This document shows positions 1 through 32,002 of a stretch of DNA of 32,002 bases, in pieces. This stretch comes from Halodesulfovibrio spirochaetisodalis (lineage in GTDB: Bacteria > Desulfobacterota > Desulfovibrionia > Desulfovibrionales > Desulfovibrionaceae). The position numbers were made by a program, and so were the translations under genes. The DNA lies in assembly GCF_001672295.1 (NCBI RefSeq), contig NZ_JXMS01000037.1:1-32002 (forward strand), given 5' to 3'. The notes below the pieces were generated by a model. It ran no database searches and was not told where the DNA came from. It saw nothing but the letters and a program-made list of their open reading frames with translations. Numbering within the stretch: the first letter of the stretch is position 1; each line of letters starts with the position of its first letter.

Positions 1-1314
1 CAAGGAAAGCTTATCCCATGTATGGGTAGTTTCGTTGTACGCTTCGATAATAATATCTTGAACAGGCGTCTTCATCGAACCGTAACTGCTTGATGCAGAG
101 GATTCAACAGACTGAGCTTTTTTAATCTCACCTGTCTTAGCGTCGTGAGTAAAACCTGCTTTGGCAGGCAGATAAGTTTTTGAGTTGTCTTCAAGGAACG
201 AAACAGCATCGTTGACCACTTTAACGCCAGTTTTTGTGGTTTGTTCAAATGTTTTCGATGCAGCAAATTCAGAGTTAATTTGAATAGCAGTACCAGAGTC
301 CGCAGTAGTTCTTATGGTATAGCTGTTAGCAGTACCGGCAACAGTTGGAGTAATGGTAAATTGATTATCGTTATTGCTAAATGTGTCGCGCACGATTGAT
401 CCATTAGCAAGTTCTGCTGTGATTCGTACTTCATGGGTTGCAGTCGTTGTTTGCGCTGCTGCTGTTGCTGCGTCAGTAATATCGGTCCAGTTGCCTCCTG
501 GTGCACGGGTTTCGATAGTTACCTTTGTGCCAGCGTATGTAACAGCAGCAACAGCGGACGCTGTAACACCCACACCAGTAAGTTCTCCGGTTTTAAGATC
601 CATGGTTCCACCGCCCGCAACGGTTGTTACGGTGTTCTCTACCGCTGCAATCCCAGATCTTGAAGTGTATGTGAGTGTGTCACCAGCATTTGATTTGGTA
701 ATGGTCTGAACACCATTTGCGTCGATAGCGCCGAGTGGTGTGTCTGTTGCTGAACTAGTAACGATTGCTTCATCGTTTGGCCCGTCACTTGACCAAGATT
801 GTGTGTTGCCGTCTTCATCAACCATAGTTGCTTCTGCCGTACGCGCAGCATCGTTTTGGGCAACACTTTCTTCAACATTAATTTCTTGGCCTGTACCGGC
901 AAGTAATTTCCTGCTGTTGAAATCAGTGTCCATGGCCATACGAGTGATTTCTTTCGCCATCAGCTGATATTCTTGGTTGATCATCAAGCGCTGTGCATCA
1001 GTGTAAGTGCCGGTAGCAGCCTGTTCTGCAAGCTCTTTCATGCGGATGAGCTTTGCATCGATAACGCCGAGAGCGCCATCTGCAGTCTGGATCATTGAAA
1101 TACCGTCGTTAGCGTTACGCAGACCCTGAGCAAGTGTTTTAATATCTGCGCGCATAAGTTCGCGCATTGCAAGACCGGCAGCATCATCTGCCGCAGTGCC
1201 AACACGAAGACCTGAGGACAGGCGACGGGTGGATGTTGCGAGTTTCCCGTATGAGCTGTTCAGGTTGCGGGTGACGTTTACTGCCATCAAATTGTTGTTA
1301 ATAACTAAAGACAT
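1..1314 (-). CDS. fliC: Flagellin, C-terminus beyond the left edge
   Basis: This is the filament subunit of the flagellum. The reading frame is open from the ATG at 1312-1314 to base 1, giving 438 codons with no stop. The protein starts MSLVINNNLMAVN, and residues 1 to about 140 are a typical flagellin N-terminal D0/D1 domain, with RLSSGLRVG, DDAAGLAIRE and the ANDGISMIQTADGAL block. From about 141 onward it is a Thr/Ala/Ser-rich region with no recognisable helix pattern, as expected for the variable surface-exposed D2/D3 part. The C-terminal D1/D0 helices have not been reached by codon 438, so the whole protein is probably well over 500 residues, large for a flagellin. A GGAGG ribosome site (1324-1328) lies 9 nt upstream of the ATG. 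A sigma-54 promoter at 1350-1365 would start the transcript about 25 nt before the ATG. Confidence 0.95.
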   Translation of the reverse strand, partial: MSLVINNNLMAVNVTRNLNSSYGKLATSTRRLSSGLRVGTAADDAAGLAMRELMRADIKTLAQGLRNANDGISMIQTADGALGVIDAKLIRMKELAEQAATGTYTDAQRLMINQEYQLMAKEITRMAMDTDFNSRKLLAGTGQEINVEESVAQNDAARTAEATMVDEDGNTQSWSSDGPNDEAIVTSSATDTPLGAIDANGVQTITKSNAGDTLTYTSRSGIAAVENTVTTVAGGGTMDLKTGELTGVGVTASAVAAVTYAGTKVTIETRAPGGNWTDITDAATAAAQTTTATHEVRITAELANGSIVRDTFSNNDNQFTITPTVAGTANSYTIRTTADSGTAIQINSEFAASKTFEQTTKTGVKVVNDAVSFLEDNSKTYLPAKAGFTHDAKTGEIKKAQSVESSASSSYGSMKTPVQDIIIEAYNETTHTWDKLSL

Positions 1315-1323
1315 AATGTATAA

Positions 1324-1365
1324 CCTCCATGTTTTACTGCCTTGTATTAAGCAACCTTAATGCCA
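1324..1365 (-). promoter_or_regulatory. Sigma-54 (-24/-12) promoter and ribosome site of flagellin
   Basis: Read on the minus strand, 1365-1350 is TGGCATTAAGGTTGCT. It matches the sigma-54 consensus TGGCACG-N4-TTGCW, with GG at -24 and GC at -12 in exact spacing. The predicted start is near 1339, which leaves a leader of about 25 nt containing the GGAGG site. Sigma-54 promoters need an enhancer-binding activator, probably of the FlrC/FleQ type. No activator site was identified. The promoter is inferred from sequence alone. Confidence 0.75.
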
Positions 1366-1612
1366 ATAGGTTTTATGTGTGTAAAAATAGCTATTTATGA
1401 TTTTGTTAATAATTCTTTATGGTCTTTTTATAGAAAATTGAGGTGATATTTTCCGTTTTATAAGGGAGTAAATGAAACGTATGTTGGATAGCAGGCAGGA
1501 TTTGCAGGGCAAATAAAATAGATTGTATTGGTGCGTGCCGTTGCTATGCGGCGTGAGCTGCATGTAGGCGTTGCTGGCAGGAAGAGTTTAGGAAAAAATG
1601 AAAATAACAAAA
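1366..1612. other. Intergenic region upstream of flagellin
   Basis: About 250 bp between the flagellin promoter and the fliK terminator. I see no convincing gene. This is where an activator of the sigma-54 promoter would bind. The only symmetry noticed is a short inverted pair, GCCG...CGGC, around 1548-1563, too short to call an operator. Confidence 0.4.
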
Positions 1613-1643
1613 AAAAACGGCAGATAAAAAATCTGCCGTTTTT
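1613..1643 (-). terminator. Rho-independent terminator of fliK
   Basis: A 12-bp perfect stem (1613-1624 with 1632-1643, core ACGGCAGA/TCTGCCGT) around a 7-nt AT loop. It is A-rich on one side and T-rich on the other, so it can act in both directions. It begins 7 nt past the fliK stop codon. Confidence 0.9.
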
Positions 1644-1649
1644 TCTTTA

Positions 1650-3257
1650 TTAAGCAACAAGGTACACCCTGTTTGAAGAATGGCTTGCTTGTTGGATGGT
1701 TGTTGTCCCCTGTACAAGATCTTGTTTCGTATCCTTGAGTTGCCTGAACTGTTGTTTTGCCAAGAAGCGTTGATGAGCTTCTTGCTGGGCGTTGTGTTGA
1801 TCCGGCGTGTCCCAGCTATTGTTATTTTGAAGATGGTTTTGCATACCGGTTTGCACATCGAGCTTTTCTACCTTCAGACCTTGTGCTTCCAATGAGGCTC
1901 GAAGTGTATGCATGTTGTCCTGAAGTGTTTTGGCAACTTCTGGATTGTCTGTTCGAATCTTGGCTGCGACTTCACCACTTTTAGTTGAGACTAAAACTGC
2001 AACTGGACCAAAATCAGCTGTATTCAGTTTTAATGAAAGTTGGTTTACGCCATTACGTAAAGAGCGGAATACACCATTTTGAATTTGTTCCAGAATATTC
2101 GTACTGGTCTGTTTAAGAGAGGTGGCTTGGCTCGCAACATTTTGTGCAGGACTTGTAGATGGCTGTCCAGATGTGGCGCCGTCGGCAAGTGCTGTGTTGT
2201 TAAAAAAGTTCATCCATGAACTCTTGCTATTGTTTTGCTTACCACCAAGTAATGAATCAGCATCAGCGTTTGTACCTGCGGATTCTGAAGTATTGGCAAT
2301 AGCTGAAGCACTAACGGTTGCTTCTTTTCCTGTATCACCAGACTTCATAGAGCTTGTTGTTGATTCTGCAGCTACTTCTTTACTGTTGGCGCTAGGCATA
2401 AAACCCAGTCCTTTTTCAGTGGCTTTATCTGCTCGAAGAATACGTGTCGCATCTTCTTCGTTGCTCGCACGATTTTTTGCAGAAAGCTTTCCACCATTTT
2501 CAAGAGCAGTTGCAATAAGAGGATTAAGTTGCTGCTTGACTTCTTCGAGCAGCTTCTCACCGGAAGCATTTTGTGCTGCGACAGAGGAGTCAAGCAAAGC
2601 GGTTAGCTGTTTGATCCCTGAGCTATTCATTGTGCCTTCAGATCCAGACAGCAAGCTTTGAAGTTTTGCAAGCGCATTGCTGTCGAGCTGTAAGCCTTTT
2701 CCCAGTGCTGCAAGTTCATCTTTAGTGATGGAAAGGGTGGCATTGTCATTAAGATTTTTTAATGCCTCAGAGATAGTTTCCCATGCTCGCTTGGTGTTTC
2801 CAGCTTCTAAATCAGCAAGTACATCACTGGTTTTGTTAGGGCTGAGTCCAGCTTGAGTAAGGATAGAAGAAATTTTGTTTTGTGTGTCTTGAGTTAGTTC
2901 TGTTGCTTTTGGTGCGGAGTTAATCTGTGCAGTCTGTTTAAGAGTTTCCAGCAGATTATCCCATGTCAGGGATTCCTTGTCGGCTTCTTCTTTAAGACGC
3001 TTCAGTGTCTCTTTTTCAACTCCAGCTTCTTCCAGTTTTTTTTCAATAGCCTTGTAGTCTTCATCATTGATTGGAAGATCTTTTACTGCAGTCAGGTTGT
3101 CATGTGTAGAGTTAACTGCGGTGTCGTGCGCTTCTTGGTATTGCGCAGAGGTTTTTTGCACGGCATCAAAAATAGCACCAAAGCCAGTGCTGACAGCTTT
3201 GTTGCTTGCTACGTTTTGAACCTGTTCTGTAATATATGCACTAGGCGAAATTTGCAT
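1650..3257 (-). CDS. fliK: Flagellar hook-length control protein FliK
   Basis: FliK is exported through the flagellar type III system, measures hook length and switches export to filament substrates. The 535-residue product has a long Ser/Ala/Thr/Gln-rich, poorly conserved N-terminal two-thirds, as is usual for the molecular-ruler part. A C-terminal Flg_hook domain spans about residues 395-471 and includes LSLKLNTADFGPV, KIRTDNPEVAKTL and LEAQGLKVEKLDVQTG. A Gln/Asn-rich tail of about 64 residues follows. I start at the ATG at 3255-3257 (MQISPSAY) because AAGGAG lies 7-8 nt upstream; a start ten codons earlier would cross the sigma-54 promoter. The gene stands alone with its own promoter and terminator. 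Assignment rests on the C-terminal domain and flagellar context. Confidence 0.88.
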   Translation of the reverse strand: MQISPSAYITEQVQNVASNKAVSTGFGAIFDAVQKTSAQYQEAHDTAVNSTHDNLTAVKDLPINDEDYKAIEKKLEEAGVEKETLKRLKEEADKESLTWDNLLETLKQTAQINSAPKATELTQDTQNKISSILTQAGLSPNKTSDVLADLEAGNTKRAWETISEALKNLNDNATLSITKDELAALGKGLQLDSNALAKLQSLLSGSEGTMNSSGIKQLTALLDSSVAAQNASGEKLLEEVKQQLNPLIATALENGGKLSAKNRASNEEDATRILRADKATEKGLGFMPSANSKEVAAESTTSSMKSGDTGKEATVSASAIANTSESAGTNADADSLLGGKQNNSKSSWMNFFNNTALADGATSGQPSTSPAQNVASQATSLKQTSTNILEQIQNGVFRSLRNGVNQLSLKLNTADFGPVAVLVSTKSGEVAAKIRTDNPEVAKTLQDNMHTLRASLEAQGLKVEKLDVQTGMQNHLQNNNSWDTPDQHNAQQEAHQRFLAKQQFRQLKDTKQDLVQGTTTIQQASHSSNRVYLVA

Positions 3258-3264
3258 GATGGCA

Positions 3265-3298
3265 CTCCTTGTGGGGAAGATTAGCAAAATGTGTGCCT
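3265..3298 (-). promoter_or_regulatory. Sigma-54 (-24/-12) promoter and ribosome site of fliK
   Basis: On the minus strand 3298-3283 is AGGCACACATTTTGCT, matching TGGCACG-N4-TTGCW except at the first base and the seventh. GG and GC have the exact 10-nt spacing. The predicted start is near 3272, only a few bases before the AAGGAG ribosome site (3265-3270), giving a very short leader. With the flagellin promoter this suggests both genes are in one sigma-54-dependent class. Inferred from sequence only. Confidence 0.65.
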
Positions 3299-3406
3299 TG
3301 TTGAAAGTTCTTTAAAAGCAGTATGTTGAACTTTGCATCCTTAGGCAGAGTTTGCCGGAATAGTTTTTATGAGAAGAGATAGGACAAATTTGCAGTGCAA
3401 ATAGCG

Positions 3407-3439
3407 TAAAAAAAGGCAACTTCACTACGAAGTTGCCTT
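3407..3439 (-). terminator. Rho-independent terminator of motB
   Basis: An 11-bp perfect stem (3413-3423 with 3429-3439, AAGGCAACTTC/GAAGTTGCCTT) with a 5-nt loop. On the minus strand it is followed by a run of T. It starts 5 nt after the motB stop codon and ends the STAS-fapA-motA-motB transcript. Confidence 0.92.
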
Positions 3440-3443
3440 GAGG

Positions 3444-4184
3444 TTACCAGCTTTTGTCTTGAGGGCGGTGGAAGTAAAACTCCATCCGGTCATTCATGTT
3501 TCTATTTTGATCGCTGTTGTTCGGGAGCAAGGGTTGCGAATCAGCGTACCCTACAGCTTTAAGCCGTGTGGATGGGAGGTTTGAACGTTTCATGATGGCT
3601 CGGAGCAGTGCGGCTGCCCGCGCTGATGAAAGTTCCCAGTTTGTAGGGTAACTGCCGTTTCCCCTGTCAATATCAGAGGTGTGTCCGCGTACCACCATAT
3701 TAACAGTATGCTCTTTAAGAATTTTAATCGGACTGTCTAGTAAAGCCTCACTCCCCGGTTTGAGTTTCGCAGAGCCTGGAGCAAAAAAACTATCAACAGG
3801 AACACGAAGCACAAGTCCTTCATTGTCCGCAGATATCGTTGAAACTTTTTGCAAAGAAGGGTCATCAAGCATATAGCTTTTTAATTCTAGCAACATACCG
3901 AGAATCGCTTGATCTTCTTTCTCTAGTTTAACATCAGAACGCTCAAACTTCGAAGGTGAAAAAGCTGCAAAGTTTGCAGTCTTGCGTTTTACTTGAATAC
4001 CAAAGGCATCTTTGACAGATCCTGCAAGTGTTTTGAATTTATTTGCATCTTGCTGGGCGAATGATAGAAGGAGTACAAAGAAGCAGAGAAGTAGTGTCAC
4101 CAGATCGGCAAAGGTAGCCATCCAAAGTGGAAGTCCTTCTTCTGCTGGCGTTTCATTGTCCCCACGTTTTTGAGACTCAGCCAT
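3444..4184 (-). CDS. motB: Flagellar stator protein MotB (PomB-like)
   Basis: MotB anchors the stator to peptidoglycan and provides the ion-binding aspartate of the MotA/MotB channel. The 246-residue product has a short cytoplasmic N-terminus and one membrane span (about 20-42). Asp27 lies in the motif LPLWMATFADLVTLLLCFF and is the predicted ion site. A plug/linker follows, then a C-terminal OmpA/MotB peptidoglycan-binding domain (about 145-243) with VVRGHTSD, NWELSSARA and NDRMEFYF. The GLPLW...CFFVLLLSF segment and the following KFKTLAGSVKDAFGIQ resemble sodium-type PomB more than the proton-type MotB of E. coli, so a sodium motor is likely but not proven. The ATG starts 1 nt after the motA stop codon, so the two are translated together. 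Confidence 0.95.
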   Translation of the reverse strand: MAESQKRGDNETPAEEGLPLWMATFADLVTLLLCFFVLLLSFAQQDANKFKTLAGSVKDAFGIQVKRKTANFAAFSPSKFERSDVKLEKEDQAILGMLLELKSYMLDDPSLQKVSTISADNEGLVLRVPVDSFFAPGSAKLKPGSEALLDSPIKILKEHTVNMVVRGHTSDIDRGNGSYPTNWELSSARAAALLRAIMKRSNLPSTRLKAVGYADSQPLLPNNSDQNRNMNDRMEFYFHRPQDKSW

Positions 4185-4185
4185 A

Positions 4186-4938
4186 CTATCGCTCCTGACG
4201 TTTTGACGGCGGGAGGAATGAATTAAGCTTTTCTCTTACGATATTAGGGTGTTCACCATTTAATATGGAAAGTACCCCTTCAGTCATTAGCTCCATATTA
4301 AGAGCTTCTTCGTTTGAGCGCTCTTCAAGTTTCTTGGCAAGTGGCAGGAATATGCAGTTTGCCAAAATTGCTCCATAGAATGTTGTGAGAAGTGCTACCG
4401 CCATTGCAGGTCCAATTGCTGATGGGTCATCAAGTGCTTGTAGCATGCGTACTAGACCGATAAGCGTTCCGATCATTCCGAATGCTGGAGCCATGTTGCC
4501 CATTCCTTTAAATACTTCTTGGCCTGTGCGGTGGCGCTTTTTCATAATATCAACATCAATTTCCATGACGGAGCGGATAAGAGATTCCTCTGTTCCATCA
4601 GCAACAAGAAGGACGCCACGTTTCAAAAAGACATTGTCGATATTTGCTTTTTCTAGCGAAACGAGGCTTTCTTTTCGTGCACGGTCTGCCAGATCAATGA
4701 TGAGATCAATAGAGTCTATTGGTTCAGGCGCCTTGGAAAAGAACGCTTTCATTCCAACCTTCATTGAACCAAGGACTGTTCCGAGAGGAAACATGATGAA
4801 GGCCACAGCAATGGTACCGCCAAATACAACGAGAATGGAAGGTACATCAATAAACCCCGCAGGACTCCCCCCGACCGCGATAGCACCTATGATGAGTGCT
4901 AATGAGCCAAATAATCCTATTATAGTTGCTATGTCCAT
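4186..4938 (-). CDS. motA: Flagellar stator protein MotA (PomA-like)
   Basis: MotA forms the ion channel with MotB and pushes on FliG. The 250-residue product has four predicted membrane spans: about 3-22, 30-50, 152-170 and 180-200. The large cytoplasmic loop after span 2 carries charged residues (DRARKE, about 85-90) in the region that contacts the rotor. The conserved prolines P151 (MAPAFGMIGTLIG) and P177 (IGPAMAVALLTT) are present. The sequence resembles PomA, including MDIATIIGLFG and the DDPSAIGPAMAVALLTT block. I start at MDIAT (4936-4938), because an earlier in-frame start would overlap fapA and add an unusual extension. The gene starts 4 nt after the fapA stop and is followed at once by motB. 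Confidence 0.95.
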   Translation of the reverse strand: MDIATIIGLFGSLALIIGAIAVGGSPAGFIDVPSILVVFGGTIAVAFIMFPLGTVLGSMKVGMKAFFSKAPEPIDSIDLIIDLADRARKESLVSLEKANIDNVFLKRGVLLVADGTEESLIRSVMEIDVDIMKKRHRTGQEVFKGMGNMAPAFGMIGTLIGLVRMLQALDDPSAIGPAMAVALLTTFYGAILANCIFLPLAKKLEERSNEEALNMELMTEGVLSILNGEHPNIVREKLNSFLPPSKRQER

Positions 4939-4942
4939 GTAA

Positions 4943-6058
4943 TTACTTCTTAATGATTGCTGGAGAATCAAAGCGCAACTCACCGTCTCGTAAGCTGATT
5001 GCTACATTCTCCAGATAGTCGTTAATTTTTGTGTAATAGCCGCCGATGCTTATTTCCACTCCTGGACGAATTGTCCCCGGTACAACAACGCGACATAAAT
5101 CCGTGTTGGAATTTTTTTGCATGAGAGTGACAATACGCTGTTGTTCTCTGCGTAGTGCTGCTATCCTTTTTTCTTCAAATTCCAGTTTCGATTGATTTTC
5201 GGTACGGTGCAGTGTGCTTTTCGCACTTATTTTTTGAAGTTGTGCAATGTTTTCTTCAACAACTTCAATCTTTTCTTCAATGCCCTCCAGCTTTTTCATC
5301 AGTGTAGGTGGATACCCCATAATAATGGCTGTTGGAGTATTTATGCCGCCCCCCAGCTGCTCTCCAACGTAGACCATATTATTGGCGTAGACTTTTCCCC
5401 CCTGAAGCCGTTGTCGGACAATGAGAGTTCCATTGAGCGACATACGGGTGTGGAGTGATGAACCTTCAACGTAAATATCTTTTCCTGCTTGAAGATCACT
5501 GTTTTCGCAATAAGCCGCTCGAATATTGGTTCCCGCGTCTATCACACATGCTTTAGCACCCTTGATTCCTTTTTCTGCAGTGAATGCATCAAGAGTACGG
5601 ATGGTTGCACCTTCAACAATGTCTTTTGCCAGAATATTGCGTGCTTGCAGTTCAAATCCGGTGCGTACCGTACCGTGAACGCAAAGGTCATTTACGTAAA
5701 TAACGTTACCGGTGCTGAAGTTGACATCGCCGTGAATATTCAAGAGCTTTTTTACAGAAATGAGGTCTTCGTGATAAAAAACGTAGCCGTTTTGGGATGC
5801 AAGCAATTGAAGTTTATTTTCAGGATTAACTTCAGTGTTGGGACCAGCTGGCAGAACAGGTGAGTCCGTGAGGAATTGCTGACTGTCAGTCCCAGAGTCT
5901 TCTGGAGCAGGTACGAGTTCCGCGAGGATTTGTCCTGCAACGACGTTTTGTACATATCCAAGACAGTGGTGGTCCACACGACCACCGGATACTGCTGCCG
6001 GTGCAAGTTTTGTGTGATCAAAAAAAGGATCAAAGTAGTGTTTAAGATAATAAGTCAT
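4943..6058 (-). CDS. FapA-type protein (DUF342), flagellar assembly A family
   Basis: A 371-residue cytoplasmic protein of the FapA/DUF342 family. Many of its members carry a right-handed beta-helix-like central region made of short repeated strands. That region is visible here at about 105-255, with recurrent strand-turn units such as GDVNFSTGNVIYVND, ARNILAKDIVEGATI and GKDIYVEGSSLHTR. A charged coiled coil follows at about 255-315 (KLEGIEEKIEVVEENIAQL). The C-terminus returns to beta strands (GTIRPGVEISIGG). The precise role of the family is not settled; links to flagellar number and placement and to envelope regulation have been reported. Here it lies between a STAS protein and motA in one operon, which supports a motility role. 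The gap from the STAS gene is 16 nt. Confidence 0.85.
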   Translation of the reverse strand: MTYYLKHYFDPFFDHTKLAPAAVSGGRVDHHCLGYVQNVVAGQILAELVPAPEDSGTDSQQFLTDSPVLPAGPNTEVNPENKLQLLASQNGYVFYHEDLISVKKLLNIHGDVNFSTGNVIYVNDLCVHGTVRTGFELQARNILAKDIVEGATIRTLDAFTAEKGIKGAKACVIDAGTNIRAAYCENSDLQAGKDIYVEGSSLHTRMSLNGTLIVRQRLQGGKVYANNMVYVGEQLGGGINTPTAIIMGYPPTLMKKLEGIEEKIEVVEENIAQLQKISAKSTLHRTENQSKLEFEEKRIAALRREQQRIVTLMQKNSNTDLCRVVVPGTIRPGVEISIGGYYTKINDYLENVAISLRDGELRFDSPAIIKK

Positions 6059-6074
6059 GCGTTAGCGTCCCGCA

Positions 6075-6419
6075 TTAGAGAGGAAGACTAGAAAGCATAT
6101 CGTCCTCATTTCGAAAAAGATTAAAAAAACGTAACAATTGTTTTTTATGTAGAAGCTCAAGAAAGTGGCGGGGAGGAGAAAGAATATGAAGAATTTTTCC
6201 GTGCCCGCGAATACGTGAATTCAGATGCACAAGCAGATGCAGTCCTGATTCGTCTATATCCCCCATTTCAGACATGTCGAGCACAACGTGCTGGTAATCT
6301 TGTACCGCAACAAGTGTCTCTAAATACTCTTTAAATTGTTGGCAAACGTCATGTGTCAGGTCGTTTTTGTACAGAAGCACTAATGCAGAGCCAAGCCTGA
6401 ACGTCTTTGCTGGATTCAT
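6075..6419 (-). CDS. STAS-domain protein (anti-sigma-factor-antagonist type)
   Basis: A 114-residue single STAS domain. The motif MSEMGDIDESGLHLLVHL (about 49-66) corresponds to the segment that carries the phosphorylatable serine in SpoIIAA/RsbV-type antagonists, and the serine is present in DESGL. Such proteins switch partner by phosphorylation; no cognate kinase or phosphatase is encoded in the window. It is the first gene of the fapA-motA-motB operon, suggesting control of, or interaction with, the motility machinery. The ATG is preceded by a weak GAGAA site. No clear sigma-54 or sigma-28 promoter was found upstream. Confidence 0.82.
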   Translation of the reverse strand: MNPAKTFRLGSALVLLYKNDLTHDVCQQFKEYLETLVAVQDYQHVVLDMSEMGDIDESGLHLLVHLNSRIRGHGKILHILSPPRHFLELLHKKQLLRFFNLFRNEDDMLSSLPL

Positions 6420-6750
6420 ATTGTTCTCGATAAAGTAATGCCGGAATTGAATTGAAGTCAGGCTGCGGCATATAACAGTCTGAGCAACTCCAACAATTCA
6501 TCAGGTTCAGAGACTGAACGCTGTTATTGAAACTATGCAGAATTTTCTAATATAAAAAGTAAGTAACTGCAATTTAAGCATTGCTATAAAAATGTAGAGT
6601 CAGTTGCAGCCTGAAATCTGAATGTTTTTGAGATAATTGTTTGAAATAAAATGCAAAAAAGTGCAATAAAAAGCAAAAAATAACAAAATAAGCCTCTTGA
6701 GAACAGTAAAGTTCATAAGAAGGAATAATTTTATGCAGGATAGAAAATAA
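6420..6750. other. Non-coding upstream region of the STAS-fapA-motAB operon
   Basis: About 330 bp with no credible gene. Bases 6472-6527 hold an inverted pair ATAACAG/CTGTTAT that encloses a perfect 6-bp hairpin GTTCAG-AGA-CTGAAC (6505-6519). A second inverted pair, ATGCCG/CGGCAT, lies at about 6439-6470. The right part (6600-6740) is very AT-rich. The operon's promoter must be here, but no strong -10/-35, sigma-28 or correctly spaced sigma-54 element was found. Confidence 0.4.
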
Positions 6751-6795
6751 AAAAACAGATGGTCACATAGTGTTCCTGTGTGACCATCTGTTTTT
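6751..6795 (-). terminator. Strong terminator after dtd
   Basis: A perfect 17-bp stem (6751-6767 with 6779-6795; core ACAGATGGTCACA) with an 11-nt loop, flanked by A and T runs on both sides. It lies about 50 nt past the dtd stop and is symmetric enough to act in both directions, isolating the motility operon from dtd. Confidence 0.92.
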
Positions 6796-6845
6796 TTATT
6801 TCTGAGATGATATGAGGTTAGGCAGGGGGATCCCCGTCGGTATTG

Positions 6846-7313
6846 TTATGCAAAATCTTCTGAAGCGAGCATGATGGTGACAGGCCCCCAGTTTGTGAGG
6901 GAGACGTCCATGTCGGCTCCAAAGACACCGCATTGAACACGTTCCGGAAGCTCAGCCTTACAATTTTCAACAAAGGTATCAAACAGCTTTGTTGCGATGG
7001 CAGGAGGGCAGGCAGATGTAAATGATGGCCTGCGACCTCTACGGCTGTCAGCGTACAGGGTGAACTGTGGTACCAGCAGCAAGTTGTTGCCAGTGTCTTT
7101 TAAACTCAGGTTCATTTTTCCTTGTTCGTCAGAAAAAATACGCAGCCCGATCATTTTTTGCAGCATGGTGTTCCAGACAGCACTTGTCGGAAGTGTTTCT
7201 GTGTCCTGTGCACCAAAGCCGACAAGAACCACCAGTCCATGCTCTATTGAAGCAACGGAAGTGCCATTGATATGAACAGCACCATTTTTAACTCGTTGTA
7301 ATAATAACTTCAT
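6846..7313 (-). CDS. dtd: D-aminoacyl-tRNA deacylase
   Basis: This enzyme removes D-amino acids (and mischarged glycine) from tRNA, a proofreading step outside the ribosome. The 155-residue product is full length for the DTD family. It shows the N-terminal MKLLLQRV start, the QFTLYADSRRGRRPSF motif (about 83-98, catalytic-site Thr85) and the C-terminal cross-subunit NWGPVT motif (G143-P144). The residue before QFTL is Pro (P82), where E. coli Dtd has Ser. The start is the ATG at 7311-7313, 1 nt after the stop codon of the acyl-CoA synthetase, so the two are co-transcribed and probably translationally coupled. A longer in-frame start would overlap the upstream gene. Confidence 0.95.
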   Translation of the reverse strand: MKLLLQRVKNGAVHINGTSVASIEHGLVVLVGFGAQDTETLPTSAVWNTMLQKMIGLRIFSDEQGKMNLSLKDTGNNLLLVPQFTLYADSRRGRRPSFTSACPPAIATKLFDTFVENCKAELPERVQCGVFGADMDVSLTNWGPVTIMLASEDFA

Positions 7314-7314
7314 A

Positions 7315-9186
7315 TTACTGCACAGTTTTTGTTTCTGCAGTTGCTTCAACCGCTGACTCGCTGGAAGCAGACATTGTTTCTGTATTATCAGAAGCAGTTT
7401 CTGCTTGCGATTCAGCGTGGGAATTTTTTTCCTTAGAGGCTGCAGGCACTTCAGGGGATGGGCAGTTACATTCTTTTTGTGCTTCAGCTTTGCTGCTCAT
7501 CTTCTTTTCCTCTTCATCGCGAAGGGCACGACGAAGAACCTTGCCTACTATAGTCTTTGGCAGTTCATCACGGAATTCAACCTGCTTTGGAACTTTGTAG
7601 TTTGCAAGTTTTTCACGGCAATGGGAAAGCACTTCGGACTTGGTGAGCTCTTCACCGTTTTTAGGGACAATATAAACCTTGATGATTTCCCCGCGTGTTT
7701 TGTGCGGTACACCAACAGTGACAGCTTCCTGCACTTTCGGGTGCTCGTAGAGCACTTCGTCAATTTCACGCGGATATACATTGTAGCCGGCAACAAGGAT
7801 CATATCTTTCTTACGGTCAACAATGTAGAAATATCCTTCCTCGTCCATAGTGGCGATATCGCCTGTATACAACCAGCCGTTGCGGAGGGTGGAGGCGGTT
7901 TCGTCTGGACGGTTCCAGTACCCCATCATGACCTGCGGACCTCTGATGATCAGTTCACCGATCTTTCCGATAGGCAGGGGAATACTACCCACTTCCATAT
8001 CAACAATGCGCGCGTCAGTATCAGGAAACGGCAGTCCGATGGAGCCGTTTTTAGAAAGCCCCATAAGCGGGTTCAAGTGCGTTACTGGAGACGCTTCAGT
8101 CAGGCCGAAACCTTCAAGCAGCTTGGCTCCTGTAATTTTTTTGAATTGGCGCATCTGTTCAACCGGCATCGGTGACGAGCCTGAAATACAGTATTTGATG
8201 CAGCTGAGGTCATATTGGGAAAGACTTTTTTGCTGCATAAGTGAAATATAAACGGATGGCGCTCCCGGGAAAATCGTCGGTTTGTATTTCTGAATACCGT
8301 CCAGCACGTCTTTAGGAACATAGCGTGGAAACGGAACAACCGTTGCGTTCAATGCACACGGGAAAAGCATGCTTACTGTGAGCCCGAACACATGGAAGTA
8401 CGGGAGCAATCCAAGGAAGGTATGGTGCTCGTCAGAGATTGCGTTAAGCATAGTCTGACATTGCTCGACATTTGAAGTGACGTTTGCATGTGAAAGCATA
8501 ACGCCTTTGGAAATGCCCGTAGTTCCGCCAGTATATTGCAATAAGGCAATAGAGTTCTGCGGATCCTTAATAGGCACATTTAATTGTTCTTTTGACGCAA
8601 AAAGTGTCTTCCATGGAAGTACGGACTTGTTGTCATACGGTACATCGATATGCGTTTTTTCCCACTTGTTCTTCGTTGTGTAGAGCAGGTTGAGCGGAAA
8701 GCGCAGTGCATCAGAGATACGTGTGACAAAGTATTTTTCAATAGGAAGCTTATTGCGAAGCTTGGCAATCTTAGGCCACACAAGATCAAGCGTGATCATG
8801 TGTTTTGCACCACAGTCATGAATTTGATGAACCAGCTCTTTTTCCATGTAAAGAGGATTGGTCATAACCACTATGCCGCCAGCCTTGAGCACTCCCCAAA
8901 ATGCAATCATGGTCTGTGGCAAGTTTGGCATCATGATAGATACACGGTCGCCGGGTTTAACACCCTGTTCACGCAAGTTTGCTGCAAAGCACTCTGCAAG
9001 CGTGTGGAGTTTTTTGAAAGTAAGGGTGTAGTTTTTAAAAACTATAGCATTACGGTTCGGCGTGTTAGCTGCCGCTTCGTCCAGAATGCTTGGAATGGAT
9101 GCGTTCTTGTAGCTCAGGTTCGCCGGCACGTCCGGATCGTAGTTATCCAGCCAGGGGCGTTCGAGTGGTAAATCCTGTTCGTTCAT
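7315..9186 (-). CDS. Long-chain acyl-CoA synthetase (AMP-forming)
   Basis: It activates fatty acids to acyl-CoA through an acyl-adenylate. The 623-residue product is an ANL-superfamily enzyme. The P-loop-like motif YTGGTTGISKGVMLSHAN is at about 218-235. The adenine-site motif GFGLTEASPVTHLNP is near 365. The hinge region GWLYTGDIATMDEEG...VDRKKDMI is near 445-475. The C-terminal catalytic lysine segment PKTIVGKVLRR is near 557. The LC-FACS layout suggests long chains, but the substrate is not proven. Residues from about 563 form a 60-residue Ala/Glu/Ser/Thr-rich tail, probably disordered, beyond the usual end of the family. The ATG at 9184-9186 lacks a strong ribosome site. Confidence 0.92.
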   Translation of the reverse strand: MNEQDLPLERPWLDNYDPDVPANLSYKNASIPSILDEAAANTPNRNAIVFKNYTLTFKKLHTLAECFAANLREQGVKPGDRVSIMMPNLPQTMIAFWGVLKAGGIVVMTNPLYMEKELVHQIHDCGAKHMITLDLVWPKIAKLRNKLPIEKYFVTRISDALRFPLNLLYTTKNKWEKTHIDVPYDNKSVLPWKTLFASKEQLNVPIKDPQNSIALLQYTGGTTGISKGVMLSHANVTSNVEQCQTMLNAISDEHHTFLGLLPYFHVFGLTVSMLFPCALNATVVPFPRYVPKDVLDGIQKYKPTIFPGAPSVYISLMQQKSLSQYDLSCIKYCISGSSPMPVEQMRQFKKITGAKLLEGFGLTEASPVTHLNPLMGLSKNGSIGLPFPDTDARIVDMEVGSIPLPIGKIGELIIRGPQVMMGYWNRPDETASTLRNGWLYTGDIATMDEEGYFYIVDRKKDMILVAGYNVYPREIDEVLYEHPKVQEAVTVGVPHKTRGEIIKVYIVPKNGEELTKSEVLSHCREKLANYKVPKQVEFRDELPKTIVGKVLRRALRDEEEKKMSSKAEAQKECNCPSPEVPAASKEKNSHAESQAETASDNTETMSASSESAVEATAETKTVQ

Positions 9187-9345
9187 ATCGTATTAATATT
9201 GCTAGGGTTGATATGAGGTTCAGTCGTCATTTCTGAAATAGTGTAGTACCTTGTGTACTTCGATAGTGCAACCCCTGAAGGTTGAAGGGATACATTAGAA
9301 ATAACACATTATAAAATAAGAGAAATAAAACATGGCGCGCAAAAA

Positions 9346-9390
9346 AGCCCAAGTCCGATTATGCAATACTGCATAGTTCGAACTTGGGCT
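9346..9390 (-). terminator. Terminator of dapA
   Basis: A 9-bp outer stem AGCCCAAGT/ACTTGGGCT (9346-9354 with 9382-9390) continues as an imperfect inner stem with TATGCA/TGCATA. On the minus strand it is followed by a run of six T. It lies about 37 nt beyond the dapA stop. Confidence 0.88.
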
Positions 9391-9426
9391 GTATTAGTGG
9401 AGCTAAAAGTAGCAGGAAGAATATGC

Positions 9427-10305
9427 CTACAAGAGGCCTGCTTCCGTCATGATGGATTTAAGTCGCTCAAGGTTTGCTTCAGCAAGCGGAACCATTGGCA
9501 ATCTGAAGTCTGTATCCATTTTTCCCTGTAATGCAAGGGCTGTTTTTACAGGAATAGGGTTGGATTCCATGAACATAGCACGGTTCAGTGGCTGCATTTC
9601 GAAGTGCAGTTTACGTGCGGTTTCAATGTCTCCATTATTCCATGCAGTACAGAGGCTTGCCATTTTGTTCGGGAGGAGGTTGGAGATTACAGAAATAACA
9701 CCGGATCCACCTACTGAAAGTAGTGGCAGTACTGTGAAGTCATCACCGGAGATGACAGTAAAGGAGCTACCGCACTGTTCAATAAGGTCAGAGACCTGAA
9801 TGAGGTCACCAGTCGCTTCTTTGATACCTACAATCTGCGGAAGATCTTTGTGAAGACGGGCAACGGTTGAAGGCAGAACATTGCTGCCGGTTCTTCCAGG
9901 TACATTGTATAGTACTATTGGAAGGCTGATTGCTTCGGCAATATGTTTAAAATGCTGGTAGATGCCTTCCTGCGTCGGTTTGTTGTAGTAGGGGCTGATG
10001 AGAAGTGTACCATCAGCACCCGCTTCTTCAGCGAATGTTGCAAGGTGAACAGCTTCTTTGGTGTTGTTTGAACCGGCACCGGCAAGAACAGGCACACGTT
10101 TGTTTGCCTGCTCTACACAAATGCGGATAGCTTCCTTGTGCTCATCATGTGTAAGAGTTGCAGATTCACCAGTTGTACCGCACGGTACCAGACCGTGAAT
10201 ACCTTCAGTAATCTGCCACTCAATGTGCTCACGGAAACGTTCTTCATCAATTTTGCCGTCTCTAAATGGAGTTACCAGTGCAGTATAGGCTCCGGAAAAA
10301 TTCAT
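9427..10305 (-). CDS. dapA: 4-Hydroxy-tetrahydrodipicolinate synthase
   Basis: It condenses aspartate semialdehyde with pyruvate, the first committed step of lysine and meso-diaminopimelate synthesis. The 292-residue product is a standard-length TIM-barrel aldolase. The Schiff-base lysine is K162 (VGIKEATGD). Tyr133 and Arg138 lie in YNVPGRTG, and Thr44-Thr45 in CGTTGES. An AGGAGG ribosome site precedes the ATG at 10303-10305. It follows dapF with about a 50-nt gap on the same strand, so the pair probably forms a lysine/cell-wall operon ending at the 9346-9390 terminator. Confidence 0.97.
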   Translation of the reverse strand: MNFSGAYTALVTPFRDGKIDEERFREHIEWQITEGIHGLVPCGTTGESATLTHDEHKEAIRICVEQANKRVPVLAGAGSNNTKEAVHLATFAEEAGADGTLLISPYYNKPTQEGIYQHFKHIAEAISLPIVLYNVPGRTGSNVLPSTVARLHKDLPQIVGIKEATGDLIQVSDLIEQCGSSFTVISGDDFTVLPLLSVGGSGVISVISNLLPNKMASLCTAWNNGDIETARKLHFEMQPLNRAMFMESNPIPVKTALALQGKMDTDFRLPMVPLAEANLERLKSIMTEAGLL

Positions 10306-10355
10306 ATCGCCTCCTCATATGGGCAAAAATACTGCCCGCAGTGGGTTTGTCGTGT

Positions 10356-11198
10356 TTAGTCTAGTGTCAGACCGAGTGATTCAAGCACAGCATTGCCGGA
10401 GTAAATAACCAGCGCCTTACCTTTTAAGAAAACGCTGTTACCCTCGATGGATATGCTCAGAATTTCTCCACCTGAAGATTTAACACGTACATCAGTGCCG
10501 GTCAGCCCGAGAGCGTTTGCTACAACAACGCCTGCTACGGCACCAGTACCGCAGGCAAAAGTTTCATCTTCCACACCGCGTTCGTACGTGCGAAGATGTA
10601 CGTTTTCGCGGTCAATAATGCTCATAAAGTTCGCATTGGTGCCGGCAGGTGCAAATACATCATGGTAACGAACCAGCGCGCCGAGTTCTTTAACATTCAG
10701 GGCTGATGCATCTTCTGCCACATACACCGCATGTGGAACACCGGTGTTGACGAAATGGATTTCATCATCACCATCTTTGAGTGTGATAGGTTTATTCAGC
10801 TCAAGTCCTTGAGGCGGGGTGAGTTCCACTTTGATCTCACCATCGTCGCAAAATTCTGCGCGAATAGGGCCGGCATCTGTCCCGAAAGTGTGAACAGGGC
10901 CGGCAAGGCCGATCTCTACTGCAAGTTTTGCAGCACAGCGGGAAGCATTGCCGCACATTTCTGCACGGGAACCGTCGGCATTGTAGAAATGCCATCGGTA
11001 GTCAAGAGCAGGTTCGTCTGAGTTTTCTAAAAAAACAAGCCCGTCTGCACCAACGCCAAATGCGCGGCGGCAGATTTTTTGAGCCCACTCACTCATATGC
11101 GAAACAGGCACATTGTATTCTCTATTATCAATGAATACAAAGTCATTACCGCAGCCTTGCATCTTATAGATAGCTACGAGTCCCTTGGTCGGATTCAT
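10356..11198 (-). CDS. dapF: Diaminopimelate epimerase
   Basis: It converts LL-diaminopimelate to the meso form used in peptidoglycan and lysine synthesis. The 280-residue product has both catalytic cysteines: Cys82 in AEMCGNASRC and Cys216 in TFACGTGAVAG. The N-terminal MQGCGNDFVFID motif is also present. I start at the ATG at 11196-11198 (MNPTKGLVAIYK), which has GAGGAG 6-7 nt upstream and gives the family's usual length. The frame is open for 56 more codons upstream, but that extension reads through the dispersed repeat at 11263-11387 and is unlikely to be translated. Confidence 0.96.
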   Translation of the reverse strand: MNPTKGLVAIYKMQGCGNDFVFIDNREYNVPVSHMSEWAQKICRRAFGVGADGLVFLENSDEPALDYRWHFYNADGSRAEMCGNASRCAAKLAVEIGLAGPVHTFGTDAGPIRAEFCDDGEIKVELTPPQGLELNKPITLKDGDDEIHFVNTGVPHAVYVAEDASALNVKELGALVRYHDVFAPAGTNANFMSIIDRENVHLRTYERGVEDETFACGTGAVAGVVVANALGLTGTDVRVKSSGGEILSISIEGNSVFLKGKALVIYSGNAVLESLGLTLD

Positions 11199-11262
11199 TC
11201 GAACTCCTCGTGCCGGCAGAAAGTGCCCGTTTCTACCGCGCAACCCAAATATAAAAACATTA

Positions 11263-11387
11263 CCAGATTGATGACAAATCCGCACATTGCGGCGTTGCTT
11301 CGAAAAACTCAACGCTTTCATAGGAGTAACTATGACTCGTCTCTGAGTTTTTCTTGCGCCTTGCACTGCAGATTTATTGCAATCTGG
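11263..11387. repeat. Dispersed structured repeat, copy 1
   Basis: About 125 bp bounded by CCAGATT...AATCTGG. Inside are a 5-bp hairpin CCGCA-CAT-TGCGG (11280-11292) and a 9-bp stem GAAAAACTC/GAGTTTTTC (11302-11310 with 11345-11353). That stem encloses an apical 6-bp hairpin TCATAG/CTATGA (11318-11323 with 11330-11335). The 12-mer CCTTGCACTGCA follows at 11359-11370. The same arrangement occurs in reverse orientation at 21190-21315, with the hairpin core and the 12-mer identical. It lies 65 bp upstream of dapF. Confidence 0.85.
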
Positions 11388-11828
11388 CAGGTAAGGACTT
11401 TGTCAACAGTCTCCATTACGTCTGTCTTCTCTGGTTTCGCCAAGCAAATGCGATAGCAGAAAATAGGGATGAAAAAATTTCATCATCAAATCAATAGGGT
11501 GTGTGTAAGGACGCCCGATGGTGTGCAGCACCAAGCACCTTAAGGTGTCTACTCCTATGATTCTGCTGCACAAAAGAAAGAAGGTCAACCCGATAGAGTA
11601 AAGAGATAGAAAATGTTTTGCTTCTAATGAAGATTAATCACAGCCTCTAACCTGTTCTTAGTAAATGCTATTTTTACGTGCTGGTGTAGAAGAACTTGGC
11701 GCTTGCTGTATGGAATTTTGTTCAGAAAAGTTTGCCGGAGGCAGCTTGCATGAAGAGCAATCCGGAGTGGTGTGGGGCAGCTTGTTGTGATTGCGGTAGG
11801 TAGTGAGGGGACAGATAGTAGATAAAAG
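11388..11828. other. Non-coding region between dapF and the HU gene
   Basis: About 440 bp with no credible gene on either strand. Bases 11522-11572 form a nested structure: TGTGCAGCA/TGCTGCACA (9 bp) encloses the perfect palindrome CACCTTAAGGTG (11536-11547). A TTGACA hexamer on the minus strand (11401-11406) could be a -35 element for dapF, but I see no good -10 at the right distance. Bases 11732-11765 can form an imperfect CCGGA/TCCGG hairpin. Confidence 0.4.
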
Positions 11829-11856
11829 AAAAGCGCAGGCATGAGCCTGCGCTTTT
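11829..11856 (-). terminator. Terminator of the HU-type gene
   Basis: A 12-bp perfect stem AAAAGCGCAGGC/GCCTGCGCTTTT (11829-11840 with 11845-11856), 4-nt loop, followed on the minus strand by a T-rich tract. It lies 20 nt past the stop codon. Confidence 0.92.
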
Positions 11857-11876
11857 ACAGAGATATATAAAACAGA

Positions 11877-12152
11877 CTAGCTGTTTAAAAACTCTTTAAG
11901 TTCTTTGCCTGCACGGAAGAAAGGAAGATGCTTAGGGTGTACGGTAACAACTTCACCGGTTTTCGGGTTACGGCCGGTGTAGCCTTCGTACTCTTTCATT
12001 TTAAAGCTGCCGAAGCCGCGAATTTCAACACGGTTTCCTTCTGCGAGCGCATCCTTCATGCTATCTACAAAGACGTTTACCATCATGGTAGCTTCTTCAA
12101 TAGCGATGTTGTTTTCTTCAGACAGAGTTTTAATCAGTTCGCTTTTGTTCAT
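11877..12152 (-). CDS. HU/IHF-family DNA-binding protein
   Basis: A 91-residue nucleoid-associated protein of the DNABII family that bends DNA as a dimer. It has the N-terminal helical dimerisation part (MNKSELIKTL), the core EIRGFGSFKMK, and the DNA-intercalating arm with GRNPKTGE (Arg-Asn-Pro at 61-63), ending HLPFFRAGKELKEFLNS. I use the ATG at 12150-12152, with GGGAG 6-8 nt upstream. A TTG two codons earlier is possible. The sequence does not decide between HU-beta and an IHF-like subunit. It has its own terminator and starts about 120 nt after flhG, so it may be read partly from the upstream operon. Confidence 0.95.
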   Translation of the reverse strand: MNKSELIKTLSEENNIAIEEATMMVNVFVDSMKDALAEGNRVEIRGFGSFKMKEYEGYTGRNPKTGEVVTVHPKHLPFFRAGKELKEFLNS

Positions 12153-12270
12153 TCTCAACTCCCACTGTACAATACAGCGTAGATGTTCTGGATTTATGTT
12201 TATGTAAGTATGTGCTCTCTAGCTGTGTGATATAATTCAGTATGACGGAAACTGTTTAAATATTCAAAAG

Positions 12271-13086
12271 TTAATTGCTGAGATTGTTCGCAGTTTCTGT
12301 AAAAATTGATTTAGAAATGTCATTTAGCATAGAGTTTTTGATCTTCTGCAGTTTGACTGCAATGGAGAAGATATCTTTTGCAGCTTTGCTGTTAGGAGCG
12401 TGCTTCATCAGAGGAGTTTGTTTTCTTACTGATTCAGGCACCATTTTATCCTGAGTAATGCCTCCTAAAAATTCAGGAGTAAAGCCCAGGAAGCGTTCAC
12501 AGGCTGTTGCAAGTCTGTTGTAAGTGCTTGTTTCTTCTGTTTTATCTTCTGCCTGATTCACAATGATATAGAAGTCTTTTACATTGTGCTGTGTAGAAAG
12601 CACTTTCATGAGCGCGTAGCTGTCTGTAAGAGACGTTGGCTCAGGAGTTACTACTACAACACGAATGCGTGTCATTGCTGCAAAAGAAAGTACTGTAGGG
12701 TTAATTCCTGCGCCAAGATCCATTAACAAATATTCATAGTTATTAAAAAGTGGATTGAGACGCTGGAAGAGAGCATTTCGCAGTTCGCTGTCCATTTCTA
12801 CGAGTTCAGGTACACCTGATGCTGCAGGCAGGAAATCAAAACCGTCCGGCTCGATTGGGAATGCTACCTTTTCTGCAGGAATATCTGTGTCCAGTAAGCT
12901 CTGAATGTTGGTGTTCGGGGTTACACCAAGCAAAACGTCCAGATTGGCAAGGCCTAAGTCACAGTCCATGAGCATGACGGGGAAGTCGCCTCTGTACATG
13001 CAGTAGCCGAGGTTAAGAGCGATGTTGGTTTTACCCACGCCGCCCTTGCCGCTAAGAACTGAAATTGTGAGAGTATTGGCTTTCAT
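12271..13086 (-). CDS. flhG: FlhG/FleN-type MinD-like ATPase
   Basis: FlhG is a SIMIBI-class ATPase that limits flagellar number and position, usually acting with the GTPase FlhF. The 271-residue product carries the deviant Walker A motif SGKGGVGKTN (12-21), the switch motif DCDLGLANLDVLLGV, and the FlhG-type Walker B segment YLLMDLGAGINPTV. VVVTPEPTSLTDSYALMKVL follows, and the C-terminus is a basic/amphipathic helix. The N-terminus lacks the FlhF-activating DQAxxLR sequence seen in some FlhG proteins. It lies 14 nt after a diguanylate cyclase gene, and flhF is not in this window. A general ParA/MinD role cannot be excluded, but the motifs fit FlhG best. Confidence 0.87.
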   Translation of the reverse strand: MKANTLTISVLSGKGGVGKTNIALNLGYCMYRGDFPVMLMDCDLGLANLDVLLGVTPNTNIQSLLDTDIPAEKVAFPIEPDGFDFLPAASGVPELVEMDSELRNALFQRLNPLFNNYEYLLMDLGAGINPTVLSFAAMTRIRVVVVTPEPTSLTDSYALMKVLSTQHNVKDFYIIVNQAEDKTEETSTYNRLATACERFLGFTPEFLGGITQDKMVPESVRKQTPLMKHAPNSKAAKDIFSIAVKLQKIKNSMLNDISKSIFTETANNLSN

Positions 13087-13100
13087 ACGGGGAAACTGCC

Positions 13101-13949
13101 TTATTTAGATCCAGAAAAAAGGAATTGTTTTTCGTTAGAATGCACCATTGTGGAGCGATCGTATTCGAATTCGATGAGTTGTCTGGTAACATGTACCTGA
13201 TTCTTACCGGCATTTTTTGCCTGGTAGAGAGCTTTATCTGCTATGTTGAACAAGTCGTGTCCGGTAGCAGTGTTACGCCCTTTCAGGGAGGCTACACCTG
13301 CAGAGAAAGTGCACTGTACCGTGGCTTCCTTGCATTTTATATAGGTATCGGCAAACATCGAACACAATCTGTCCAGCATGGCTTTTGCTCTGAGCGGGCC
13401 GGCACCGGGAAGTAGTAATGCAAACTCCTCGCCACCTACGCGCGCTGCATGGTCATACCCACGTGTTGAAGCGTCCAGCAGGTCGGCAAGCGTCCTGATG
13501 ACTTCGTCTCCACAATGGTGACCGTATGTGTCATTGATGTTTTTAAAATTATCCAGATCAATTATTGCTAAGCTTAATTGACCGTTACTGCGTTCGACCC
13601 GCTGCAGCTCCATTAAGAGTTTATTCTCGAATGCCTGCTTGTTGTATAATCCTGTGAGCGGGTCTCTTTCAGACCTGCGGGTGAGTTCATCAATAACCCG
13701 CTGCAGGTTTGTAAGGTTATGAAAGGAGGAGTTGTCCAGATTAATCGCGAACCATTCGGAAAATCCGCCTGCTTCGGACAATTCATCCCATTCTTTCATG
13801 GTGATGCCGGGGATTATTCTGGTAAGTGCAAGCTGTTGCTCGGCGTCCGGAAACGGGGCAGACTCGGCAATAAGCTGGCGCAGCATATCCAGTTCGGCTG
13901 TTAGGCTATCTAAGCTGTCCTGATGTAAATTATGTAGTCTTTTCTGCAT
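13101..13949 (-). CDS. Diguanylate cyclase (GGEEF domain)
   Basis: It makes the second messenger c-di-GMP from two GTP. From the ATG at 13947-13949 the product has 282 residues. The N-terminal ~85 residues are helical with no recognised sensor domain and no membrane span. A GGDEF domain follows (about 93-260): RDPLTGLYNKQAFE, DLDNFKNINDTYGHHCGDE and the active-site GGEEF at 172-176. An RxxD inhibitory I-site (RGYD, 163-166) sits exactly five residues before GGEEF, so product inhibition is expected. The gene overlaps the 3' end of prfB by 20 nt. An alternative ATG at 13994 would overlap by 65 nt, and neither start has a strong ribosome site. It is followed closely by flhG. Confidence 0.93.
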   Translation of the reverse strand: MQKRLHNLHQDSLDSLTAELDMLRQLIAESAPFPDAEQQLALTRIIPGITMKEWDELSEAGGFSEWFAINLDNSSFHNLTNLQRVIDELTRRSERDPLTGLYNKQAFENKLLMELQRVERSNGQLSLAIIDLDNFKNINDTYGHHCGDEVIRTLADLLDASTRGYDHAARVGGEEFALLLPGAGPLRAKAMLDRLCSMFADTYIKCKEATVQCTFSAGVASLKGRNTATGHDLFNIADKALYQAKNAGKNQVHVTRQLIEFEYDRSTMVHSNEKQFLFSGSK

Positions 13950-15046
13950 GTAGATAAAGCAGGAAATCTCGCAGGAACTGATCCAGTTTTCCATCTAGTA
14001 CTGAATCAACATCCCCGATCTCCGAGTTTGTCCTGTGATCTTTCACAAGACGATATGGCTGAAGCGTATAAGTACGTATCTGACTACCGAAACTGATATC
14101 CATTTTTCCTGCGTAGGCTGCCTGACGTTCGTCCTGCACTTTTCGCAGTTCAATCTCATAAAGTCTGGATTTAAGGATTTGTAACGCAGTATCTTTGTTA
14201 GCGTGTTGGGATTTTTCGTTCTGACATTGGGCGGTTACTCCTGTAGGGATATGTGTAATACGCACAGCCGAACTGGTTGTGTTTACACTTTGCCCGCCCG
14301 GGCCGCTTGAACGGAATACATCAATACGCAGATCGCTTTCCTGTATGTCCACAGTGATGTCTTTGCCCGCATCGGGAATAATATCAATGGAGGCAAATGA
14401 TGTGTGACGACGACCGGAAGAGTCAAAAGGCGAAATACGTATAAGACGGTGAATGCCTTTCTCCCCTTTGAGGAAGCCGTAGGCATTGTCGCCTTTAATA
14501 CGAAGCGTAACGCTTTTAATGCCGGCTTCGTCTCCATCCAGCAGATCAAGATACTCGACTTTGAATTTATGCCTGTCTGCCCATCGCACGTACATGCGAA
14601 GGAGCATGTTTGCCCAGTCCTGTGCCTCAGTGCCTCCAGCGCCAGGATGAATTTCTAAAATTGCATCATTCCGGTCTTCCGGCGCGCTGAGCAATAAATT
14701 AAGCTCGGTCTGCTCAAGCAGCTCGCTTAACAACTGAGTTTGTTCATTGAGTGTTTCAAGAACTTCAGCGCTCTGGTCTTCTTCAGCTAAGGTCAGCCAT
14801 TCAGCTAAATCTTCTTTAGCCTGTGTAAGGGTTTCTAATCGGTCAATATGTCCTTCTAATTGACTTTTTTCTTGAAGGACTGGTGTAAGCTTGTCCGGAT
14901 TATCCCATGCACCGGGGCTGGAGAGCTGTTTTTCGATTTCATCAAGTCTATCTTTGTCACCCTTCAGGTCAAAGCCTCCTCCATAAGGAGTTGAATTGTT
15001 CTGTAAGGGCGTTACTTCTGGTTCGTAAATCTGCTAATTGAAGCAT
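13930..15046 (-). CDS. prfB: Peptide chain release factor 2, with programmed +1 frameshift
   Basis: RF2 recognises UAA and UGA and releases the finished peptide. Translation starts at the ATG at 15044-15046 (MLQLADLRTRSN), runs 25 codons to an in-frame TGA (14969-14971), shifts +1 and continues to 13930, giving 371 residues. With that numbering the SPF anticodon-like tripeptide is at 205-207 (IRISPFDSSG) and the GGQ catalytic motif at 250-252 (SSGPGGQSV), both at the standard RF2 positions. The gene begins 1 nt after the lnt stop and overlaps the diguanylate cyclase downstream. A simple gene finder would report only the C-terminal part of the frame. Confidence 0.95.
14969..14982 (-). promoter_or_regulatory. 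prfB programmed +1 frameshift site
   Basis: On the minus strand the site reads GGAGGAGG-CTT-TGA-C. A Shine-Dalgarno-like GGAGG lies three bases before the slippery CTT, directly followed by the in-frame TGA and a C. This matches the spacing of the known E. coli site. Low RF2 lets the ribosome slip to the +1 frame, so the gene regulates itself. Confidence 0.95.
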
Positions 15047-15047
15047 G

Positions 15048-16562
15048 TTATATGTCTTTCTTTTTATTTGTATAAAATGAGTAGGCAAATACAGCGACGG
15101 CACCGGCCATGAGTAGAGCTCTGATGAGAGCAAAGAACTGATGGTAGATGGTGAAATCGGTTCTGGTACCTATGGAGCCGAAAATAACATCAGCACGGAA
15201 GGATTTGCCTTTAGTTGTAATATTACCCTTAGGGTCAATAATAGCTGTAATGCCGTTGTTTGTAGCACGGGCAAAGTAGCGGCCTTGCTCAACAGCACGA
15301 AGAACTGTCATGTCCAGATGTTGCTTCGGGGCGGCTGTTTTTCCGAACCATGCGTCGTTACTTATGTTGACCAGAACGTTGGCACCCCTTGCTACGCGAT
15401 CTTGGACGAGTTCGGTGAATGTAGCCTCATAACAAATCAGGACTCCCATTGCAAGATTACCAACAGTAAGAGGGTCATAGACTCTTCCGGGGACAAATGA
15501 GCCGGTTCCTTTGAGGAGTTCATCAGCAAACGGTACGTAGAAAGGAATGTATTCGCCAAAGGGGACAAGGTACATTTTGTCATACCATGATCGCATAATA
15601 CCTTCGGCGTCGAACAGGTACGCGCGGTTGAAAATATCATGCTTGCGACCTTCGGTTCCTTTACCGAAACCGGGGGTGCCGATGAGAAAAGGGGCATTGC
15701 TCATAACAGCAAGTCTGCGGACGATCGGGAGATATTCTTTACTGCTCTGAAGATAGAACGGCATTGACGTTTCCGGCCAGATAACAAGATCAACCGGACG
15801 CTCAAGAACCTGTTTGCTAAGCGTAACATACCGTTCAACCGTACCGCGCTGGTATCGTTTGTCCCACTTTGCGCCCTGATCGACATTACCTTGTACCATG
15901 GCGATTTCAATATTTGCTCCGGCATCGGCAGGCTGCATCCATGAATAATAGCTGGAAGTAAACAGCAGTGCCAAAGAGACAAGCGCGGTGACGGAATGCT
16001 TAACCGAGCTTGCTATCAAGGCAGCTGTTACATAACAGGCGAGTCCGGCAAGCAGGGCGGAATATCCTTCAGCGCCGAGAATGCTTACAGGCTGGACAAA
16101 AGCAGGCCAGTCCGCAAAGGCGGCAGCAAGTGATGCCCACGGAAATCCACTGAGGATAATACCGCGCGCAAGTTCCAGTGTTCCCCAAAGAAAAAATGTA
16201 CTCAGGCCGACATAAAGCGGAGACGCTTTTTGCAGATATTTGTTGCAGAACCAGGAATAAATTGCACCGTATGTTCCCATGACAAAGGAAACGCCGAGTG
16301 GACCGCTGATGGCTATATACCACGGCATTGCTGTCTGCTCCGCAAAAGGGACTGCAATCCAGTACAGGCAGCTTGTGAACGCTGCGGTACCTGTAAGCAG
16401 ACCTCGCTTGAAAGCAACAGAGCCGGATTCTGCCTGAAGTCCGATCAGATACAGACAGGCAGGATAAAGCAATACGAGAGGTGGGAGCTGGTAGATTGTA
16501 TTGGCAGAACCAATCCATAATCCTACAGTACCCATAATAAATAATAGAGCAAATTGAAGCAT
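15048..16562 (-). CDS. lnt: Apolipoprotein N-acyltransferase
   Basis: Lnt adds the third acyl chain to the N-terminal cysteine of lipoproteins in the inner membrane. The 504-residue product has an N-terminal half of about six to seven membrane spans, a periplasmic CN-hydrolase domain (about 217-470) and a C-terminal membrane span near 480-500. The predicted catalytic triad is Glu264 (VIWPETSMPF), Lys329 (WYDKMYLVPFGE) and Cys377 (LICYEATF), all present. The ATG at 16560-16562 follows an AGGG-type ribosome site. It heads the lnt-prfB-cyclase-flhG operon; the corC-like gene often found next to lnt lies just upstream but behind a terminator. Confidence 0.96.
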   Translation of the reverse strand: MLQFALLFIMGTVGLWIGSANTIYQLPPLVLLYPACLYLIGLQAESGSVAFKRGLLTGTAAFTSCLYWIAVPFAEQTAMPWYIAISGPLGVSFVMGTYGAIYSWFCNKYLQKASPLYVGLSTFFLWGTLELARGIILSGFPWASLAAAFADWPAFVQPVSILGAEGYSALLAGLACYVTAALIASSVKHSVTALVSLALLFTSSYYSWMQPADAGANIEIAMVQGNVDQGAKWDKRYQRGTVERYVTLSKQVLERPVDLVIWPETSMPFYLQSSKEYLPIVRRLAVMSNAPFLIGTPGFGKGTEGRKHDIFNRAYLFDAEGIMRSWYDKMYLVPFGEYIPFYVPFADELLKGTGSFVPGRVYDPLTVGNLAMGVLICYEATFTELVQDRVARGANVLVNISNDAWFGKTAAPKQHLDMTVLRAVEQGRYFARATNNGITAIIDPKGNITTKGKSFRADVIFGSIGTRTDFTIYHQFFALIRALLMAGAVAVFAYSFYTNKKKDI

Positions 16563-16655
16563 GCCGCACCCTGACGTTTTTTTACGTATCGGTCAAGTTG
16601 CCTGTGGTGAAGCGTGCTGACGGGCAAGATGAACAAATACTATGGGTAAAAGAAA

Positions 16656-16676
16656 ACACCCTGCAAAGCAGGGTGT
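16656..16676 (-). terminator. Terminator of the corC-like gene
   Basis: A 9-bp stem ACACCCTGC/GCAGGGTGT (16656-16664 with 16668-16676) with a 3-nt loop, followed on the minus strand by TTTTCTTTT. It separates the corC-like gene from lnt. Confidence 0.85.
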
Positions 16677-16698
16677 ATAGTGTTTTGTGATAACTACG

Positions 16699-17535
16699 TT
16701 ATTTTTTTTCCATCACTTCATTGGCTTTTGCGGTACGGATAAGCCTGATTTGCTTGGCATCCGCATCTTCAATGGTGAAGGTGAAGCCGGAAAGTTGGAA
16801 TGCTTCTCCGGATTGCGGCACGTGTCCGGCAAGTTCGCTCAAGTAGCCACCTAGTGTTTCTACCTGTTCGGACTCAAGCGTAATGGAGAGCTCGTCGCTC
16901 ACGTCATCAAGACTTGCTCTGCCGGTAATAATGTAGTTGCCGTCTTCTGTTGCGCGGATCTCTTCAATTTTCGGGGTATCATATTCGTCCTCGATTTCAC
17001 CGACAATTTCTTCAAGAATATCTTCAATGGTGATGAGGCCGGAAGTCCCGCCGTATTCATCAACAGCAATCGCCATGTGCTGTTTTCGAGTACGGAATTC
17101 CTGCAAGAGGTCTGTTACAATTTTTGTTTCCGGAACAAAAAACGGCTTGCGCATAAAGCTTACAAGCGGAGTATCACGCAGAGTAGGGTCATAGAGGTGA
17201 ATCAACAGATCTTTAGCGTAGATAAGGCCTACGATATTATCTCTGTTTTCCTCATATAACGGAATGCGGGAATGTCCGGATTCGACAATCAGTTTAACAA
17301 GGTCACCAATGGATGTGGTTGTCTCGGCACAGACAATATCTGTACGCGGAACCATGATCTCATGAACCTGAGTTTCATCTAGTGAGAGTACATTGAGGAG
17401 CATAGAACCTTCTTCAGCTTCCAGCTCGCCTTCCTCACGGGCATCGATAATGGCTTTTTCAACGTCTTCTTCAGTTGTTTTGCTGAAGAGATTTCCGAGT
17501 ACGTTCCACAATCGACTCTCAGAACCTCCGTCCAA
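16699..17535 (-). CDS. CorC/HlyC-family CBS-domain protein
   Basis: A 278-residue soluble member of the CorC (YbeX) group, linked to magnesium/cobalt efflux or membrane-protein partners. Order: an acidic N-terminal segment (TEEDVEKAIIDAREEGELEAEE), two CBS domains (about 60-180: VHEIMVPRTDIV, HSRIPLYEENRDNIVGLIYAKDLL, MAIAVDEYGGTSGLITIEDILEEIVG), then a CorC_HlyC domain (about 195-270). I start at the TTG at 17533-17535, which has AGGAG 7 nt upstream. The only longer start adds 29 residues unlike the family. Length fits CorC (about 290). No DUF21 membrane domain is present. The gene starts about 130 nt after the PilZ gene. Confidence 0.9.
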   Translation of the reverse strand: MDGGSESRLWNVLGNLFSKTTEEDVEKAIIDAREEGELEAEEGSMLLNVLSLDETQVHEIMVPRTDIVCAETTTSIGDLVKLIVESGHSRIPLYEENRDNIVGLIYAKDLLIHLYDPTLRDTPLVSFMRKPFFVPETKIVTDLLQEFRTRKQHMAIAVDEYGGTSGLITIEDILEEIVGEIEDEYDTPKIEEIRATEDGNYIITGRASLDDVSDELSITLESEQVETLGGYLSELAGHVPQSGEAFQLSGFTFTIEDADAKQIRLIRTAKANEVMEKK

Positions 17536-17665
17536 GATGGGTCTCCTTTTTAAAGTTACGATACAAAGGGGTACTATACATATTGTTGTACTGTACCGAT
17601 GAGTTTGGTCTTGTGCAAGCATTGGATGTCCAGACCGGCGTTTTCCGCAGTCTGGTGCATCATTA

Positions 17666-18751
17666 TTAAATTCCTTTTTCGCGGTACAATTCCAGATGTC
17701 TTCGCATTACCCAGTTACCTATGCTTTCGATACCGTTTTCCAGTCCGTCCTCATTCCATTCAAGTTCTGAGGTGTTATCGGTATCAGAATGAGCTGTATA
17801 CAGGAACTGCATACCAAGTTCTGCATCGTGAGTAACAAAGTCAATAAATGGATTCTGCACTCTGCATAATACCCAGTAGCGTACTCGCTGACCGGTGTCC
17901 GGATCCCATAGATCCAGCAGGATAAAGAGCTTATCACCGATCTTGAAATCAAGCCCGCAGGTTTTCATTTCAGCTTTAGGGATGCGAACTTTAATACCGC
18001 CTGCGGAGATGTTATCCAGTGCAATCTGGCTGCTTTTTTCCGGCAGGTAGGTCAGCATAGGGCGTCCCCACTGACGGATATCCAGCTTGCCTTTCGGGAT
18101 AAGTCCTTCCGGAGCAGACCATGCTGCAAGTCCCATAATATATTGTTGCGGCGGGGAGATTCGTAGTGCAGCACGCTTCTGGCGCTGTTCCAGTTTTTCA
18201 GGAGCCTTTAGTGTCAGGATTGCAGTGCCGTCGGTACAGGAGCGTACTCCGGTAATCGGTGTAGTAAACATAAAAAAGGTACTGCCGGAGCCGAACTTGC
18301 GTACCTGAAAATAGCAGTCGATATCTTTACCTACCCAGTCACCTTGCATGTTGTTGAGGCCACTGCATTCAATAGTTACAGATTCTTCATTGATGCTTGC
18401 CATGCGGCAGGTGGTAGAGCGGCGTTTTTCACCATCAGAGTGAAACTGTACTTCAAATTTTTCGTTTTCATCCCGCGCAGCGTTCAGTGTATTGGCAATG
18501 TGGGCAGGGTGCAGTACCCAGTCTTTCGGGATGTATTTTGCGTTGTTGCGGTTTTTTATCCACATAAACGCAATGACTGCTATCAGAATGACAACAATTG
18601 CGCATAACGCATAAACAGTAAAAAGAGCTGTTTCTGTTCTGAATGTTGAAGCAGAAAAATGACTCCCGATCTGGGTAAAAAAGCTATTACTTGAAGCGCT
18701 GAATGAGAAGTAGGACACGTAATACTCTGCTGTTTGTACTGTTGAACGCAA
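17666..18751 (-). CDS. Membrane-anchored PilZ-domain c-di-GMP effector
   Basis: A 361-residue protein with a short N-terminal segment, one membrane span (about 42-65, ending FMWIKNRN) and a long cytoplasmic part. Residues about 85-185 look like a YcgR-type N-terminal domain. A PilZ domain follows with the c-di-GMP-binding RxxxR (R193-R197 in QKRAALRIS) and DNISAGG (246-252). PilZ proteins bind c-di-GMP and act on partners; YcgR-like ones brake the flagellar motor. The membrane anchor is less usual for YcgR, so the partner is uncertain. The start is a TTG (18749-18751) after TTAGGT; no ATG lies before the membrane span. A weak sigma-28-like element lies about 105 nt upstream. A diguanylate cyclase is encoded about 4 kb away. 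Confidence 0.87.
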   Translation of the reverse strand: MRSTVQTAEYYVSYFSFSASSNSFFTQIGSHFSASTFRTETALFTVYALCAIVVILIAVIAFMWIKNRNNAKYIPKDWVLHPAHIANTLNAARDENEKFEVQFHSDGEKRRSTTCRMASINEESVTIECSGLNNMQGDWVGKDIDCYFQVRKFGSGSTFFMFTTPITGVRSCTDGTAILTLKAPEKLEQRQKRAALRISPPQQYIMGLAAWSAPEGLIPKGKLDIRQWGRPMLTYLPEKSSQIALDNISAGGIKVRIPKAEMKTCGLDFKIGDKLFILLDLWDPDTGQRVRYWVLCRVQNPFIDFVTHDAELGMQFLYTAHSDTDNTSELEWNEDGLENGIESIGNWVMRRHLELYREKGI

Positions 18752-18854
18752 GATTTTACCTAAGCAGGCTCACAAAAATATACTGAAAATGTAATAATGT
18801 GAACTGGTTTGTTTTACACCTTTAAATTGACAGCCAGACGCAGCAGACTGCTCT

Positions 18855-18883
18855 TTATCGGTGAATAACGTACCTAAGTTTTA
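18855..18883 (-). promoter_or_regulatory. Possible sigma-28-like element upstream of the PilZ gene
   Basis: On the minus strand ACCGATAA (18862-18855) matches seven of eight bases of the sigma-28 -10 consensus GCCGATAA, and TAAA (18883-18880) lies upstream. The gap is 17 nt instead of the usual 15, so the match is incomplete. A motility-linked promoter would suit a YcgR-like gene, but this is only suggestive. Confidence 0.25.
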
Positions 18884-18970
18884 AGCAAAAATAGAACCAA
18901 AACGGCAGGGGGATACTGTTTTTATAGTGCATGACATATAAAATAAAGCAGTGTTGCTCAAAAAAAGTCA

Positions 18971-19004
18971 AAAAAACAGCCACGTTTTACCGTGGCTGTT
19001 TTTT
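18971..19004 (-). terminator. Terminator of mnmG
   Basis: A 14-bp perfect stem (18971-18984 with 18991-19004; core ACAGCCACG/CGTGGCTGT), 6-nt loop, followed by A on the minus-strand stem base and T runs. It lies 12 nt past the mnmG stop and could act in both directions. Confidence 0.93.
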
Positions 19005-19016
19005 TGTACAGTGTAC

Positions 19017-20897
19017 TTAAATTTTACCAAGTTTTTTCAAGTGAACTTCAAGGCAGGAAATTGCTGCCGGAGTAACACCGGATATGCGCGACGCCTGACC
19101 AAGGTTCAACGGCTGTACCGCTGCAAGTTTTTCCTCAACCTCACGGGTGAGACCTGCAACTTCAGAGTAATCAAGATCTTGCGGAAGCGGAACGCTCTCC
19201 ATACGGCTGAAGCGCTGTACCAGTTCGTCCTGACGTTTCAGGTAGCCTGCATATTTTACAACAACCTGTGCTTCTTTTTTGGCATCTTCTGCGTATTCTG
19301 CAATTTCAGGCCAGAATGGTGTGAGGTCGTTAATATTCAGAGCAGGGCGTCTCAGTACTTCTGCCAGTGTAAGGCTTTTTGAAGGATGCGCTTCTCCAAG
19401 CTGGTCAAAAATTGCGCGAACACCAGCATCCGGTTTGATACGACGTTCGTCCAGTTCTGTAAGCAACGTGGAAAGCGCGGAACGTTTTGCATCAAACATT
19501 GCCCACTGATCATCTTTTACCAGGCCGATTTCGCGGCCGATTTCAGTGAGGCGCATGTCTGCATTGCTTTCTCTGAGCAGCAAACGATGCTCAGCACGAG
19601 AGGTGAACATGCGGTAAGGCTCTTTGGTGCCCTTTGTTACAAGGTCATCAATCAGCACGCCGATGTATGCCTGATCGCGACCAAGAATGAACGGATCGCG
19701 TCCGGTGAGGGCGCAGAATGCATTAAGTGCAGCCCACAGTCCCTGTGCCGCAGCTTCTTCATATCCGGAGGTGCCGTTTACCTGACCTGCGAGGTACAGA
19801 CCCGGAAGCGCTTTTGTCTCCAGAGTCGGGCGCAGCTGTGTCGGGTTTGCGTAATCGTACTCAATCGCATAGCCTGGACGGATAATCTGTGCATTCTCCA
19901 GACCGGGGATGGTCTTGAGCATGGCTTTCTGAATATCCAGCGGCAAGCTTGTTGAAATACCGTTCGGGTAGCACTCAGAGCTGTTGAGTCCTTCCGGTTC
20001 TACAAAAATTTGGTGTCTGATCTTGTCAGGGAATCGGGCAATCTTGTCTTCAATGGACGGGCAGTAGCGAGCACCGGTTCCGTCAATGACACCCGTGAAC
20101 AACGGAGAGCGATCAAAGCCTGTTTTGATGATCTCGTGGGTCTCTTCGTTTGTCCATGTCTGGTAACAAGGCAGCTGTGGAAGCGGAATTTCTTTTGTGC
20201 GGAAGCTGAACGGCGGAGGCGGCGTGTCGCCCGGCTGCGGTTCCATAACAGAAAAGTCGATGCTGTCTTTCAGCAAACGTGGAACAGTACCTGTTTTAAG
20301 TCTGCCAAGCTCCAGTCCTACACTCTTCAGTGACTCAGATAAGCCGCTGCTTGCCGGATCACCAAGACGACCACCGGAGAAATTATTCAGACCAACGTGG
20401 ATAAGACCACGCATGAATGTGCCGGTTGTGATGATGACAGTCTTAGCCGCAAATTCCTGTCCAAGCTGGGTGCGGACACCGGTGCAGCGACCGTTCTCGG
20501 TGAGCAGTTCATGGGCAGTGTCCTGCCAGATCCACAGGTTCTCCTGTGCAAAAACATCACGCTTAACAACGCGCATGTACTCGTCACGGTCAATTTGTGC
20601 GCGTGTTGCGTGGACTGCAGGGCCTTTACTGGTGTTCAGGGTGCGGAACTGAATACCGGACTGGTCTGCCCAGACCCCCATCATGCCGCCAAGTGCATCA
20701 ATCTCACGAACCATATGACCCTTGGCAAGACCGCCAATGGCCGGGTTACAGGAAAGAGCGCCGATGTGATCCAAGTTGATCGTCAGCAGTAAGGTTGTCA
20801 TTCCAAGGTTGCTGGCAGCCATGGCTGCTTCAGCGCCTGCGTGGCCTGCGCCAACAACAATGACATCAAAAATAGCTGGTGGGGGTGTTTTGATCAT
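19017..20897 (-). CDS. mnmG: tRNA uridine-5-carboxymethylaminomethyl modification enzyme MnmG (GidA)
   Basis: MnmG, with the GTPase MnmE, installs the 5-carboxymethylaminomethyl group on wobble uridine of several tRNAs. The 626-residue product is full length. It has an N-terminal FAD-binding Rossmann motif ([12 protein letters not shown], about 11-22), the family signature [26 protein letters not shown], and a second conserved block [16 protein letters not shown]. The C-terminal helical domain ends with the family's [16 protein letters not shown] motif. The ATG at 20895-20897 follows a modest AGAAG site. It is a single gene with its own terminator; the upstream intergenic region is a repeat island. 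Confidence 0.97.
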
Positions 20898-20939
20898 AAT
20901 TCTTCTTCAGTAATATAAGTAATTGCCTTCGGTGAGTCG

Positions 20940-20993
20940 TCTCTGACGGTGCTTATCAGCAGGATGTCTCCGACGGCGCTTATCAGCGGGATT
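20940..20993. repeat. Tandem duplication of a 27-bp unit
   Basis: Units 20940-20966 and 20967-20993 match at 22 of 27 bases (shared core GACGG-GCTTATCAGC-GGAT). The unit is nine codons long, and on the plus strand the frame stays open through both units (SLTVLISRM, SPTALISGI) to a TGA in the following palindrome. No start with a ribosome site was seen, so I do not call a gene. Confidence 0.85.
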
Positions 20994-21025
20994 TCAAGAA
21001 CCTTTTTGCAAAAAGGTTCTTGAAA
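20992..21025. repeat. Perfect 34-nt palindrome
   Basis: TTTCAAGAACCTTTTTG at 20992-21008 is followed directly by its exact reverse complement (21009-21025). As RNA it would form a long hairpin on either strand. It could end transcription from either side, but no gene ends immediately next to it. Confidence 0.9.
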
Positions 21026-21120
21026 ATCTCCAAAAAATCTTATTAACGAGAATGTCCCGTTTTTTATTACATTGGTAACTTAATTAAAACTACCAGTCGC
21101 ATATTTCAATCAAACGGGGG

Positions 21121-21144
21121 GAATCCCTTTTTTAAAAGGGATTC
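21121..21144. repeat. Inverted repeat hairpin GAATCCCTTTT/AAAAGGGATTC
   Basis: A perfect 11-bp stem (21121-21131 with 21134-21144) with a 2-nt spacer, preceded by a run of six G and followed by CTCCAGCCGCC. It may be part of a transcription stop for the M20 gene on the minus strand, though no strong T-run follows. Confidence 0.8.
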
Positions 21145-21189
21145 TCCAGCCGCCTGAGTAAAAAGCGTTTATCAATAAATTCTGTCTGA

Positions 21190-21315
21190 CAGATTGATGA
21201 CAACCTTGTGCAGTGCAAGGAGTAAGAAAAAGTCGGGGGTGAAGCATATTAGACAGATGTGAGCGTCTGACTTTTTCGCAATGACGCCGCAATGTGCGGG
21301 GTTGTCATTAATCTG
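21190..21315. repeat. Dispersed structured repeat, copy 2
   Basis: 126 bp bounded by a 16-bp terminal inverted repeat with one mismatch (CAGATTGATGACAACC at 21190-21205; GGTTGTCATTAATCTG at 21300-21315). Inside are hairpin CCTTG/CAAGG (21204-21220), stem GAAAAAGTC/GACTTTTTC (21226-21234 with 21269-21277) with an apical AGAC/GTCT, and hairpin CCGCA-ATG-TGCGG (21287-21299). It is an inverted, diverged copy of 11263-11387. The M20 peptidase stop codon (21308-21310) lies inside its terminal repeat, so the element may also serve as that gene's 3' structure. Confidence 0.88.
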
Positions 21316-22537
21316 CGGTATCAAACAACATGGTGGCGATAACCTTTGCGTCACCGATGTTGCAGGAGATACGGCTTTTTTCGTTTGGCACATGAGCGTT
21401 CGGGACAAGCTTGCTCCAGCAGGCTACAGGATGTCCTTCGTCACGCAGGTGTGCTGCAACAGTACCACCGCCAACACCTTTCGGCTGCGGTGTTACATTG
21501 TAAACTTTCTTAATGGCACGGTCGAGCTTGGTTACCACTTCACTGTCCACTGGTGTCTGCGTTGTGGACTGATTTGCCTGATGGTCTTCATAGGTGATTT
21601 CCACGCCGTATTCAGCAACAACTTCGTCACCAAGCTTTTTGATTTCTTTGCGGATATCTGCCAGCTCGTAACCCGGCAGAACTCGGCAGTCTACGTAGAA
21701 CACATCAAGACCCGGTACGGTGTTGATGTTTGGTACGTTTGCTTCTTTTTTGGTCGGTGTGAATGTGGAGATCGGAGGATCGAACAGGTCGTCCTTGCGA
21801 TCGAAGATCTCATGCAGTTTTTTGATCTTGAGAATGAATGCGGAGGCTGCCTCAAGTGAGTTGATGCCTTCACAAGGTGTAGATCCGTGGCACTGCTTGC
21901 CGGTAACAGAAATTTTTTCCCAGAGAATGGACTTTTCAGCGACTTCGATCATGGTTCCGTCGGCATCACCGATGTCTGGAACAAGGATGAGGTCGTCTTT
22001 TTTGAAGAGTTCTGGACGCTCTTCCACAACGTACTCAAGACCGTATTTGCTGCCGGTTTCTTCGTCAGCTGTCAGGATGAGGCCGAGAGTGTATTCCGGT
22101 GTGATTGTATTATCCACAAGCCCCTTGGCAACGAGAAGGCCGGAAACAATAGCCTGTTGGTTGTCTTCCACGCCGCGTCCATAGATGTAGTCACCTTCAA
22201 CACGCAGTGTCCAAGGGTCGCTTTCCCACAGGTCGAGATCGCCGGTAGGCACAACATCTGTGTGACCGATAATCCAGAGTGTTTTCTCAGTCTTGCCCGG
22301 AACACGGGTAATGATGGTCGGACGGTATCCGCAGTCAACACGGGAATCCGGAGCGCGAACCTCTTCGATATCCGTAATGTTGTTGGCTTCAAGCCAGCCG
22401 CGCAGATAGTCTGCTTTGTCCTTTTCGCCTTGGCCGCCACTGGACGGGCACAGCGCAGGACGCGCGGTCATCTCTTTTTGAAGTTCAATAACAAGATCAT
22501 GCTGGTCATCAAGAAAATCGAGAAGTTTTTCACTCAT
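21308..22537 (-). CDS. M20-family metallopeptidase/deacylase (DapE/ArgE-like)
   Basis: A 409-residue zinc-dependent amidohydrolase of the M20/ArgE-DapE-ACY1 family. The metal ligands can be traced: His92 in GHTDVVPTGD, Asp125 in YGRGVEDNQ, the Glu pair 159-160 in LTADEETGSKYG (general base and ligand), Asp in LVPDIGDADG and the C-terminal His in VPNAHVPNE. A dimerisation domain insert lies near 205-310. The substrate is not clear: succinyl-diaminopimelate, acetyl-ornithine and dipeptides are all handled by this family. dapA and dapF lie 10 kb away, which does not settle it. The ATG at 22535-22537 has GGAGAA 8 nt upstream. The stop codon is inside repeat copy 2. Confidence 0.88.
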   Translation of the reverse strand: MSEKLLDFLDDQHDLVIELQKEMTARPALCPSSGGQGEKDKADYLRGWLEANNITDIEEVRAPDSRVDCGYRPTIITRVPGKTEKTLWIIGHTDVVPTGDLDLWESDPWTLRVEGDYIYGRGVEDNQQAIVSGLLVAKGLVDNTITPEYTLGLILTADEETGSKYGLEYVVEERPELFKKDDLILVPDIGDADGTMIEVAEKSILWEKISVTGKQCHGSTPCEGINSLEAASAFILKIKKLHEIFDRKDDLFDPPISTFTPTKKEANVPNINTVPGLDVFYVDCRVLPGYELADIRKEIKKLGDEVVAEYGVEITYEDHQANQSTTQTPVDSEVVTKLDRAIKKVYNVTPQPKGVGGGTVAAHLRDEGHPVACWSKLVPNAHVPNEKSRISCNIGDAKVIATMLFDTAD

Positions 22538-22776
22538 GGAAGTTCTCCGTCAGAGAATCAGGGTGGATAAGAAAACTATATGCCTATACGTTTTTCAGAA
22601 AGAACGGATTGCCTGCACCCTTATGTGTTTTTTGCAAGCGTGGCGAGTGTACGCGAAATGGTGGACAGGGTGAAGTTGTATCCTGCCCGTGCTGGCGGTT
22701 GCACCAGTCATGGTCAAAAGGAAAAGAGCATGATGAAGAATGGTGCGCGCAATTCGTTCTCTCTGAAAAAAGAAAA

Positions 22777-22801
22777 GGGAAGGCTGTGATCCAACCTTCC
22801 C
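22777..22801 (-). terminator. Terminator of the PxxKW gene
   Basis: A 7-bp stem GGGAAGG/CCTTCCC (22777-22783 with 22795-22801) with an 11-nt loop, followed on the minus strand by TTTTCTTTTTT. It lies 22 nt past the stop codon. Confidence 0.82.
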
Positions 22802-22823
22802 TCTCTAACCAAAATATAGCTGA

Positions 22824-23105
22824 TTAACGACCGCGAGCGGCACGCTTGGAAGCTTTAAGTGGGTTAATCTTAACCTGACCGGATTTGTCTACAGTAGCTT
22901 TGATGTGTGTAGCAAAGTTACATGCACCCATTGCCCATTTAGCGTTAGGCATTGGGTAGCTTTTACAGTAGGTCTGGCCTTCGAACTCACCTGTGCGCTC
23001 GCAGCCTTCACACTGTTCGACCACTGGCTGGCAAACAAACCCGTTAAAGAGCATGCCTTCTTCAGTCATTTTAGCATCGGCGAAGCTTACAGCTTTAGCA
23101 CTCAT
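22824..23105 (-). CDS. PxxKW-family cysteine-rich protein
   Basis: A 93-residue protein of unknown function. Five cysteines (FVCQPVVEQCEGCERTG, TYCKSYP, GACNF) and the motif PNAKW fit the PxxKW cysteine-rich family of sulfate-reducing deltaproteobacteria. The C-terminus is very basic (LKASKRAARGR). The cysteine spacing suggests a zinc or iron site. The gene has a very strong AGGAGGAAATTAAT ribosome site before the ATG at 23103-23105 and its own terminator, so it is probably well expressed. No enzyme function can be assigned from sequence. Confidence 0.85.
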   Translation of the reverse strand: MSAKAVSFADAKMTEEGMLFNGFVCQPVVEQCEGCERTGEFEGQTYCKSYPMPNAKWAMGACNFATHIKATVDKSGQVKINPLKASKRAARGR

Positions 23106-23250
23106 ATTAATTTCCTCCTGAGGTCGCGCTGGCTACGCGCGCATATTATCTTTGAAGCGATGTCCATTTATATTTTTTTGACAAAAAGTCAACTAAAAAA
23201 CACAGAGTCAAGTTGTTTTTCCTGACAGCAAAAATTCGCAATCAGGTAAC

Positions 23251-24576
23251 TTAGCTGCGCTTCTGTATCTTCTTTTGTACCCATTTAGCAACATCTTTTG
23301 CAGCCTCAATCAGAGCCGGGTAGTCAATTCGTAAATATTTTCCGTTTTGATACAGGATGTCACCTGCAACCATAGACATGTGTACCTCTGCGCCGGTAGT
23401 TGCATATACCAGTTGTGAAACTGGGTTGTGCATCGGCAGCAGGTTAGGCTGTGTGAGATCAATTGCAATTATATCTGCCTGTTGACCGACAGCAAGGGAG
23501 CCAATGTCAGGCTGTCTCATGCTACGTGATCCGTTGCAGGTTGCCATATCCAGCACAGTTTGTGCGGAAGCGACGGTAGGGTCAAGGTGCTGCACTTTAT
23601 GCAGGAATGCACATGATGCCATCTCTGTGAACATGTTCAGTGCATTGTTAGATGCAGCGCCGTCAGTACCCAAAGTAATGTTAACTCCCTTGGCGAGCAT
23701 TTTTTCAATGGGTGCCATGCCAGAGGCAAGCTTCATGTTACTTTCCGGATTATGGGCAACGTTTGTGCCAGTCTCTGCAAGCAGGGTAATTTCATCATCG
23801 GTCAGGTCTACAGCGTGGGCAACGGTTGTCCGTTCGCTTAGCAGACCGAGACTATGGGCATACTCAACCGGACGTTTTCCGAAGCTCTCAATGCATGCCT
23901 GTGTTTCTGTCTGCGTTTCCGCAAGGTGGATATGAATCGGCAAATCAAGTTCTTCTGCCACTTCACGGCAAATGGTGAGAATTTCCGGTGTGGTTGTGTA
24001 TACGGCGTGAGGCATAACTGCCTGCCGGATTCTCGGATTGTTGCGCCATTTACTTTCCAGTTCGCGAACAAGTGCAATGCCGGTATCAAAGTCCGGATAT
24101 GCAGGAGAAGGAAACATAAATAACGCTTCGCCGCCAAGAACACGTAATCCGGATTGATCTACAGCTTTATATGTTGCATCTTCAATCAGATACATATCTG
24201 TGAACGAGGTGGTGCCGTAGCGGGTCATTTCAGCGCATGCGAGCAGGGCGCCAAGCTCGACCTGTTCTGCTTTGAGGTTTTGCTCAACCGGAAAGATATG
24301 GTTGTTGAGCCAGTCCATAAGCGGCAGGTCATCAGCAGCACCGCGCAGCAATGTCATAGCTGCATGGGTGTGGCTGTTGATAAGCCCCGGCATGAGCAGG
24401 GAACTGCCTAGCTCCATGACATTTTCAGAGGTGTATTGAGAACGCACTGTATCGGCAGCGTCAATACAGACGATGGTGCCATCAGTAATCGCTATCCCGC
24501 CGTTGTGTATGATGGAACGCGTTTCGTCCTGTGTGACGATGATCTCTGCAAATAATAATGTGTCACATGCCTGCAT
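23251..24576 (-). CDS. mtaD: Amidohydrolase, S-adenosylhomocysteine/methylthioadenosine deaminase type
   Basis: A 441-residue amidohydrolase-superfamily enzyme close to MtaD, which deaminates S-adenosylhomocysteine and 5'-methylthioadenosine. Metal-binding His69 and His71 lie in GLINSHTHAAMTLLRG. Further conserved blocks are HIHLAETQTE, VAHAVDLTDDEI, GTNVAHNPESNMKLASG and LGTDGAASNNALN, containing the remaining metal ligands and the catalytic Asp. I start at the ATG at 24574-24576 (MQACDTLLFAEI), which has AGGAG 7 nt upstream; an earlier in-frame start would add 23 residues unlike the family. Substrates of related enzymes (guanine, cytosine, chlorohydrolase types) cannot be excluded. It is divergent to the esterase gene. 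Confidence 0.88.
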   Translation of the reverse strand: MQACDTLLFAEIIVTQDETRSIIHNGGIAITDGTIVCIDAADTVRSQYTSENVMELGSSLLMPGLINSHTHAAMTLLRGAADDLPLMDWLNNHIFPVEQNLKAEQVELGALLACAEMTRYGTTSFTDMYLIEDATYKAVDQSGLRVLGGEALFMFPSPAYPDFDTGIALVRELESKWRNNPRIRQAVMPHAVYTTTPEILTICREVAEELDLPIHIHLAETQTETQACIESFGKRPVEYAHSLGLLSERTTVAHAVDLTDDEITLLAETGTNVAHNPESNMKLASGMAPIEKMLAKGVNITLGTDGAASNNALNMFTEMASCAFLHKVQHLDPTVASAQTVLDMATCNGSRSMRQPDIGSLAVGQQADIIAIDLTQPNLLPMHNPVSQLVYATTGAEVHMSMVAGDILYQNGKYLRIDYPALIEAAKDVAKWVQKKIQKRS

Positions 24577-24804
24577 TGATAAACTCCTCATTGTCATAAT
24601 GCGTTGCAAGTGCGGTACTGTAGAGGATTGTTCCGCCTTAAACAAGGTTAGGATAGTGTGCAGATGGTTGACTGGGGTTTGCTAAGGCTTTTTCCCCACG
24701 TTTTTTCAAGGAGATTGCTGGAAGGCGAGGGGCGCAAATACGTTGTTTGCAGGTAACTGCTAGTGACAATAGAAGAAAACAAAAAAAGGAAAAAGGGGTA
24801 GAAT

Positions 24805-25560
24805 ATGACCGTAGGCTGCTTGCTGATTCATGGCTGGACAGGAAGTTCTTTTGAAATGGAGCCGCTGGTGGAGCCGCTTGAGGCGGACGGCATTGTTGTC
24901 CGTAATATAATGTTGCCTGGGCACGGTACGAGCTTTGAAGATTTTCAGACTACTGGCTGGGCTGACTGGGAGCGTGGTGCAGAAAAGGAATATGAAGCCT
25001 TGGCAAAGCAGGTTGATGCGGTTTTTGTGGTCGGCCTTTCCATGGGTGGAACGTTGGCATTACATGTAGCCTCAAAGTTTCCTGTAGCAGGAGTTGTTTC
25101 GCTTGCCGCGCCATTGTACCTGTATTCATTCTTTCCGTGGCAGATGAAAGACTGGCGGATGCCGCTCACCCCGTTGATTAAGCGTTTTAAGCCGGTAATG
25201 CCTCTTGGCAGGCGGGATGAAGAACATATAAAAATTGCTCCATGGAAAGGATATGACGATTTTGTAAGTTTGCAGCAATTACATGAGCTTATGAAGGGCG
25301 TAAGAAAAGTGCGCAATGAGGTAAATGCGATCAATGCCCCGATTCTAGTGGTTCAAGCTCCAACAGACAGAAGTGTTCCTCTTGGAAACGTATTTTTAAT
25401 CGCAAAAAGTGTAGCCTCAGCCGAAGTGACCGTGAAATTATTGCGCATTAAAGAAAAAGTTACAGGACATCACGTAATTACGACACATATTGAAACATCT
25501 GGCCGAATAATTGAACTAGTACGTGAGTTCGTACAAACACATATTTCTACAAAAATGTAA
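24805..25560 (+). CDS. Alpha/beta-hydrolase, carboxylesterase/monoacylglycerol-lipase type
   Basis: A 251-residue serine hydrolase. The N-terminal CLLIHGWTGSS is the oxyanion-hole motif of the Est30/EstD group. The nucleophile is Ser79 in VVGLSMGGTLAL, the acid Asp188 in QAPTDRSVP, and the base a His in TGHHVITTH (H222 or H223). A short lid lies near 110-150. Length fits Est30 (about 250). The likely role is hydrolysis of short-chain esters or monoacylglycerols in the cytoplasm; there is no signal peptide. AAGGGG precedes the ATG at 24805. It is the first plus-strand gene of the window, transcribed away from mtaD across a 228-bp shared upstream region. Confidence 0.9.
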   Translation: MTVGCLLIHGWTGSSFEMEPLVEPLEADGIVVRNIMLPGHGTSFEDFQTTGWADWERGAEKEYEALAKQVDAVFVVGLSMGGTLALHVASKFPVAGVVSLAAPLYLYSFFPWQMKDWRMPLTPLIKRFKPVMPLGRRDEEHIKIAPWKGYDDFVSLQQLHELMKGVRKVRNEVNAINAPILVVQAPTDRSVPLGNVFLIAKSVASAEVTVKLLRIKEKVTGHHVITTHIETSGRIIELVREFVQTHISTKM

Positions 25561-25581
25561 ATTTTAACAATAATGTTTTTT

Positions 25582-25609
25582 ATTACAAAAATGTATAAAG
25601 TTGTATTAT
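25582..25609 (+). promoter_or_regulatory. Possible promoter upstream of the mini-ORF
   Basis: ATTACA (25582-25587) and TATTAT (25604-25609) are separated by 16 nt in AT-rich sequence, an acceptable sigma-70-type match. A transcript from here would begin just before the strong ribosome site at 25622. This is a prediction only. Confidence 0.35.
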
Positions 25610-25635
25610 GTACCTGTAAAAAAAGGAGATATGTC

Positions 25636-25656
25636 ATGAAAAATAAAAAATTATAA
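25636..25656 (+). CDS. Six-codon leader mini-ORF (MKNKKL)
   Basis: A very short frame, MKNKKL then TAA, behind a near-ideal ribosome site (AAAGGAG, 25622-25628) at 7-nt spacing. It lies about 160 nt upstream of the glutamate synthase core gene. A good ribosome site on such a short frame suggests a leader peptide or a ribosome-binding element rather than a functional protein. An overlapping ATG-TCA-TGA at 25631 lies too close to the ribosome site. Translation is not shown by sequence alone. Confidence 0.4.
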   Translation: MKNKKL

Positions 25657-25673
25657 AACCAAAAATTACAATC

Positions 25674-25703
25674 TTGACAAATTTGACAGTTTCTCGCTAA
25701 ATA
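25674..25703 (+). promoter_or_regulatory. Probable promoter of the glutamate synthase operon
   Basis: A consensus TTGACA (25674-25679) followed after 18 nt by TAAATA (25698-25703), which overlaps a TATAAT (25702-25707) at longer spacing. A second TTGACA lies at 25683-25688. Transcription would start near 25710, directly before the hairpin at 25714-25737. Confidence 0.5.
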
Positions 25704-25713
25704 TAATCCACGG

Positions 25714-25746
25714 CAGTTACCCCACTAGTGGTGACTGACCTCCTTT
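25714..25746 (+). promoter_or_regulatory. Leader hairpin and CTCCTTT anti-ribosome-site sequence
   Basis: CAGTTACC (25714-25721) pairs with GGTGACTG (25730-25737; 8 bp with one G-U), the loop containing the palindrome CACTAGTG. CTCCTTT follows (25740-25746), which is the exact complement of AAAGGAG before the mini-ORF and could pair in part with GAGGAG before the synthase gene. This suggests possible control of translation; no known riboswitch class is recognised. Confidence 0.35.
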
Positions 25747-25815
25747 GAAGATTAAGCTCAGAAAAAATATGCGAATGACGCGCGCGGGCGCTTTGTGTCA
25801 CGAGGAGAGATTGTT

Positions 25816-27339
25816 TTGCTTTTTAAGCCTATAAGCCAGAATTTTAGCGACTTTGTTATTGATCGTGAAAACGATCGCTGTATCAATTGCGAAGTTTGTG
25901 TGCGTCAGTGTTCGTATGAAGCCCATTACTGGGATGATGCACGCCAGTGCGTAAGCCACGACCATACTAAATGTGTCGGCTGTCACCGCTGTGAGGCGTT
26001 CTGTCCAACCGGTTGTCTTACCATTAAGAAAAATCCGGCTGATTTCAGGGACAACGCTCTTTGGACTCCTACATACATGAAGCACGTGTATAAACAGGGT
26101 GACACTGGTGGTATTTTGCTTTCCGGCATGGGGTCTCCTGCCGACAAGCCTATCTACTGGGACAACCTTCAGCTTGATGCCAGTCAGGTTACCAACCCGT
26201 CCATTGACCCGCTTCGCGAGCCAATGGAGCTTACTACCTACCTCGGCTCTAAGCCGGACAAAGTAAGTTTTGAGGAAACATCTGACGGGCCGAAACTCAC
26301 TACTAAAATCGGACCGCAGCTTAAGCTCAATTACCCGCTTATGTTCTCCGCCATGTCCTTCGGTTCAATTAACTTGAACCTCCATAAGGCAATGGCAATG
26401 GCTGCAACTGAACTTGGTATTGCGTACAACACCGGTGAGGGTGGCTTGCACCCTGATCTGTACAAGTACGGCAACAATACCATTGTACAGGTAGCTTCCG
26501 GTCGATTTGGTGTTCATAAAGATTACCTGAATGCTGGTAGTGCAGTGGAAATTAAAATCGGTCAGGGTGCTAAGCCGGGGATCGGTGGCCACCTGCCGGG
26601 TGAGAAGATCGACGAAGAGGTTTCTAAAACCCGTATGTGTCCGGTCGGCTCAGATGCGATTTCTCCTGCGCCTCACCACGATATTTACTCGATTGAAGAT
26701 TTACTTCAGCTTATCTACGCAATTAAGGAATCCACAGAATATAAGGTTCCGGTATCTGTAAAGATTGCTGCTGTACATAATGCTCCGGCGATTGCTTCCG
26801 GTATTGTACGCGCAGGTGCAGATATTGTTGTTATTGATGGTTTCCGAGGCGGCACAGGTGCTGCTCCGACCATGATCCGTGATAACGTGGGTATTCCGAT
26901 GGAACTTGCTCTTGCTGCTGTTGACAACCGTCTGCGTGATGAAGGTATCCGTAACCACGCATCACTGGTTGTTGCAGGTGGTATCCGTTGTTCTGCTGAT
27001 GCGATTAAAGCTATCGCCCTTGGTGCGGATGCTATTTACATCGGTACTGCTGCCTTGGTTTCTGTGGGCTGTACTCTTTGTGGACGTTGCTACACAGGTA
27101 AATGTCCTTGGGGTATTGCTACCAACGAAGCACGTCTTAAAAAGCGTCAGAATCCAGAAGTTGCTGCCAAACGCCTTGCCAACCTTGTCCGCGCATGGGG
27201 ACACGAAATTCAGGAAATGCTCGGCGGTATGGGACTCAACTCCATTGAAAGCTTGCGTGGTAACCGCGATAAGCTGCGTGGTCTTGGTCTTAACGAGACA
27301 GAACTGGATATTCTCGGCGTTAAACACGCAGGACGGTAG
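25816..27339 (+). CDS. Glutamate synthase core subunit, archaeal-type (Fe-S + FMN domain)
   Basis: It carries the FMN-binding synthase domain that reductively transfers ammonia to 2-oxoglutarate to make glutamate. From the TTG at 25816 the product has 507 residues. The N-terminus has two 4Fe-4S ferredoxin motifs: CINCEVCVRQC (22-32) and CVGCHRCEAFC (53-63). The GltB synthase TIM barrel spans about 130-500, with SAMSFGSINLNLHKAMA, NTGEGGLHPD, GQGAKPGIGGHLPG, DGFRGGTGAAP and a cluster site CTLCGRCYTGKCPWG. I choose the TTG because GAGGAG (25802-25807) lies 8 nt upstream; a GTG at 25795 would place the ribosome site inside the gene. The glutaminase and GXGXG parts, fused in bacterial GltB, are separate genes downstream. 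Confidence 0.93.
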   Translation: MLFKPISQNFSDFVIDRENDRCINCEVCVRQCSYEAHYWDDARQCVSHDHTKCVGCHRCEAFCPTGCLTIKKNPADFRDNALWTPTYMKHVYKQGDTGGILLSGMGSPADKPIYWDNLQLDASQVTNPSIDPLREPMELTTYLGSKPDKVSFEETSDGPKLTTKIGPQLKLNYPLMFSAMSFGSINLNLHKAMAMAATELGIAYNTGEGGLHPDLYKYGNNTIVQVASGRFGVHKDYLNAGSAVEIKIGQGAKPGIGGHLPGEKIDEEVSKTRMCPVGSDAISPAPHHDIYSIEDLLQLIYAIKESTEYKVPVSVKIAAVHNAPAIASGIVRAGADIVVIDGFRGGTGAAPTMIRDNVGIPMELALAAVDNRLRDEGIRNHASLVVAGGIRCSADAIKAIALGADAIYIGTAALVSVGCTLCGRCYTGKCPWGIATNEARLKKRQNPEVAAKRLANLVRAWGHEIQEMLGGMGLNSIESLRGNRDKLRGLGLNETELDILGVKHAGR

Positions 27340-27341
27340 AT

Positions 27342-27782
27342 ATGCGTAGAGTTTATCCGAATAAAGATGTCTGTATTGGCTGTCATATCTGTGAAGTTGC
27401 CTGTCTGACTGCACATTCCGCAAGTAATGATGTTGTCATCGCCGCTAAAGAAGAAGTGGCAACAGGCTTACAGCCTTGCAAGGCTGTATATGACAAAGGG
27501 CAGCTCTCTGTAGCGCTCAGCTGTCGTCATTGTGACAATCCTTCTTGTGTTTCCGCCTGTATCTCAGGTGCGTTGTACAAAGATCAGGAGACAGGCCGCA
27601 CATGTTATAATGAAGAACAGTGTGTCGGTTGCTGGTCATGTCTGATGGCGTGCCCTTACGGCGCGGTTCGCCGCAATGTAACCAAGGGCAAGATTATTAA
27701 ATGTGATCTATGCGAAGGACGCGAAATGCCGGCATGTGTGCAGGCTTGTCCTAACAACGCATTGGTCTACGAATCTCGCTGA
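27342..27782 (+). CDS. Four-cluster 4Fe-4S ferredoxin subunit of the glutamate synthase
   Basis: A 146-residue polyferredoxin of the HycB/DmsB type. It has four cysteine groups: CIGCHICEVAC (11-21), a CRHCDNPSCVSAC group, CVGCWSCLMACPYG, and CDLCEGREMPACVQACP. This is the usual pattern for four 4Fe-4S clusters. It probably passes electrons between the FAD subunit and the synthase core. There is no Tat signal or membrane span, so it is cytoplasmic. The ATG lies 2 nt after the stop of the synthase core gene. Confidence 0.92.
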   Translation: MRRVYPNKDVCIGCHICEVACLTAHSASNDVVIAAKEEVATGLQPCKAVYDKGQLSVALSCRHCDNPSCVSACISGALYKDQETGRTCYNEEQCVGCWSCLMACPYGAVRRNVTKGKIIKCDLCEGREMPACVQACPNNALVYESR

Positions 27783-27798
27783 TAGCAGGAGCTCGTCC

Positions 27799-29076
27799 AT
27801 GTCGTATGTTATTATTGGAAACGGTGTAGCGTCTGTCGGAGCTATTGAAGGTATTCGTAAGGTTGATACAACCACTCCGATCCTTGTAGTCAGTGAAGAA
27901 GATACTCCTACATATGGACGTCCGCTCATTTCCTATTTTCTTGCAGGAAAAATCGGGCTCGACAGAGTAAGTCTGCGACCAGATGAATTCTACGAAAAAA
28001 ATAATGTTGAGGTTAAGCTCGACACCCGTGTAGCTGCTGTTGATACAGCAGCAAAGACCATTACCACTGAAGCCGGCGAAGTTATTGAGTACAAAGAGCT
28101 TCTGCTTGCTACAGGTGGTGTACCGTTCATGCCTCCTATTAAAGGCATTGACGGGAGCGGGGTATTTAACTTTACCACGCTTAACCACGCACACATGCTG
28201 CTGGATCTTTCCAAAAGGATTCACAGAGTTGTTGTTGTCGGTGGTGGTCTCATTGGCCTTAAGGCCGCAGAAGCACTGCGCTACAACGGTCTTTCCACTG
28301 CAATTGTTGAGCTTGGAAGCCGTGTGCTTTCCGCAGCATTCGACGATGTAGCTGGAAATCTTGTAGCACAGCAGCTCGAAGACAAGGGTATCACCATCTG
28401 TTGTGGTACTACTGTGGAAGAAATTCTGCGTACAGAGCAGGGCGAAGTAATCGGTGTACGTCTTGCCAATGGTCAGAAACTGGCTTGTGAAGCCGTTGTA
28501 GTTGCCATTGGTGTTGTGCCGAGCCTTGATCTGGCAAAAGACGCTGGAATCGCTGTGAACAGAGGCATCAAAGTTGATGACAATATGTCCACAAGCGTAG
28601 AGGGCGTATATGCCGCAGGAGACGTTGCAGAAGCACCGGACATGATTGCCAAGGAAGGAAGGGTTACCCCTATCTGGCCTAACGCATTCAGTCAGGGCTA
28701 CCACGCCGGCCTTAACATGGCGAGCGAGGAAGCTTCTCCGCACCCTGGCGGTTTGCCGATGAACGCAATTTCTTTCTACGGGCTGCCGACAGCTTCTCTT
28801 GGTCACGTGAACCCGTCTGAAGATGAAAACTGTGAAGTCTTCACATTCACTGACGAAGAAAACGGAGTATACCGTAAGCTGGTTTTCCGTGACGAAAAGC
28901 TGATCGGATATGTGCTTGTGGGAGAGGTCGATTTTGCAGGGTTATACACCGGCTTCATTCGATTCGGTCTGGATATTACACCGGACGTGAAAGAAGAGCT
29001 TATTGCAGGCAAACCGTCTGCGTTGCTCTGGCCGGAAGAAGAATTTGATACAAAGTGGACCCCTGCTGCTGAGTAG
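27799..29076 (+). CDS. FAD-dependent pyridine nucleotide-disulfide oxidoreductase subunit
   Basis: A 425-residue flavoprotein of the NADH:rubredoxin reductase/NirB-like family. It has an N-terminal FAD motif (VIIGNGVASVGAIEGIR, about 4-20), TPTYGRPLISYFLAGK, a central NAD(P)-binding motif (VVVVGGGLIGLKAAEALR, near 143-160) and the second FAD motif VEGVYAAGDVAE near 270-280. It most likely oxidises NAD(P)H and feeds the glutamate synthase through the ferredoxin, taking the place of the GltD small subunit. I start at the ATG at 27799 (MSYVIIGNG), with AGGAG 7 nt upstream; a start 32 codons earlier would overlap the ferredoxin gene. Confidence 0.9.
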   Translation: MSYVIIGNGVASVGAIEGIRKVDTTTPILVVSEEDTPTYGRPLISYFLAGKIGLDRVSLRPDEFYEKNNVEVKLDTRVAAVDTAAKTITTEAGEVIEYKELLLATGGVPFMPPIKGIDGSGVFNFTTLNHAHMLLDLSKRIHRVVVVGGGLIGLKAAEALRYNGLSTAIVELGSRVLSAAFDDVAGNLVAQQLEDKGITICCGTTVEEILRTEQGEVIGVRLANGQKLACEAVVVAIGVVPSLDLAKDAGIAVNRGIKVDDNMSTSVEGVYAAGDVAEAPDMIAKEGRVTPIWPNAFSQGYHAGLNMASEEASPHPGGLPMNAISFYGLPTASLGHVNPSEDENCEVFTFTDEENGVYRKLVFRDEKLIGYVLVGEVDFAGLYTGFIRFGLDITPDVKEELIAGKPSALLWPEEEFDTKWTPAAE

Positions 29077-29095
29077 AGGGCTTTGGAGATAGAGT

Positions 29096-30190
29096 ATGAA
29101 AGCTCCTAATGATTTTTGGCATTTTGATAAAGACATCTCTGGGTGTGGTGTCTTTGGGGTAATTGATAAAAAAAGAAAGCTGATTCCGGGTACTATGCCG
29201 ATTGACGCAATGTGCACCATGCACGATCGCGGTAACGGCCTTGGTGGTGGTTTTGCTGCATACGGTATCTATCCTGAACATGCAGACTTATACGCCTTCC
29301 ACCTGATGTGCGATGATCAGGCAGGTCTTGACCGTGCTGAAGAGATTATCAAACAGTACTTTGATATCAAGATTTCTGAGCCTATTCCTACACGTAAGGT
29401 ACTGGCTATTACAGAATCCCCGCTCATGTGGCGCTTCTTCCTTTCTCCTAAGGCTGACCGCCCTAAGTGGCAGGACGTTGGTGAAGATGACTACGTTGTA
29501 AACATCGTCATGCATATCAACAACAGAGTGCCGGGTGCTTTTGTATTCTCCAGTGGTAAAAACATGGGAGCATTCAAAGGTGTAGGTTTTCCGGAAGACA
29601 TCGCTGACTTCTTCAGACTTGATGAATACAGCGGCTACATGTGGACCGGTCACAACCGTTTCCCGACCAACACACCGGGCTGGTGGGGCGGTGCTCACCC
29701 GTTTACTCTGCTGGACTGGGCGATTGTTCATAACGGAGAAATCTCTTCGTACGGTATTAACAGACGCTACCTGTGTCAGCATGATTACGAATGTAACATG
29801 ATGACGGATACAGAGGTTGTAGCATACCTGCTTGACCTTCTTATCCGTAAGCACGGTCTTTCCCACGAAATGGCATGTAAAGTCTTTGCACCGCCGTTCT
29901 GGGATGAGATTGAGCGCATGCCTAAAGAAGAACGTGAAGCGTATGAAGCACTGCGTATGGTCTACGGGCCTGCAATGCTCAACGGTCCGTTTGCTATCCT
30001 CGTTACCGACAGCAATGGCATGATGGGACTTAATGACCGCGTTAAGCTCCGTCCGCTTGTTATCGGTGAAAAGGACGATATGGTATTTATGTCCAGTGAA
30101 GAAAGCTCCATCCGTGAAGTTTGTCGTGAACTCGACAGAGTCTGGGCACCAAAAGCCGGTGAGCCGGTTATCGTGAAATTGGAGGACTAG
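29096..30190 (+). CDS. Glutamate synthase class II glutaminase subunit
   Basis: A 364-residue Ntn-type glutamine amidotransferase that releases ammonia from glutamine for the synthase subunit. The nucleophile is Cys17 in ISGCGVFGV, preceded by 16 residues that look like a propeptide to be removed. Other class II features are [30 protein letters not shown] and [15 protein letters not shown]. It corresponds to the N-terminal domain of bacterial GltB. The ATG at 29096 has GGAG about 9 nt upstream and follows the FAD gene by 19 nt. Confidence 0.93.
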
Positions 30191-30192
30191 GC

Positions 30193-30951
30193 ATGGCTAA
30201 AAAATGTACTCTTGATGCTTCAGGCGTATACTACCGCCAATTGAACGAGCAAATTCGTGAAGCCGTGCGTAACGGTGCAACTGAGATTGAGTTGGATAAT
30301 GTTCGCGGTCAGCGTTACATCGGCAACTCAATTGAAGGGCCTGTTCACTTCACTATTCACGGTGTTCCGGGACAGGATCTTGCCATGTTCATGCGCGGTG
30401 CAACTGTCCGTGTTGAAGGCAATGCGCAGGACGGTGTCGGTAATACCATGGATGACGGTGAAATCCAGATTAATGGTATGGCTGGCGATGTCCTCGGCTA
30501 CGCAATGCGTGGCGGGCGTATCCTTGTGAGACAGGATGTCGGGTACCGCGTAGGTATTCACATGAAGTCATACATGGAAAAGCAGCCTGTAATCGTTGCT
30601 GGCGGAAAAGCTGGTGACTTCCTTGGCGAATACATGGCGGGTGGAGCTATTATCCTCCTCGGTATGGATTCTACCATGGATGAGAAGGCACCGATCACAG
30701 GTAGAAGCCTTGGTACTGGAATGCACGCGGGTATTATTTACATTCGTGGTGATGTTCCTGAATACCAGCTCGGGCCTGGCTTACAGCTTGAAGCTATTAC
30801 TGAAGAAGATGCCGCTTTCATCCGTTCCCATGTCGAAGACTGGGCTGAAGCATTCGGTAAGGATGCGGAAGAAGTGATGAAGGGCGAGTTTAAAAAAATT
30901 ACGCCGTTCTCCCATCGTCCATACGGCAACATGTACGTGGGAACAAACTAG
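30193..30951 (+). CDS. Glutamate synthase GXGXG-domain subunit
   Basis: A 252-residue protein made mainly of the GXGXG beta-helix domain, equivalent to the C-terminal domain of bacterial GltB. Repeated Gly-rich turns are visible at about 45-190: RYIGNSIEGPV, GNAQDGVGNTMDDGEI, GMAGDVLGYAMRGGRI, GGKAGDFLGEYMAGGAI. The domain is structural in GltB and helps shape the synthase. It starts 2 nt after the glutaminase stop, with GGAGG 8 nt upstream. It is the last gene of the operon, followed by a terminator about 100 nt downstream. Confidence 0.93.
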   Translation: MAKKCTLDASGVYYRQLNEQIREAVRNGATEIELDNVRGQRYIGNSIEGPVHFTIHGVPGQDLAMFMRGATVRVEGNAQDGVGNTMDDGEIQINGMAGDVLGYAMRGGRILVRQDVGYRVGIHMKSYMEKQPVIVAGGKAGDFLGEYMAGGAIILLGMDSTMDEKAPITGRSLGTGMHAGIIYIRGDVPEYQLGPGLQLEAITEEDAAFIRSHVEDWAEAFGKDAEEVMKGEFKKITPFSHRPYGNMYVGTN

Positions 30952-31048
30952 AATATCCATTCTATATTTGTCAGAAACGGCTCGGCTTGTTTCTCTCAAT
31001 CTGAGGGAACTTCTCCTAAGCTTGACTGATAAACGACCGTAATTCGGG

Positions 31049-31079
31049 AAGCCCCCATGATTGGCATGGGGGCTTTTCT
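31049..31079 (+). terminator. Terminator of the glutamate synthase operon
   Basis: An 11-bp perfect GC-rich stem AAGCCCCCATG/CATGGGGGCTT (31049-31059 with 31065-31075), 5-nt loop, followed by TTTTCTG on the plus strand. There is no T-run in the minus direction, so it serves the plus-strand operon. Confidence 0.92.
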
Positions 31080-31106
31080 GTTGTCTGCAGTTTGAATTGG
31101 CGTTGC

Positions 31107-32002
31107 TTACTGTTTGGATTGCTTACTGTGTCCTTTGTTTTCCGCCTGTGCGGATGCAGCGCAAAATATGGCAATGTCCTGATCTGTGATTCCAAGATCA
31201 GCCAGTGTTGTCCGCTGGTAGGTGAGGACTTGTGCCAGTGCGTCATCAATGTTTTCGGGTACTATTCTGTATCGGTTTTCTGCAAAGGCAGTGACCATGG
31301 CAGAGTTCGCGGCTGCGTCATAATGCCCCACATCTTTGTAGCGTGAGATATCCATGGTTACAGAACGCATCTGGGTGAAGTCGAATAAACGCAGGTTTGG
31401 GTACGCCAGCAGTGTTGATAATGCCAGCAGCGCCCTGTGGTACTCATCTGCATGTCGGTTCAGGAACAATCCTGAGCGTGGCGGTGTGAAGACATAAAAC
31501 GTTCTATCTGGATGGGCTGTAAGAACTTCTTCGAGTTTTGGAATGTTGTCCACTGTGTAGTCTACAGGCGGTATCTTTTCATCCATCAGCAGACAGGCGG
31601 AATCGAAGTAGCATTTGCGGCTAAAAAAACCGTTTGATTTGTAATAGCTATACCAGCTCCAGATGTCGTTTTCGTCTTTTGTTTGCGGGGTAAGCAGAAA
31701 TCGTTTGCTGAAGTACGCTTTAAGGTCGTCCAGATCACTGTCGTTGTATAAAAATGCAGGGAACGTGTCAGGCAGTTCCGCATGGTGTTCTGACGCAAAA
31801 ACGTGGCGGGGCAGGAGTCCCCAGAAGACAGTTTTAACCTGAGGGTTTCTTGAAAGCGTGTAGTTGAGGACAGTCAGCATTTCATTGAACTCAGCTCCAC
31901 TGATGGAGAGGTTCATGGTGTCGACGCCGAGTTTTCTTCTCATCTCATCTGTTGAGAAGTTCTCAGAAAGCGATGTGCCGATGATGACTGCGTTGTATCG
32001 TC
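31107..32002 (-). CDS. Protein of unknown function (SGNH-hydrolase-like), N-terminus beyond the right edge
   Basis: The reading frame is open from the last codon start (32000) to the stop at 31107, at least 298 residues, so the ATG at 31943 is not the true start. The visible N-terminus reads YNAVIIGTSLSENFSTDE, then LGVDTMNLSISGAEFNEM. A hydrophobic strand, Gly-Thr-Ser and a later NLSISGA block resemble the blocks of SGNH/GDSL-type or DltD-like proteins. A candidate C-terminal catalytic pair is DVGHYD near residue 220. The middle contains a YVFTPPRSG segment. The missing N-terminus probably holds a membrane span. The resemblance is by eye only and the function is unknown. It converges with the glutamate synthase operon. 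Confidence 0.7.
   Translation of the reverse strand, partial: RYNAVIIGTSLSENFSTDEMRRKLGVDTMNLSISGAEFNEMLTVLNYTLSRNPQVKTVFWGLLPRHVFASEHHAELPDTFPAFLYNDSDLDDLKAYFSKRFLLTPQTKDENDIWSWYSYYKSNGFFSRKCYFDSACLLMDEKIPPVDYTVDNIPKLEEVLTAHPDRTFYVFTPPRSGLFLNRHADEYHRALLALSTLLAYPNLRLFDFTQMRSVTMDISRYKDVGHYDAAANSAMVTAFAENRYRIVPENIDDALAQVLTYQRTTLADLGITDQDIAIFCAASAQAENKGHSKQSKQ

Follow-up and report, generated by a model that had tools for sequence, protein, structure and literature searches.

The window, a 32,002-nucleotide (nt) stretch of contig NZ_JXMS01000037.1 of Halodesulfovibrio spirochaetisodalis, carries two copies of a dispersed repeat (Table 1). A first-pass annotation had described them as diverged versions of one element in opposite orientation, and both are indeed present, as is the 12-mer CCTTGCACTGCA that they share. 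The central stems it had read were also located: GAAAAACTC/GAGTTTTTC at 11302-11310/11345-11353 in copy 1 and GAAAAAGTC/GACTTTTTC at 21226-21234/21269-21277 in copy 2. Copy 1 lies 65 bp upstream of the likely ATG (read by eye, at 11198) of a diaminopimelate epimerase gene; the mechanical open reading frame (ORF) of this gene extends to 11366. The 3' end of copy 2 contains the final codons and the stop of an M20-family peptidase gene. In Halodesulfovibrio sp. N3, the orthologous gene ends in a stop of its own, and the element is missing. A protein encoded nearby is 89% identical to its counterpart in Halodesulfovibrio sp. N3, which places the host in this genus. Copy 1 covers positions 1-153 of the 153 positions of covariance model R1 (153 bits), and its long hairpin is matched by covariance model R2 at 11264-11386 (111.8 bits). 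The copy 2 match to positions 1-153 of covariance model R1 begins at 21165. A weak covariance-model match at 6690-6850 of the window was rejected as an element copy by eye, since it consists of a separate inverted repeat followed by Ts. This inverted repeat (AACAGATGGTCACA..TGTGACCATCTGTT, then Ts, at 6754-6792) is probably a terminator. A still weaker match lies at 3348-3424.

Table 1. Coordinates of the two element copies and the adjoining genes in the window
Feature	Position	Strand	Evidence or remark
Copy 1, full-length element, 150 bp	11264..11413	-	Exact ends from empty sites in the 5 closest relatives
Target-site duplication CATTAC, one side of copy 1	11258..11263	.	Single copy in relatives
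Target-site duplication CATTAC, other side of copy 1	11414..11419	.	Single copy in relatives
R1 (GAGACTGTTGACAAAGTCCTTACCTG), which forms the 5' end of copy 1 and matches the 3' end R2' as an inverted repeat	11388..11413	-	
Long hairpin of copy 1; final ~15 nt (element orientation) are R2', TTTGTCATCAATCTG	11264..11387	-	
Copy 2, long hairpin	21190..21315	+	Fold; covariance model R2 match, 123.9 bits; element-free site in Halodesulfovibrio sp. N3
Degenerate R1 of copy 2 (L090)	about 21165..21189	+	11/26 R1 letters kept
M20-family peptidase gene	21308..22537	-	Pfam PF01546
Diaminopimelate epimerase gene (dapF-like)	10356..11198	-	Pfam PF01678; GAGGAG ahead of ATG

Alignment of the copies placed the start of the element about 26 nt further 5' than reported. 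The ~125-bp outline of the first-pass annotation therefore captured a real repeat but was too short, having missed the 26-nt 5' part (R1); copy 1, for instance, spans 11264-11413. From its 5' end, the unit consists of R1, a short linker, and a hairpin of ~125 nt that starts with R2 and ends with R2'. R2 is a near copy of R1, and R2', the last ~15 nt, is an inverted repeat of R1. R1 reads GAGACTGTTGACAAAGTCC.. in Halodesulfovibrio and CAGGCTGTTGAAAAAGTC.. in many other Desulfobacterota. In a strict shuffle test, a match between R1 and R2', with R1 placed 23-27 nt ahead of the hairpin, was found in 9 of the 46 genus copies used (from 55 loci) and in 12 of 29 phylum copies; the remaining copies fail this test through divergence of R1. 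Read by eye, R1 could itself form a small hairpin, CAGCC/GGCTG in genome G050 and GAGCC/GGCTC at loci L203 and L205 of genome G010. At L277 (G181), the R1 segment is inverted relative to the other copies.

For copy 2, the sense-strand fold has an energy of -64.2 kcal/mol (z -7.6), and for copy 1 it has one of -53.4 kcal/mol (z -5.9); none of 200 shuffles was as good in either case. The sense strand was the more stable one in 42 of 47 genus copies and in 29 of 29 phylum copies, the latter having been retrieved with a model of this same strand. Hairpin length and fold are kept across the phylum. The CCGCA/TGCGG motif, which had been read as a hairpin core, is present, but the 5-bp hairpin competes with the long one, and its bases pair with the opposite arm in the sense-strand fold. 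A long hairpin with a preferred strand is what a REP/RAYT-like element would offer, whose hairpin is mobilised in single-stranded form by a Y1 (HUH) transposase. G-U pairs that favour one strand would also suit a cis-acting structured RNA or a small RNA family maintained for an RNA function. A structured, strand-asymmetric body would also fit a SINE-like element, copied via RNA by a reverse transcriptase and leaving variable target duplications. These readings are weighed below.

Copies at L067, L069, L070, and L083 (G001, G003, and G007) measure 181-205 bp and carry an additional segment of ~55 nt in the 3' arm; these segments are alike in position and diverged in their letters. Genome G006 also has matches of at least 200 bases among the matches listed. 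Nine of 15 copies in G050 (L188, L189, L190, L192, L193, L194, L196, L198, and L200) show a CCCCGCG..GCGGGG hairpin in the 5' arm. L205 in G010 has a longer insert. In all of these copies, hairpins are thus nested within the hairpin.

Covariation was counted on a long-hairpin structure that was itself a vote of single-sequence folds of the same sequences. Among 20 copies from this genome (20 of the 27 blastn matches described below), 80.3% of cells pair, compared with 34-43% when the alignment is slid. Cells with two-sided changes numbered 43 versus 24.2 in shuffles (0 of 500 reached this value). Of five pair measures, two did not exceed the shuffles in these copies, namely pairs with a two-sided change (17 versus 14.4) and pair types (58 versus 57.3), and an RNAalifold consensus contained 8 pairs only. 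We then considered 31 genus copies, which we picked from 47 trimmed copies, leaving out the more diverged ones. Here 85.9% of cells are paired, a percentage that is higher because of this exclusion, and 34 of 48 pairs show two-sided changes, as the first-pass annotation had anticipated for further copies. Two-sided cells amounted to 124 versus 42.7 in shuffles (0 of 500), and covariation was 0.314, where shuffles gave 0.173 (0 of 500) and slid alignments no more than 0.106. As one example of several, the central stem of L110 is entirely different and yet paired, GTTGTTTTATAA/TTATAAAACAAC.

Paired stems thus persist across the genus despite many two-sided changes. The annotation had highlighted a swapped G/C pair. 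The two copies do differ in this way, but among the 20 own-genome copies this pair is G-C in 9, C-G in 3, A-U in 2, and unpaired in 6. The compensatory support rests on the whole stem across the genus, and the swapped pair is not its best part. Covariation is also what a structured RNA would show. It is unexpected for passenger DNA, as is the phylum-wide conservation of length and fold, and both therefore speak against an ordinary miniature element (MITE), that is, a deletion derivative of an insertion sequence moved by a DDE transposase, with a fixed short duplication and an incidental hairpin.

The repeat is abundant. A blastn search with copy 2 against its own genome (G000; 3.61 Mb, 59 contigs) gave 27 matches, ~22 of which were judged real by alignment. 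Covariance model R1, built from 20 own copies, found at least 67 matches in this genome at E<=0.01. The first-pass annotation had named further copies as support for a mobile element or RNA family, and dozens were found. In six congeners, the model gave at least 37, 21, 12, 10, 10, and 3 matches, and in three other congeners (G002, G005, and G009), one of them 86% complete, it gave none; 150 candidates were scored per genome in this genus search. Covariance model R2, applied to the phylum at E<=1e-4, matched at least 47 of 297 Desulfobacterota genomes, a count that includes the present genome, and at least 38 of 199 genera, these counts being lower bounds because 11 candidates were scored per genome. 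The matches were mostly 117-128 nt long. Nine genomes of other genera of the same family had no match to covariance model R2 among the 11 candidates scored in each. Neither a phage collection (one query) nor a plasmid collection (two queries) contained a match to the Halodesulfovibrio element.

Hairpin repeats of similar form can be seen in many delta-proteobacterial genomes. Among the matches listed in a literature search, we found no description of such repeats in Desulfobacterota in titles and the opening lines of abstracts. Multicopy sequences of Pelobacter are given in supplements, according to the available part of PMC3543383. In this genome, positions 100-1900 of L100 (contig C25, about 31.5-33.3 kb) hold seven near-identical tandem tRNA genes with an anticodon read by eye as ACG, hence tRNA-Arg. 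Element copies occupy four spacers of this array and have two stem types and a common outer sequence. In G010 and G050, many end-pattern matches lie less than 200 bases from contig starts among the matches listed, as would happen if near-identical recent copies had interrupted the assembly.

Comparison with relatives revealed empty sites. At copy 1, the five closest congeners (G001, G003, G006, G007, and G008) are continuous across the site and have a single CATTAC (CATTAT in G003); matches in four more distant congeners end short of it. At copy 2, Halodesulfovibrio sp. N3 has the matching gene end without the element. Two further loci have terminator hairpins at the site. At L058, the same five relatives have one terminator hairpin (AGGCGGC..GCCGCCT) and this genome has one on each side of the element, a duplication of ~17 bp. 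At L091, five relatives have one GGCGCCC..GGGCGC hairpin and this genome again has one per side, a duplication of ~22 bp. The expectation of empty sites was thus borne out in 5 of 5 aligned relatives at copy 1 and at each of the two further loci, and in one congener at copy 2. Insertion, rather than shared ancestry or deletion, best explains the filled and empty sites, and the status of the repeat as a mobile element is close to certain.

The same sites weigh against maintenance for an RNA function, being empty in close relatives. Orientation relative to the flanking genes is mixed, both in the genus (49 of 55 loci, excluding two G004 and four tRNA-array loci: >E> 17, <E< 13, <E> 7, >E< 8, in ORF 4) and in the phylum (29 loci: >E> 5, <E< 8, <E> 6, >E< 7, in ORF 3). 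The element had no Rfam match in the window at the gathering threshold or at 18 loci at E<=1; the matches found elsewhere were to tRNA, RNase P, and 6S, with two further weak ones. There was also no recurrent neighbour, no gene family occurring more than twice in the 63 of 77 listed flanking ORFs that were scanned. Despite the covariation and the strand preference, we regard a structured RNA as improbable. Of the two options left by the first-pass annotation, mobile element or structured RNA family, the first is supported, while an RNA role is neither shown nor needed.

The direct repeats at the ends vary from 4 bp (NTAR) and 6 bp up to a whole terminator hairpin. In G010 and G050, an exact 4-bp (NTAR) repeat flanks 11 of 19 near-identical copies (shuffled mean 3.5, maximum 10 in 10,000); L191, which has a short flank, was counted as a miss and matches by eye. 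Repeats of at least 6 bp, located no more than a few bases from the ends, occur in 5 of 27 genus copies versus 0.85% of mismatched pairings, the 27 being those of 55 loci with a recognisable R1 (at least 14 of 26 letters). L136 has a candidate 9-bp duplication, read from its own flanks alone. The regular NTAR duplication and the inverted ends are typical of an ordinary MITE, and the repeat has the general properties of this class: it is short and gene-less and has inverted ends, a target duplication, and many copies. Duplications that span 4 bp to a whole hairpin, however, are at odds with an ordinary MITE. Variable duplication length is a feature of the SINE-like model, against which stand the inverted-repeat ends of the element. 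That target duplications exist at all speaks against a REP/RAYT-like element.

Targeting of hairpins is seen in two lineages. A hairpin starts 0-2 nt from the 3' end of the element in 10 of 26 copies in this genome and in 8 of 11 copies in G181, compared with control averages of 0.54 and 0.37 copies per window, respectively. Elsewhere this was seen in 1 of 23 other Halodesulfovibrio copies, 1 of 28 one-per-genome loci (from 29 phylum loci), and 0 of 17 copies (from 19 loci) in G010 and G050; the genus count covers the same 49 loci as the orientation count. In G181, flank comparison alone detected the same hairpin on both sides of 7 of 11 copies, with best-orientation scores of 18-29, compared with up to 16 (direct) and 15 (inverted) in 110 mismatched pairings. 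Direct alignment was better in four of the seven copies and inverted alignment in three (L271, L272, and L276). The inverted match is perfect over 24 letters at L272 and narrow at L276 (18 versus 15). An inverted match is partly expected, because terminator hairpins are palindromic.

We propose that an enzyme encoded elsewhere would recognise the paired ends, and probably also the folded hairpin, and would insert the element into a new site. The two target strands would be cut at different places, which would account for the direct repeats. At a terminator hairpin, cuts at its two bases would duplicate the whole hairpin, leaving one on each side. The substrate of the enzyme may be a hairpin or cruciform extruded from the DNA, and this would explain the inverted hairpin copies too; they would also arise if template switching within the palindrome inverted a hairpin once the element had inserted. 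From the hairpin-length and inverted duplications in two lineages, we reason that the enzyme may cut at folded hairpins, a view weakened by their absence elsewhere. Because targeting of hairpins is not general, cuts at their bases may be restricted to some lineages.

Candidate movers were sought in three families (Y1_Tnp, DUF772, and RVT_1). Nine of 14 genomes lacked Y1_Tnp (PF01797), among them this one, five congeners, and G181. This largely refutes a REP/RAYT-like element for this genome. Such an element is also far shorter, 20-40 bp for REPs in the available text of PMC3733652, and we consider this reading very unlikely. RVT_1 was found in 6 of 18 genomes, once in this genome and also in G006, G007, G050, G142, and G237, as a SINE-like element would require. 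It was absent from the other 12, including the carriers G181, G143, G229, G010, G206, G001, G003, and G008. Together with the inverted-repeat ends, this makes copying by a reverse transcriptase most improbable.

DUF772, the sole DDE family searched, was absent from 13 of 14 genomes, and inspection of paired ends revealed no transposase gene between them in this genome, nor in 14 genomes among the matches listed. A wide pair of ends on contig C4 of G142 was examined as a possible parent element and rejected, its ORFs being unlike a transposase by eye. An ordinary MITE is accordingly rather unlikely in our judgement, its inverted ends and the NTAR duplications in G010 and G050 notwithstanding. 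The reading we favour with good confidence is that the repeat is a non-autonomous, gene-less mobile DNA element of ~150 bp, moved via its ends or folded hairpin by an enzyme from elsewhere.

Among known repeats, the element most resembles the Yersinia palindromic sequence YPAL/RU-2, which falls in the same size class. In the available part of PMC2229807, YPAL measures about 167-168 bp, has filled and empty sites, and is flanked by target duplications of 3-26 bp, with targets that span or adjoin dyad symmetry. The element likewise has variable duplications, those of 6, ~17, and ~22 bp being backed by empty sites. The dyad-target habit is matched by its insertion at terminator hairpins in G181, whereas other Halodesulfovibrio and G010 and G050 have no such habit. 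One RU-2 sequence is printed in Table 1b of PMC2759123, of which part was available. In reverse reading, its ends are like those of the element and in the same arrangement (R1, 15 of 19 letters; R2', 16 of 19). In a post hoc test, shuffles of 23-nt ends reached these matches in 2 and 0 of 100,000 cases.

YPAL/RU-2 also differs from the element in several respects. It belongs to a different phylum, and its internal sequence is unlike: covariance models R1 and R2 had 0 matches (E up to 10) at two loci of the same YPAL-like element. The published strand of the RU-2 example, which is opposite to the sense strand of the element, folds better. The NTAR-type 4-bp insertions of the G010 and G050 copies are a further difference. 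Relatives of RU-2 were found in 17 plasmid records and in 5 of 5,426 E. coli genomes. One YPAL-like element is identical on a Citrobacter plasmid and an E. coli chromosome and lies between the like hairpins CAGGGGCCATATGCCCCTG and GGGGCAAAATGCCCCTG. With like ends and a like habit, and a body unmatched by the models, we claim that the element works like YPAL and likely belongs to the YPAL kind; common ancestry of the bodies is left open. More tentatively, it is possible that a phylum-spanning class of gene-less hairpins exists, of which YPAL would be the enterobacterial branch, and that its enzyme reads folded DNA in both element and target, recognising the one as a long hairpin and cutting the other at the bases of extruded hairpins, and leaves duplications equal to a hairpin and possibly inverted.

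Other known families were considered as well. ERIC/RU-1 (127 bp, enterobacteria) differs by description, having 5'-TA-3' termini in the available text of PMC2229807. The bcr1-bcr3 repeats of the Bacillus cereus group are, by the part of PMC3446304 at hand, MITE-like intergenic repeats often found in transcripts; this likeness and the difference that they are described from Bacillus cereus are both by description. REP/RAYT repeats are likewise palindromic, dispersed, and intergenic, and differ in the short length noted above. GTAG REPs are often linked to tyrosine (Y1) transposases in the same available text (PMC3733652), a family absent from this genome.

YPAL-type repeats have been described from enterobacteria, as far as the available parts of PMC2229807 and PMC2759123 go. 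A YPAL-like element in at least 38 of 199 sampled Desulfobacterota genera reaches beyond the enterobacteria of these descriptions. Its covarying hairpin, conserved ends, and terminators copied on both sides provide many natural sites for asking which enzyme moves orphan hairpins. These sites also bear on whether the mover cuts folded DNA. In addition, the element shows a route for the duplication of terminators and the rewriting of gene ends.
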